Shown one piece after another: positions 1 through 56,073 of a stretch of 56,073 nt of DNA. Under the pieces are notes generated by a model, which searched no databases, was not told where the DNA came from, and saw nothing but the letters and a program-made list of their open reading frames with translations. The stretch spans positions 1-56,073 of the forward strand of contig JAFGGA010000212.1 in the NCBI GenBank assembly GCA_016930835.1, given 5' to 3'. A program made the position numbers and the translations under genes. This DNA is from Deltaproteobacteria bacterium (GTDB lineage Bacteria > Desulfobacterota > DSM-4660 > Desulfatiglandales > HGW-15). Position 1 is the stretch's first letter; every line of letters starts with the position of its first letter.

Positions 1-2
1 GA

Positions 3-89
3 TATGGTGAGGATCAAAATCACGAAACAAGCTTTATCGTCAAGGCGCTTCAAGCCGCAGTAGATGATTGGTGCAAGATTCAGGTATAA
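3..89 (+). CDS. C-terminal tail of an unidentified gene (cut by window edge)
   Basis: An open frame enters from the left edge and ends at a TAA at 87-89. The 28 visible residues end in KALQAAVDDWCKIQV, which reads like a normal helical protein terminus. A second frame is also open, to position 63, so the frame choice is a judgement. The gap to the next gene is 70 bp, so this could be the preceding gene of the signalling operon. No family was recognised. Confidence 0.4.
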   Translation, partial: YGEDQNHETSFIVKALQAAVDDWCKIQV

Positions 90-159
90 TATTTTGTCAC
101 CTTGCGCTGTGCGCCCCGGGCCTTTCCTTTTGGTACGATCCTTGAATGAATAACAATTC

Positions 160-1368
160 ATGCGTATCCTGATTGCCGACGACAACCAAGCTTCTCGACT
201 GCTATTGTCCAGACTTCTTGAAAAGTTGGGCTATGAAGTCCTATCCGTTGTGGATGGTATGGAGGCATGGGAAACCCTGAGGAAAGAGAAGATCCGTATG
301 ATGGTGACGGACTGGCTCATGCCCAATTTGGATGGCCTTGAATTATGCAAGCGCATACGCGCGGCCGATTTTCCCAACTATATTTATATCATCATGTTGA
401 CCTCCAAGGACTCTAAACTGGATATCATTGAGGGTATGGAGGCCGGCGCGGATGATTTTATCGTAAAACCGTTCAACCGTGAGGAACTCAATGTCCGTAT
501 TCGGGCCGGTGAACGTGTGATCAGGCTCGAAAAAAAGCTGGAAGAACATAACCGCAAACTGACTGAAGCCAATGAAAAGGTGAGCGAGGCCTATGCTACT
601 ATCAAAAAAGACCTTCAAGCCGCTGAAAGGGTTCAATCAAGCCTTTTGCCTGAACCGAACACCATCATTTTCGGTGTTCGATTTGATTGGCTGTTTTTAC
701 CTTCCACATTCATTGCCGGCGATATATTTAATTACTTTAAGCTGGATGAATATCACTTGGGTTTCTATCTCCTGGACGTTGCGGGGCACGGCATCCCCGC
801 GGCATTACTCTCTTTCACATTAAGCAAGATTCTCTCCTCTTCCGATCTCAAGGATAATCCATTAAAATATGCCATTCCCGAACCGCCCTATTACAGGATC
901 ACATCACCGGCGGATGTTATGGGGCACCTAAATCAACGCTTCCAGACTGATGATCAAATTATGCAATACTTTACCATTGTTTATGGAATTATCGACACCC
1001 GCGATGGGCGAACCGTGCTCACTCAGGCAGGACATCCATCCCCCATCTTTCTGCAAAAAAGAAAAGAAACGTCCCTTATCGGTTCTGGTGGATATCCGGT
1101 GGCCATGTTTCCGGAGGCGGAATATGAGGAACATGAAATTCATCTCGATCAGGGTGATCGCCTGATTCTCTATTCTGATGGCATCACGGAATGTCTCAAT
1201 GCCGATGATAAACCATTCACGGTCAAGCGCCTCGTTCAGCTTGCTCAAAAGGTTCAGGATCAACCATTACGTATGATCATGACATCGGTGAGGGAGGCCC
1301 TTTATCAATGGAAGGGCAATGACCAATTTGAAGATGACGTGACACTCCTTGCCATGGAGGTGGTTTAG
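160..1368 (+). CDS. Response regulator with PP2C (SpoIIE/RsbU-type) phosphatase output
   Basis: Cytoplasmic two-domain signalling protein of 402 aa. Residues 1-120 are a CheY-like receiver with the acidic pair D7/D8, phospho-acceptor D51, switch T81 and K103. A probable coiled coil (about 120-160) joins it to a PP2C phosphatase domain with metal-binding motifs AGDIFNYF (D188), DVAGHG (D206) and a terminal FEDDVTLL. In this family the phosphatase removes phosphate from a serine of a STAS protein, here controlled by phosphorylation of the receiver. The next two genes supply the matching kinase and STAS partner, so all three probably act together. No strong Shine-Dalgarno precedes the ATG at 160. 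The cognate sensor kinase is not visible. Confidence 0.93.
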   Translation: MRILIADDNQASRLLLSRLLEKLGYEVLSVVDGMEAWETLRKEKIRMMVTDWLMPNLDGLELCKRIRAADFPNYIYIIMLTSKDSKLDIIEGMEAGADDFIVKPFNREELNVRIRAGERVIRLEKKLEEHNRKLTEANEKVSEAYATIKKDLQAAERVQSSLLPEPNTIIFGVRFDWLFLPSTFIAGDIFNYFKLDEYHLGFYLLDVAGHGIPAALLSFTLSKILSSSDLKDNPLKYAIPEPPYYRITSPADVMGHLNQRFQTDDQIMQYFTIVYGIIDTRDGRTVLTQAGHPSPIFLQKRKETSLIGSGGYPVAMFPEAEYEEHEIHLDQGDRLILYSDGITECLNADDKPFTVKRLVQLAQKVQDQPLRMIMTSVREALYQWKGNDQFEDDVTLLAMEVV

Positions 1369-1413
1369 GTGGAATCTTTCCATAAACAGCTCGGTAGGGG
1401 AGGAAAATAACCT

Positions 1414-1839
1414 TTGAAAAAGATCAAAATAATCATAGATAGTGATCTAAAGGATGTATTTCTAATCGGGATGACCATTAATCGACTTTGTTCAATTACA
1501 CCCTTTTCGGATTCCGAGTGTTATAAAATCGAGCTTTGTGTTGTGGAGGCCGTTAATAACTCGATTATTCATGCTTATCAGAATGAAAAAGGACATGAAG
1601 TGGAGGTGACTTTTTCAATGGATACACGGATACTAACGGTTGATGTATGTGACACAGGCCGCTCCATGGACCCGGAGATTTTGCAATCCATTCATATGCC
1701 TTCCTTTGATCCGGATTCAAACGACCTCGAGATCCCGGAAAGGGGTCGAGGGCTGGCGATCATCAAAGAGGTTATGGATCATGTTTCTTATAAGACCATT
1801 GACGGAAAAAACTGGCTGACCATGTTTAGAGAATTATGA
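1414..1839 (+). CDS. RsbW-like anti-sigma/serine kinase (HATPase_c)
   Basis: A 141 aa single-domain GHKL ATPase of the RsbW/SpoIIAB type. The N box is seen in ELCVVEAVNNSIIHAY, the G1 box in VCDTGRSMDP, and the glycine-rich lid in ERGRGLAII. Such proteins phosphorylate a STAS antagonist on serine or threonine and, when unbound, sequester a sigma factor or another target. The start is TTG at 1414, supported by AGGGGAGG at 1396-1403. It lies 45 bp after the PP2C gene and upstream of the STAS gene. No sigma factor is encoded nearby, so the target may be an enzyme or another regulator rather than a sigma factor. Confidence 0.9.
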   Translation: MKKIKIIIDSDLKDVFLIGMTINRLCSITPFSDSECYKIELCVVEAVNNSIIHAYQNEKGHEVEVTFSMDTRILTVDVCDTGRSMDPEILQSIHMPSFDPDSNDLEIPERGRGLAIIKEVMDHVSYKTIDGKNWLTMFREL

Positions 1840-1847
1840 GGAAATGC

Positions 1848-1986
1848 TATACGGTACACGGTATAAGGTATATGACATGAAGTTAAAGGCAAACACCGCA
1901 AAACCTTCACCCTCGTTCGCACCCAGCAAACATTGTACCAGTGACCTGTACCTTGTATGGTACACCATAGATCGTGTACCATATGC
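1848..1986. repeat. Degenerate heptamer repeats in two inverted arrays
   Basis: Between the kinase and the STAS gene lie 7-bp units: TATACGG, TACACGG, TATAAGG, TATATGA at 1848-1875. A second block at 1945-1986 (CCTGTAC, CTTGTAT, GGTACAC, CATAGAT, CGTGTAC, CATATGC) has the same period in roughly reverse-complement orientation. The two blocks could pair imperfectly in RNA. Function is unknown. Confidence 0.45.
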
Positions 1987-2018
1987 CTTAATCATTAACC
2001 GTTCACGGAGGAACATAG

Positions 2019-2351
2019 ATGGAAATATCCGAACAAAAAATCGATAATAAAACCATTTTATCTCTAAAAGGCAGACTGGATGCCTCCTCAGCAAAGGAAC
2101 TCAAAGATAAGGTCAGCGATTTAGCCAAAGAAGGAAACACATTTTTGGTGGTCGATATGGGTCATGCGGATTTTATTGACAGCTCCGGTTTGGGGAGTCT
2201 GGTCTCCTGCCTTCGATCTGTCAGTAGATTAGGGGGGGATATTCGGATATGCTCTCTTAAGGATTCTGTCCGTGCCGTCTTTGAACTGACCCGGCTTCAC
2301 CTTATTTTTGAGATTTTTGATAACAGCGATGATGCGCTAAAGAGTATTTGA
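2019..2351 (+). CDS. STAS-domain anti-sigma-factor antagonist (RsbV/SpoIIAA-like)
   Basis: A 110 aa STAS domain protein. The phosphorylation loop is [10 protein letters not shown], with the conserved serine after aspartate, and the ending [17 protein letters not shown] is the usual last helix of the family. Unphosphorylated STAS proteins bind the RsbW-like kinase and release its target; phosphorylation ends that. With the phosphatase and kinase genes upstream this completes a partner-switching module. The ATG at 2019 follows CACGGAGG at a normal distance. The gene ends next to rfbB, suggesting co-transcription with nucleotide-sugar genes. Confidence 0.93.
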
Positions 2352-2383
2352 ATAAGCATACCCTTGTCGGAAAGGAACTTTTC

Positions 2384-3433
2384 ATGCAAAATCTCTTGAT
2401 CACGGGTGGCAGTGGCTTTATCGGCAGTAATTTTATCCAATACATCCTCCGAGATTCGGGTTTCCAAGGCCGCGTGGTGAATGTGGACAACCTGACCTAT
2501 GCGGGCAACCCCGAGAACCTTACCGGTATTGAGGATGCCTTTCATAATCAATATATTTTTATCAGGAGTGATATCCGTGATCTCGGGGCCATCCGAGATA
2601 TCTTTCAGGAATTCGATATCGATGCCGTTTGTCATTTTGCAGCGGAATCCCATGTGGACCGGTCTATCATGGAACCTGATGCTTTTATTCAGACCAATAT
2701 CGTGGGAACCTTTAATCTATTAGAATGCGCAAGGATTCATCAAGGTCAAATCACCCTTTTCCATCATGTCAGCACGGATGAAGTATTCGGAAGTCTTGGG
2801 GAAACGGGATTTTTTACCGAAGCGACCGCATACAGTCCCAACAGCCCCTATTCAGCCTCCAAGGCCGCTTCGGATCATTTGGTGCGGGCCTATTTTAAAA
2901 CCTATGGATTACCCGTCACCATTTCCAATTGCTCCAATAACTATGGCCCATACCAATTTCCCGAGAAACTCATTCCCCTCATGATTCTAAATGCCCTTGA
3001 AGGAAAGCCCTTACCCGTTTATGGCGACGGGAAAAATATCAGGGATTGGCTTTACGTTAAGGACCATTGCATAGCGATCTGGGAAATTATGAGGCATGGT
3101 CGGAAAGGGGAAACATACAATATCGGCGGCCGGAATGAGATGGAAAATATCCGAATCGTCGAGATGATCTGTGATAACCTGGACCAGATGATTCCTCCCG
3201 AGGACCGATCGTCCAGAAGGGAGTTAATCACCTTTGTAAAGGATCGGCCCGGTCATGACAGACGTTACGCTATTGACTGCACCAAGATCTCCAATGAACT
3301 GGGGTGGACACCGGTTGAAACCTTTGAAACCGGTATTTGCAAGACCATTCAATGGTACTTGGACCATACTGAGTGGGTGGAACGTGTCAAGACCGGTGAA
3401 TATCAAAATTGGATCAAGAAGCAGTATGGATGA
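2384..3433 (+). CDS. rfbB: dTDP-glucose 4,6-dehydratase
   Basis: NAD-dependent extended short-chain dehydrogenase (349 aa) converting dTDP-glucose to dTDP-4-keto-6-deoxyglucose. The Rossmann motif TGGSGFIGS is at the N terminus, followed by DNLTYAGN, the active-site STDEVFGS and the catalytic YSASK. The family usually has 340-360 aa. The frame is open from a TTG at 2348 that overlaps the STAS stop, but the ATG at 2384 has AAAGGA seven bases upstream and starts right at the Rossmann strand, so it is preferred. It works with rfbA and rfbC downstream. No rfbD is in the window, so the final sugar is not certain. Confidence 0.95.
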
Positions 3434-3659
3434 AGACGTGGAGTGCAGATCGGAAACCGGCGTTCATGGTTTAAGGCTGGATATTCATCTTGGAAAACCA
3501 CTTTATCACGATGGATTCCAGCCCAAAGCAAGGATCTTTTTCTATCTTTGAAATTTCATCGTCATATTTTCGACAAAATACCTGTCACTTTTTTGTCATA
3601 CTCCATTGCATAAAAAGCACGTCTTGATCATGCAGTAAAAAAAGCCTGAAGGACAAGGG

Positions 3660-3846
3660 TGACGATCTCGTAAAAAGTCGGAAAGTACGCATTTTTGTCA
3701 TTCCGGCCTGCCTGTGCGTGTCCGCACGCAGACAGGCGAAGGCCGGAATCCATTCTTTTCAGATCGTTACATGGGCTTTGGACCCCGGCCCCAGTCTATC
3801 CCTTACTTAATACGGGACCGGGATGGCGACTTTTTACGAGTTGTCA
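3660..3846. repeat. MITE-like palindromic element, copy 1
   Basis: The ends are inverted repeats of about 20 bp: left arm 3660-3680 (TGACGATCTCGTAAAAAGTCG), right arm 3827-3846 (reverse complement with a short indel). Inside is a hairpin built on GTCATTCCGGCC...GGCCGGAATCC, with a nested TGCCTGTGCGTG/GCACGCAGACAGGC stem, and a GGACCCCGG motif. Two further copies lie at 8350-8437 and 18848-18986. It carries no transposase. It occupies most of the rfbB-acyltransferase gap and creates a false N-terminal extension of the next gene. Confidence 0.75.
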
Positions 3847-3884
3847 AGAAAGGGTATTTATCTTTCAAGGTTGAACGGATTGTA

Positions 3885-4508
3885 ATGAAACCTATTCTAT
3901 TAAAATGGGCGGGTCTTCCCCTTATTGTGATCATCCGGATCATGCGGCCCATGATTGAATGTTGGAGACGCTTCTATTTCACGGCCAGGCTTAAGGCGGA
4001 TGTCAAAAATATGGATTTTTCAGTCCACTGTGACGGACCTGTTCATGTCACCGGGACAAGACATATTTGTATCGGGAAGCAATGCCGGTTGGGTATGGAC
4101 ACGGAACTAAGGACCATGGAAAAAGGTAAAATCCATCTGGGTCATCACATCCGAATTGATCGCGGATGCACATTTGTATCCTATTCTGAAATCAGCATCC
4201 AGGATTACGCCATCATCGGCGAGTTCGTGTCCATCCGCGACGCCAACCACGGGATGAGTCGCAGGGGCCCCATGCGATTCCAGCCCCGTATCTCCAAGCC
4301 TATTCGCATTGAAAGGGATGTTTGGATCGGCCGGGGGGCCTGTATCCTGCCCGGAGTAACCATCGGCGAAGGAACGGTTATCGGCCCCAACAGCGTGGTC
4401 AAACACAGCATCCCACCCTATTCAGTGGCGGCAGGCATCCCCGCAAAGATCATCAAACAGCGGGGAGAGGGAGATCATACGAAAAATCCCGGAAGACAGT
4501 TTCCATAG
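3885..4508 (+). CDS. Hexapeptide-repeat (left-handed beta-helix) acyltransferase
   Basis: A 207 aa protein of the LbH/WbbJ-type acetyltransferase family. A hydrophobic N terminus (LLKWAGLPLIVIIRIMRP) is followed by a disordered or linker part and hexapeptide repeats from about residue 50. The end VWIGRGACILPGVTIGEG plus VAAGIPAKII is the standard C-terminal signature. It probably O- or N-acetylates a sugar of the surface polysaccharide. The frame stays open upstream to 3714, but that part is encoded by a repeat element, so the ATG at 3885 is taken as the start; its Shine-Dalgarno is weak. Acceptor and donor cannot be told from sequence. Confidence 0.85.
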   Translation: MKPILLKWAGLPLIVIIRIMRPMIECWRRFYFTARLKADVKNMDFSVHCDGPVHVTGTRHICIGKQCRLGMDTELRTMEKGKIHLGHHIRIDRGCTFVSYSEISIQDYAIIGEFVSIRDANHGMSRRGPMRFQPRISKPIRIERDVWIGRGACILPGVTIGEGTVIGPNSVVKHSIPPYSVAAGIPAKIIKQRGEGDHTKNPGRQFP

Positions 4509-4713
4509 CCTATTGATAGCCTTAAAAATCGATGTCCTCAGCCCAATGAACCACTATCCCACGGAAAAAGATATTGCTCTACGAATGTCATTTGATTATA
4601 GTAATGCCTCTTCCATCTCGCCAAAAACATAAACACGATGTCTTTAGAATTTTACATCTAAACAGTGTCCTCGAATTCGGAGTAATGGTTTTCAAAATGA
4701 AAAGGGTGCTTTC

Positions 4714-5592
4714 ATGAAAGGAATTATACTCGCCGGCGGATCTGGCACGCGTCTCTATCCTATTACGCGTGTGGTGAGTAAACAGTTGTTGCCGCTTTAT
4801 GACAAACCCATGATCTATTACCCCTTATCCGTCCTGATGCTGGCCGGGATCCGTGAAATCCTCATCATCTCCACACCGGAGGATCTCCCCCTTTTTCAAA
4901 AACTCCTAGGGGACGGCTCACATCTGGGACTCTCCTTTTCTTACGCGGAACAACCCAGGCCCGAGGGTCTGGCCCAGGCCTTTATCATCGGCCGGTCCTT
5001 TATTGGAGATGGCCCGGTTTGCTTGATCCTGGGGGATAATATTTTTTATGGTCACAGTCTTCCCGAGATCCTGCGAAAATCGGTCCAACTCACGACCGGT
5101 GGTTTGATATTCGGCTACATGGTTCAAGACCCTGAACGATACGGCGTCGTAGAGTTTGATAACAACGGGAGGGTTTTCAGCATCGAGGAGAAACCTAAAA
5201 AGCCCAAATCCAAGTACGCGGTACCGGGATTGTACCTGTATGATAATGATGTGGTGGAGATTGCTGCGCAACTGAAACCTTCCGCTCGCGGGGAATTGGA
5301 GATTACGGATGTTAACAAGGAATACCTTCGCAGGGGCACATTGCGGGTAGAATTACTGGGTAGGGGTTTCGCATGGCTGGACACCGGCACCCATGAGGCC
5401 TTGCAACAAGCCGCAGGCTTTGTCCAGACCATCCAAGAGCGACAGGGGCTGAAGGTCTCGTGTGTTGAAGAGATCGCCTTTCGACTCGGTTATATCGGAA
5501 AGGACCATTTGAAAGCCCTGGCAGAGTATATGGCCCAAAACGATTACGGCCAATATCTGCTGAGGCTGGTTCACGAAGGAGATGAGGGTTGA
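4714..5592 (+). CDS. rfbA: Glucose-1-phosphate thymidylyltransferase
   Basis: Makes dTDP-glucose from dTTP and glucose-1-phosphate, the first step of the dTDP-rhamnose/6-deoxysugar route. The 292 aa length is typical for RmlA. The nucleotide-binding signature [11 protein letters not shown], the [15 protein letters not shown] segment, ILGDNIFYG and [17 protein letters not shown] are all intact. The stop TGA overlaps the ATG of rfbC (TGATG), showing translational coupling. It lies 205 bp after the acyltransferase; that gap has no complete gene. Confidence 0.96.
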
Positions 5593-6152
5593 TGGGTTTG
5601 AAGCGCGTGGAAACAACCATACCCGGTGTCGTCCTTATTGAATTGAATATCTTTAATGATTCAAGGGGATTCTTCCTGGAGACCCATCACCAAAAAAGAT
5701 ATGCTGAACTGGGGATTGATGAGATCTTTGTGCAGGACAATCACTCCCATTCGCGAAAGGGCACACTACGGGGGCTCCACTACCAACTCAACCATGCCCA
5801 GGGGAAGCTTATATATGTCGTAAGGGGCCAGATATATGACGTGGCCGTGGATATCCGCCGCTGTTCTCCCACATTCGGAGAATGGACAGGCGCGGTGCTT
5901 TCGGATCAAAACAAATATCAGATTTTTATCCCAAAAGGTTTTGCGCACGGGTTCTACGTTCTAAGCGAAACCGCGGATGTCATCTATAAATGCTCGGACC
6001 TTTATACTCCGGATGATGAATACGGCATCTTTTGGGCCGATCCAAAGATAAATATCAAATGGCCTGAAAAAAACCCCATCCTCTCTGAAAAAGACAATCA
6101 ATATCCAAACCTTGAGAATGTTCTTGTGGAGCATCTGCCTTTTTATCCCTGA
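5592..6152 (+). CDS. rfbC: dTDP-4-dehydrorhamnose 3,5-epimerase
   Basis: Cupin-fold epimerase of 186 aa acting on dTDP-4-keto-6-deoxyglucose. Visible family motifs are FVQDNHSHS, the catalytic histidine region LRGLHYQ, VRGQIYDVAVDIR and PKGFAHGFYVLSE. ATG at 5592 is chosen over the TTG three bases earlier because it forms a one-base overlap with the rfbA stop and has AAGGAGATGAGGG upstream. The reductase RfbD, which would finish dTDP-L-rhamnose, is not in the window and may be elsewhere, or the product may be a different deoxysugar. Confidence 0.95.
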   Translation: MGLKRVETTIPGVVLIELNIFNDSRGFFLETHHQKRYAELGIDEIFVQDNHSHSRKGTLRGLHYQLNHAQGKLIYVVRGQIYDVAVDIRRCSPTFGEWTGAVLSDQNKYQIFIPKGFAHGFYVLSETADVIYKCSDLYTPDDEYGIFWADPKINIKWPEKNPILSEKDNQYPNLENVLVEHLPFYP

Positions 6153-6396
6153 ACAAAGCACCATTTAGCCTATATTTATCGAATAACTCTGGATATTCAT
6201 GCCTGCTATTTTGATCCCTTCCAGTACATTGATCCTGGCATACCGTTTGCAGAAACAACCTCTTGACCGATCTTTTACTGATGGAAAGATTTTCAATATG
6301 CATTTGGAACCATCCTTACAACCGTATTTCCCGGATAAGGAGCGTCCTCATGAAACGGCATTTGATCCATATATGAGGTATCCCTATAAAAGATAA

Positions 6397-6522
6397 AGGT
6401 ATATCTTGTATGAACTCGGAGAAAACGTTCATTCGATGTTCCGCATCACAAAACTCGATCATCACCTTGATATCACGAGAGATGTCTCTAAAGCGGAGAA
6501 CAAATTTAGGGCATTGACATGA
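6397..6522 (+). pseudogene. Remnant of a second STAS-domain gene (C-terminal tail only)
   Basis: A 42-codon open frame between stop codons at 6394 and 6520 encodes a peptide with ENVHSMFRITKLDHHLDI. This resembles the last helix and strand of STAS antagonists; compare [15 protein letters not shown] in the intact STAS gene at 2019-2351. Its TGA overlaps the ATG of the next gene as ATGA, the arrangement of translationally coupled genes. No phosphorylation loop or other STAS part is seen upstream in any frame, so it looks like the end of a deleted gene. Similarity was judged by eye on a short stretch. Confidence 0.4.
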
Positions 6523-8009
6523 AAGCCGTTATTCTACCCACAGGAGACCCCGACAGACTCAAGCCGCTGGATGAATGGATGCCTGAATTCCTGCTGCCTA
6601 TTGTGAATAAACCTCTGGTGGAGCACCTGATCGAGCTTTTGATCCGGCATTCGGTCAAAGATATCATCCTTGTGCTCAAACATCTCCCCTATGAAACGGA
6701 ACAATATTTCGGTAAAGGGGAGCGATGGGGATGCTCGATCTCCTATTCCCTGGCAAAGGGATATAGAGGCATTCTAAATGCGCTCGCTCGTATTCAATCC
6801 AGGCTGGGAGAATCATTCTTGTGTCTGCCCGGAAACGTGGTGACGAATGTCAATCTCACGGATCTCATCAGGGCCCATGAAAAGGTGAAAGGGGATGTAA
6901 CAATGGCCTTGAGAACGGAAAACAAGTGGAAAACAGAACCCATTGATCCCCCATTGAAGCCCACATTCCACCCGTTTATCATGACCACGAGAGCCCTTTC
7001 CAACCTTTTAGCCTCTTCATTGGCCCAAAACCTGGAGCAGATGATCGCATCCCTGGCGATGCGGGGCTTGAATATCTACGGGCATTATTCCTTGTTTGAG
7101 CATCGGGCCATCGATTCACTGGCGGATTATCTGGAGATAAATCGATCTGTGTTGAAAGGGGGATGCAGAGGAATGATTATCCCCGGTAATCAGCTTATGG
7201 AAGGTGTTTGGGTCGGCAGGCAGAGTCGGATCGATCCCCAGGCGCGGATCTCTCCTCCGCTGTTGATTGGGGATTATTGTCAAATCCATGATGGGGCCGT
7301 AGTCGGAAAGGAGGCTGTTATCGGCAATAATGTGATTCTAAGCCAATGTGTCTCCATGCAGGGGAGCGTTATCTTGGACAATACCTATATTGGGGCACAT
7401 ACGGAGATTCGTGATTCCATTGTCCGGAAAAATATTTTGATTGACATCCCCCGGTCTTTAAATCTTTATGTGGGTGATGATTTTATCCTGGGAGACCTGG
7501 AAAAGGATGCCATGGCCAAAAAGGGACTCCGTATCTTCAACAGCATATTGGCCCTTTTTTTTCTGCTCCTTTTTTCACCCATCATCCTGCCTTTGTTCCT
7601 GTTTCATCTCATGTTTCCTTCTAAGAAAATTTTTTCCTCGGATGTGCGATATGGAGAATATGTGATTGTTGACCATCACGGTGCAAAGAAGCCAAAATCC
7701 TTTCATTTATATAGCTTCAAGAGTAAGCACGGGTTCATCCACAAACTGCCCAGCCTCATGAATGTGATCAAGGGCGATATGGCCCTAGTCGGCAACTCAC
7801 CTTTGACGCAACTGGAAGCCTTTTCTCTGAGAGAACAATGGGAGACCGTTAGGTTCAATGCGCCGGCAGGCATTTTTCATCTATGGGAAATAGATGGAAC
7901 GGCAGCCCCTACCTGGGAGGAAAAGCTGGTCACGGAAAATTATTATGCCTCCACCCGGTCTTTTAAAGGTGACCTTAGGATCCTCCTGAAAAGCCTTACG
8001 CCATTTTAA
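6519..8009 (+). CDS. Fusion: nucleotidyltransferase-like + beta-helix + bacterial sugar transferase
   Basis: A 496 aa protein with three parts. Residues 1-230 follow the sugar-nucleotidyltransferase fold, but the signature reads LPTGDPDRLKPL instead of GxGTRLxPL, so catalysis is doubtful. Residues about 235-320 are hexapeptide-like repeats (IGDYCQIHDGAVVGKEAVIG). Residues 335-496 resemble the initiating sugar transferase family (PF02397, WcaJ/WbaP-like): a hydrophobic hairpin near LALFFLLLFSPIILPLF, then KLPSLMNVIKGDMALVGNSP. The last part would transfer a sugar phosphate to a lipid carrier at the inner membrane. The gene overlaps a STAS remnant by ATGA and follows the rfb genes. Domain calls are from motifs only. 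Confidence 0.8.
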   Translation: MKAVILPTGDPDRLKPLDEWMPEFLLPIVNKPLVEHLIELLIRHSVKDIILVLKHLPYETEQYFGKGERWGCSISYSLAKGYRGILNALARIQSRLGESFLCLPGNVVTNVNLTDLIRAHEKVKGDVTMALRTENKWKTEPIDPPLKPTFHPFIMTTRALSNLLASSLAQNLEQMIASLAMRGLNIYGHYSLFEHRAIDSLADYLEINRSVLKGGCRGMIIPGNQLMEGVWVGRQSRIDPQARISPPLLIGDYCQIHDGAVVGKEAVIGNNVILSQCVSMQGSVILDNTYIGAHTEIRDSIVRKNILIDIPRSLNLYVGDDFILGDLEKDAMAKKGLRIFNSILALFFLLLFSPIILPLFLFHLMFPSKKIFSSDVRYGEYVIVDHHGAKKPKSFHLYSFKSKHGFIHKLPSLMNVIKGDMALVGNSPLTQLEAFSLREQWETVRFNAPAGIFHLWEIDGTAAPTWEEKLVTENYYASTRSFKGDLRILLKSLTPF

Positions 8010-8349
8010 GAAAAGCCAATGGCCCTTGTCGCCCATAACCGCGGCAGCGGTCTCAAAATACCGATTTGACTCAAGCTCAAATGTGGATTACAATGGCTTT
8101 GCTGATCCTCCTTTTGGATGTATGAGATGAGAACCATGCGGATGATTCTTGATAATGACCCTAGTAAAGCTTTCGATCTCGTTTCGAGACAACTCAATAC
8201 AAGTCGTTCTGCTTTCACAAGAAAGCCCTCCGGCAAGCGCTTTCCCCATACAATCTTAAACAATTGGTGCAGAGACGACGCAAAGGCTATGAACGGCAAT
8301 GGAAAAGATGAGATACTCGGAAACGTTTCTTCATTCTGCAAAGATATTA

Positions 8350-8437
8350 ACTGTCTCGTAATTATCCACACCTCCGTCATTCCGGCCTTCGTCGAAATGA
8401 CGATATATATCATTTCCCGAGTTTTACGAGATCATCA
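8350..8437. repeat. MITE-like palindromic element, copy 3 (short, diverged)
   Basis: The right arm GTTTTACGAGATCATCA (8421-8437) and left arm CTGTCTCGTAATTAT match the terminal repeats of the elements at 3660 and 18848. The core GTCATTCCGGCC is followed directly by a short return arm ending AAATGACG, so the middle is deleted. The rest of the 465-bp gap between 8010 and 8474 shows no supported gene; a 108-codon frame at 8118-8444 runs through the repeat and is not believed. Confidence 0.6.
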
Positions 8438-8474
8438 AAAGTGAGATATGTTGGACTTCAGGTTGGAGTGGGTG

Positions 8475-9269
8475 ATGGATATCGTAGATGCGGACAAGTT
8501 AAGAAAACAGCGTTTCGCTTATTTTTGTATAGCTTTTTCCCTACTGATCACGATCGGCTTTACTATAGTCGATTTTATTGAAGGGGATACAATTGAAGCA
8601 TTAATCAATATTTTAATGGGCATGGTTTTAATAGGCGGTTTCTACGCCCTAAAAACGATCGATAAACATCTACCGTTATATCGACTGACGTTGACATTTC
8701 TCAGCGTGATCTTTTTTTATAACGTCATTATTGGATCGGGAAACGGCACGGTTATTTACTGGCTTTCCCCTTTTCCACTGATGTTTATGTTTTTCTTAGG
8801 GAAAAGGGAAGGGGTACTGACCGCGGGCGTCTTCTTCGGTGTTCTGTGCATGCTGCTCATTAACCCGTTTTCTTTTAAAATTCATGAATATAGCGTGGGG
8901 ACCAGTTTGCGATTTCTCGTAGCGTTATTGCTGGTCATGCTGATGGCATACGGCCTGGAAACCTCCCGCGACAAATTCGCGCGACTGCTGATTGAAAAGC
9001 ACGAAAAACTTCTTGAGGAGAAACAACATCTTCAAGAAGCACTGGGAGAGATAAAAACCCTGAGCGGGTTAATCCCGATCTGCAGCAATTGTAAAAAAAT
9101 CCGGGACGATAAAGGCTATTGGCAGCAAGTGGAAATCTACGTAAAAAATCATAGTTCAGCCGATTTCAGTCATGGGATCTGCCCTGATTGTCTTAAAAAG
9201 CTATATCCGGACCTTGATGATTCAACCGAGGAACAGGTAACCAGAGCCGCATCATCGGATAAAGGGTAG
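8475..9269 (+). CDS. Membrane sensor-like protein with C-terminal CxxC/CxxC tail
   Basis: A 264 aa protein. The first 170 residues contain about five or six hydrophobic helices (for example ILMGMVLIGGFYAL, FLVALLLVMLMAYGL), followed by a charged coiled coil (LLIEKHEKLLEEKQHL). The tail has PICSNCKKIRDDKGYWQQVE and GICPDCLKKLYP, a four-cysteine, probably zinc-binding, module that I recognise as a recurring C-terminal tail of PAS and receiver proteins in Desulfobacterota. No kinase or cyclase domain is present. ATG 8475 is preferred to 8448 because GGAG lies six bases upstream. A sensory or scaffold role is inferred only. Confidence 0.7.
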   Translation: MDIVDADKLRKQRFAYFCIAFSLLITIGFTIVDFIEGDTIEALINILMGMVLIGGFYALKTIDKHLPLYRLTLTFLSVIFFYNVIIGSGNGTVIYWLSPFPLMFMFFLGKREGVLTAGVFFGVLCMLLINPFSFKIHEYSVGTSLRFLVALLLVMLMAYGLETSRDKFARLLIEKHEKLLEEKQHLQEALGEIKTLSGLIPICSNCKKIRDDKGYWQQVEIYVKNHSSADFSHGICPDCLKKLYPDLDDSTEEQVTRAASSDKG

Positions 9270-9527
9270 TCTCCAGATTCCTTCCCCCAAAATACCCCAT
9301 GTGCCGATTCTCGCCTAAGACTGGGGGATCTCTTGCGGGAAGGTAAACGCAAAATAGGCAATAGATAAGCGGCGAAGGATAGGTAAATATAGATCAAAGC
9401 CGAAGAAACCTTCAAAAAAGAAACAGCAGGAAAGGATTTGTTTTAGCCTGCGTCATAACGAACCCCGAAAGAAACGAATAATGTGGGACAAGGCGGTTAA
9501 AAGGGACTGGAAGAGGAGGGATCGGAA

Positions 9528-10112
9528 ATGATTGAAACGATCAGGACAAGCCTGAAAGAGGCTCAAAGTGCCCTTGAGGGGTTGCTTTCAAAGGAAAGTA
9601 CCTTGGCGAGTATTGCCGCGGCGGCGGAGATATTAATCAAAACCTTTGAAAACCAAGGCCGCGTATTCTCTTGCGGAAACGGCGGATCGATGTGTGATGC
9701 CATGCATTTTGCCGAAGAACTGACCGGCCGTTATCGAAAAAATCGGAAAGGGTATCCGGCAGTTGCCATCAGTGATCCAGGCCATTTGACCTGCGTGGCC
9801 AATGATTTCGGTTATGATCAGGTGTTTGCGCGCTACATTGAGAGCCACGGTAAAAAAAACGATGCCATGATTGCCATCAGTACCAGTGGGAAGAGCCCCA
9901 ATGTATTGAATGCGGCAAGGACGGCCAAATCGCTCGGGATGAAAGTCATCGGATTCACCGGTAAGATCTCTTCAGATCTGGAAAATTTTTCGGATGTCTG
10001 CATTACAACTCCTGCGGGCCAATTCGCCGATAGAATCCAGGAACTCCACATCAAAATCTTACATATTTTGATTGAATTAATCGAAAGACACTTTCACCCT
10101 GAGGATTACTAA
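9528..10112 (+). CDS. gmhA: Phosphoheptose (sedoheptulose-7-phosphate) isomerase
   Basis: A 194 aa SIS-domain enzyme making D-glycero-D-manno-heptose-7-phosphate, the first step of the ADP- or GDP-heptose pathway for lipopolysaccharide core or glycan. It tracks E. coli GmhA closely: SCGNGGS, DAMHFAEELTGRYR, ISTSGKSPNVL and ADRIQELHIKILHILIELIE. A strong AGGAGGGAT Shine-Dalgarno precedes the ATG. It stands alone; no other heptose genes are in the window. It indicates a heptose-containing envelope glycan. Confidence 0.95.
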   Translation: MIETIRTSLKEAQSALEGLLSKESTLASIAAAAEILIKTFENQGRVFSCGNGGSMCDAMHFAEELTGRYRKNRKGYPAVAISDPGHLTCVANDFGYDQVFARYIESHGKKNDAMIAISTSGKSPNVLNAARTAKSLGMKVIGFTGKISSDLENFSDVCITTPAGQFADRIQELHIKILHILIELIERHFHPEDY

Positions 10113-10214
10113 AGCGGCTTTTTCTTATCACTGGCCATTCTGTATTCGAATAGACCGCAGTCGGAGGAGAACCCTTCCATAAAACGAAACCCAAACCAAA
10201 AAAGGGATCACGCC

Positions 10215-11117
10215 ATGAATTTCAGCAAAGATGCGTGCACAAAGATCATTGATAATCTTTATGATGGGTTATACCTTCTCGATAAGGAAAGGACCATTAC
10301 CTACTGGAATAAGTCCGCCGAAAAAATATCAGGATTTAAGGCGGATGAGGTTATTGGTAGATCTTGTTCAGATAATATCCTGACCCATGTGGATGCGGAT
10401 GGAAACTCACTTTGTCAAGGCATGTGCCCGCTAGCCGCCGTCATTTCAGACGGAATACCTCGTGAAGCTGAAGTTTACATGCACCATAAAGACGGCCATC
10501 GAATACCGGTCTTGATCCGCGGAACCCCACTGACAGATGAAAAAGGAACTGTGATCGGCGGCATAGAATTATTCACGGATATCAGTCATCAAGCCGGTTA
10601 TGAATTGCGCATAAAAGAGCTGGAAAAATTGGCCATGTTGGATAGTCTTACCCAACTGGCCAATAGGCGTTATCTTGAAAAAGAGATCCGGAATCGGTTG
10701 GAGGAAAAAAAACGTTTTCAGATACCATTCGGGATTCTTTTAATGGACATTGACCATTTTAAACATTTTAATGACACCTATGGACACGATACAGGGGATG
10801 AAGTCTTGAAATATATCGCTCAAACATTTATTCATAATTCCAGACCGTTTGATATGTATGGTCGCTGGGGTGGAGAAGAGTTTCTGGGCATCATCAGAAA
10901 TATCGACACCCAAGCCCTTTGGGACCTTGGCAACAGATTGCGACTGCTTGTGCAAAATTCCTATTTAATTCGAGAAAATAAAAAGTTGAAAATCACCATC
11001 TCAATGGGCGCCACGCTGGTTAAGGTAAATGATACGATTGAAAGTGTGATAAAACGAGCGGATCAATTAATGTATGAAAGCAAGCAAAAGGGGAGAAATT
11101 CTCTTACTCTGGGATAG
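10215..11117 (+). CDS. PAS-GGDEF diguanylate cyclase
   Basis: A 300 aa soluble protein. A PAS domain (residues 5-125) ends with the usual GGIELFTDIS exit, and a cysteine pair in SLCQGMCPL suggests a redox or ligand-sensitive PAS. The GGDEF domain has the metal ligand D178, the active loop GGEEF at 219-223 and an intact RxxD inhibitory site (RPFD, 210-213), so it should make c-di-GMP with product inhibition. AGGGA sits seven bases before the ATG. c-di-GMP commonly controls exopolysaccharide, and its position downstream of the polysaccharide genes fits, but a link is inference. Confidence 0.93.
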   Translation: MNFSKDACTKIIDNLYDGLYLLDKERTITYWNKSAEKISGFKADEVIGRSCSDNILTHVDADGNSLCQGMCPLAAVISDGIPREAEVYMHHKDGHRIPVLIRGTPLTDEKGTVIGGIELFTDISHQAGYELRIKELEKLAMLDSLTQLANRRYLEKEIRNRLEEKKRFQIPFGILLMDIDHFKHFNDTYGHDTGDEVLKYIAQTFIHNSRPFDMYGRWGGEEFLGIIRNIDTQALWDLGNRLRLLVQNSYLIRENKKLKITISMGATLVKVNDTIESVIKRADQLMYESKQKGRNSLTLG

Positions 11118-11149
11118 AACGTTTAAATAGTATGGAGGTCTTGAATATC

Positions 11150-11545
11150 ATGGATCCTTCAAATGATACACACCGTAAAACCATGGGGTATATCTTATGG
11201 ATTTTCGGATTCACCGGTTCTCATCGTTTTTACTTTGGCAAACCCCTTTCAGGGACCATATGGTTTTTCACCTTCGGTCTCCTGGGTATCGGCTGGATCA
11301 TTGACCTGTTTCTGATTCCATCAATGGATCGGCAGGCGGACCTGCGCTTCCAAGCAGGTCGCATAGATTACACCTTGGCCTGGATACTGCTCACGTTTTT
11401 GGGTTTTTTTGGTGTTCATCGGATGTATATGGGCAAATGGATTACCGGCATTTTTTATCTCATCACCGGTGGTTTGTTTGGTCTGGGGTATTTATATGAT
11501 TTTTGGACCCTGAATGATCAAATCACCATGATCAATAGTCGATGA
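11150..11545 (+). CDS. Protein with two TM2 domains
   Basis: A 131 aa membrane protein made of two similar halves, each with the TM2 pattern of two helices joined by a short turn. The first half has GSHRFYFGKPLSGTIWFFT with IGWIIDLFLIP; the second has GVHRMYMGKWITGIFYLIT with LGYLYDFW. The ATG at 11150 is chosen over 11132 because GGAGGT lies ten bases upstream. The function of bacterial TM2 proteins is not established. It follows the cyclase gene by 32 bp and may be co-transcribed. Confidence 0.85.
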   Translation: MDPSNDTHRKTMGYILWIFGFTGSHRFYFGKPLSGTIWFFTFGLLGIGWIIDLFLIPSMDRQADLRFQAGRIDYTLAWILLTFLGFFGVHRMYMGKWITGIFYLITGGLFGLGYLYDFWTLNDQITMINSR

Positions 11546-11570
11546 TCAGGTAAGCGATTCATAGGAAGAA

Positions 11571-12014
11571 GTGGTCGCAATCAGAGAAGTTTATAAAGAG
11601 GATCTTCAGGGGATGCTCGATTTATATGCATACCTACACCCGGATGATAAAGCATTGCCACCCCAGCATGATCTGGATCGTATCTGGGAGAGTATCTGCA
11701 CCCGTTCCGACATCCATTGCATTGTGGCGGATATGAACGGCATGCTGATTTCTTCTTGTACCCTCGCCATCATCCCAAATCTAACCCGTGGTGCCCGCCC
11801 CTATGGCGTGATTGAAAATGTGGTGACCCATCCTGAATTTAGATGTCAAGGTCATGCAAACGCCGTGTTGCAGTATGCCTTGGATATCACGCGATCAACC
11901 AAGTGTTATAAAGTCATGCTTTTATCCAATAAAAAAAATAAAGAAGCCCACCAATTGTATGAAAAAATGGGATTTGATATGGATTCAAAATATGGTTTTA
12001 TTATATATCGGTAA
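11571..12014 (+). CDS. GNAT-family N-acetyltransferase
   Basis: A 147 aa acetyl-CoA-dependent acyltransferase. Motif A is visible as VIENVVTHPEFRCQGHANAVLQYAL, of which RCQGHA is the pyrophosphate-binding loop, and motif B as EAHQLYEKMGFDM. The start is GTG at 11571 with AGGAAG just upstream. The substrate is unknown; small-molecule and protein acetylation are both possible. It lies 25 bp after the TM2 gene and 18 bp before the tautomerase, consistent with one transcript. Confidence 0.88.
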   Translation: MVAIREVYKEDLQGMLDLYAYLHPDDKALPPQHDLDRIWESICTRSDIHCIVADMNGMLISSCTLAIIPNLTRGARPYGVIENVVTHPEFRCQGHANAVLQYALDITRSTKCYKVMLLSNKKNKEAHQLYEKMGFDMDSKYGFIIYR

Positions 12015-12032
12015 TATGAAAGGAAGAATAGA

Positions 12033-12260
12033 ATGCCCCATGTGATTATAAAACTTTATCCGGGCCGTACAGAGGACGTAAAGAAAAACCTTGCGCAGGC
12101 AATCGTTAAAAATGTTGCTGAGATAGCAAACTGTGACGAAAGGGCCGTCTCTGTTGCTATCGAGGAAGTAGATCCCAAGGATTGGGCGGAAAAGGTTTAT
12201 GAGCCGGATATCTTGGGATGCAAAGACAAGCTGGTTGTTGAACCCGGATATAACCCGTAA
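12033..12260 (+). CDS. 4-oxalocrotonate tautomerase-family protein (PptA-like)
   Basis: A 75 aa protein of the small tautomerase superfamily. The catalytic proline would be exposed as residue 1 after Met removal (MPHVIIKLYPGRTE). The segment SVAIEEVDPKDWAEKVYEPDI matches the YdcE/PptA branch closely. These proteins form small oligomers and tautomerise keto-enol substrates; the physiological substrate is unknown. It is the last gene of the + strand run before the convergent glnA. Confidence 0.88.
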   Translation: MPHVIIKLYPGRTEDVKKNLAQAIVKNVAEIANCDERAVSVAIEEVDPKDWAEKVYEPDILGCKDKLVVEPGYNP

Positions 12261-12402
12261 AAAAGGTTTTCAGTTTACAAGGAAAAGATGCAGGACGCAG
12301 GGATAAAAACGTGACACCTTAAACCATCCACCTTATATCTTATTCCGCTATTTCACTTGGCCTTGAAAAAATGGGCCTAAACGGACGAAGCTCACGCCGA
12401 AG

Positions 12403-12425
12403 CCCCCTCCCGCTTGGGGAGGGGG
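12403..12425. terminator. GC-rich hairpin between tautomerase and glnA
   Basis: CCCCCTCCC (12403-12411) pairs with GGGAGGGGG (12417-12425) around a five-base loop, giving a nine-pair stem. It lies between convergent genes and could stop transcription in either direction. Neither side has a proper T-run, so an intrinsic terminator is plausible but not clear. The remaining 12261-12466 shows no gene. Confidence 0.4.
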
Positions 12426-12466
12426 GATTATTGGATATACATTAGTGAAATAAAGGACGAATCAGG

Positions 12467-13795
12467 CTAAAGTCTCGGCAGATACCTGTCAAGTTCGAAC
12501 TGGCTGACATGTGTGCGATAGGCGTCCCACTCAATCTTTTTGTTTTCGATGAATTTATTGAACACATGATCCCCTAATACCCTTTTGACAAGTTCACTTT
12601 TTTCCGCCTCAATAATAGCGGCATAAAGGTTCCCCGGCAGATCCGTGATCCCATGCGCCTTTCTCTCCGTGGGATTCATATCAAAGATATCTTCTTCAAT
12701 GGGATTGGGGAGTTCGTATTTCTTTTCAATCCCTTCAAGCCCGGCGCCCAGCATCACTGCGAAGGCCAGGTACGGGTTGCATGACGGGTCCGGAGACCGG
12801 AACTCAATCCGGGTGGCTTTTTCTTTACCAGGCTTATACATGGGTACACGGATCATGGCCGACCGATTTCGCCTGGCCCATGAGACATAAACGGGCGCCT
12901 CATAACCCGGCACCAAACGTTTGTAGGAATTGACCCATTGATTGGTCACGGCGGTAATCTCCGGCGCATGACGCATTAAACCCGCGATATAATGTTTCGC
13001 GATATCCGAGAGATTATATTTATCATTGGGATCATAAAAGGCGTTTTTATCACCCTTAAATAGAGATTGATGTACATGCATGCCGCTGCCGTTTTGACCG
13101 AATATCGGTTTGGGCATAAACGTGGCGTATACGCTGTTTTTAGATGCGATTTCCTTAACCACCAACCGGTAGGTCATGGTTTTATCGGCCATTCTAAGCC
13201 CTTCATCATACCTTAAGTCAATCTCATGCTGGCTGGGGGCAACCTCATGGTGACTGTACTCCACTTGGATGCCGATGTCTTGCAAGGCGAAAATGGTCTC
13301 CCTCCTGAGATTGCTCGCCATATCTAGTGGACGGGAGTCAAAATACCCGCCCGTATCTAGTATCTCCGTGCACCGGTTATCCTTAAAATAGAAATACTCC
13401 AATTCAGGACCAATATAATATGTATAACCTTTATCAGCGACCTTTTTTAATAACCGTTTAAATACATAACGGGGATCACCTTCATAATGTGTCCCATCCG
13501 GATTCAAGATATCGCAGAACATCCTTGCAACGGGCCTGTCGTTACTCCGCCAGGGCACGAGTTGAAATGTAGTGGGATCGGGCTTGGCGATCATATCACT
13601 CTCCTGAATCCTGGCGAACCCCTCAATGGATGAGCCGTCAAACCCCATCCCTTCAGTCAGCCCTTCTTCCAACTCTGACGGGGTCACGGCAAAACTCTTA
13701 AGCACCCCTAAAACATCGGCAAACCAAAATTGAATAAAGCTCACGTTCTTTTCTTTGACAATCTTCTTGACGTCTTCTGTTGTCTTGCAGTCCAT
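12467..13795 (-). CDS. glnA: Glutamine synthetase, type I
   Basis: Catalyses ATP-dependent amidation of glutamate by ammonia. The 442 aa length and sequence suit the shorter GSI-alpha class. Motifs seen: GFDGSSIEGF, IGPELEYFYF, the Glu-loop signature NQWVNSYKRLVPGYEAPVY, and ARRNRSAMIRVP. The region where GSI-beta enzymes carry the adenylylated tyrosine is not recognisable, so control by adenylylation is unlikely from sequence. AGGGAGGAAT precedes the ATG. A sigma-54-type promoter lies about 140 bp upstream and a 14-bp tandem repeat nearer the start, pointing to nitrogen control at transcription. Confidence 0.97.
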   Translation of the reverse strand: MDCKTTEDVKKIVKEKNVSFIQFWFADVLGVLKSFAVTPSELEEGLTEGMGFDGSSIEGFARIQESDMIAKPDPTTFQLVPWRSNDRPVARMFCDILNPDGTHYEGDPRYVFKRLLKKVADKGYTYYIGPELEYFYFKDNRCTEILDTGGYFDSRPLDMASNLRRETIFALQDIGIQVEYSHHEVAPSQHEIDLRYDEGLRMADKTMTYRLVVKEIASKNSVYATFMPKPIFGQNGSGMHVHQSLFKGDKNAFYDPNDKYNLSDIAKHYIAGLMRHAPEITAVTNQWVNSYKRLVPGYEAPVYVSWARRNRSAMIRVPMYKPGKEKATRIEFRSPDPSCNPYLAFAVMLGAGLEGIEKKYELPNPIEEDIFDMNPTERKAHGITDLPGNLYAAIIEAEKSELVKRVLGDHVFNKFIENKKIEWDAYRTHVSQFELDRYLPRL

Positions 13796-13823
13796 TCTTA
13801 TTCCTCCCTTGTCTTTTGACTAA

Positions 13824-13849
13824 TTGATACAATAAGGTTGATACAATAA
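13824..13849. repeat. Tandem 14-bp repeat in the glnA leader
   Basis: TTGATACAATAA occurs twice, at 13824-13835 and 13838-13849, separated by GG, giving an exact 14-bp period 30 bp upstream of the glnA start. On the glnA strand each unit reads TTATTGTATCAA. It lies downstream of the predicted sigma-54 promoter, so it is transcribed; it may be an operator, a second promoter or a leader element. Confidence 0.6.
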
Positions 13850-13932
13850 ATATGTGACATAAAAATGATGAACTCGCTACCCATTTACTGATAAGATGAT
13901 CATGGTGTTGTTTGAGGTTTTAAAAACATTAG

Positions 13933-13948
13933 AGCAACGTTGATGCCA
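13933..13948 (-). promoter_or_regulatory. Sigma-54 (-24/-12) promoter for glnA
   Basis: On the minus strand the sequence reads TGGCATCAACGTTGCT. It matches TGGCAC-N5-TTGCA at all key positions, with GG and GC twelve bases apart as required. Transcription would start near 13921, leaving a leader of about 125 nt before glnA. Sigma-54 control of glnA with NtrC-type activators is well established in proteobacteria. No clear NtrC-site dyad was found upstream. The rest of 13850-14335 is AT-rich without a supported gene. Confidence 0.7.
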
Positions 13949-14335
13949 AATGCATTATGATAAAAATTTGATTGTATTTTCAGAGTATTAGAACAAAATG
14001 CCATTTTAGATCTTCTTATTTTTTCTACATATTTGTTATATTGCATTGGGTTATCATACATTATTGCATCAGCGAAAATAAAAAGAACGCCCAATAATGA
14101 ACTTGGTGTTCAACTCTGGATCTTCATAAAAAAATGTATTCAAAAAGTTCAAACCGGCCTTTCTTGACTTCAAGATTGCAATGATTAATTTTTTTGATTA
14201 GATATTTCATGATAAATAAGGTCGGTAATCTCCGGCTTGGATTTTGCTTAATCAAAGATTTATTCAATGTATAACGCTAACATAGGTGATTCTGTAAGTA
14301 AAATCAAAATATAGCGGACAAAATCGGGCAATAAT

Positions 14336-15295
14336 ATGGCAGGAAAAGACTATTATGGCATTCTAGGTGTTTCAAAATCAGCCTCTCAAGATGAAATCAA
14401 AAAGGCCTATCGAAAAATGGCCATGAAATATCACCCTGATCGAAATAAAGGTGACAAAACCGCTGAAGCAAAATTTAAGGATATCAGTGAAGCCTATGCA
14501 GTCCTGAGTGATGCTGAAAAGAGAAAACAATATGACATGTTCGGCTCCGAAGGATTCCAAAACCGTTTCACACAAGAGGACATCTTCAGGGATTTCGATT
14601 TTGGGAACATCTTTAGAGAATTCGGCTTTAGTGGAGGCAGTGGGGGACGGGGGCAGAACATTTTCGGCCAGATATTCGGAAATACCGGGCAGACTCGTCA
14701 TTTCAGAAGCAGTGGATCGCCGTTCGGTTCGACGTTTGGCGCCTATGGAAACGGCCGAGCTACCGCTATCAAAGGGCAGGATCTGGTATATGAACTTTCC
14801 ATTACTCTGGAAGAGGCGTTTACAAAAACCGAAAAGGTCATTTCATATCAGGCCGGTGGGCCTCAACAAGACAAGATCTCCGTCAAGATACCCGAGGGTA
14901 TTTCTTCTGGAAAAAAGTTGAGATTGCAGGGAAAGGGAAAACCGGGAATAAACGGCGGTCCAGCAGGTGACCTTTTCATCCAAATCAAGATCCTTGACCA
15001 CCCCATATTCAAAAGAGATGGAGATGATCTCATCTCAACAGCTGATATTAAATTTACCGAGGCGGTCCTTGGTACGGAAATTGATGTAGCGACCATAGAC
15101 AATAAGACTTTGCGTCTCACTGTTCCGCCAGGGACCCAAAATAACGCCAAATTCAGATTCAAAGGATACGGAATGCCGCGTATAGATGGCAGCGGCCGTG
15201 GAGACGCCTACGTGATCATAAATGTATCAGTACCGAAAAAATTGAACAAGAAGCAGAAGGGTCTGGTCACGGAACTGGCCAAGGAAGGTTTTTAA
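14336..15295 (+). CDS. DnaJ-class co-chaperone (CbpA-like, no zinc finger)
   Basis: A 319 aa Hsp40. The J domain (1-70) has HPD at 33-35. It is followed by a Gly/Phe-rich linker ([20 protein letters not shown]) and the two C-terminal beta-sandwich domains, with [14 protein letters not shown] and [22 protein letters not shown]. The CxxCxGxG zinc repeats of DnaJ proper are missing, so it is type II, like CbpA. It stimulates DnaK ATPase and delivers substrates. dnaK is not in the window. The gene is convergent with the kinase gene, 24 bp apart. Confidence 0.93.
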
Positions 15296-15319
15296 ATCCA
15301 GTGCGCTAAAATGCGATGT

Positions 15320-16765
15320 CTAGGCATTCTTTTTTTTATTACTCATGGCAAGCCGGTACATCATGGTCATGGCGAATCGCTTTAAAAAAAGTAACTGGAT
15401 GGTTTCCGAAGACCTATCCAGGAGAATGGCGCTGATTTTTAATAAGATACAATCCGTCTCCGCTTTAACGGTTGCGGCACGTGTGGCACCGCTGAGGTAA
15501 GCCATCTCCCCAAAGCATTCCCCCCGGCCAAGAGCTGCGATGCTCTTCCCGTCTTTCTGCACGGCAGCCTTTCCACTCAACATAATATAGAAGGAATCGT
15601 CAATTTCACCCTCGGCCACCATGATCGCCCCTTTGGTGAATTTGACGATGCGTGCTGCGTTCATGATCTCCTGGACCTGATCTTTTGTGAAATCCTGGAA
15701 AAAGGAGACATTATGGACATAATCGATCACGGCCTCGACCTTTGCGCTTCTCGTACTGATACCCTTTAGGCCACGTAGCGCCACACGGAGGTCGTACGCA
15801 AAATCCATACACGTCTGGTAACGTTTATCAGGATTCTTGGCAAGGGCCTTGTTTACGATCTTTTCCAGGATCTCGGGAGTCTGAGGCCTTACATGGCGCA
15901 AAGGCATGGGGTTATCATTGGTGATCTTGTACATAATAGAAAAATAATTATCGCCAGGAAAGGCCTTCTCGCCTGTTAGCAATTCATAAAGTACACACCC
16001 CAAGGAAAAAACATCACTCCTATTATCCACCGGCTCTTCCCGGACCTGTTCCGGTGACATATAACTGGGAGAACCGATAAGGCCTTTGGAAAGAGGTTGA
16101 TCCGTCTTAATCTGGGCAATACCAAAGTCCGTTATCTTCACGTCTTCGGATTTGTTCAGCATGATATTGGATGGTTTCATATCCCTGTGAACAACACTCT
16201 TCTGATGGGCATAATCAAGGGCCTTGCAGGTGATGATCATGATTGCCAGGACTTTGACGATGGGTAGCAGTGTTTCCGGAGTACAGAATTTTTCAAGGGT
16301 TGGCCCATTAATATATTCCATGGTGATGTAGCAGAAATCCTTATACATTCCCGCATCATAAATAGCCACGATATTGGGGTGTAAAAGCCTTCCCGCGGAT
16401 TGGGCCTCAAGGAAAAACCGCTCACGGTACCGATCCGCCTGTTCCCCGATCACATCGGCGGCGGGCCGTGAAACCTTGATACTCACATCTCTTTTAATAT
16501 ATGGGTCCCTACCCTGATAGACCAAACCCATGCTGCCTTGTCCCAATTTCCCGATAACCTCATAACGCCCGACCGTCTTGATATCTTGAAGATCAGTAAT
16601 GAACTTGGCATCAACGGTGCTCGCCTTCCCTTCCTTGCCCAAAAATTTTAGTTTCAGCCAGCGGGTGAATCCATATTTTTTGGCATCGGTCTCTTTATTG
16701 AGCCCATTGACAGGGAAAATGGGCTGTTGTTCTATGTAAACGCGCTCTTCCATGCTTATTGTCAT
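15320..16765 (-). CDS. Ser/Thr protein kinase with C-terminal cyclic-nucleotide-binding domain
   Basis: A 481 aa cytoplasmic Hanks-type kinase. The glycine loop GKLGQGSMG starts at 72, followed by the ATP-binding lysine K97, the catalytic HRDMKPSN (D195) and DFG D213; an APE-like MSPEQV follows, so it should be active. Residues about 350-465 form a cNMP-binding beta roll with GECFGEMAYLSGATRAATV, including the phosphate-binding FGE...RAA signature. There is no PASTA domain or transmembrane anchor. This suggests a kinase gated by cAMP or cGMP, in bacteria an uncommon pairing. Targets are unknown. The start could also be the ATG at 16753. Confidence 0.92.
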   Translation of the reverse strand: MTISMEERVYIEQQPIFPVNGLNKETDAKKYGFTRWLKLKFLGKEGKASTVDAKFITDLQDIKTVGRYEVIGKLGQGSMGLVYQGRDPYIKRDVSIKVSRPAADVIGEQADRYRERFFLEAQSAGRLLHPNIVAIYDAGMYKDFCYITMEYINGPTLEKFCTPETLLPIVKVLAIMIITCKALDYAHQKSVVHRDMKPSNIMLNKSEDVKITDFGIAQIKTDQPLSKGLIGSPSYMSPEQVREEPVDNRSDVFSLGCVLYELLTGEKAFPGDNYFSIMYKITNDNPMPLRHVRPQTPEILEKIVNKALAKNPDKRYQTCMDFAYDLRVALRGLKGISTRSAKVEAVIDYVHNVSFFQDFTKDQVQEIMNAARIVKFTKGAIMVAEGEIDDSFYIMLSGKAAVQKDGKSIAALGRGECFGEMAYLSGATRAATVKAETDCILLKISAILLDRSSETIQLLFLKRFAMTMMYRLAMSNKKKNA

Positions 16766-16837
16766 ATCACAGAATTCTAAAAAAGTATATAAAGAAATAA
16801 AACTACCTTAAATTAAATAGCAAAATATCGATTAACC

Positions 16838-17449
16838 CTAAGCCTCCTGAAAAAGGTTAACTATATCCATCTTATTGATCAACTCAGTGAATATCTCCCC
16901 TATTACCTTATGGGCCTGGGTGCGACCTAAAATCTTGACATGGTCGGTTTGCCCGTTCATCATCTGCTTTTTCACCATCCTGTCATCCTTGAATAATCTC
17001 GCCTCGTAATCCATCTTCGCGATCCATTTTCTTTTATCAAGATCCAGAGAAAATTCCTTCAATGCGATGACCACCTTTTCACGGGCTGTCTCGTTTTCAG
17101 GGACGACGCTGATCCCCAGGGACTCAAAGCGTTTTTTAAATATCTCCATAAATAATGCCTGCAGATCATACGATCCAATCCGGAAACCTTTATCCTTGCC
17201 ATAGGCAATAGAAAGGGTAAAGTTACCGGTAAATCCTTGAAATTCTTCCTTTGCCCCGGGGCCCAATATCTCCCTATTCTCTCGGATATCCTCGAATATC
17301 AGGACGATCTCTTTCCCCTTGAATGCCTCCGATTGGGTGGGCACACGATATTCGACTCTCAACTCGGGGACGGTGGCGCAGGAGTTGATAAAAAATAACA
17401 CAAAAAAGATACCTAAAAGAGACCTTTTTGCCTTCGTAAAAATGCCCAT
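16838..17449 (-). CDS. Putative lipoprotein of unknown function
   Basis: A 203 aa protein with a basic N terminus, a hydrophobic stretch LLGIFFVLFFINSC and a probable lipidated cysteine. The ATG at 17449 is preferred to 17476 because AAGGAGG lies eight bases upstream of it. The mature part is about 180 residues of mixed alpha/beta character and recalls YajG/LptE-like envelope lipoproteins, but I cannot assign a family with confidence. It lies about 50 bp after the CCA-adding enzyme gene on the same strand and 70 bp before the kinase gene. Confidence 0.7.
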   Translation of the reverse strand: MGIFTKAKRSLLGIFFVLFFINSCATVPELRVEYRVPTQSEAFKGKEIVLIFEDIRENREILGPGAKEEFQGFTGNFTLSIAYGKDKGFRIGSYDLQALFMEIFKKRFESLGISVVPENETAREKVVIALKEFSLDLDKRKWIAKMDYEARLFKDDRMVKKQMMNGQTDHVKILGRTQAHKVIGEIFTELINKMDIVNLFQEA

Positions 17450-17496
17450 CCTCTTATCCTCCTTTTTGTAAAACATACATTAATGTCACGGCTTGA

Positions 17497-18837
17497 TCAA
17501 GCATGGTTTTTAAACTCTCTAACCATATTGATAAGCGCTTCTTCTGTATTATCCTCGGGATTTTCCGTAACCCTCGCCATCAAGATATTGAGTATGTCGC
17601 CCACGGCCGGTCCGGATCGCAGGCCGAGTATCTCCATGACCTTGTTCCCATTAATGGCCAGATCAATCCTGGTCTTTATATAAGGACCGCTGGTTATCGC
17701 ATGGATCCTCTTCTCCAGTTCATCCAGCAATTTCATTTTATGATCCAATTTTCCGTGGGCAATGAGGTCGGCCTTGCGAAAAGAGATAAGCGCGGCTACG
17801 CGATGAGGTCCCACACGTTGTATGAAGCGCCTGACCGCACCATCCGTCCATTGGGGATCATAATCTACCATGTGGTTTTTGATAAGATGCGTAACCTCTC
17901 TGATCGTCTCATTGCTGAACCTTAAACGCCTCATAATCTCATTGGTCAGATCAGCGCTGGCTTCCTCGTGTCCGTAAAACCGGAACCGGCCGTTTATCTT
18001 TTTTCGAGCACGAGGTTTGGCAATATCATGAAACAATGCGGTCAATCGTATGAATGGTTCCGCTTGAACATAATCCATGGTTTCCATAATATGCCGGTAT
18101 ATCGTATATTGATGGTGGGAATTTTGCCTTTTTCCCTTCCCTTCCAGGAGTTCTGGAAGAATATATCCAAGGAGTCCGGTTCTATTCATCAGGCGGAAAG
18201 CCCTCGAAGGCTTGGGGCTGAGAAGAATCTTCATGAGTTCATCCCGTATTCGTTCATTCGCCGTATAGGTCAATTGATCTGCCATTTGAACGATGGCGTC
18301 CCGTGTTTTTTGCTCGATACGGAAACCAAGTTCATGGGCGATTCGCACGGCCCTAAGAACCCGGATAGGATCTTCTCGGAACCGATCTTCGGGTCTACCG
18401 ACGGCCCTGACAACCTTTCTTTGAAGATCCCCCCTGCCATCATAAGGGTCGATGATCTCGTTCGTTTCAATGTCATAGGCCATGGCATTGATTGTAAAAT
18501 CACGATGCCCAAAATCATCCAAGAGGGAGTGCGATTGCTCTTTATCTCCCCGAAAGGGGGTCACCTCACAATGGCTATCGGCATGCAAGAGGGTGATGGT
18601 TTCATGCTTGAGAGAGAAATTTTTAACACCCCCGAATACCTTCCTGATTTCTGGAGGATCGGCGGAGGTGGTCACATCCCAATCCATGATGGGACGATGA
18701 AGACACAGGTCCCTGACGGCACCACCCACTGCATAGGCTTCAAAACCGGCATATTGAAGCCTTTGAATAATATCTTGTATGAATGGGGGAAGATATATTT
18801 GGATTTCTTTGATATGGCTGATAGACTTATTTTTCAT
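17497..18837 (-). CDS. cca: CCA tRNA nucleotidyltransferase / poly(A) polymerase family with HD domain
   Basis: A 446 aa class II nucleotidyltransferase. GGAVRD (38-43) and the metal carboxylates D52 and D54 in MDWDVTT mark the head domain; RDFTINAMAYD and RFREDPIRVLRAVRIAHELGF are the conserved neck motifs. A HD-type phosphohydrolase motif (LTALFHDIAKPRAR) follows. The usual role is addition or repair of the 3' CCA of tRNA. Some members of the same family are poly(A) polymerases; the HD-containing form and overall layout favour the CCA enzyme. Confidence 0.9.
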   Translation of the reverse strand: MKNKSISHIKEIQIYLPPFIQDIIQRLQYAGFEAYAVGGAVRDLCLHRPIMDWDVTTSADPPEIRKVFGGVKNFSLKHETITLLHADSHCEVTPFRGDKEQSHSLLDDFGHRDFTINAMAYDIETNEIIDPYDGRGDLQRKVVRAVGRPEDRFREDPIRVLRAVRIAHELGFRIEQKTRDAIVQMADQLTYTANERIRDELMKILLSPKPSRAFRLMNRTGLLGYILPELLEGKGKRQNSHHQYTIYRHIMETMDYVQAEPFIRLTALFHDIAKPRARKKINGRFRFYGHEEASADLTNEIMRRLRFSNETIREVTHLIKNHMVDYDPQWTDGAVRRFIQRVGPHRVAALISFRKADLIAHGKLDHKMKLLDELEKRIHAITSGPYIKTRIDLAINGNKVMEILGLRSGPAVGDILNILMARVTENPEDNTEEALINMVREFKNHA

Positions 18838-18847
18838 TCTATGTGAT

Positions 18848-18986
18848 TGATGGTTTCGTAAAAACTCTGGAAATGCTATTCTTTGTCATTCCGGCGGAGG
18901 CCGGAATCCAGTATTTTCAGGTAGTTGCAGGGACGCTGGACCCCGGCCTTCGCAGGCGTGACGCCTTTTTACGAGATTGTCATGAT
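18848..18986. repeat. MITE-like palindromic element, copy 2
   Basis: The left arm (GATGGTTTCGTAAAAACT) and right arm (TTTTTACGAGATTGTCATGA, 18966-18985) match the terminal inverted repeats of the element at 3660-3846. The core hairpin is GTCATTCCGGCGGAGGCCGGAATCC, and the TGGACCCCGGCC motif is shared with copy 1. It lies in the gap between the divergent cca and lipase genes. No coding capacity. Confidence 0.75.
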
Positions 18987-19093
18987 TGATTTTTCTCATT
19001 CATGCTCCATAATAGATTTCGGAGAGTATAAAATCAAGGGGCTGGTATATACCCCCAATCATCCACAAGCCAGAAAACAATAAGGAGATTCTC

Positions 19094-19828
19094 TTGAAAA
19101 ATAAAATCTTCTTCATCATCCCAATAATAATCATATTCTCCATATCAAACACCCAAGGCCAATCCGTTCCTGCTAAAGACACCATTATCCTGGTTCACGG
19201 GCTCGGGCGAACGGCAAAATCCATGTTCTTCTTAAAAGAACGTTTTGAAAAGGCCGGTTATTCGGTCATTGCCGAGTCTTACCCATCCACAAAAAAACCC
19301 ATCCAGGAACATGCGGAATGGTTACAGGCCGTCATTGACCAAGCGCCCAAAGGACGATCCGGAAAGGTCCACTTTGTAAGCCATTCTCTAGGCGGCATCA
19401 TCATCCGTTACCTGTTCAACTCCCATAAACCTGAACGGCTTGGTCGCGTGGTGATGCTATCCCCGCCCAATTCTGGTAGTGAAATCGTGGAGTTTCTTGA
19501 AGACTCTGAACTGTTTCACCGCCTCATGGGACCCAGCGTGCAGGTTCTGGGGACGGATGATGAAAGTGTCCCCAAGAGCTTGGGACCCGTGAACTTTGAG
19601 GTTGGTATTATTACGGGTGATGCGTCACTGAACCCTTTCACTTCTCTTCTAATCCCGGGAGAAGACGATGGAAAAGTATCTATTGAGAGTGCCAGGGTCC
19701 AAGGAATGAAAGATTTTCTCGTTGTGCACAAATCTCACACGTGGATTATGGACAGCCCTGAAGTCGCCGAACAAATCATCCATTTCATCCGAAATGGAGA
19801 ATTCGTCCATAAAAATACCTTGCATTAA
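19094..19828 (+). CDS. Secreted lipase/esterase (alpha/beta hydrolase)
   Basis: A 244 aa protein with a signal peptide (KNKIFFIIPIIIIFSIS, probable cleavage near QGQS). The oxyanion loop HGLGR is at 35-39, the nucleophile S98 is in SHSLGG, and a histidine in KSHTWIM near residue 223 probably completes the triad. It resembles small bacterial triacylglycerol lipase/LipA-like proteins. The start is TTG at 19094 with AAGGAG six bases upstream. It is probably periplasmic; the natural ester substrate is unknown. Confidence 0.88.
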   Translation: MKNKIFFIIPIIIIFSISNTQGQSVPAKDTIILVHGLGRTAKSMFFLKERFEKAGYSVIAESYPSTKKPIQEHAEWLQAVIDQAPKGRSGKVHFVSHSLGGIIIRYLFNSHKPERLGRVVMLSPPNSGSEIVEFLEDSELFHRLMGPSVQVLGTDDESVPKSLGPVNFEVGIITGDASLNPFTSLLIPGEDDGKVSIESARVQGMKDFLVVHKSHTWIMDSPEVAEQIIHFIRNGEFVHKNTLH

Positions 19829-19907
19829 GTCCATGAAGGCCATAATATCAAAGATTCGATAATATCCCGCTTACGCAATCAATCAATAAGAATGAGGAGA
19901 GATACAC

Positions 19908-22745
19908 ATGACGAAACGCATTTGGATCGGGTTAGGGATCTTAATATTCCTGGCGATTTGGGCGCTTATATCCGTTTATCCCAACTGGCTATGGTTTCAG
20001 GCCCTCAATTTTTCACCCGTCTTTTGGACGATGGTATGGAGTCGGTTCGGGTTGGCGGCGTTCATCTGGATATTTCTAATGAGTGTCCTTCTAATCAATC
20101 TCTTTATCGCCCGACGCTACTCACCCGCCGCGGAATCCCAAACGGCCTTTACACATGGCACACCGATTTCCAATAAAACGCTCAACACCCTCTTCCTGGC
20201 ACTTATCTTGATTGCCAGCCTTGTTATCGCTTCAAAAGGTTCCGCTCAATGGAACATGGTGTTGAGCTATATACACCAACAACCCTTTGGAAGCATGGAC
20301 CCCATTTTTAACAAAGATATCGGATTCTACGTCTTCTCTCTTCCATTCTATACTTTTATCAAGGACGGATTGCTCTTTATCTTTATCTTCACGGGACTTT
20401 TTATCATTATCTGGTACCTCAAAGGCGGGGGCCTTCAAATCATCAGCGAGTTTATCCAGGCTCAAGAGGGCAAATCCATGTCATTGCCTAGATTCAATAT
20501 CACCGCCGGCGCGAAAAAGCACCTCTTGATCTTGGGCGGCATCATTGTCATTCTTATTTCATTCGGATATTATTTAAAAATATACGGCATACTCTATTCC
20601 CAGCAAGGGCCCGCCTTCGGTGCCAGTTACACCGATGTGCACATCAAGGTCTTCAGCTATTGGATCTTGATCCTGCTCTCCCTGGCCTGGGCCGTGATCC
20701 TATTTTTAAACGCCCGCAAAGCCAACACCAGATCCATCATGTTGAGCGGAGGGATATGGCTGGGCGCCATTGTCTTATTCGCCTATATACTCCCTGTTCT
20801 CATCCAACAAATCGTGGTCAGGCCCAACGAATTGGCGAAAGAAGCCCCTTATATCAATCACAACATCCAACACACTCGCGATGCCTATAATCTCAATGCC
20901 ATCCAAGAAACGGATTTTCAGGCAAATGATCAGTTGACGGCCGAGGAGATCGGGAAAAATGATCTCACCATCAAAAACATCCGGATCTGGGATGAACCCC
21001 CGTTGCTCCAAACCTACAAACAGATACAATCCATAAGGCTATATTATGATTTCAGTAATGTGGACGTGGATCGTTATACAATCGAAAATCAATATCGACA
21101 AGTCATGCTGGCCGCCCGGGAGCTGGTGGCCAGCCAACTACCTCCTCAGGCCAACACATGGGTGAATAGGCACCTGACCTATACGCACGGTTACGGCCTG
21201 GCATTAAGTCCCGTCAATGATATCACATCCGAAGGCCTCCCCCTTCTTTGGGTTAAAGACCTCCCTCCCGCCATTGATATCGATATGACCATTGAGCGCC
21301 CCGAGATATATTACGGAGAAAAAACGGATGACTATATCCTGACCAAGACCAAGGCGGAAGAATTTGACTATCCAAAGGGAGACAATAATGTGTATACCCA
21401 ATACCATGGGAAAGGCGGGGTTCTCATCGGTTCTTTTATCAGACGGCTCATGTTTTCCATCGAATTCCTGGACCCGCAGATCCTTTTTACCACCTATCTG
21501 ACCCCGGAAAGCCGCATCATGTATACCCGGCGGATCGATAGGCGCGTCAACACCATCGCCCCTTTTCTTTCCTATGATAGCGATCCGTACCTGGTAGTTT
21601 CCGAGGGAAGGCTTTTCTGGATCATGGATGCCTATACCACATCCAATATGTATCCCTATTCCATTCGATCCAAACACCCGAAGAACAATCAGATGCTCAA
21701 TTATATTCGAAACTCCGTTAAGGTGATCATTGACGCCTATAATGGGGATGTTTCCTACTACATCGTGGAAGCGAATGATCCCATTATCCAGACCTATGCA
21801 AAGATATTTCCAGGTCTCTTCAAGCCGTTTGATCGGATGTCTGAGGATCTCAAAAAACATGTAAGGTATCCCAGAGACCTTTTCAACATCCAAGTAGGGG
21901 CCTATACCAAGTACCACATGGAAGACGCGCAGGTATTTTATAATCAGGAAGATCTCTGGCAGGTGCCGAATGAATTATACGGAGATAATCGTCAGGTAAT
22001 GAAACCTTATTATGTTATCATAAAACTCCCGGAAAGCGAAAAGGAGGAGTTTCTCCTGATGCTTCCCTTCACCCCCTCCAATAAGGATAATATGATCGGC
22101 TGGTTGGCGGCCCGTTGTGACATGCCGGATTACGGGGAACTATTCGTTTATAAGCTGCCCAAGGATAAATTGGTTTACGGCCCCATGCAGATCGAGGCCA
22201 GAGTGGATCAGCAGACGGAAATCTCCCGTGAATTCAGTCTATGGAGCCAGAGGGGGTCACGCGTCATAAGGGGCAATCTTCTGGCCATCCCAGTGGGTGA
22301 ATCTTTCATCTATGTGGAACCGATCTATTTGGAAGCCAAACAGGAGGAAAAAACTCCCGCGCAAAAGACGCCCCAACCTGCGCCCAGTCTTTTTAAACGC
22401 GTACAAAAACCACCCGCCTCTTCCACAACACAAGATACGAGGACGTCTGCATTGCCGGAACTCAAAAGGGTCATTGTGGGGCTGGGGAATAGGATTGTTA
22501 TGGAAGAGGACCTCTATAAAGCCCTCAACGGCGTATTGGAAGGTGAAAGAACTATAACCAGAACCTCACCCGCTCCGGTCGCTTCAATGGGAGGGTTACC
22601 CGACCTTGGCGCGCTGGCCCTGCGACATTATAACAGTGCCAAGGCTTACCTGAGTCAAGGGGATTGGGCCGGATACGGCAGGGAACTCGCAAAGTTGGAA
22701 GAGGTATTAAGACAGATGGTGCAGGAGGTTGAAGGGAAGGAGTAA
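19908..22745 (+). CDS. UPF0182 family membrane protein
   Basis: A 945 aa protein. Seven hydrophobic helices occupy the first 300 residues (for example IWIGLGILIFLAIWALISVY and SIMLSGGIWLGAIVLFAYIL). A very large extracytoplasmic domain follows, with the family hallmark VVRPNELAKEAPYI right after the last helix, then ATRAY-like NIQHTRDAYNL. The C-terminal 100 residues are a proline-rich linker plus a helical end. Widespread in bacteria and of unknown function. GAGGAGA precedes the ATG. A 16-bp inverted repeat follows the stop. Confidence 0.93.
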   Translation: MTKRIWIGLGILIFLAIWALISVYPNWLWFQALNFSPVFWTMVWSRFGLAAFIWIFLMSVLLINLFIARRYSPAAESQTAFTHGTPISNKTLNTLFLALILIASLVIASKGSAQWNMVLSYIHQQPFGSMDPIFNKDIGFYVFSLPFYTFIKDGLLFIFIFTGLFIIIWYLKGGGLQIISEFIQAQEGKSMSLPRFNITAGAKKHLLILGGIIVILISFGYYLKIYGILYSQQGPAFGASYTDVHIKVFSYWILILLSLAWAVILFLNARKANTRSIMLSGGIWLGAIVLFAYILPVLIQQIVVRPNELAKEAPYINHNIQHTRDAYNLNAIQETDFQANDQLTAEEIGKNDLTIKNIRIWDEPPLLQTYKQIQSIRLYYDFSNVDVDRYTIENQYRQVMLAARELVASQLPPQANTWVNRHLTYTHGYGLALSPVNDITSEGLPLLWVKDLPPAIDIDMTIERPEIYYGEKTDDYILTKTKAEEFDYPKGDNNVYTQYHGKGGVLIGSFIRRLMFSIEFLDPQILFTTYLTPESRIMYTRRIDRRVNTIAPFLSYDSDPYLVVSEGRLFWIMDAYTTSNMYPYSIRSKHPKNNQMLNYIRNSVKVIIDAYNGDVSYYIVEANDPIIQTYAKIFPGLFKPFDRMSEDLKKHVRYPRDLFNIQVGAYTKYHMEDAQVFYNQEDLWQVPNELYGDNRQVMKPYYVIIKLPESEKEEFLLMLPFTPSNKDNMIGWLAARCDMPDYGELFVYKLPKDKLVYGPMQIEARVDQQTEISREFSLWSQRGSRVIRGNLLAIPVGESFIYVEPIYLEAKQEEKTPAQKTPQPAPSLFKRVQKPPASSTTQDTRTSALPELKRVIVGLGNRIVMEEDLYKALNGVLEGERTITRTSPAPVASMGGLPDLGALALRHYNSAKAYLSQGDWAGYGRELAKLEEVLRQMVQEVEGKE

Positions 22746-22820
22746 AAAATCAATTTCAAAAGACCTCAATAAAAAAACTCTTAAGGGAAAGATTGTTGTA
22801 TTTCACTGAATGTCGGTCAA

Positions 22821-22887
22821 GCAGTCAGGTTTCAGCAACCAGCTTTCAATTTTTAAAAGTTTTTTCTGATAGCTGAAAGCTGACTGC
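22821..22887. repeat. 16-bp inverted repeat between convergent genes
   Basis: GCAGTCAGGTTTCAGC at 22821-22836 pairs with GCTGAAAGCTGACTGC at 22872-22887 with one mismatch; the 35-bp loop holds a second, related CAGCTTTCA/TGATAGCTGAAAG piece. It lies between the convergent UPF0182 and primase-helicase genes and could work as a bidirectional terminator or be a dispersed palindrome. Confidence 0.6.
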
Positions 22888-22896
22888 TGAACGCTT

Positions 22897-24669
22897 CTAG
22901 ATTTCCCTGAATCCCCAAAACGGATACTCCAGTACATAGGTGGCAATCTTGCCTGGGCTGTCTTCCCTGCTCGCCACCAGGTATAAAGAGCTTTCCCGTT
23001 CTTTTTTGGAAATGGGGTCCACGGGATCCCAGTCGGGCATCAGGATCATGGCGTTATCAGCACTGTACTCGATATCCCCGGACTCCTTGAATGAACCCAG
23101 ATCCGGCTTTTTGCTATAGCGTCCTCCCTCGCCCCTGGATAGTTCGGAGATCACTAAAAAAGCGACGTTTTGTTCATCCCGTATGGTCTCCAGATGCCTA
23201 AGCCATTCATCAATGCCGGTCCGACGCTCCGAGAGATCCTTAAACGGCAGTTTATGGAGACTATCCAGGACCACCAGTGTTTCTGAACGATGGGTCTCTT
23301 TCTGGATAAAATCAATATGCCGTCTCATAATATCCGGGCTCAACTTTCGATCAGTGACCACACGAAAATAGCTGAGGATGTTTTTAAATTCCGTGTAGGC
23401 CGACTCCAGTCTTTGGGCCTCATCCGGTTCCAGATCCTGGAGCCTGATCTTTTCCTGCGATAACCTGCTCAAACGGCATAGGGTACGGGTATATATTTTT
23501 TGACGTCCGTTTTCAAAGTCATAATAGATCACTGGTGTCTGTTTCCGGGCCGTCTCCGTGGATAATTGCATAAAAAAGCATGACTTCCCGGCCTTGGGCG
23601 GCCCCCCCATGATATTAATCCCCCGTATCCCGTTCAAGGCCTGATCCATTTTTTCAAAACCGGAACTCAATCCCAACAAGGCCTTGCCTTTGCCCCGCTC
23701 CAGAAATTCTTCAAAGAGTTTTTGCTCTTTTTCAACGGACGAAAAAGGAGAAAATGACTTGGACCGTTTGATCATGGTCGATACGGCGCTTCGAAAATCT
23801 TTTCCCTTGTCCCTTGAAAGTTGACAAAGGTTATACCCGCGCTTTAGATGAGACGGCCACTGGATGATCCGGGCCTTAAAGCCCAATCGACCCGCCAGGT
23901 AGCGGGCTGAGACACGGGCCTCAGGTGAGAGATTGGTCACCAAGAACACATGATGAATAAAGGCCAGCCGATCCAGATCAATGGTTTCCAGATCAGCAAA
24001 AGAAGGAACCGCAATGCCAGGATAGCCAAGCTCTTTAAGGGTCAGAAGATTATTTTCCCCTTCAACGATAAAAAGGGAGCCGTCTTCGCACCGTTCGATC
24101 TCCGGGGCATTATAGACCTGAAATGCCTGGCCAAAAAACGCCTCATTACCGTGCCAAAAATGGTCCTCTTCTTTGTTGGGTAGCCGACAGTGTGCGGAGT
24201 AGCATTTTCCGTCTTCCTGAAAATAGGGATATACCAGATACCTTCCATTGTACCCGATGTTCATCTCTCGAATAACGGATTTGGAGACACCGAATTCTTC
24301 AAAATAGCCATTTTCCTGATCCCTCATCAGACCCATAAATCTTCGAATATCCGCGGCCAGATTATTGGGGGGGAAAACAATGTCCCGAACATAGGGTTCG
24401 CGATCCGGATCAAATCCGGGGACCCTTTGAGGTTCAATACCCATAATCCTGGCAAAATACGGAGCGAATCCACCGGGTATGCAGCGATTGGAACAACGGA
24501 AATAACCCATAAAAAAGCTCTCGGGATCCATATATACCGCCAAGGTGCCGGGGTTATGATCCGCATCCGAGCGGCAAAAGGGGCAAGGCGCCTTGATCAG
24601 GGGACCCTCCTCTCTGGCCCCTGGGATATGCGCCAGATAAAATTGTCTGATTTCTTTGTTGGATGGCAT
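22897..24669 (-). CDS. Twinkle/T7 gp4-like primase-helicase
   Basis: A 590 aa protein with three parts. An N-terminal zinc module has CPFC and CSNRC pairs (C29, C32, C59, C63) as in CHC2 primases. A TOPRIM-like segment has SLFIVEGENNLLTLKELGYPG. A RecA-like DnaB-type ATPase has the P-loop GPPKAGKSCFF, Walker B LVVLDSLHKLPF and a later SELSRGEGGRY. The layout matches phage T7 gp4 and mitochondrial Twinkle rather than DnaB or DnaG. ATG 24669 is preferred over TTG 24675 because of GGGAG eight bases upstream. It follows guaA by 18 bp on the same strand, with no phage genes nearby. Confidence 0.8.
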   Translation of the reverse strand: MPSNKEIRQFYLAHIPGAREEGPLIKAPCPFCRSDADHNPGTLAVYMDPESFFMGYFRCSNRCIPGGFAPYFARIMGIEPQRVPGFDPDREPYVRDIVFPPNNLAADIRRFMGLMRDQENGYFEEFGVSKSVIREMNIGYNGRYLVYPYFQEDGKCYSAHCRLPNKEEDHFWHGNEAFFGQAFQVYNAPEIERCEDGSLFIVEGENNLLTLKELGYPGIAVPSFADLETIDLDRLAFIHHVFLVTNLSPEARVSARYLAGRLGFKARIIQWPSHLKRGYNLCQLSRDKGKDFRSAVSTMIKRSKSFSPFSSVEKEQKLFEEFLERGKGKALLGLSSGFEKMDQALNGIRGINIMGGPPKAGKSCFFMQLSTETARKQTPVIYYDFENGRQKIYTRTLCRLSRLSQEKIRLQDLEPDEAQRLESAYTEFKNILSYFRVVTDRKLSPDIMRRHIDFIQKETHRSETLVVLDSLHKLPFKDLSERRTGIDEWLRHLETIRDEQNVAFLVISELSRGEGGRYSKKPDLGSFKESGDIEYSADNAMILMPDWDPVDPISKKERESSLYLVASREDSPGKIATYVLEYPFWGFREI

Positions 24670-24687
24670 AGCCAATGCTCCCTTTCC

Positions 24688-26244
24688 CTACTCCCACTCA
24701 ATGGTACTGGGTGGCTTAGAGGAAATATCATAAACGACCCGATTGACACCTCTAACATGATTGATGATCCGGTTGGAGATTCGTGCCAGGATCTCATAGG
24801 GGACTCGCGTCCAATCCGCGGTCATGGCATCCAGGCTGTCCACCACACGGATGGCGATCACGTTTTCATAGGTCCTTTCATCCCCCATAACCCCCACGGT
24901 GCGTACCGGAAGGAGTATCGCAAAAGACTGCCACACCTTTTCATAAAGATCCGCCTGCCTGATCTCTTCAAGAAGAATGGCATCCGCTGATTGAAGGATC
25001 TCCAGTCGTTCCGGGGTGATCTCCCCTAAGATTCTAACGGCCAGACCCGGCCCTGGAAATGGCTGCCGCATGACCAGCTCCTTCGGGAGACCCAGTTCAA
25101 TACCCACCTGCCGGACCTCGTCCTTAAATAGTTCTCGGAGCGGCTCCACCAGATCCAGTTTCATGACATCCGGAAGCCCTCCCACGTTATGGTGACTCTT
25201 AATGGTAGCGGATGGGCCTTTCAAAGAGACACTTTCGATCACATCCGGGTAGAGCGTGCCCTGGGCCAGATACCGGGCCTTGCCCAGTTCTTTGGCCTTT
25301 TCCTCAAATACCGATATAAATGTCCGTCCGATGATCTTTCGTTTTTCTTCCGGGTCCGTCACACCTTTGAGGTTTCCCAAAAAACGTTCCGAGGCATCCA
25401 CCAGATGAAAGTCCATACTATAGCGGCCTTGAAAAAGTTCTGCCACCTCTTGGCTCTCCCCCCGTCTTAAAAGGCCGTTATCCACAAAAATACAAGATAA
25501 TCTCTCTCCAACAGCCTCATGCAGAAGAACGGCGGTGACCGAAGAATCCACCCCGCCGGATAGGCCGCAAATCACATGATCATCACCGATCTTTTGTTTG
25601 AGGTCCTGAATGGTCTGTCGCGCAAAAGAGGCCATGGTCCAGGACGGCTGGCAACCGCATATATGAAACAAAAAATTCTTAAAAACCTTGGTCCCGTTCG
25701 GTGTGTGCGCCACTTCGGGATGGAACTGGACGCCGAAGATTTGTCTGTTGTAATCCCCCATGGCGGCGACCGGACTGTTCCTGCTCCTCGCCAGGGAGAT
25801 AAAACCGCCGGGCATCTGATCGATTCGATCTCCATGACTCATCCAAACAATCTCTTCCTTCGTAAAATCAAAACCATGGAAAAGACCTTGTTTTTTTTGT
25901 ATCCGGATCGTTGCACTTCCATATTCCCGATCCACGGCCTTTGCCACATGACCGTCGAGGATGTGGGTAATATACTGCATGCCATAACAGATCCCCAGAA
26001 GAGGCAAATCCAGATCGAAAATACCTTTATCGGCCAAAGGGGCATCTTTATCGTAGATACTTGCAGGCCCTCCGGACAGGATAATGCCCTTGGGAGCAAA
26101 TTCACGAATCTTTTGAAGGCTGATATGAAAAGGATGGATCTCGCAATAGACCTGGGCCTCACGCACCCGCCTGGCAATCAGTTGGGTATACTGCGATCCG
26201 AAATCCAGAATCAGGATCTTTTCTTTATAGATATTATTCATCAT
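24688..26244 (-). CDS. guaA: GMP synthase (glutamine-hydrolysing)
   Basis: A 518 aa enzyme converting XMP to GMP. The class I amidotransferase domain has LGICYGMQYI (catalytic Cys) and QFHPEV; the ATP pyrophosphatase domain has LSGGVDSSVTAVLL; the C-terminal dimerisation domain ends in SKPPSTIEWE, the normal terminus. Its ATG shares one base with the guaB stop (TAATG), showing translational coupling. Last but one in the ppx-guaB-guaA-primase operon. Confidence 0.98.
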   Translation of the reverse strand: MMNNIYKEKILILDFGSQYTQLIARRVREAQVYCEIHPFHISLQKIREFAPKGIILSGGPASIYDKDAPLADKGIFDLDLPLLGICYGMQYITHILDGHVAKAVDREYGSATIRIQKKQGLFHGFDFTKEEIVWMSHGDRIDQMPGGFISLARSRNSPVAAMGDYNRQIFGVQFHPEVAHTPNGTKVFKNFLFHICGCQPSWTMASFARQTIQDLKQKIGDDHVICGLSGGVDSSVTAVLLHEAVGERLSCIFVDNGLLRRGESQEVAELFQGRYSMDFHLVDASERFLGNLKGVTDPEEKRKIIGRTFISVFEEKAKELGKARYLAQGTLYPDVIESVSLKGPSATIKSHHNVGGLPDVMKLDLVEPLRELFKDEVRQVGIELGLPKELVMRQPFPGPGLAVRILGEITPERLEILQSADAILLEEIRQADLYEKVWQSFAILLPVRTVGVMGDERTYENVIAIRVVDSLDAMTADWTRVPYEILARISNRIINHVRGVNRVVYDISSKPPSTIEWE

Positions 26245-27707
26245 TATTCGAGCCTATAATTCGGGGCTTCCTTGATGATATCCACATCATGCACATGGGC
26301 CTCTTTCAGGCCCGCTAACGTCACTTGCATAAATCTGGATTTGGTTTGGAGATCATGGATATCACGACAACCCACATAACCCATCCCGGAGCGAAGGCCG
26401 CCCACAAGCTGATAAACCACACTGGTAAGGGACCCCCGGTAAGGAACCCGTCCCACAATACCTTCCGGCACCAGATCTTTTTCCTGCTCGATATTAATTT
26501 GAAAATACCGGTCCTTGCTGCCTTCCTTCATGGCTTCTATTGATCCCATGCCCCTATAGACCTTATAGGTCCTTCCTTGAAAAAGAATGGTCTCCCCTGG
26601 GCTCTCTTCCGTACCGGCCAATAGGCTGCCGATCATCACACAATCCGCCCCGCCGGCCAAGGCCTTCGTGATATCTCCTGAGTACTTAATGCCGCCATCC
26701 GCTATAATGGGTACGTCGCTTTTTTTGGCCGCCTCAGCACAATCCATAATAGCGGTCATCTGGGGAACGCCGATCCCGGCAACCACCCGTGTCGTGCAGA
26801 TGGAACCGGGCCCCACTCCGACCTTCACTCCATCCACCCCTGCATCGATCAAAGCCTTCACTCCATCCGCTGTGGCCACGTTCCCCGCGATAAGCTCCAG
26901 ATCCGGATATTTCTCCTTAACGGCCTTGGCCGCCCGGATCACACCCACGGAATGGCCGTGGGCCGTGTCAATCACCACCACATCCACATCCGCGGCAAGA
27001 AGTTGATCCACCCGGTCATGCATATCAGGTCCCACACCGATGGCCGCCCCTACCCTCAACCGCCCCAGGTTATCCTTGCATGAATGGGGATATTTTTTGA
27101 TCTTCTCAATGTCTTTAATGGTGATCAAGCCTTGAAGTTTTCCGTCATCATCTACAACAAGCAACTTTTCAATCCGTCTTTCGTGGAGTATGGCTTTGGA
27201 CTCCTCAAGGGTAATGCCCACCTTGGCGGTGGCCAGATTTTCCTTGGTCATGACCGCCTCGATCTTTTCATCGAGATTGGTGGCGAATCGGAGGTCCCTG
27301 TTGGTAATAATTCCCACCAGGTTTCCCTGCTTCACCACAGGCACGCCTGAGATCTTATACCGCGTCATGATCTCCAGCACCTCATGAATCTTCTTATCCG
27401 GTTCAATGGTAATAGGTTTAACGATCATCCCGCTTTCGGATTTTTTAACCTTCTCCACCTCCAAGGCCTGCCGTTCAATACTCATGTTCTTATGGATAAA
27501 ACCCAGTCCCCCTTGCCTGGCGATGGTAATGGCTGTCGCCGATTCGGTGACCGTATCCATAGCGGCACTCACGATGGGTATATTGAGGGAAATGTGCCTG
27601 GACAGCCTGGTTTTAACGTCCACTTGATCCGGCAGGATGGAAGACATCTGCGGTATCAGGATAACATCATCAAAGGTATAACCGAATCGTATTTCATCTT
27701 TATTCAT
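26244..27707 (-). CDS. guaB: IMP dehydrogenase
   Basis: A 487 aa NAD-dependent enzyme oxidising IMP to XMP, the committed step to guanine nucleotides. The TIM barrel has the substrate loop [18 protein letters not shown] with the catalytic Cys, and two CBS domains lie at about 95-200 ([27 protein letters not shown]). [15 protein letters not shown] is the standard N terminus. Its start lies inside the 3' end of the ppx-like gene (8-bp overlap), and its stop overlaps guaA. Confidence 0.98.
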
Positions 27708-28686
27708 ACTTCTCTCCCTGTAGATAATGGATTAATGCCCCTTCAAGCATATCTGAATAACTCACAGTCAAGTGAAAAGACCTAAAAAAATGCATAATTT
27801 GTATGACGGCCAAAGTCCCGGCCAGGATTACTTCCGCCCGGCCCTCATCCAAACCGGGAAGATGCAGCCGGTCTTCATGGGATAATACCCTCATTGATGA
27901 AAAAAGATCCTGTATCTGTTCCCTGGTTATTTTCAATCCATTTAATTTTGCAGGGGTGATATCCGATACTTCCATTTGGTTGATCATAGCCGCCAGGGTC
28001 GTGACCGTTCCGCCTGAACCGATCAATGTAAACCCTTCCTGAATCTCGTATCTCTCTGGAAAAGCCTCCTCAAGAACTTCCTGGGTATGAGTGAATAGAT
28101 GATCTATTTTTTCAGCGTGGGGTGTACCTGAATTCAAGAACTGCTGGGTGAAAACCATGGCCCCGATAGGAAGCGATCGAATCAAGGTCTCCTCCGCCTT
28201 GGTGAATATAAACTCAGTCGTCCCTCCCCCAAGATCAAAGATAATGGAGGCCCCCTCCATCATATCCAACGAATGCCATACCCCCAACTTTGTGAGAAGG
28301 GCCTCATGCTCCCCTGATATCACCCGGACTCGAATGCCTGTTTGATGATAAATCCGCTGTATGAAATCATCCTTATTGACCGCATCTCTGACCACTCCTG
28401 TGGATACGGCCTGGGGATGCACGACACCGTATTCCTGCAATGTCAGGGAACAATCATCGAGCAATAACAATGTTCTATCAATGGCCTCCGGCTGAAGACG
28501 TCTCTCGTCGTTTTTACGAAATCCATCCGCAAGCCTGGAATATCCCCTCTTCCTCAAAAGAGGTTTATAAAGCTCGGGAGAAAATTGCCTTTCAGCCACC
28601 AGCATTCTTACGGTGTGACTTCCGATATCAATGGAAGCTATCTTATCGCCCCCTCGATCGGGTTGTTTGGGAATCTCGGTGATCAT
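27700..28686 (-). CDS. Ppx/GppA-family exopolyphosphatase / pppGpp phosphatase
   Basis: A 328 aa ASKHA-fold phosphatase. The N-terminal [16 protein letters not shown] and the middle [14 protein letters not shown] are the two phosphate loops, and [14 protein letters not shown] and [11 protein letters not shown] are family motifs. It removes terminal phosphate from polyphosphate or converts pppGpp to ppGpp. It has only the two-domain core (about 300 aa), without the C-terminal HD-like domain of E. coli Ppx. First gene of an operon with guaB and guaA, which fits a role near guanosine alarmone metabolism. Confidence 0.92.
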
Positions 28687-29020
28687 ACCATGAGGTTAAT
28701 AACATCTTAAAATAGTTTCTTAATTTGGGGAAAGGTAACAGAGCGGCGTATGTTTTTCAAGATCTAAAATGGAAGAAAAGGGTCCACCTAAAAGTATCGG
28801 GATTTTGTCACACAGCGGCAAGAATTCCCCGCTCTTTCAAAATTGTGCGTCAAAAGAAACCGTCTGAAACTTCATTTCAGAAATGCCTTCGCGTGAGGAA
28901 AAAACCTTTTTAGCCTTATTGATCTGCTGGGCTTTATTTATCATGGCATTGAACACGAGCGATCATCCAGTGCATTACCCAACCAAAAGTTCATAAGTGG
29001 CTGAAAACATGGGGGGATTA
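28687..29020. other. Intergenic region, no gene supported
   Basis: This divergent gap lies between the ppx-guaBA operon and the HD-GYP genes. A 62-codon + frame at 28725 has no Shine-Dalgarno or recognisable content. AGCGG/CCGCT forms a weak stem near 28815-28835. It should hold the ppx promoter and any activator sites for the sigma-54 promoter at 29021, but none could be named. Confidence 0.5.
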
Positions 29021-29036
29021 TGGCATGACATTTGCA
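29021..29036 (+). promoter_or_regulatory. Sigma-54 (-24/-12) promoter for the HD-GYP/HDOD genes
   Basis: TGGCATGACATTTGCA matches TGGCAC-N5-TTGCA in 15 of the consensus-relevant positions allowing the common C to T change at position 6, with exact GG-N10-GC spacing. The expected transcript start is near 29048, giving a leader of about 33 nt before the ATG at 29081. It implies expression depends on RpoN and an AAA+ activator. Confidence 0.78.
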
Positions 29037-29080
29037 GCTTACTGATTTATCGAATATTTTCATGATTCATAGCGGAGCTC

Positions 29081-30580
29081 ATGATGACAGCCAATCCCGA
29101 TCAAAAAAATAACAACGGCTTCACAGAACTGGTCAAAACACTGGTTTCGGTTATTGAAGAAAAGGACCCCTATATGAAAGGTCATGCCGACCGTGTGGCA
29201 GCCAATTGCGTTCTCTTTGCCAGGCGATTGGGGTTTTCCAAGCTGGAGATCAATCAAATCTATCTGGCCGGGCTTCTCCATGATATCGGAATAGTCTATA
29301 TCCCATCTGAAATCACTCAAAAGGCCGGACCCCTAACAGATGATGAGATGAACATGGTCAAAAAACACCCTCTTATCTCTGAAAAAATTCTTTCCAAACA
29401 TAGCATGTTAAAGGCGATCTTGCCCATCATCCGGCATCATCACGAGTCCTTTGACGGAAACGGTTATCCTGATGGGCTGAAAGGCGAAGATATTCCCATG
29501 GGGGCTAGGATCATCAGCATCGTAAACAGTTTTGACGCCATGACCTCCGCTCGTGCCCACAGGCCTTCGATGAGCATTGAACATGCTCTATCGGAGTTGG
29601 AAAAAAACGCGGGCAGCCAATTCGACCCTGTCTTGTCAAAGGATTTCTCGTCCTTTGTCCACTCATTGAAAACAACACCCGGGGAAATCGACCCGGAAGG
29701 AAACCAAGAAGATAATCCTGATAATATTTCCTATAAATCGGGGGAAAATGGCTCCATCAAGGATATCCTCCTATCATTTGTTCAGAAATATAAGACAGGC
29801 AAGGTCGATCTACCGGTCCTGCCGAAAGTCGTTCAAGAGATTCAAAAGGTCATGAGCGATCCGACCACGACACTCAATGAACTTGCGAAGGTCATTGAAA
29901 AAGACGCCGTCATATCCGTTCGACTGATTGCCGTGGCCAATTCACCCATGTATCGTGGGACGGAAAAGATCATAACCGTGAAACAGGCCATACCACGACT
30001 CGGGGTTAAAGAGACACAAAGTATTGTCTCCGCTATAGCCAATAAAAGCCTTTACCAGGCAAGGGACCTGCGATTTAAGGTATTGATGGAGAAACTTTGG
30101 CTACATTCCCTTGCAACGGCCTATAGCGCTCGGGGAATAGCCAGAAGGATCTCGGTTTCGGAAACGGAGACCTTGTTCTTTATGGGTCTTATCCATGATA
30201 TTGGCAAGGTCTTGCTGTTCAAGGTCTTGGGAGAAATCTCATCCCCTACAAGCATGAAGGAAGTCATCGAAAACGTCCAGGAAATTCATACAAGCTTCGG
30301 TGGAACCATTCTAAGAAAATGGGGGTTTAATGAAAACTATGTTCGAATCGCATTACTCCATCAGGGCTCCCATTTTCCCAACTCAACGGCCAAAGAAGTT
30401 TTAATCGTAACCATGGCCAATGCCATTTCTAAAAAGGCCGGCTATACACTCCATGAAAGAGATCACGAGGAAACCTTGAATATGGACATGATCCATTTCG
30501 TGGGAATCTCACCGGACCATGTTGATCAGATTGCTGAAGAAACGAATACCCTGATGAAGGAAACAGGAAATATTTTTTAA
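29081..30580 (+). CDS. HD-GYP + HDOD signalling protein (paralogue 1)
   Basis: A 499 aa soluble protein. Residues 15-205 form a HD-GYP domain with H35, HD 67-68, H96, HHE 120-122 and GYP 128-130. However the HDxGK lysine is Ile71 (HDIGI) and the later conserved Asp is N149, so c-di-GMP hydrolysis is doubtful. After a linker, residues 240-495 form a HDOD domain (DLPVLPKVVQEIQKVMSDP, VIEKDAVISVRLIAVANSP) with its own HDIGK. HDOD proteins usually act as signalling adaptors. It is followed 29 bp later by a close paralogue and preceded by a sigma-54 promoter. Confidence 0.92.
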   Translation: MMTANPDQKNNNGFTELVKTLVSVIEEKDPYMKGHADRVAANCVLFARRLGFSKLEINQIYLAGLLHDIGIVYIPSEITQKAGPLTDDEMNMVKKHPLISEKILSKHSMLKAILPIIRHHHESFDGNGYPDGLKGEDIPMGARIISIVNSFDAMTSARAHRPSMSIEHALSELEKNAGSQFDPVLSKDFSSFVHSLKTTPGEIDPEGNQEDNPDNISYKSGENGSIKDILLSFVQKYKTGKVDLPVLPKVVQEIQKVMSDPTTTLNELAKVIEKDAVISVRLIAVANSPMYRGTEKIITVKQAIPRLGVKETQSIVSAIANKSLYQARDLRFKVLMEKLWLHSLATAYSARGIARRISVSETETLFFMGLIHDIGKVLLFKVLGEISSPTSMKEVIENVQEIHTSFGGTILRKWGFNENYVRIALLHQGSHFPNSTAKEVLIVTMANAISKKAGYTLHERDHEETLNMDMIHFVGISPDHVDQIAEETNTLMKETGNIF

Positions 30581-30609
30581 CGAGTGAAAAGACAATCCAG
30601 TGAATCGTC

Positions 30610-32157
30610 ATGACTCCGCATGAAATACATACGGATAATATCATCAAAGAATTGATCATAACATTTTCAACCATCATTGAAGAAAAAGATGCGTTTGTAA
30701 AAGGCCACATTGATCGCGTAACGGGCAACTGTGTACATTTTGCCACCCAGTTGGGCCTTCCCAAGAATGAAATCAATCAAATCTATATGGCGGCCATACT
30801 TCATGATATCGGAATGATCTACCTTCCGGAAGCAATCATCAGAAAAACTGAAAAATTGACCCCGGATGAAGTTGAATTAATGAAAAGACATCCTCTATTA
30901 TCCGAGAAGATCCTTTCTCACCTGAGCTTCTTGAAAAAGGCCCTCCCCATCATACGGCATCACCATGAGACTTACGACGGCCAAGGTTATCCGGACGGCC
31001 TGAAAGGTGACGAAATCCCTTTGGGAGCAAGAATCCTATGCATCGTCGACACCTATGATATCCTGACCTATGGTCCACCCCGCAGACCCACGTTAAGTCC
31101 CCGACGCGCCCTTGAGGTAATGGAAAATAAAGGGGGGCAGAGATTTGATAAGACCTTATTAAATGATTTTATCACGTTTATCAGATCTTCTGAACCGGTT
31201 TCAAATGAGATGAAAGGGGAAACAATAAGTCAGAAACAAGAGAAAACCACTGAGGCGGATAACACGCCAAAAGAGGCTGAAGAAATATATGATTTTGAAA
31301 AAAGCGCTGATAAAAAATTGATCCATGAAACCATTGCCAGAATTGTAAAAAAATTCAAAGAAGGCCGTATTGAACTTCCCGTTCTCTCCAAGGTGGTGCA
31401 GGAGATCCAAAGGGTTATGGGTATCCAGTCGTCAACGGTTGAAGATCTGGCCAAAGTGATTGAAAAGGATGCCGTCATATCCGTCAAGGTGATCGCCGCG
31501 GCCAATTCCCCATTTTATCGGGGGACGGAAAAGGTGCGCACGGTGAATGTGGCCATTCCCCGATTGGGATTTAAGGAAACCCAAAATGTGGTCACGGCCA
31601 TTGCCAATAAAAGCCTTTATCAGACAAAAGATACCCGGTTTAATGCATTAATGGAGAAACTTTGGCTGCATTCCCTGGCCACTGCCTATTGTGCCCGGAA
31701 TATCGCTGAGATGATGCGGATGGTGGATAGAGAAAAATTCTTCCTCATGGGCCTTGTCCATGATATCGGAAAAGTTCTACTGATCAAGGCATTGAGTGAG
31801 ACATCCACGAATATCAGCTCCTTGGAAACGGGAGATGTGGTCGAAACCATTCAAGATATCCATACCAATTTCGGGGGTGCCATTCTTAGACGCTGGGGTT
31901 TTACTGAAGACTTTGTGCGAATCGCGCTGCTCCATGAAGGTCCAACCTATACGAACTCGACCGATAAGGATGTCTTGATCATCAATCTTGCCAATAACCT
32001 GGCCTATAAAATGGGGTACACCCTTAATGGAGAGGAAACGGATGTGGAAATATTAAGCCTGGATTCCACAAGGCTCCTTGAACTGGACCCCCTAGCCCTT
32101 GAAAAAACGAGTGAGACTATAAAAAAACAGATGGAAGAGACCGCTTCGATCTTTTAG
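30610..32157 (+). CDS. HD-GYP + HDOD signalling protein (paralogue 2)
   Basis: A 515 aa tandem paralogue of the preceding gene with the same layout. HD-GYP motifs are HD 65-66, HHHE 117-120 and GYP 126-128, with Met69 in place of the HDxGK lysine (HDIGM); D147 in IVDTYD is kept, unlike in paralogue 1. The HDOD half shares long identical blocks with paralogue 1 (LMEKLWLHSLATAY, LYQ). The linker between domains is acidic and differs most. Both genes probably share the sigma-54 promoter at 29021. The gene ends 15 bp from the convergent djlA-like gene. Confidence 0.92.
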   Translation: MTPHEIHTDNIIKELIITFSTIIEEKDAFVKGHIDRVTGNCVHFATQLGLPKNEINQIYMAAILHDIGMIYLPEAIIRKTEKLTPDEVELMKRHPLLSEKILSHLSFLKKALPIIRHHHETYDGQGYPDGLKGDEIPLGARILCIVDTYDILTYGPPRRPTLSPRRALEVMENKGGQRFDKTLLNDFITFIRSSEPVSNEMKGETISQKQEKTTEADNTPKEAEEIYDFEKSADKKLIHETIARIVKKFKEGRIELPVLSKVVQEIQRVMGIQSSTVEDLAKVIEKDAVISVKVIAAANSPFYRGTEKVRTVNVAIPRLGFKETQNVVTAIANKSLYQTKDTRFNALMEKLWLHSLATAYCARNIAEMMRMVDREKFFLMGLVHDIGKVLLIKALSETSTNISSLETGDVVETIQDIHTNFGGAILRRWGFTEDFVRIALLHEGPTYTNSTDKDVLIINLANNLAYKMGYTLNGEETDVEILSLDSTRLLELDPLALEKTSETIKKQMEETASIF

Positions 32158-32172
32158 GCTCACTCGACACCT

Positions 32173-32919
32173 TTAAAGTCCGCGCTCTCGCCGCACACTT
32201 TCATAGGCCTCTTGAATTTCTTGAAAACGATTTGTGGCAAACTGTACAAATTCCTCAGGTAAGCCTTTTGAAATGATCTTATCCGGATGAAAGTCTTTTA
32301 CAAGTTTTTTGTAATTGGTCTTTATCTCCTCATTCGTGCATTGGGGGGTACAGTTCAAGACCCTATAATACTTATCGTTATCCTTGAAATAGACTGCTTT
32401 GAGATTATTGAACTGCTGATCGCTCACATGGAAGATGACCTTAATCCGGTTGATGACCTTCTTTTCCTCTGGATGCAATGTCCCGTCCGAGGCAGCCAAT
32501 CGAAGAAGTACATCTAAGAATGAAATCAGCACTGTCGGCCGTTGGTGGTTCGCCTGATAGAATTGCATGGCAAAATCATCAATGGAATAGGGAGAAATCT
32601 TTGCTTCATTAAAAATCTGCCTCGCGAATTGCCTTTCTTGCTCCGGCATATTCATATTCAATATCAATTCATTGACCACCGATATCTCATCACGGCTCAC
32701 CATACCGTCCGCCTTGGCCAGTTTTCCCAAAATCGAAAAGATGCTCACAAAATAGGCCGCTTGTGTCCGTTCCAACCTCCCGGGCTTGCCCGTCTCACTT
32801 ATCTGCATTCCTTTTTTATCTATAAAATAGTGCCCCAAGGCAGCACCTGCAATAGCTCCCAGCGGACCGCCTAAAAACATGCCCATGGAGCCGAAAGCCA
32901 ATTTTCCAAACCAGCCCAT
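32173..32919 (-). CDS. DjlA-like co-chaperone (TerB + J domain)
   Basis: A 248 aa protein. A glycine-rich hydrophobic N terminus (GPLGAIAGAALGHYF) is the usual membrane-associating segment. It is followed by a TerB/DjlA-N helical domain (ADGMVSRDEISVVNELI; AASDGTLHPEEKKVI) and a C-terminal J domain with HPD in DFHPDKI. It matches the DjlA architecture, a membrane-associated DnaK partner. AAAAGGAG precedes the ATG. In E. coli DjlA is linked to envelope stress and capsule induction; whether that applies here is unknown. Confidence 0.88.
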   Translation of the reverse strand: MGWFGKLAFGSMGMFLGGPLGAIAGAALGHYFIDKKGMQISETGKPGRLERTQAAYFVSIFSILGKLAKADGMVSRDEISVVNELILNMNMPEQERQFARQIFNEAKISPYSIDDFAMQFYQANHQRPTVLISFLDVLLRLAASDGTLHPEEKKVINRIKVIFHVSDQQFNNLKAVYFKDNDKYYRVLNCTPQCTNEEIKTNYKKLVKDFHPDKIISKGLPEEFVQFATNRFQEIQEAYESVRRERGL

Positions 32920-33555
32920 ATTGTTCTCCTTTTAACAATGAAGCTTCCCACCGTAAACGGCGGGGTACCAAGCGGAATTATGCCATCATTCACCTCGCCA
33001 TCTTGTCAAGCCGTGACCTTGTGTGCGGGCTGATCATCCCGTCATCAGGCCGCGATATACTCTGGCGAGCGCGACTAGATTACAATATACAATTTTTAAC
33101 ACATACTCCCATGAGAGTCAAAGATAGGCTAAAATCCCTTGATGATGATAAGATGATTCAGACCAAGCCATCGATCTTGAGACACCTTTTTGATTGAAAT
33201 TCATGCATAGATATTTTTAAAATAAAACCAGATCATGCCTTTCCAAGAACGGTTTTCGGGGTATGGGGATCTCTTTTCAAGTTCAACACCCGAAGGCCGC
33301 CATGGCCTGCTGAAAAACAACAACTTTCAAAAACAATCAGGCCGAACTTCATTTCTTTTGACCCCCATGATGAAAAAACGCATATCCAGATCCATTAAAC
33401 CGATGCCGAGGTTGTCTTTTGATCAGGATCAAACCAAGGGATCTTTGGCAAGTTCATCCGAGACTTCGTGATATTATTGCCGGTATCAAAAAAGATGCTT
33501 CATTTACGTTGAAATGAAAGTGACTGGAGCACAAAAAGGTGAGTATATTTTGGGG
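32920..33555. other. 636-bp gap between djlA-like gene and murJ, no gene supported
   Basis: Short frames here (33003-33197, 33235-33471) have no Shine-Dalgarno and no recognisable protein character. A small hairpin CCCACCG-TAAA-CGGCGGG sits at 32948-32965 with one mismatch, just upstream of djlA. TGGCATAATTCCGCT on the minus strand near 32970-32985 resembles a sigma-54 site but has the wrong spacing by one base. Otherwise nothing was seen. Confidence 0.5.
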
Positions 33556-35157
33556 TTATACATCTCTCAACGAAGACAACCTGATTCGTAACGAACTCAA
33601 GATGGATGATACCTCTTGGCAACCCAGAATGCGAGCCATCCCAAAATAGATGATCACACCGAACAAGACTATTCCCATCACCCCGGCCAAAAAACCCCCT
33701 GTTCCCGGCGCGATTTCCAGATGTAACCACCATGCATATAAAAAATAAACCGTTATCCCCATCCCTATCGAGGCCATCACATACTTCAACACTGGCCCCA
33801 TTAATTGTTGGGGATGCCATTGTTCGATTCTCAGCCTGAGGAAAAACACCAGGAGGATGAGCTGAAAAAAAGAGGAAAGGGACAAGGCCAAGGCAAGGCC
33901 AGCGTGCTCCATCGGAACCATAAGCATAATGCTTAGTAAGATGTTCACGATCAGACAAACAAAGGCGATCTTTACGGGCGTCTTGGTATCTTGCATGGCA
34001 TAGAAGGCTGAAACCAAAATTCGCATTCCGGAGACAGCCCAGAGACCGGTCGAATAAAACATAAGGGCGTAAGCCGTCATTTCAGCTGCGTTTGAATCAA
34101 AGGCCCCCCTTTCAAAAAAAAGTTGAACAAGGGGGGTTCGCAGCACGATCAGACCGACCATGGCCGGTATGGTGATAAAGAAGGTTATGCGTAATGAATG
34201 ATTAATTGTCTCCATAAAACCATTTAAATCCTTTTCCACAGCCTGTCTTGAAAGTGAAGGCAGGGCTGCCGTACTGACTGCGAGGGCAAACACGCCCAAA
34301 GGAAATTGGACAACACGATCTGCGTAATACAGCCATGAAACACTCCCTTCAACCAGAAAGGAAGCCAGCAAGGTACCGATAAATTGATTAAACTGATATA
34401 CAGCGGAACCAAAAACGGAAGGCAACATGAATAAGCCGATCCTTTTGACGGCAGGGTGGTTCGGTATCCATCGCGGAAAAAGGGATATGCCCTGCTTAAG
34501 GAGCCATGGTATCTGGAGAAAAACCTGGAGGCACCCTCCTATCAAGATACCCACTGCCGTTCCGATAATGGGTTGCGATAAGTGAGGGGAAATCCAAAGA
34601 GTGGCACCGATGATTCCCACATTGAGGAAAATGGGGGCCGCCGCCGGCGCGGCGAAATGCTTCAGTGAATTCAATACCCCCATGAATAGGGCTACGATAC
34701 TTACAAGGAAAATATACGGAAATGTGATTCGTGTGAGGACGACCGTTAGCTCATATTTCACACCGAATCCACCGAATCCCCAGGCCTGGATTCGAACAAT
34801 CCAAGGAGCGAACAGGATACCCAGGATCGTCACAACCGCCAGGATAAGTGATAGAACAGTCAGGACAACCCTGACCAATTCAAAGGCGTCCTTTTGATTT
34901 TTTTTTCGTAAATACTCGGTGAAGATGGGGATAAAGGCAATGGTTAGTGAGCCTTCAGCAAATAGCCGCCTTAAAAGATTCGGGATTCGAAAGGCTACGT
35001 AAAAGGCATCGGCAGCCATACCGGCACCGAAAAAATTGGCGACAATCATATCCCGAACCAGACCCAGGATACGACTCAGGAGCGTAAAAAAGCCAACAAT
35101 ACCCGCTGCCTTACTGACATTGTCCTTCTCGGAGTTAGATGGGGTGGCAATATTCAT
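33556..35157 (-). CDS. murJ: Lipid II flippase
   Basis: A 533 aa polytopic membrane protein of the MOP/MviN family with about 14 helices. The family start is seen as AAGIVGFFTLLSRILGLVRDMIVANFFGAG, of which FFGAG is followed by ADAFYVAFRIPNLLRRLFAEG with the conserved arginines, then FIPIFTEY. It moves lipid-linked peptidoglycan precursors across the inner membrane. The ATG at 35157 is preceded in frame by a TTG three bases earlier. It is divergent from rpsT, as in many proteobacteria. Confidence 0.95.
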   Translation of the reverse strand: MNIATPSNSEKDNVSKAAGIVGFFTLLSRILGLVRDMIVANFFGAGMAADAFYVAFRIPNLLRRLFAEGSLTIAFIPIFTEYLRKKNQKDAFELVRVVLTVLSLILAVVTILGILFAPWIVRIQAWGFGGFGVKYELTVVLTRITFPYIFLVSIVALFMGVLNSLKHFAAPAAAPIFLNVGIIGATLWISPHLSQPIIGTAVGILIGGCLQVFLQIPWLLKQGISLFPRWIPNHPAVKRIGLFMLPSVFGSAVYQFNQFIGTLLASFLVEGSVSWLYYADRVVQFPLGVFALAVSTAALPSLSRQAVEKDLNGFMETINHSLRITFFITIPAMVGLIVLRTPLVQLFFERGAFDSNAAEMTAYALMFYSTGLWAVSGMRILVSAFYAMQDTKTPVKIAFVCLIVNILLSIMLMVPMEHAGLALALSLSSFFQLILLVFFLRLRIEQWHPQQLMGPVLKYVMASIGMGITVYFLYAWWLHLEIAPGTGGFLAGVMGIVLFGVIIYFGMARILGCQEVSSILSSLRIRLSSLRDV

Positions 35158-35220
35158 CAATACATATTTATTTCAAATAGAGATAGGCATTCCGCCGATG
35201 ATGTTGATAAAAGAAACCCC

Positions 35221-35249
35221 TTGACAACCAGAAAATAATTATCTAAATA
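35221..35249 (+). promoter_or_regulatory. Candidate sigma-70 promoter for rpsT
   Basis: A perfect -35 TTGACA at 35221-35226 is followed after 17 bp by TAAATA at 35244-35249, a weak -10. It lies 37 bp before the rpsT start in a divergent intergenic region. Confidence 0.5.
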
Positions 35250-35285
35250 AATAGGTTTTAAATTTGAGGAAAAAGGAGTTCAAAA

Positions 35286-35579
35286 TTGGCAAATCATAAA
35301 TCAGCCCTTAAAAGGGTAAGACAAGATGAAAAAAGAAAAACAAGAAATCTGAGTATCAAAACCCGCTCTAAAAATATCGTCAAGGCGGTCAGAACCGCGG
35401 TAGCCAATAATTCTGAAGAACAGGCCAAAGAAAACCTCCGCAAAGCTGCATCGATTCTTCAAAAAGGCACTTCCAAGGGTGTAATACATAAAAAAAGGGC
35501 GGCACGAAAGATTTCCCGCCTCTCTCGCCATGTCAATCGCCTAAAATCAACCTCGACGGACTTAACGGCAAAGGGTTAA
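35286..35579 (+). CDS. rpsT: 30S ribosomal protein S20
   Basis: A 97 aa, very basic helical protein; ANHKSALKRVRQDEKR and the RLSRHVNRL end are characteristic of S20, which binds 16S rRNA in the small subunit. The start is TTG at 35286 with AAGGAG seven bases upstream; E. coli rpsT also starts with UUG, where it takes part in autogenous control. Its last 18 bases overlap the 3' end of convergent holA. Confidence 0.96.
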   Translation: MANHKSALKRVRQDEKRKTRNLSIKTRSKNIVKAVRTAVANNSEEQAKENLRKAASILQKGTSKGVIHKKRAARKISRLSRHVNRLKSTSTDLTAKG

Positions 35580-36566
35580 AATCAAATTTTCTAAAACCGG
35601 CTTTGGCCGGGATCCGGTCTTAAGAAGACCGTCTGCCTGGTACAAAAGTGATAAAGCACGATGAAAATCATCGACAGACCATCGACGTGCCTGGTTCAGA
35701 AGGTTCCCTATAAAAAAAGACGGCATGTTCAATTTTTCCGATACTTCCTTTGCCCTCCCCCCTTTATCCAATATGGACTTCACGCGCCATAAAATCCGGG
35801 TTTGCCTGTTTAACATTCCGATAATTCGCAATGGCGCGCCCGTTTTATCTTCTTCCTCCAGAAATCGATTCAATACCGATAGGGACTCCCCGATATCCCT
35901 TGATGAAACAGCATCCATAAGCTCAAAGATGGAATATACCCGGCTATGGACGGCAAGCTCTTTCACATCATCTACTGTGACTTTCCTGTCTTCATGTCTG
36001 AGTTGAAGTTTGATAAGCTCCGCATAAAGGTCTCTAAGGTTGTTTCCTACAGTCTGCTGAAGATAAGCGCAGGAGGGCCCGTCGATCTTCATGCCTAATT
36101 CCTTAGCCGTTCGCATGATCCACGGTACAATCTGATTTTCTTTGAGCTCCGCGAAAAGAACACTCAAACCGGAAGATCGGATTTTTTTAAAAAACCTCTT
36201 TTTGAAATCCGCCTTGGAAGCGATGAATATGAGGCAAGTGGATGGTGAAGGATCTTCCAGGTAATCGAGAAACTCTTCGAGTTGCTCGGTGGTATATGCC
36301 TCTGTTTTACGAACAATAATCAGGCGATTCGGAGCCATGAAAGGAAGGGTCTGAGCCTGGTGAATGATCTTGCCCGCATCAACCTCGCCGCCGTAGCCTA
36401 TCTCAAGATTAAAGTCCCTCGCGCCTTCCGGGATATAGCTATTTCTGATGGCATCAACAACCCTTTCAAGTCGAAATTCATTTGGCCCGTAAAAGAGATA
36501 AAAGGGGGCCAATTTCCGTTTCTCTAATGATTTGAGGATATCCTCTGGGTGTAAATCCGTGGGCAT
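35562..36566 (-). CDS. holA: DNA polymerase III delta subunit
   Basis: A 334 aa clamp-loader subunit. APFYLFYGPNEFRLERVVDAI is the usual N-terminal region of HolA, with FYGPNE replacing the Walker A loop, and the C terminus carries the helical collar (APLRIIGMLNRQTRILWRVK). It opens the beta clamp with the gamma/tau complex. It is the last gene of the long - strand run and is directly adjacent (no gap) to lptE; leuS-lptE-holA is the same order as in E. coli. Confidence 0.94.
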   Translation of the reverse strand: MPTDLHPEDILKSLEKRKLAPFYLFYGPNEFRLERVVDAIRNSYIPEGARDFNLEIGYGGEVDAGKIIHQAQTLPFMAPNRLIIVRKTEAYTTEQLEEFLDYLEDPSPSTCLIFIASKADFKKRFFKKIRSSGLSVLFAELKENQIVPWIMRTAKELGMKIDGPSCAYLQQTVGNNLRDLYAELIKLQLRHEDRKVTVDDVKELAVHSRVYSIFELMDAVSSRDIGESLSVLNRFLEEEDKTGAPLRIIGMLNRQTRILWRVKSILDKGGRAKEVSEKLNMPSFFIGNLLNQARRWSVDDFHRALSLLYQADGLLKTGSRPKPVLENLILTLCR

Positions 36567-37133
36567 TTAAAAACGTTCCATGGTCTTAAGGTATAACCGT
36601 TTGGCCAGAGCCCTTGCGACTTTTAGGATGGCCTGTTGTTGATTGAACCGGTCGGTAATGGGATCTGCCCCAATATCATATCGGGTCCGCTCCTCCATCG
36701 TTTTTTCCCGCCAGATGGTTTTTCCCGTGATCCTATCTTTCAAATGGACATCCAATTTGATCCTTAAAAGAGCGGCATTCGTGGTCTCATAATAGGACAG
36801 ATGGTCACCAACCCCAAAAGGCTCCCGACTAAAAGACACGGACTCCCTTTGGATTTCATGAATATGGCCAATCAGAACGGCTTGGGCTTCTTCTCTTGAA
36901 AGGATGGGGATCCGTGCATGACTGATAAATTCATTTCGTATGATACTGGTAAAATCGGCCTCAAAACCCTTTCCCGTGGATGTGCTGGTCATTAGAGGGA
37001 TGGCGATACTTGTAATTTCTCCAGATTCACCTTGGTCCTGGAAACTATAACCGCAGCCGCTGAGGATCACCGGAATCGAGAGAAACAGGGTTAAAAGCAG
37101 CCGGGATTGATATCTCAACACATGTTCAACCAC
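36567..37133 (-). CDS. lptE: LPS-assembly lipoprotein LptE-like
   Basis: A 188 aa protein with a lipoprotein signal (LLLTLFLSIPVILSGC, lipobox LSGC) followed by GYSF, the common LptE N-terminal signature. The fold is a single domain with SIAIPLMTSTSTGKGFEADFTSIIRNEF. It would plug the LptD channel in the outer membrane. Position between leuS and holA supports the assignment. The start is GTG at 37133 without a clear Shine-Dalgarno; a second GTG lies four codons in. Confidence 0.85.
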   Translation of the reverse strand: MVEHVLRYQSRLLLTLFLSIPVILSGCGYSFQDQGESGEITSIAIPLMTSTSTGKGFEADFTSIIRNEFISHARIPILSREEAQAVLIGHIHEIQRESVSFSREPFGVGDHLSYYETTNAALLRIKLDVHLKDRITGKTIWREKTMEERTRYDIGADPITDRFNQQQAILKVARALAKRLYLKTMERF

Positions 37134-37179
37134 AGTTATTTACCCGGATTGTATGTCGCGTATCAATATGGAATTCACG

Positions 37180-39756
37180 TCAGATAACCACGTTGACCAG
37201 TTTTTTCTTCACAACAATGACCTTTTTAATCTTTTGATCTCCGACAAACTTCAAAACCCTATCATCTTTGAGGGCCGCCGTCTCGATCTCTTTATCGGAA
37301 TAGGAGGCAGGAATCTCAATACGACTTCTGACCTTACCGTTTACCTGAACGACAAGAAGGATCTTTTCCACCTGTAAGGCCTCTTCCTGATACCGCGGCC
37401 ATGGACTCATCAGGGTGGATGAATGATTTCCAAGCATCTGCCATAATTCCTCCGTGATATGCGGGACCACGGGGGATAAAAGAAGGATCGTCGCTTCCAC
37501 CGCTTCTCTGATCACGGACCAGGCTTGATCATTCATGGCCTGATCGCTGTTCAGGTACCGAGTCACATCATTGATCAATTCCATCACAGCGCTAATAGCC
37601 GTATTAAAATGAAATCGATCTTCGATATCAATGGAGACCCTTTTAATGGTCTCATGTGTCTTTCGATGAATATCTTGCAGGTAGGCAGGCAAAGAATCTT
37701 GTCCTTGATAAGGTTTAACCCTGGAAATGGCCTCCATATGGTCGGTGATCAATCGCCACATCCTTTGTAGAAACCGAAAAGAACCTTCAACTCCTTGATC
37801 ACTCCATTCCAGATCACGCTCCGGCGGTGAGGCGAAGAGGCAAAACATCCTTACCGTATCCGCCCCATATTGGTCCACCAATTCGGTAGGGTCCACCACA
37901 TTCTTTTTAGATTTTGACATCTTTACCGTATTCCCGATTATGATGGGCGAGTCACACTTGATGCATCGGCCGTCTTTCACCTCATGTGGGAATAAATATC
38001 CATGAACAGGACATTCCTGCGTCTCTTTGCACACCATCCCTTGGGTCAGAAGATTGCTGAACGGCTCTTTCACATTTACATAACCAAAATCATTCAAGAC
38101 CCTTGTAAAGAATCGGGAATACAAGAGATGAAGGATGGCATGCTCGATCCCGCCGATGTATTGATCCACCGGCATCCAATAATCCACCTTTTTCTTATCC
38201 AAAGGCCCTTCGTTATAACGGGGGCTGGCATATCGATCAAAATACCAAGAAGATTCCACAAAGGTATCCATGGTATCGGTCTCGCGCTGGGCCTCGCCTT
38301 TACATTTCGGGCAGGTGGCCTGATAAAAAGAGGGCTCAAATGGCAGGGGTGAGCCACCGCCTTCCCTCAATCTCAGATCGAGAGGAAGAACCACCGGCAA
38401 ATCCTCTTCAGGCACCGGCATGGTTCCACATTTTTCACAATAAATGATCGGGATGGGAGCGCCCCAATACCGTTGCCTGGAGATATTCCAATCACGTATC
38501 CTGAAGTTCACCGTCTTGAAACCAATCCCTTTCGACTCAAGGTGCTCGGCAACACTATCCAAGGCGTCCAAGTTACGCTGACCGTCAAATGGCCCGGAAT
38601 TGACCAAAATACCTTCTTCGGCATAAGCCTCCGTCATGGTATCCCCATCCAATTTTTGTCCTTCCGGCTGGATCACGACACGAACAGGGATTTGATACTT
38701 TCTGGCGAAATCAAAATCACGCTGATCGTGGGCTGGAACCGCCATAATGGCCCCCGTACCATAGTCAAACAGCACGAAATTGGCCACATAAATGGGGATC
38801 TTTTCTTGTGTCATGGGATTGAGACAGTACCTCCCGGTAAAAACCCCTTCTTTTACGGTATAATCCGCTGTTCGGATAAAGCTGTCCACCCGCAGGGTTC
38901 GTTCGACAAACCCCATTACATCCCGCTCCTGTGGGAGACCCTTGACGATCTCCTTGAGCATGGGGTGCTCAGGCGCGAAGCACATAAACGTGGCACCAAA
39001 GAGCGTGTCCTGACGGGTCGTGTACACCTCAATCACATCCTGGGAGCCTACCAGTGGGAATCGAATAATGGCACCGTGACTTTTCCCGATCCAGTTTTTT
39101 TGCATGGTAATCACCCGTTCAGGCCAACCAGGAAGCTCGTCGCAATGCGCCAGGATATCCTCCGCGTAGTCGGTGATCCTAAAAAACCATGAATCCATCT
39201 CCTTGAGTTGGACCTCCTGATCCGTATGCCGCCAACAGCACCCGTTCACCACCTGCTCCTTGGCCAAAACAGTCTGGCAGCTTTCACACCAGTTAACATG
39301 GGTCCTTTTCTTGTAGGCCAATCCTTTCTCATACATCCTCAAGAAGATAAGTTGTTCCCAGCGATAATAATCAGGATCGCATGTGGCTAATTCACGATCC
39401 CAATCATAGCTAAAGCCCATTCTTTTCAGTTGAGCTTTCATATTTGCGATATTATCATAGGTCCATCGATGAGGGTGGGTCTGGTTTTCAATAGCTGCAT
39501 TCTCCGCTGGAAGACCGAACGCATCCCAACCCATCGGGTGAAGGACATTTTTACCCTTCATCCTCTGATACCTTGCCACCACATCCCCAATGGTATAGTT
39601 CCGGACATGCCCCATATGGATCCTGCCCGATGGATAGGGGAACATCTCCAAGAGATAATACTTTTCCTTGTCGGCAAGCTCTTGGACCTTGAACAGGCCT
39701 TCTTGCTCCCATCGTTCCTGCCATTTTTTCTCGATCTTTTTTGGATTATACTTCAA
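37180..39756 (-). CDS. leuS: Leucyl-tRNA synthetase
   Basis: An 858 aa class I synthetase. The HIGH motif is HMGH in [18 protein letters not shown], the KMSKS loop is intact in [13 protein letters not shown], and the CP1 editing domain is present ([13 protein letters not shown]). The C terminus ends in the usual small domain ([18 protein letters not shown]). The start is TTG at 39756 with AAAGGTGAT upstream. It follows the M17 N-domain gene by 24 bp. Confidence 0.98.
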
Positions 39757-39780
39757 AACCGATTATCACCTTTCTTTCAT

Positions 39781-40383
39781 TTATCCGTCATTCACCACCT
39801 GGGTATCATTTGTTTTACGATCCACAATGATGGAGACTTCCATCAAGGCGGAAAAATACAATCTCAATCGATCCACAACCAGATACAAACGTTCAATAAA
39901 ATCCCGCTCAATAAAGACGATTATCTTTAAGATAAAATTTAGATCATGGTTATGGTGTTCATAAAAAGGCTTAACGAGATACTGAATGGCGATCTCCAAC
40001 AGGGATGGGTAGTCTTTGTGAGGTGTCTCGACGATCGGAATGGCGATGCCGAATTCATTCACCCTCATATCACGAAAGGCCTTACCCAATTCTTGAACAC
40101 CTTGTTCCACAATGGATATCTTATATCCTGATCTGCGCCCCAGACCATAAAAAAGCACTTTATCAGAGGGGATCATATCTTGAGGCGCCACAAGCAGGCG
40201 CTCGCCCCTTTCACCGGTCCAGAATCCGCTCTCCTTCAGATGGCTTAAAAAGCCTCCCATCTTGGTATTTAACCCTAAGATGGATTCATCAGTAATATCG
40301 GCTTCTTGAAAAACTAGGGCGGTTACGGCCTGACACCATAGATCCTCGAGTGGACGGTTTGAAAATCGCAGATCCAGTTTCAT
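39781..40383 (-). CDS. Stand-alone M17 aminopeptidase N-terminal-domain protein
   Basis: A 200 aa protein resembling only the N-terminal (macro-like) domain of leucyl aminopeptidases, judged from the pattern around KVLFYGLGRRSGYKISIVEQG and the preceding hydrolase-like RLLVAPQDM. The catalytic metal-binding domain of M17 peptidases is absent, so it is not a peptidase by itself. Its start overlaps the nusB stop by 4 bp (ATGA), and leuS follows, so it is co-translated with expression machinery. Ligand and role are unknown. Confidence 0.6.
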   Translation of the reverse strand: MKLDLRFSNRPLEDLWCQAVTALVFQEADITDESILGLNTKMGGFLSHLKESGFWTGERGERLLVAPQDMIPSDKVLFYGLGRRSGYKISIVEQGVQELGKAFRDMRVNEFGIAIPIVETPHKDYPSLLEIAIQYLVKPFYEHHNHDLNFILKIIVFIERDFIERLYLVVDRLRLYFSALMEVSIIVDRKTNDTQVVNDG

Positions 40384-40814
40384 AGGTGATTCTTTTGAAA
40401 TCTATCCTCTTTCTCCAACTGATTGTAAATATTATCCAATATCCCGTTGATAAAAGCACCTGAGTCATCCGTTCCAAAGATCTTTCCCAGTTCAACGGAT
40501 TCATCAATGGATACCTTGGGCGGTATATCCTTAGCAAAAACGATCTCAAAGACGCCTAGACGGAGAATACAACGATCCACTCGAGCCATTCTTTCCAGTC
40601 GCCAGTTCGTTGAGGCCTGCTGGATCAGTTCATCCAGGTATGGCTTGTTTTTACAAACGCCCAAGACCAAAGCTTTGGAAAAGGCCCTGATTTTCTTGAG
40701 TGGATTAAACACTTCACATATCAGATCAAACACCTCATCCGGATCACCAGGGCTGAATTCCAGGTGAAAAAGGACCTGAATCGCTAATTCCCGGGCCTTG
40801 CGTCTCTTTCCCAT
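40380..40814 (-). CDS. nusB: Transcription antitermination factor NusB
   Basis: A 144 aa all-helical RNA-binding protein. KRRKARELAIQVLFHLEF at the start and RCILRLGVFEIVFAKDIPPKVSIDESVELGKIFG in the middle (quoted in part: ILRLGVFEI, PPKVSIDESVELGK) are typical. It binds boxA with S10 for rRNA antitermination. The ATG at 40814 is preferred; a GTG three codons earlier is possible. Gene order ribH-nusB is widely conserved. Confidence 0.95.
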   Translation of the reverse strand: MGKRRKARELAIQVLFHLEFSPGDPDEVFDLICEVFNPLKKIRAFSKALVLGVCKNKPYLDELIQQASTNWRLERMARVDRCILRLGVFEIVFAKDIPPKVSIDESVELGKIFGTDDSGAFINGILDNIYNQLEKEDRFQKNHL

Positions 40815-40853
40815 ACAACCCACTACTCAAAGAACAACTTTGATATCAGAAAA

Positions 40854-41321
40854 CTACTTGAATTCTCTAAAGAGATTAACCATTTCCATGGCTGCAACCG
40901 CTGCATCCCAACCTTTATTACCCACTTTACTACCAGCCCTCTCAATGGCTTGTTCCAGGTTATCCGTCGTCAGGACACCGAAGGCAACCGGAATCTTCCC
41001 GTCAAGGGCAACCTGTGCAATCCCTTTTGAAACCTCAGCTGCTACGTAATCAAAATGGGGAGTCGACCCCCTTACAACGGCCCCCAAACAAATAATTGCG
41101 TCATATTGATCACTACTCGCCAGTTTTTTAGCTGTTACGGGAATCTCGAATGCACCCGGCACCTTTATTAAAGAAATTTTATTTTCATCAGCCCCATGTC
41201 TCTTCAGCGCGTCCATGGCTCCATCTACCAGTCTGGAGCTGATAAAATCATTGAATCGGCTGACAATAATCGCAAAACGAAATCCCTCCGCCGAAATCTT
41301 GCCTTCGAAGATCTTTGCCAT
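40854..41321 (-). CDS. ribH: 6,7-dimethyl-8-ribityllumazine synthase
   Basis: A 155 aa enzyme condensing the ribBA butanone product with the ribD pyrimidine. Motifs: [26 protein letters not shown] and [15 protein letters not shown]. The frame is open to 41390, but ATG 41321 has GAGGAG seven bases upstream and gives the normal length. Forms an icosahedral or pentameric shell in the family. Part of the rib block ribD-ribE-ribBA-ribH. Confidence 0.97.
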
Positions 41322-41397
41322 GTTCATGCTCCTCTCTTTATCATACGATTTATTGGATACGAAGTGGCTCCCTACGGATAAAGATCCCATGGATTAT

Positions 41398-42609
41398 CTA
41401 ATCCGTATCCTTGATGTTCATCATATGTCCCAATTTCTGGCATTTGGTTCTTAAATATTTCAGATTTTCCGGTTTGGGTTCTATCTCTATCGGCACCCTG
41501 CCCTCCACAGTAAGCCCATAACCCTCCAACCCTTTAATTTTTTTAGGATTATTGGTCATCAATCTCATCTTTTTCACACCCAGTGCGGCCAGGATCTGTG
41601 CCCCGACACCATAATCCCTTAGATCCGCTTCAAACCCCAACTCTTCATTGGCTTCAACCGTATCACGGCCTTTGTCTTGAAGAGCATAGGCCTTAAGTTT
41701 GTTGGCGAGACCGATCCCCCTTCCTTCCTGTTGGAGATATAGGATAACGCCCTGCCCCTCGTCTTGGACCATTTTCATGGCCTTTTCCAGCTGGCTGCCG
41801 CAATCACACCGGAATGAACCAAAGACATCTCCCGTGATGCATTGAGAATGAACCCTGACTAAGACTTCCTTCTCCGGATCAATCTCTCCCTTTACGAGAG
41901 CAATGTGCTCAAAGGAATCAATGTCATTCACAAATGCTACGGCCTTAAATTCACCAAAACGGGTGGGAAGAACGGTTTCCGCCACCTGATGGACAAAAGA
42001 TTCTTTTCTCATCCGATAAGCGATGAGATCAGCGATGGTGGCGATTTTGAGATCATGTTGCTTGGCAAAGATCTGCAGGTCCGGCATCCTGGCCATGGTC
42101 CCATCATCATTCATGATTTCACAGATGACTCCCGCGGGTCTTAGCCCCGCCAGGCGCGCTAGGTCTACTGAGCCCTCCGTCTGTCCCGTGCGGAACAATA
42201 CTCCACCTCGCCTGGCTCGCAGCGGGAAAACATGGCCTGGTTGTACCAGATCATCCGGTTTGCAATCTTCAGCTACGGCAGTCAATATGGTATGCGCCCT
42301 ATCCGCCGCGGAGATCCCAGTTGTCACACCGGTCCGGGCCTCAACGGAGACCGTAAATGCGGTTTTAAAAGGGGAACGGTTGTCATAGACCATTAGAGGG
42401 AGCTTGAGTTGTTCGACAATATCCGGGGCCAGAGACAGACAAATAAGCCCCCTCCCATATTTTGCCATGAAATTAATGGCTTCAGGGGTCACCTTTTCAG
42501 CGGCCATGGTGAGGTCACCCTCATTTTCCCTATCTTCATCATCAACAAGAATGATCATCTTGCCCTGTTTCAGGTCTTCCAAAACATCTTCAATCATTGC
42601 AATACCCAT
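41398..42609 (-). CDS. ribBA: Bifunctional DHBP synthase / GTP cyclohydrolase II
   Basis: A 403 aa fusion. The first 205 residues are 3,4-dihydroxy-2-butanone-4-phosphate synthase ([37 protein letters not shown]); the rest is GTP cyclohydrolase II, with zinc cysteines in [18 protein letters not shown] and [10 protein letters not shown]. It supplies both branches of riboflavin synthesis. Five bp separate it from ribE. No FMN riboswitch was seen upstream of the rib block. Confidence 0.97.
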
Positions 42610-42614
42610 AACAC

Positions 42615-43277
42615 CTAATCACCAAATCCATATTGACGCAGCATCTCCCGGTCAATGACGGGGGGTGCCGGTCCTTTTTCGGATATCCTTTCTTGATTAA
42701 TCAATCTTTCGATATATTTGCCGATGACATCCGTTTCAATATTAACCGGATCTCCTTCCTTTTTTCTCAGCAACGTGGTTTTTCTACCTGTTTCAGGAAT
42801 CACATTTACCTCAAAGAACGTATTCTGGCAATGATTTATCGTTAAACTGATCCCGTCAACGGCGATAGACCCTTTTTCAATAACATACCTTATCAGATCT
42901 TTGGAGATCCTGATGCGGATACGCCAGGATCTTTGGACCTGCTCCTTATTCAATATCTCGCCGACCCCGTCCACGTGACCGGTCACAATATGACCGCCCA
43001 GACGATCCATAGGCCGAAGGGCCCTCTCCAGGTTCACATCATCTCCAATCTTTAACCGTCCGAGTGCGCTGCGGGAAAGGGTTTCACCTGAAACGTCCGC
43101 GAGGAAGGTTCTATCATGGATATCCGTGATGGTCAGGCAAACGCCATTAACCGAAATACTATCACCTGGCTTGGTATCAGACAGATCAAACGAGGATAAT
43201 ATGGACAATCGCATATCCTGGCCGGATAAAGCTACTTGCTTGACCTTTCCGATTCCTTCGATAATTCCGGTAAACAC
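42615..43277 (-). CDS. ribE: Riboflavin synthase, alpha subunit
   Basis: A 220 aa enzyme dismutating two lumazines to riboflavin. It has the two-fold lumazine-binding repeats: FTGIIEGIGKV and GDSISVNGVCLTI in the first, LGGHIVTGHVDGVGEI and KGSIAVDGISLTI in the second. The frame runs open to 43433, but homologues begin at (M)FTGI, so GTG 43277 is taken as the start, with AGAAGAGG upstream; this also avoids a long overlap with ribD. Confidence 0.95.
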   Translation of the reverse strand: MFTGIIEGIGKVKQVALSGQDMRLSILSSFDLSDTKPGDSISVNGVCLTITDIHDRTFLADVSGETLSRSALGRLKIGDDVNLERALRPMDRLGGHIVTGHVDGVGEILNKEQVQRSWRIRIRISKDLIRYVIEKGSIAVDGISLTINHCQNTFFEVNVIPETGRKTTLLRKKEGDPVNIETDVIGKYIERLINQERISEKGPAPPVIDREMLRQYGFGD

Positions 43278-43296
43278 GTTGTTCAAAACCTCTTCT

Positions 43297-44412
43297 CTAA
43301 CGCGAATAGACAGGATAACCCGTAAAAAGGAAATCATCCCCGAATCGTCTAACACTGATATCCTTAAGCCCCAGGGCTTCCCCCATATCTCCGGGACCGT
43401 GACCTCCCGCCATGGGAATACCGTCTCCTCCACCGAGTATCTTGGGAGCCTTGAAAATATGGAACTTGTCTATGAGATGTTCACGAATCAAAGTACCCAT
43501 AATAGCGGCTCCACCCTCTACCAAAAGAGACGTAATGGACATGTCCCCCAGGATATCCAACATAACGCCGAGATCAATGTTTCCCTCCTTGATGGGGCAA
43601 CGAACGATAGAGACCGGGCTGTTCTCAAAGAGTCTTAGTGCTTCGGCCCGGACATCTTCATTCACCATGATCAACGTCCTTGAAGCGGATGGATGCGTTA
43701 TTACCTTGGCATTATGGGGTGTTTTTAAGTTTGTATCCACGATAACACGAATAGGGTCCTTTCCACGTTTATTCTTTAGCCTCGTGGTAAGCAATGGGTC
43801 ATCCGCAAGGATCGTTCCGATACCCACCAAGACTGCATCCACCTGATCCCGCAGTCTATGAACAAACGCCCTTGATCGTTCATTGGTGATCCATCTGGAT
43901 TGACCGGCTGAGGTGGCCGTCCACCCATCCATGGTGAGGGCGGATTTGGCAATGACAAAAGGACGCCGCGTACTGACGAACTTAATGTAAGCTTCATTCA
44001 ATTTCGAACATTCGGACTCCAGCACACCAATCGTAACTTCGACACCTTTTCCCCGTAGAAAGGCACCACCACCCCCGACCACATTCGGGTTCGGGTCCTG
44101 CATGCCGATAACGACTTTTCTCAAGCCGCTCTTAAGAATAGCCTCCGTGCAAGGCCCTGTTCGGCCATGATGGTTACAAGGTTCCAAGGTTACATACATC
44201 ACATCACCGGTTAGGACGGCGGACTCACTCATTTTTTTTAAGGCGTCTACTTCCGCATGGTCGACTCCGGCGCGTTGGTGGTAGCCCGCGCTGATGATTC
44301 GGTTATCCCGAACAATGACCGCCCCAACCATTGGGTTCGGGGATGTTCTGCCGATCCCCTTTTTGGCCCAGCGAATGGCCTCTCTCATGTATTTTTCATC
44401 CGGGCTAGTCAA
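43297..44412 (-). CDS. ribD: Bifunctional pyrimidine deaminase / reductase
   Basis: A 371 aa enzyme for the second and third steps of riboflavin synthesis. The deaminase domain has HAEVDALKK and EPCNHHGRTGPC (zinc); the reductase domain has SALTMDGWTATSAGQSRWIT and LLVEGGAAIMGTLI. The start is TTG at 44412 with GGAG ten bases upstream. A 139-bp gap separates it from nrdR, which could hold an internal promoter but shows no riboswitch fold that I recognise. Confidence 0.97.
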   Translation of the reverse strand: MTSPDEKYMREAIRWAKKGIGRTSPNPMVGAVIVRDNRIISAGYHQRAGVDHAEVDALKKMSESAVLTGDVMYVTLEPCNHHGRTGPCTEAILKSGLRKVVIGMQDPNPNVVGGGGAFLRGKGVEVTIGVLESECSKLNEAYIKFVSTRRPFVIAKSALTMDGWTATSAGQSRWITNERSRAFVHRLRDQVDAVLVGIGTILADDPLLTTRLKNKRGKDPIRVIVDTNLKTPHNAKVITHPSASRTLIMVNEDVRAEALRLFENSPVSIVRCPIKEGNIDLGVMLDILGDMSITSLLVEGGAAIMGTLIREHLIDKFHIFKAPKILGGGDGIPMAGGHGPGDMGEALGLKDISVRRFGDDFLFTGYPVYSR

Positions 44413-44551
44413 AGAGTGCCTGCTCCAACCTATTTAGTTTGTAGTCGTTGTGGATCTGGCAAAACCTTTAAAATTTAGAATATTGAAGAGGGTAAACCAA
44501 ACCCTTTAGAACAGAGGCTTTTTTTTAGGGAGTGATTGAAGTGGTTGGGAT

Positions 44552-45025
44552 CTATGAACTCTCAGTTTCTCTCTTGGATTTGAGGATATCCTCAAGCTCA
44601 TTCATGAATTCATTGATATCCTTAAACTGTCTGTATACCGAAGCAAACCGGACATAGGCCACTTCATCCCACTCTTTGAGACTATTGATGACCCTTTCCC
44701 CGACTTCTTTACTTTCTATCTCTTTTTTTCCAAGTTCGTGGAAATAAACCTCGAGAGAGTCAACGAATTCTTCAATCTTCGTGATGCTGACCGGTCTTTT
44801 TTGACATGATTTTTTAATACCCTCAATGATTTTATCGCGATTAAACGGTTCCCTGCGTCCATCCTTTTTAACGACCATGGGGAGTATTTCCTCGAGCCTC
44901 TCGTATGTGGTAAATCTTCGGGAACACTCCAGGCATTCTCTCCTTCTTCTTATGGTTCGGCCATCCTTACTTAATCGCGAATCAATCACTTTATTATCAA
45001 TTTTTGTGCAATATGGGCATTTCAT
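44552..45025 (-). CDS. nrdR: Transcriptional repressor NrdR
   Basis: A 157 aa ATP/dATP-sensing repressor of ribonucleotide reductase genes. The zinc ribbon is MKCPYC...[15 protein letters not shown], with [17 protein letters not shown] between, and the ATP-cone follows ([19 protein letters not shown]). The family usually has about 150 aa. Its first 29 bases overlap the end of the dCMP-deaminase gene in another frame, so the two are tightly coupled. Confidence 0.97.
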
Positions 45026-45467
45026 AATGGAACCTCACGATCTCCAGACCGGCTTCAGCAAGCATCTGATCCGCCAAAGGATCATCATAGCCTTCTTGAA
45101 AGTATATCTTTTTTATTCCCGCATTAATAATCATTTTTGTGCATATCACACATGGCTTATTAGTACAATAAAGAATTGAATCTTTGATGGATATTCCATG
45201 GTTCGCCGCTTGTATGATCGCATTTTGCTCGGCGTGAAGACCACGGCAGAGTTCATGCCGCTCTCCTGATGGAATGGCGGAATTTTCCCTGAGACAACCA
45301 ACGGTCTCACAGTGACTGAGTCCGGCGGGTGCCCCATTATAACCGGTGGCCAAAATGCGTTTGTCCTTGACCAAAATAGCACCTACACGACGCCTCAGGC
45401 ATGTGGCTCGCTTGGCAACCAGTTCTGTAATGGACATGAAATATTCAGGCCAGGAAGGTCTCATCAC
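44997..45467 (-). CDS. comEB: dCMP deaminase (ComEB-type)
   Basis: A 156 aa zinc deaminase converting dCMP to dUMP for dTMP synthesis. Zinc site motifs are GLHAEQNAI and [27 protein letters not shown] is the family substrate loop. The start is GTG 45467 or ATG 45464. Its end overlaps nrdR by 29 bp. The neighbourhood (glyA supplying methylene-THF, nrdR controlling dNTP supply) fits deoxynucleotide metabolism. Confidence 0.94.
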
Positions 45468-45494
45468 GGTCGATGCACTCTTGAATCAGGATGA

Positions 45495-46748
45495 TTACCT
45501 GTTTAGAAACTCATAAATGGGGAATTGCCGACAAAGCTCACTTACTGTAGATCGTATATTCTGCAACCCTCTTTCATCATCAGGGCTATGTAATACCTTC
45601 TGAATGAGTTCCGCGATGATTTTCATTTCCGCTTCTTTCATCCCCCTTGTCGTCAGGGCGGGTGTCCCGATCCTCAATCCGCTGGTGATTTGGGCGCTTT
45701 TTTCTTCAAAAGGAATCGTGTTCTTATTGGCGTAAATACCTGCCTTGGCCAATGCCGTTTCCGCATCAAGACCAGTTAACCCTTTTGAAGTCAAATTGAT
45801 CAAAATCAAATGATTGTCCGTGCCGCCAGACACAAGATTGAAGCCGAATTTCTTCAGTTCATCCGCCAGTACTTTGGCATTAGCGAGCACTTGCTGTTGA
45901 TACTCCTTAAACTCCGGCATCAAGGCTTCTTTGAAACATACGGCCTTGGCCGCAATGATATGCATAAAGGGTCCGCCCTGGATTCCCGGGAAAATGGCCT
46001 TGTTCAGGCTTTGTCTATGTTCTTCGGTCGATATGATCAGGCCACCCCGGGGGCCTCGAAGGGTCTTATGGGTTGTGGATGTGATAAAATCCGCCTTTCC
46101 CACGGGGGATGGATGAAGATCAACCGCTACCAGGCCGGCGATGTGTGCAATATCGGCCATGAGAAAAGCGCCAAATTCGTGGGCTATCTCTTGAAAACGG
46201 TCAAAATCAATGGCTCTTGGGTAGGCGCTCGCACCGACAATGATCATTTTTGGTCTGACTGTCTTGGCGCGATTGTATACCTGGTCAAAGTCAATGGTTT
46301 GGGTCTCGCGATTCACCCCATATGAGGCAGAGTGAAATAAGGTTCCTGAAAAACTGACGGGACTCCCATGGGTCAAGTGGCCGCCGTGTGTTAGATCCAT
46401 GCCCAGGATCGTATCCCCCGGCTTCAGTGCGGAAAAATAAACAGCCATATTGGCCTGAGATCCTGAATGGGGTTGAACATTGACATATTCAGCCTTGAAA
46501 AGTCTCTTGACCCTCTCCCTGGCCAGCTTTTCCACAATATCGACATATTCGCACCCGCCATAGTAGCGCTTATCCGGGTATCCTTCAGCGTATTTATTGC
46601 TCATCACGTTGGCTTGAGCCTCAATGACGGCCCGGGATGCATAATTTTCCGATGCGATCATGACCAGGCTGCTTCTCTCTCTATCAACCTCTTGATGGAT
46701 CGCCTCAAAGACTTCAGGATCAATTTTCTCTAAAGGTATATCTTTCAA
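45495..46748 (-). CDS. glyA: Serine hydroxymethyltransferase
   Basis: A 417 aa PLP enzyme interconverting serine and glycine with THF. PLP lysine lies in [38 protein letters not shown] and [12 protein letters not shown] are standard. The start is TTG at 46748, seven bases after GAGAGG. It lies 10 bp downstream of rpiB and 27 bp upstream of the dCMP-deaminase gene. Confidence 0.98.
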
Positions 46749-46758
46749 AACATGCCTC

Positions 46759-47190
46759 TCAACAATCTATCATATCCAGCCTTTTTTGATGTCTGCCTCC
46801 CTCAAATGGCGTGTTCAGGAAGGTATCGACCATCTCAAGGGCCAGCCCAACTCCGATCACCCGGCCTCCCATCACCAAGATATTGGCGTCATTATGAAGG
46901 CGACTCATGCGTGCAAGGTAGAGATTATGGCACAAAGCGGCTCGAATTTCCTTAAAACGATTGGCGGCAATCGACATGCCGATCCCTGAACCGCAAATCA
47001 ATATCCCTCGATCGTATTCCCTTGCTGCTACGGACCGAGCCACGATCTGAGCAATCCTTGGATAATCGGATGAATCACGATTATAAACGCCTATATCGGT
47101 GATCTGGTGGGATGAAGATCCCTCCAGGTGCGACCGACACTCCTCTTTCATATCAAAACCCGCATGATCGGATCCGATGATAATTTTCAT
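46759..47190 (-). CDS. rpiB: Ribose-5-phosphate isomerase B
   Basis: A 143 aa RpiB/LacA-family isomerase of ribose- and ribulose-5-phosphate. [12 protein letters not shown] at the start and the active-site [26 protein letters not shown] (the GSGIG loop with catalytic Cys) are clear. GGGAG precedes the ATG. The rpiB-glyA pair is common in bacteria. A role in allose metabolism is less likely given the housekeeping context. Confidence 0.96.
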
Positions 47191-47250
47191 AAAAAGGCTC
47201 CCTATGAATCGGCGGATTGTAATGGATTGAAAATATTGTGTGATATCGAT

Positions 47251-48492
47251 CTAAGGCTCGAATGCCTTAAACACCAATGAACCGTTTGTTCCACCAAAAC
47301 CGAAAGAGTTGGTCATGACGACCTCAACATCGGCCTTTCTAGCCTCATTCGGGACATAATCCAGATCGCAATCAGGATCCGGGGTTTCATAATTGATGGT
47401 AGGTGGGATGATACCGTATTTAATGGTTAAAACGGAATAAATGGATTCCACACCCCCAGTTCCTCCCAGGAGGTGGCCAGTCATGGACTTGGTGGAACTG
47501 ATGGCCAACTTGTAGGCATGATCACCAAAAACGGCCTTGATAGCCTTATTTTCCGATAAATCATTCAGTTTGGTGGAAGTCCCGTGTGCGTTGATATAAT
47601 CCACATCCGTGGGCTCAAGCCCCGCGGAATCAATGGCCATTTTCATACAACTAATCGCTCCCTCCCCTTCGGGGTCTGGTGCAGATACGTGGTAGGCGTC
47701 AGAGGAAAGACCATATCCAACCAATTCAGCATATATATCGGCCTCCCTGTCGAGGGCATGGGTCATCTCCTCCAAAATAAGGATGCCTGCGCCCTCCCCC
47801 ATAACAAATCCATCTCTATGAAGATCAAAAGGACGTGACGCCTTTTCAGGTTCATGATTTCGCGTGGACAAGGCCTTCATTGAACAAAAGCCGCCTAAAG
47901 CCAGGGGGGTGACTACGGCTTCGGACCCCCCAGAGATCATGATATCAGCCAGACCTTCACGGATGAATCGAAAGGCCTCCCCGATAGCATGACAACTGGC
48001 CGCACACGCGGTCCCGATGGATAGATTGGGTCCCCGTGCCCCCATTTCAATGGCGATCTGGCCCGGGACCATATTATTGATAATACCCGGAATAAAAAAA
48101 GGACTGATCCTTCCGGGGCCCTTTTCCATAAGGACCTCTTTATAATGTTCCAGCATGGCCAGGCCACCCAAACCGGTTCCCGTTAAGCAGCCCACCCGAT
48201 GTTGATTATATGAATCGATTTTTAGGCGTGAGTCTTCCATAGCCATACGTGCCGACGCGACGGCATAATGAATAAACACGTCAAACCGTCGGATCTGTTG
48301 CCTATCCATGAAATCCTCAGACCGAAAATCCTTGACTTCACCGGCAATTTGAGACGCAAATGGAGATGCATCAAATTTGGTTATAGGGCCGATGCCATTT
48401 TTTCCCGCGCATACCGCCTCCCAATTTTTCTTGACACCAGTACCAAGAGGAGTCACCATTCCTAATCCCGTAACAACTACTCTCCTCTGCAT
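47251..48492 (-). CDS. fabF: 3-oxoacyl-ACP synthase II
   Basis: A 413 aa elongating condensing enzyme of type II fatty acid synthesis. Cys-His-His triad: GTACAASCHAIG, NAHGTSTKLND and KSMTGHLLGGTGG. VVVTGLGMVTPLG is the typical start. AGGAGTGGA precedes the ATG. It follows acpP by 47 bp in the conserved fabG-acpP-fabF order. Confidence 0.98.
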   Translation of the reverse strand: MQRRVVVTGLGMVTPLGTGVKKNWEAVCAGKNGIGPITKFDASPFASQIAGEVKDFRSEDFMDRQQIRRFDVFIHYAVASARMAMEDSRLKIDSYNQHRVGCLTGTGLGGLAMLEHYKEVLMEKGPGRISPFFIPGIINNMVPGQIAIEMGARGPNLSIGTACAASCHAIGEAFRFIREGLADIMISGGSEAVVTPLALGGFCSMKALSTRNHEPEKASRPFDLHRDGFVMGEGAGILILEEMTHALDREADIYAELVGYGLSSDAYHVSAPDPEGEGAISCMKMAIDSAGLEPTDVDYINAHGTSTKLNDLSENKAIKAVFGDHAYKLAISSTKSMTGHLLGGTGGVESIYSVLTIKYGIIPPTINYETPDPDCDLDYVPNEARKADVEVVMTNSFGFGGTNGSLVFKAFEP

Positions 48493-48539
48493 ATCATTCC
48501 ACTCCTGATAATACCTTTTTCTCCATCGGCTAAAAATAT

Positions 48540-48776
48540 CTATCCCTTAGCTTTGATAATATAGTTAATAGCATCCTGAACAGTCGCTATTTTTTCCGCA
48601 TCTTCATCAGGAATGGAAACATCAAACTCCTCCTCCATGGCCATGATCAATTCTACCTGATCAAGTGAATCAGCCCCTAAATCATCCACAAAAGAAGCCG
48701 TCAAAACCACATCTTCTTCCGGCACATCCAGTTGTTCACAGATAATTTTTTTCACTTTTTGTTCAATTTCAGACAT
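48540..48776 (-). CDS. acpP: Acyl carrier protein
   Basis: A 78 aa acidic helical protein. The phosphopantetheine serine is in [14 protein letters not shown]. The frame opens at 48794, but the ATG at 48776 follows GGGAGGT by seven bases and gives the normal ACP length and start (MSEIEQKVK). It carries acyl chains for FabG and FabF. Confidence 0.97.
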
Positions 48777-48828
48777 TCGGTTTACCTCCCTCATAATGAA
48801 TTATCTAATTACTGAGAATTCAAATCAT

Positions 48829-49575
48829 TTACATATACATTCCACCATTCACATGAATAGTTTGTCCTGTTATGTAAGAGGCCCCATCGGAACAGAGCCA
48901 ACAAACGGCCTCCGCGACATCTTCAGGTCTACCCATTTTTCCCATGGGAATCTGACCTTTTAATGCCTCTCTTATCTTTTCCGGTAATATGGCTGTCATC
49001 TCCGTATCGATAAAGCCAGGAGCCACACAGTTAATGGTCACCCCCCGGGGTGCGACCTCACGCGCCACGGTTTTCGTAAAACCCATGATTCCTGCTTTTG
49101 AAGCGGCATAATTGGCTTGGCCTGGATTTCCTATTTGACCCGTTATGGAAGCGATATTGACTATAGCTCCGCTCCGTTGTTTGATCATGGTTCGAATAAC
49201 GGCTTGGGTACAATTAAATACACTTTTAAGGTTCACATTCAGGACCAGATCCCAATCACTTTCCGCCATTTTCATCAAAAGCGTATCTCTTGTGATACCG
49301 GCATTATTGACAAGGACATCCACTTTTTCGAAACGTGAAATAATATCATGAAATATTCCATTCACATCTTTGTGGGATGAAACGTCCACTTTATGAGTTT
49401 CCGCCTCTATCCCTTGTTCATGAAGCAAGGCTGATGTCTCATCAGCGGCGGACTCATCCGGATCATAATGGAGGAGAATAATCCTAGGCTTTTCTTGTGC
49501 AAATCGAAGTGCCACCGCTCTTCCAATACCTCTTGAACCACCTGTAACTACTATAACTCTCGCTCGATCCGTCAT
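48829..49575 (-). CDS. fabG: 3-oxoacyl-ACP reductase
   Basis: A 248 aa NADPH-dependent SDR. TGGSRGIGRAVA is the cofactor loop, NNAGIT and the catalytic YAASKAG follow, and the ending ITGQTIHVNGGMYM is typical. GAGGGTGAG precedes the ATG. A 140-bp gap separates it from rpmF; the plsX, fabH and fabD genes often found there are absent. Confidence 0.97.
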   Translation of the reverse strand: MTDRARVIVVTGGSRGIGRAVALRFAQEKPRIILLHYDPDESAADETSALLHEQGIEAETHKVDVSSHKDVNGIFHDIISRFEKVDVLVNNAGITRDTLLMKMAESDWDLVLNVNLKSVFNCTQAVIRTMIKQRSGAIVNIASITGQIGNPGQANYAASKAGIMGFTKTVAREVAPRGVTINCVAPGFIDTEMTAILPEKIREALKGQIPMGKMGRPEDVAEAVCWLCSDGASYITGQTIHVNGGMYM

Positions 49576-49715
49576 CTCACCCTCATTGTTAAAACGAATA
49601 TTACAATCGAATAGTTAAAGGCTGGTATTCGGGCCATGTGATATGCTCTTATCCGTATTCAGGCACCCTCTGAAAGACTCGGATCTAAATTCAAACTTGA
49701 ATGCCTAGATCCCGA

Positions 49716-49898
49716 TTATTTCTCTTTAACCTTTAATAAAGTTTTACCCTTATAGGTTCCGCAATGCGAACAGACGTGATGCGCAAGAATTGGCTCATGG
49801 CATTGAGGGCACAAGGATGCTTTGGGCATAGTAATATGATCATGAGATCGGCGCATATCGCGCTTTGATTTTGATTTTTTCTTCTTTGGTACAGCCAT
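49716..49898 (-). CDS. rpmF: 50S ribosomal protein L32
   Basis: A 60 aa basic protein: [18 protein letters not shown], then a zinc ribbon with CPQC and CSHC. This is the zinc-binding (C+) form of L32. It lies seven bases after the DUF177 gene, an arrangement conserved across bacteria. Upstream of fabG here. Confidence 0.97.
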
Positions 49899-49905
49899 CT
49901 TATTT

Positions 49906-50442
49906 TTATTTTTCTCCTTCTAACTTAACTCTTTTAAGTTCTAAAAACCCAGGGTGACCCTTATCCTTTAAGCATGAGCATGGTCGAGTATTTAGATTGG
50001 CTCCACAAACCGGACATAGACCTAAACAATCCTCCTTGCAAAGAGATTTAATGGGAAAGGATAGATAGATTTGTTCTCGAATAATCTCTCCCAGGTCCAT
50101 CTCCTCTTCGCTGATAAATCCCACCTGCATATCCTTATCAGAGAGCTCTGTTTCAGGTTTATTTGACTCCCATGAAGGGGGTGTAAGAATAATCTGAAAT
50201 TCTGATGCGATGTCTTTATGGTAAGATTCCAGACATCGATCACATGTCATATGAAATCCCCCACTGATCTCCCCTGATAAAATATATCTCTCGCCTGTTT
50301 TATAGATCTCAATATGGACCGAGAGAGGGGTGCAAAGATCCCCTGGGTGGTCTTTCTGATCGGTAATATTCCACCAATCCGGACCGAGAGAAAAATCAAA
50401 ACCCCGAGTTTCATGCGTGATGGTTCTAAGGTCTAAAATCAT
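49906..50442 (-). CDS. yceD: DUF177 / YceD family protein
   Basis: A 178 aa protein with CDRCLE in the middle and [13 protein letters not shown] plus a downstream [10 protein letters not shown] near the end, the hallmark of DUF177. These proteins are encoded with rpmF and have been tied to 23S rRNA metabolism in plants and bacteria, without a settled biochemical activity. It is the first gene of the - strand run and has a good promoter upstream. Confidence 0.93.
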
Positions 50443-50495
50443 TCAGGATAGGCTCAATTTTCAAGCCTTTCGCCTCTTGGGTAAAAATAGGTTGG

Positions 50496-50523
50496 AGTAT
50501 ATATGACAGCACCGTTTTGTCAA
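50496..50523 (-). promoter_or_regulatory. Sigma-70 promoter for the yceD-rpmF-fab run
   Basis: On the minus strand TTGACA (50523-50518) and TATACT (50501-50496) are separated by 16 bp. The expected start is near 50489, 47 bp before the yceD ATG. The rest of the divergent gap to 50835 shows no gene and no clear + strand promoter. Confidence 0.75.
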
Positions 50524-50835
50524 GTAATTAAATTGTATGAATTAACGAATAGTTATGCTAAAAAAGCGGTGAATTCTTTGAATCTATCAGAGAAAATTCT
50601 ACATTTCTAAGCATGCCGTTTATCCAGCAAATCCATTGTTTTATATAGTATTGATGGATATGATTTGGGATTCAGACAAAAATATCAAAATTCCCCTGCC
50701 AAAGGATGTTTGTTTCTTTGATAGCATGGCCTGGTTTGTTTTTTATAACCTTGACGATCACCCTATTTCCCGGATAAAATGACTGTCATGAAATGACAAA
50801 TTCAGGATTATCATTTTCTGAAATGGGGAGAGAAA

Positions 50836-51510
50836 ATGCTTAAACATTATTTGTTCATTACCATTTGTCTAGTACTCTCGCTTCAAAGTTGTTCAACCTC
50901 AAAACCGTTCGAGGGCAATTCTCAAGAGGAAGCCAATCTTTCAAAAACCACTCCGGGTCAGGACCGCACAGAAACAGTCGCTAACAAAATGGAGATCGAA
51001 TATCTGCAGCAACAGATAGATCGTCTCCAGGAAGAGAATAATAGGATAAGAGATGAAAACAAGACTGCAATAGCCCAAATAAAGGCACAAAATGAGACAT
51101 TAGAAGAAGAAATAGAACGTTTAAAAAAGGAAAAAATAAATATAAATAAAGAAGAAAATATCGCTATTTCAAATAAAGTTGATATTAATGGAAAAAGCAC
51201 TGTTTCTTCATCTGATTTATCTAAATTATCAAAAAATACGCAAAAAGTAAGCATTAAAGTTCTTGCCGGCGACGGAAGTCTTGTCTCGGCAAGAAACATG
51301 TCAAAAGAACTTGCGGATCTGGGATATAAAATCGATTCCATTGGCTCTGCTCCGCGCTCCGATTTTCAAACCACAACCGTCTACTTTGAACCGCTCTTTC
51401 AAAATGAGGCAAAGGCGCTTGCGCTCAGGCTCGGAACCAACATCATCATCAAACCCCTGACATGGCCCTCCATCTTCGACATCATTGTGGTAACGGGTAA
51501 ACATCCATAA
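50836..51510 (+). CDS. Lipoprotein with coiled coil and LytR_C domain
   Basis: A 224 aa protein with a lipoprotein signal (ITICLVLSLQSC). Residues 50-105 are a charged coiled coil (IEYLQQQIDRLQEENNRI), then a low-complexity Ser/Asn/Lys linker. Residues 134-222 match the LytR C-terminal domain pattern: VSIKVLAGDGSLVSARNM, TTTVYFEPLFQNEAKALAL, and a final DIIVVTGK. It would be anchored in an envelope membrane, reaching the periplasm or surface. The A-rich 5' half differs in composition from the 3' half. The ATG follows GGGGAGAG. Function unknown. Confidence 0.75.
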   Translation: MLKHYLFITICLVLSLQSCSTSKPFEGNSQEEANLSKTTPGQDRTETVANKMEIEYLQQQIDRLQEENNRIRDENKTAIAQIKAQNETLEEEIERLKKEKININKEENIAISNKVDINGKSTVSSSDLSKLSKNTQKVSIKVLAGDGSLVSARNMSKELADLGYKIDSIGSAPRSDFQTTTVYFEPLFQNEAKALALRLGTNIIIKPLTWPSIFDIIVVTGKHP

Positions 51511-51741
51511 GAAAGCAGATTCGGCAAGGGTTGATATTTAGTAGGGAATAATTCTTTGGTCAGATCTTGGGTAAGGATCTCAGCAATTTTCGAAGATTTC
51601 AAATTTTACCTTTTTTTTATTCCTCCATATCGTCGTCGGATTTATGAGGGCTTAGCTCCTCGGTTAGTAGCCTCTCGATGACCGTATCACAAATTTCAAT
51701 TTCCGTAACATTTTAGCTATTTTCAAAACATCTAAACAACT

Positions 51742-51769
51742 GGATTCCGCGATCAAGTCGCGGAATGAC
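51742..51769. repeat. Palindromic repeat, unit A
   Basis: ATTCCGCGA (51744-51752) and TCGCGGAAT (51758-51766) form a perfect nine-pair stem with a TCAAG loop, flanked by GG and GACC. Its reverse complement begins GGTCATTCCGCGA, matching unit B. Confidence 0.7.
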
Positions 51770-51872
51770 CTGTCTACCGCGTCGGGCGCGGCGCAGGCAT
51801 GCGGAAAAGGGGAAATCATGAGGAAAAATGAAATGCTTGCTTCATAAAGGTATAGCGATAGTCAAATCAAAC

Positions 51873-51923
51873 GTCATTCCGCGACCCCTCATCAAGTGCG
51901 GGGCAGGCTTGCTCGCGGAATCC
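51873..51923. repeat. Palindromic repeat, unit B (opposite orientation to unit A)
   Basis: GTCATTCCGCGA at 51873-51884 pairs with TCGCGGAATCC at 51913-51923. The loop has an additional CCCC/GGGG stem. It is related to unit A in inverted orientation, and its outer GTCATTCC/GGAATCC resembles the core of the MITE-like elements in this window. Confidence 0.65.
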
Positions 51924-52391
51924 AAGCCTTGCATCTCATCATTTTTAAAAAGGCTGAACCGTTACCAATTTCCATACATATCCAGTGCCGTCCAGGTCTC
52001 TCACAGACATCAAAGGCTGTACCGCTACCTCCAAAGGTCAAGGACTATAATCCCATTCACGCGTAGACATCTGAAAACCCCGTTCGAGAAGTTTCATGGA
52101 GAATTGGCTGGAGACCTCTTCCGGCTCATAAATTTCCAGTGTCTTACCGGAATAATATCATTCCGGGCATCGTTTACATTAACTCCATTGGGATTCATGA
52201 CGTCCCTATGCCCGCCATAACCCTTAGTCAAGAAAAACAAGAGAAATCCTGAATCGTTTTAGCCGGATTTTTACACATCGTTAAAAACATTGACATAAAG
52301 TCCAACCAAAGCCCCCTAGACGACTTCTCCTTTTATGGATAATTCCCATTATTATAAGACAGTTATAGAGAAATGAAATATCTTGCGCGTT

Positions 52392-52407
52392 TGGCATGGT
52401 TTTTGTC
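52392..52407 (+). promoter_or_regulatory. Possible degenerate sigma-54 promoter
   Basis: TGGCATGGTTTTTGTC has a good -24 element and TTG at the correct place of the -12, but TC instead of CA after it, so the invariant GC is lost. It lies 57 bp before the start of the cytidylate-kinase-like gene. Weak candidate. Confidence 0.3.
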
Positions 52408-52463
52408 TTTTTTATTTCATGCTGAAATGAGTCAGGATATCAAAGCCCTAAAAGGAGGCTTCT

Positions 52464-53243
52464 ATGAATTTCCATATCGGTGGTATGAACCATACTCCCA
52501 GTGCATATAAAAGACCTGGGCCTAATGCAGCCGATCTGGCAAAGATGTATATCAAAGAATGGGATAATCTGCTGCTTAAGATGAAGCAAGGATACCCCCC
52601 TAAAGAGATTTTACCTACGATCTATTTTTCTCGAAAAATCGGCACAGGCGCCTTGATGATTGCAGACCTTTTGGGGGAGAAAATCGGTTATCGAGTGGTT
52701 GACAGGGAGATCCTTGATTTGATAGCCAGAAGCGCAGACCATAAAAAAGAAACGGTTTCTGCCACTGACGAGTGCAATCCCAAGAAATCAAGAGGGAACG
52801 GGGATGGATTCCACGGGGAAGACTCATTTATCGAAAGCGATTATATCAAGCACCTTTTCAGCGGGGTGCTTGCCTTAGCCTCTCTTGGGCCTACAATCTT
52901 TGTGGGCAGGGGGGTCCATTTTATTTTACCAAGGGATCGCGTTTTGTCCGTCAGGTTTCTCAGTTCCAAAAATCATCGGGTGAGAAATATTGCCGGGGCC
53001 CTGAATGTTCATGAGGAAGATGCCGAAGGCGCGTTAGACCAGATAGATAGGGAGCAAAAGCGGTTTTTCAATAAAGTCTATGGTAAAATATCCGCACCTC
53101 CCGAGGAATTTGATCTTGTAATCAATTGTGATCAAATTCCTGATCCAGGGAACTGTGCGGAACTCGTGGCCCAAGCCTTTCGATTTAAATTCGGAGACGA
53201 GGCGGCGACCCGTTTTGCGGACAAAAAGCATAAAAAAACATAG
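52464..53243 (+). CDS. Cytidylate-kinase-like family protein
   Basis: A 259 aa protein. After a 45-residue N-terminal extension it has IYFSRKIGTGALMIADLLGEKIGYRVVDREIL (quoted pieces: FSRKIGTGALMIADLL, YRVVDREIL), the pattern of the cytidylate kinase-like family (PF13189), with a P-loop variant GTGALM in place of GsGG. IFVGRGVHFIL and VRFLSSKNHRVRNIA are further family features. The true kinase activity and substrate are unproven. AAAGGAGG lies six bases before the ATG. It stands alone among repeats and pseudogenes. Confidence 0.75.
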   Translation: MNFHIGGMNHTPSAYKRPGPNAADLAKMYIKEWDNLLLKMKQGYPPKEILPTIYFSRKIGTGALMIADLLGEKIGYRVVDREILDLIARSADHKKETVSATDECNPKKSRGNGDGFHGEDSFIESDYIKHLFSGVLALASLGPTIFVGRGVHFILPRDRVLSVRFLSSKNHRVRNIAGALNVHEEDAEGALDQIDREQKRFFNKVYGKISAPPEEFDLVINCDQIPDPGNCAELVAQAFRFKFGDEAATRFADKKHKKT

Positions 53244-53478
53244 CCGTTTGAAAGCACAGGCGAGGGAAATGCTGCCTATCAATCGACATATAAATGAAGG
53301 AATTTTTTAGGGCAGTGGTCCTGGAAAAGGTGCCATACCCGGGGCCAGTTATTGCGGCGCAGGCATTCGGTGACTTACTTGGATTTCACCCCATCCGCCC
53401 ATCTTCTGGCCTGACGGGTGTTTTTATGGGGATGAATTATTCCAGGTTTCCCCGCTTTCTGCATTGAAGCAACTTGAA
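53244..53478. other. Intergenic stretch, nothing recognised
   Basis: No gene, hairpin or promoter could be supported between the kinase-like gene and the transposase remnant. A 64-codon minus-strand frame at 53375-53569 overlaps the remnant and is not believed. Confidence 0.4.
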
Positions 53479-53684
53479 GAGATTTCCAGGTTACAACAGA
53501 TGAGTTTGTCATAAAGAAAATCCTAAAGCACCTTAGGTTATGGGAAAGAGCGGCAAGGCCTCCGGACAAATTGAAAAGTCAACTAAAGTTGTAAATCCAG
53601 TTATAGGTTCAGGTTCACAGGTCCTTTCGGCAGATGAATATCTCTATTACGATATTGAATATCCTGCCGAAGATCCAGACTGAA
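53479..53684 (+). pseudogene. C-terminal remnant of a transposase (IS91-type tail)
   Basis: One frame (53479-53595) gives TDEFVIKKILKHLRLWERA followed by a proline-containing RPPDKLK, matching the ILkHLgLW...PP ending that I know from zinc-binding IS91-like transposases. A second frame (53592-53684) gives SADEYLYYDIEYPAEDPD, similar to the acidic tail of the same proteins. A frameshift between them and the missing 5' part mark it as decayed. Identification rests on a short motif remembered, not on a search. Confidence 0.45.
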
Positions 53685-53918
53685 GCAGTAAAGTTTCAAT
53701 AGGCTGATTTAAAATGCGCAATCGGGGTAGAGGAAGACTTGTTCCTTAATCGTAGGGATTTTCGACGCGTTATGTGAAAATACCAATAGGCAGTCTCAAG
53801 ATTTGACACCTTGTATTTTTGAAGTATTATGCCTTTTTTATCGCTATGTTTATCTAAGATAAAGTGAAAGATGATTTTCATACTAACAGGCAAATTACAC
53901 AGCGAATGAAAATGAGGA

Positions 53919-54044
53919 CTACCCCTCAAAGACGGAACGTCTCAGCCAGGGCCACAGTATCCCCGGTTTTGAGATTAGTTCTATGAGAACGGTAACATTT
54001 GGGTAGGATATGTTGGAAAGGGAATTCCTATTCTTCAAATTCAT
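53919..54044 (-). CDS. Small ORF (41 aa) behind an exceptionally strong Shine-Dalgarno
   Basis: On the minus strand AGAAAGGAGGTGAT is followed by GCT and ATG at 54044, an almost full match to the 16S rRNA 3' end. The frame encodes 41 residues, MNLKNRNSLSNISYPNVTV... ending WPWLRRSVFEG. An overlapping frame (to 53926) reads RTNLKTGDTVALAETFRL and looks at least as protein-like, so a frameshift near 53987 is possible. No family recognised; could be a short peptide gene or a decayed one. A 77-codon frame at 53696-53929 just downstream is not supported. Confidence 0.35.
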   Translation of the reverse strand: MNLKNRNSLSNISYPNVTVLIELISKPGILWPWLRRSVFEG

Positions 54045-54114
54045 AGCATCACCTCCTTTCTTGATGGGTTTTGGACAGGCTTATCCTGTTCTCGGAACGC
54101 TCTGAGATTAATGA

Positions 54115-54735
54115 ATACCACCAGTGAACTGGTGGTATCATGAGGCCCCCCATAGGGGGTCTCATCCCAGCTACTTTAAAGTTTATTTTTGGTTATAGAG
54201 TAAGCTCCTCTTGGAGCATATCTGTTTTTTCTTGGTTTCTGATGTATTCTCGAATCGTTTCTTCATTAAGACCAACTGTGCTAACACAATATCCTCGTGC
54301 CCAAAATGTTCGTCCTCGGACCATTCGGCTGCTTTTTGTTCCAAAGCTCATCACCTCTGATGCGCTTTTCCCTTTGAGTAGCCCAATGGCATTCACAACA
54401 GCATATTTGGGAGGTATTGAGACGCATGGATGGATATGATCAGGCATCGCATGTCCCTCTAGACTTTCAATTCCTTTGATGCGTGCCCATTGTTTAATCG
54501 TATCTACGACTATCCGTCCCTTGGTTCCTTACAATTCTTTTCGTCTATATTCGGGGATCCAGACGATGTGATATTTACAATCCCAGATTGAATGTGCTAA
54601 TCTATTGAAACGTTCCATGAAAATCTCCTTCCTTGGGTAGCTGGTGCTCTCATTTTAGGAGATTTTTTATTTCTCGTCACTAATCACTGGCATAGCCATT
54701 GTTCATACCACTGGCATGCCAGTGGTTTATTCCTT
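54115..54735 (-). mobile_element. IS200/IS605-type insertion sequence
   Basis: About 620 bp, bounded by two subterminal hairpins as in IS200: ATACCACCAG-TGAA-CTGGTGGTAT at 54115-54138 and ACCACTGGCATGCCAGTGGT at 54707-54726. No terminal inverted repeats in the classical sense, as expected for HUH single-strand transposition. It contains one gene, a broken tnpA, and a further TGAG-GCCCCC/GGGGG-T-CTCA stem at 54141-54164. Exact ends could not be fixed. The right end abuts a truncated gene. Confidence 0.75.
54193..54618 (-). pseudogene. tnpA: IS200-type transposase TnpA with in-frame stop
   Basis: The frame from ATG 54618 (AAGGAG upstream) reads 141 codons of a Y1 HUH transposase: HSIWDCKYHIVWIPEYRRKEL, then TAA, then GTKGRIVVDTIKQWARIKGI, then MPDHIHPCVSIPPKY with the HUH pair, GLLKGKSA, FWARGYCVSTVGLNEE and the catalytic tyrosine in REYIRNQE. 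The only visible lesion is the TAA at codon 30, where relatives commonly have a tyrosine after the leucine, so one base change explains it. It was probably inactivated recently. Confidence 0.8.
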
Positions 54736-55064
54736 CGAAGTAGCCCTTCTGAGGCCACCAAATTTCGTTATGGTATCGCTACAAATTTTTGAAGATTATT
54801 TTTAGAACGACAGAGGGAAAAATTTAAGGGGAAAGGATTTGTACAAATAAAACTTGAGACGGCACTGTCTGGACCTGAGCGCTGCTGAGTAGTCAAAAGG
54901 CAAGAAACCATCGTCTCCCAGAAATGATCTTTGGTCACTTTGGGGGCTGATTTCTTTACATTCCGGCTAATTCTGTTTTTAACGAAAGAATTGTCCTTAT
55001 GGCGATCATAAAATCTCCGCACCTTTCCAACATCCGTCTCTGTGATCTGCCACCGGATTTTCAT
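54727..55064 (-). pseudogene. Truncated, frameshifted gene interrupted by the IS200 element (HhH-GPD-like?)
   Basis: From ATG 55064 (AAAGGG upstream) about 95 codons are open, with MVSCLLTTQQRSGPDSAVSS in the middle. Then a frameshift near 54785 restores SDTITKFGGLRRATSKE, which ends at 54727, exactly at the IS right-end hairpin. The LLTTQQRSGP pattern recalls the first helices of endonuclease III-type HhH-GPD proteins, but this is a weak resemblance and no catalytic residues are visible. The missing C-terminal part was not found on the other side of the IS. Confidence 0.5.
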
Positions 55065-55279
55065 GCTCAATCCCTTTTATGAGACCAGATGTAGGACAAT
55101 AATCGGATATCGACTCATGTTTTCACTTACAGAAAGGTTCTAATGCCTGGACATTTATTCGTTTTTGACTTGTCATTAATAACTAGCTGTATTTATGTAA
55201 GAATACCGGATGGCATTGTACCAGATAACCGCCCAGTGTCAACAACTATCCTTATTATGATTTATTTTCAGTGAATTTG

Positions 55280-55548
55280 ACTAACAAAAGCTGTCAGGAT
55301 TTATTGGAAAGGAAAGTTTTACGTATAAGGAAATTTTTGATGTTATTCAAAGAGATAATGATTTTTTGGTCAACGTCGGCCAAAAATCAAAATATAAGAA
55401 TTTTCACACCGATTATATTAATAAACAACTGGAAGACAACATTAGCGCACTGCCCAAACGTGAAAAAAGCCGGGCATCTTTTGCGGGCGCGCATGTGGCA
55501 CTTCCCTCTTACAGCCAAATATCACCTGGCACTCAAACCTATAAATGA
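55280..55548 (+). pseudogene. Orphan coding fragment, unidentified
   Basis: An 89-codon frame with no good start (opens after TAA at 55277-55279) reads like real protein: FTYKEIFDVIQRDNDFLVNV, KNFHTDYINKQLEDNISALP, and ends in SYSQISPGTQTYK. The 5' end seems lost or in another frame. No family recognised. The 200 bp upstream are AT-rich with no gene. Confidence 0.35.
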
Positions 55549-55571
55549 ATATGCCTGATCATGAGGTATTA

Positions 55572-56073
55572 TTAAAATGGCAACTTCATCTGTCCGCCAT
55601 GATCGCTACACTTTTCCCAAATTCTTTCTATCACTTGACCTTCTGAAAGTCTTTCCCTTTGTACCTGATAATGAGCTTCCTTTCCTTGTTCTTCCAGGTC
55701 ATCGGGAAATCTTTCATTTTTAACCGAAGCTGCCCCATTAAAGAAATGTCCCAAACCTCGCTTCATCTCCTCTATCCCTTCGTCTGTATGCATATCAAAC
55801 GCACTATCCGGAATATTTGATTCCTCAATTGGCAAAGACAGGTACTTTAACCTGTTTGATATATTCTCCGTGTTTAAAATCGATATCACGACATAGCAAT
55901 GAGGTGTTTCCCGTTAGGGTTAAAAATCTGGCCTCTTCCTTTCCTGTTCTACCATAAAAAAGCACCCAATCATCTGTCAGTGTTATATTAGCCCAACTTC
56001 CGCAGTTAGGGGGTTATACTTATCGTAACCTATTGATTTTACTAGCTCAGAGTTAAAAAGTCGTCACTACAAA
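55572..56073 (-). pseudogene. Frameshifted gene running off the right edge, unidentified
   Basis: Three overlapping minus-strand frames read as consecutive pieces of one protein: 56073-55983 (ELVKSIGYDKYNPLT), 56013-55825 (LTDDWVLFYGRTGKEEARFL, LCRDIDFKHGEYIKQVK), and 55889-55572 (IPDSAFDMHTDEGIEEMKRG, NERFPDDLEEQGKEAHY, terminal GGQMKLPF). Together they need two frameshifts, so the gene is decayed, or the assembly has errors. The DSAFDMHTDEGI block looks conserved but I cannot name the family. Confidence 0.5.

Follow-up and report, generated by a model that had tools for sequence, protein, structure and literature searches.

The usual account of bacteria gives them a single replicative ring helicase, DnaB, with DnaG as a separate primase, and proteins of the gp4/Twinkle type are known from phages, plasmids and organelles. 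The locus studied here raises the question of why a gene with the anatomy of gp4 or Twinkle stands directly behind guaA in a bacterial genome, and of what its product may do there. In brief, the family to which this gene belongs is old and largely unannotated, it occurs in bacteria of the sulfate-reducer type, and the position behind guaA is a peculiarity of one genome.

The gene and its surroundings

The window, that is, the whole stretch of DNA analysed here, has 56,073 nucleotides and corresponds to one contig (C56) of a 4.7 Mb genome, which is assembled in 224 contigs and 95.5% complete. The features around the gene are as follows.

22897-24669, minus strand: the helicase gene (P0001), of Twinkle/gp4 architecture and predicted to be primase-dead, an ORF of 590 aa
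24688-26244, minus strand: guaA, upstream neighbour of the helicase gene, an adjacency not conserved in relatives
26244-27707, minus strand: guaB, touching guaA
27700-28686, minus strand: gene of a Ppx/GppA-family phosphatase (Pfam 1.6e-49), overlapping guaB
19908-22745, opposite in orientation to the helicase gene (convergent): UPF0182 gene, next after the helicase gene

The helicase gene starts with ATG at 24669 to give 590 aa, and an alternative TTG at 24675 would give 592 aa. A chance ORF is ruled out by 29 further full-length orthologs with 41-70% identity to the window's protein. Hence the gene proposed in the initial annotation is real, and its strand, which was not given there, is the minus strand; the 18 bp reported between guaA and the helicase gene agree with the coordinates, both genes being on the minus strand. 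The same annotation saw no phage neighbours, and a Pfam scan of 28 ORFs of the window, the helicase gene included, gave no match to a phage family. The Ppx/GppA-type gene scores under the NCBIfam exo_poly_only cut-off.

Several other features of the window deserve a record. An imperfect inverted repeat at 22820-22888 (23-nt arms, 87% complementary, with 23 nt between them) lies in the stretch that separates the helicase gene, at its 3' end, from the convergent UPF0182 gene, and is a putative terminator-like or dispersed repeat. Two similar proteins are encoded in tandem on the plus strand, at 29081-30580 (499 aa) and 30610-32157 (515 aa); the former has HD/HD_5 and HDOD domains by Pfam, the latter clusters with it, and the pair is a putative tandem duplication of a presumed signalling protein. 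At 15320-16765 on the minus strand lies the gene of a 481-aa fusion of protein kinase and cNMP-binding domains.

Domain architecture and predicted fold

Three parts are distinguished in the 590-aa protein.

24481-24585, minus strand: predicted zinc site C29-x2-C32 ... C59-x3-C63, residues 29-63, from the cysteine pattern
23752-24369, minus strand: primase-like (RPD/TOPRIM) half, residues 101-306, with the catalytic acids lost, from the fold (Z 19.5)
22900-23673, minus strand: RecA motor of the DnaB type, residues 333-590, from Pfam, fold and conserved residues

The zinc-TOPRIM-RecA architecture of the gp4/Twinkle kind, as first proposed, is borne out by the cysteine pattern, the predicted fold and the DnaB_C match taken together. 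The HMM check suggested along with it succeeds for the motor, where DnaB_C is matched at residues 333-546 with E 9.8e-28, but not for the other two parts: only DnaB_C and the generic AAA_25 exceed the Pfam cut-off, and the zinc and TOPRIM parts have no Pfam match. When Pfam is applied to the N-terminal halves of 30 full-length orthologs (the window's protein and the 29 others), Toprim_3 appears in 2 and Toprim_4 in 1, with a best E of 0.0022. PHROG 239, 'DNA primase/helicase', matches residues 25-563 with E 4.9e-27.

The AlphaFold2 model of the full protein has pLDDT 87.3 and pTM 0.57, the latter leaving the relative placement of the two halves unsure. In the PDB, it is matched best by T7 gp4 (5ikn, E 1.5e-21) over about 500 columns, with human Twinkle at E 1.6e-18. 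Modelled alone, the N-terminal half has pLDDT 93.5 and pTM 0.91, and its fold matches the T7 gp4 primase 5ikn_D with Z 19.5 (rmsd 3.1, 185 residues aligned), Aquifex DnaG with Z 18.7 and Twinkle with Z 17.4, the gp4, DnaG and Twinkle matches ranging over Z 15-19.5; the structural Z comparisons mainly spanned residues 307-590 and 96-306 and barely covered the zinc part. A sequence-profile search of the N-terminal half against the PDB returns no relative (best E 0.29), and hhalign against the DnaG-like ORF of the host genome is weak (probability 6%, E 0.0061), so that the TOPRIM assignment rests on the fold and on the alignment to the primase-helicase of phage locus L110, for which hhalign gives a probability of 98.9% over residues 182-554. 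On the whole, the models show a predicted domain order and fold of the gp4/Twinkle kind.

The motor carries a Walker A motif GGPPKAGKS (355-363), E386, a Walker B D469, a loop with K528 and G531, and R568; G355, P358, G361, K362, S363, E386, D469, K528, G531 and R568 are invariant in 30/30 orthologs. Judged from these residues, it is an SF4 RecA motor whose ATPase motifs (Walker A/B and the catalytic Glu) appear intact. The H3 motif of the window protein is SEL versus SQL, and the Lys two residues before the arginine-finger Arg of DnaB appears absent when read against the DnaB-type ORF of the host, the DnaB reference positions for both being those that we assume to be standard. Unwinding could therefore be weak, and the protein may be only a translocase or a switch. 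The NCBIfam score for the chromosomal DnaB equivalog is 96 bits, under the cut-off of 385.25, and that for RadA/Sms is 20 bits, under the cut-off of 403.05. The motor sequence is DnaB-like, the significant phmmer matches being DnaBs and including no Twinkle. Ordinary DnaG- and DnaB-type ORFs sit elsewhere in the window's genome.

A conserved, predicted zinc site and a degenerate primase centre

Across the 30 orthologs, C29, C59 and C63 are present in all and C32 in 29, and zinc binding by the Cys4 site is thus predicted. The TOPRIM half is in a different state. We took the register of the catalytic residues from a comparison with phage L110, whose TOPRIM is intact; in that alignment, VEGLFD and FDNDYAG align to VEGENN and TNLSPEA in the window protein. 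The window protein has E203, a position variable in the family, and N207, N246 and S248 where Asp is expected. Among the orthologs, position 203 (the catalytic Glu) is E in 18, D in 10 and Q in 2; the Asp of EGxxD at position 207 is found in 0/30; and positions 246 and 248 of DxD are both acidic in 0/30, with single acids there limited to D246 in 1, E246 in 2 and D248 in 1. The DnaG-like ORF of the host genome is intact (VEGYTD...FDSDTAG), and the plasmid relatives L126 and L127 keep the TOPRIM acids (EGEID...LDND). As read from these alignments, the TOPRIM primase centre is lost throughout the family. The protein is accordingly not classed as a gp4-type primase-helicase, since the catalytic acids were tested for and are absent; the original 'primase-helicase' claims too much, the DxD pair being absent in all orthologs.

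The loss is not accompanied by decay. In five pairs, dN/dS is 0.065-0.128 over about residues 196-275 (TOPRIM), which shows the dead TOPRIM half to be under purifying selection; over the first 300 residues it is 0.081-0.231. That the family retains the zinc site without the TOPRIM acids suggests a protein in which template recognition has survived and primer synthesis has not.

The most divergent ortholog (L125:8801-10555, minus strand, 41% identity) comes from the sole genome of its class in the collection. One of its DxD acids is still there, as is the Gly after it (RNDEEG), and the second zinc cysteine is replaced by G; it is a possible intermediate. The class of G110, where we looked for an intermediate whose TOPRIM is still intact, is represented by one genome.

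Occurrence of the family

In the window's order, which in this collection is also its class, 16 of 85 genomes have the gene (E <= 1e-25): 8 of 17 in its own family, 8 of 46 in a second family (f3) and 0 of 22 in the remaining families. This patchy presence means that the gene is not essential everywhere. A phylum-wide survey detects it in 17 of 395 genomes. In one other order of the phylum, it is present in 111 of 193 genomes, and among genomes at least 90% complete in two families of that order, it is found in 38/42 (one of them a 128-residue fragment) and 57/61 (three of them partial matches). A scan of named genomes gives three loci, one in a Desulfobacteraceae genome and two in Deltaproteobacteria MAGs, from which names we take the phylum to be Desulfobacterota; the other genome searches were confined to one phylum. 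Overall, the results show a chromosomal family of about 590 aa that is near-universal in two families of the phylum. The family ORF is shown in 31 of 32 loci, that of L119 (G355) being displaced by the crude gene caller; this locus is excluded from set A2, and L059 (256 aa, at a contig end, on what is by its length the same contig as L062) from sets A1-A3.

In the open-access literature, titles and the starts of abstracts yielded no chromosomal bacterial protein of this kind, which is weak evidence of absence because only open-access papers were covered. A paper on recruited mobile elements names Twinkle in its reference list only (PMC8987985).

The neighbourhood of the gene

The initial annotation linked the gene functionally to guanine nucleotides and the alarmone through co-transcription with the ppx-guaB-guaA genes. 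For the window's genome there is a case for this, as the gap is 18 bp and the strand is the same. We searched 30 genomes and obtained 29 guaA loci, 4 of which have less than 1 kb of downstream sequence. guaB lies beside guaA in 26 of the 29, and the helicase gene follows guaA in one, that of the window's genome; none of the relatives surveyed has it there (0 of the 28 other loci), and in the other gene-bearing genomes of the order, the helicase gene and guaA are on different contigs in 15/15. The operon tie to guaA is rejected by this survey, and it is extremely unlikely that the gene is bound to guanine nucleotide or alarmone state in this manner. In the window's genome, the gene would probably be transcribed with ppx-guaB-guaA, or from a promoter inside guaA, as the outcome of a local rearrangement only.

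Elsewhere the neighbours of the family gene are ordinary and lineage-dependent: one group has enolase-like and polysaccharide deacetylase genes there, and another has TrmFO- and Maf-like genes, the enolase, TrmFO and Maf names being our presumed ones, read from the sequence without a search. PilY1, ETF and HD-domain genes are further neighbours, and no repair or replication partner is seen in the neighbourhoods. We also considered, and rejected, a single-gene mobile element and a regulatory motif common to the upstream regions, such as a LexA box: nothing is shared across 30 loci, upstream and downstream flanks being compared by eye and the upstream ones also by a crude word count.

In the two near-universal families, 6 of 9 loci (L116, L117, L118, L119, L120 and L123) have, immediately upstream and in the same orientation, the gene of a protein with HEAT and cNMP-binding domains. 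It has 918-1680 aa by crude ORF calls, its domains were assigned by Pfam on the L117 copy, and in L119 the place of the family gene was taken from a separate search. By eye, we also take its C-terminus to have a PilZ-like motif, to which Pfam gives no match. This neighbour is a lead for the regulation of the family.

Ancestry

In the motor tree, which holds 13 of the 30 family members and 16 outside sequences (22 further outside matches being unused), the family members group together (100/99). A further branch (98/98) unites them with phage L110, viral L109 and two primase-helicases from plasmids, and sets them apart from eight chromosomal DnaBs; the tree has long branches and drew a program warning. 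The grouping of the motors with the phage and plasmid primase-helicases, and not with chromosomal DnaB, suggests an ancient domestication.

A recent arrival is the other way to read such a lineage, namely that a replication gene of a phage, prophage or plasmid was inserted behind guaA by chance. The architecture and motor lineage are of the phage and plasmid primase-helicase kind, the PHROG 239 match extends over most of the protein, and the position behind guaA is unique to the window's genome, all of which would fit. However, among the 235 phage records and the 748 plasmid records that give a match, none covers 80% of the protein, and a scan of viral contigs gives only four relatives at 23-26% identity; these searches thus reveal no closely similar prophage protein, and phage neighbours are absent among the Pfam-scanned ORFs. 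Moreover, the 29 other orthologs of full length (about 590 aa), the loss of the TOPRIM acids in all of them, and a gene tree without clear conflict with that of guaA speak against recency. We reject a recent prophage or plasmid origin, and consider a recently acquired replication gene very improbable.

The family tree and the guaA tree have the groups G071-G073 and G067/G078 in common, the latter pair being merely adjacent in the guaA tree; since many branches are poorly resolved in both, vertical descent is compatible with the trees and not proven. The simplest reading, as we infer it, is a single old capture of a primase-helicase of the phage or plasmid type, after which the primase centre would have been lost and the gene passed on mostly by vertical descent with losses. 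The 'domesticated enzyme' of the initial annotation is supported in this sense, by a conserved chromosomal family under purifying selection whose motor is nearest to phage and plasmid primase-helicases.

Two side observations were made on the trees. The guaA of G069 (L091) is 58-59% identical and has a long branch in the guaA tree, its helicase gene being 63% identical, and a horizontally acquired guaA or a mis-binned contig is possible. Two other primase-helicase-like ORFs in relatives, L133 (G039, 558 aa) and L134 (G003, 629 aa), have very long branches in the motor tree and are probably from mobile elements.

Possible roles of the protein

Our best guess, by analogy, is that the protein is an accessory ring helicase used in repair or in restarting replication. 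We give an even chance to a single-copy, chromosomally conserved DNA motor of the ring type, derived from a primase-helicase of the phage or plasmid type, which would most likely act on stalled forks or on intermediates of recombination, as an accessory helicase. The protein would assemble as a hexamer, and its motor would load on or track ssDNA with ATP; the zinc domain and the dead primase fold would form a collar binding ssDNA or the fork, comparable to the primase-dead half of metazoan Twinkle, and make no primers, which DnaG would supply, the family protein being used beside DnaB and DnaG.

Two other functions need to be weighed. The motor might be an ATPase switch that senses DNA or nucleotides and signals via another protein, without being a helicase. 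The HEAT/cNMP protein, possibly in one transcription unit with the family gene in the 6 of 9 loci, and SEL in place of SQL in H3 point in this direction, but that neighbour is absent in the window and in the other 3 of 9 loci (two on short contigs), and the invariant K528, G531 and R568 fit DNA tracking, so we hold the switch to be unlikely. The protein might instead act against phages or in plasmid control, as a decoy or dominant-negative primosome part made from a replication protein, a dead primase with a live motor being conceivably able to poison phage primosomes. A defence function had been proposed at the outset, yet it is unsupported by PADLOC-DB, in which the best match (E 0.0064) is limited to residues 354-440, a short ATPase stretch, and no significant match extends over most of the protein; the near-universal presence in two families is unlike most defence genes, and defence neighbours are absent among the Pfam-scanned genes. 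This last role is very improbable. Replacement of RadA was considered separately and is rejected: of 20 genomes tested, some with the helicase gene and some lacking it, 19 have a RadA that scores above its cut-off.

Relation to known systems and significance

The accessory ring helicase proposed here shares parts with several known systems. With chromosomal DnaB, it shares the RecA-type motor (Z about 31) and the Pfam DnaB_C match, but it has no match to the DnaB N-terminal domain, falls far short of the equivalog score, and coexists with a separate DnaB-type ORF. RadA/Sms likewise has a RecA-type ring, a similar motor fold (Z 23.7) and a Cys4 zinc site, and differs by the RadA score given above. 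T7 gp4 and the TOPRIM-DnaB primase-helicases of phages and plasmids (PHROG 239; L110; L126, L127) are alike in domain order, in fold over most of the length and in motor lineage; unlike the window family, L110, L126 and L127 keep the TOPRIM acids, identity is low (about 10-26%), and these proteins sit in phage or plasmid contexts; in L110, the next ORF looks from its sequence like a DNA polymerase.

In its own genome, Twinkle serves as the main replicative helicase, whereas the window's genome has DnaB- and DnaG-type genes as well. Metazoan mitochondrial Twinkle (TWNK) also combines a zinc-like and primase-like half with a ring motor, with fold matches to 7t8c, 7t8b and 8e2l, although the motor sequence of the window family is DnaB-like. 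According to a review, metazoan Twinkle has lost primase activity and kept the helicase, has lost three of the four zinc cysteines while keeping primase motifs II-VI, and its primase-dead half still supports ssDNA binding and the synthesis of long products (PMC7231222). The window family keeps the zinc cysteines and loses the TOPRIM acids, which is the opposite loss. In plant Twinkle, the template is recognised by the zinc finger, as stated in another paper (PMC10557236). The window family is Twinkle-like by anatomy, and its function is suggested by analogy of fold. It is possible, at somewhat under even chances, that it represents a bacterial counterpart of Twinkle, in which a motor of the phage type was domesticated deep in Desulfobacterota without its primase and became a standard second ring helicase beside DnaB, for replication restart or for a DNA transaction special to the lineage.

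A near-universal, primase-dead chromosomal member in two bacterial families would amount to a domestication that parallels Twinkle, with the other part of the primase half broken. As these are free-living bacteria with DnaB and DnaG alongside, the use of a dead primase domain to a ring helicase becomes testable by deletion. Overall, our analysis indicates that a gene for a ring helicase of Twinkle-like anatomy, predicted to be primase-dead, belongs to the standard chromosomal set of some lineages within a bacterial phylum.
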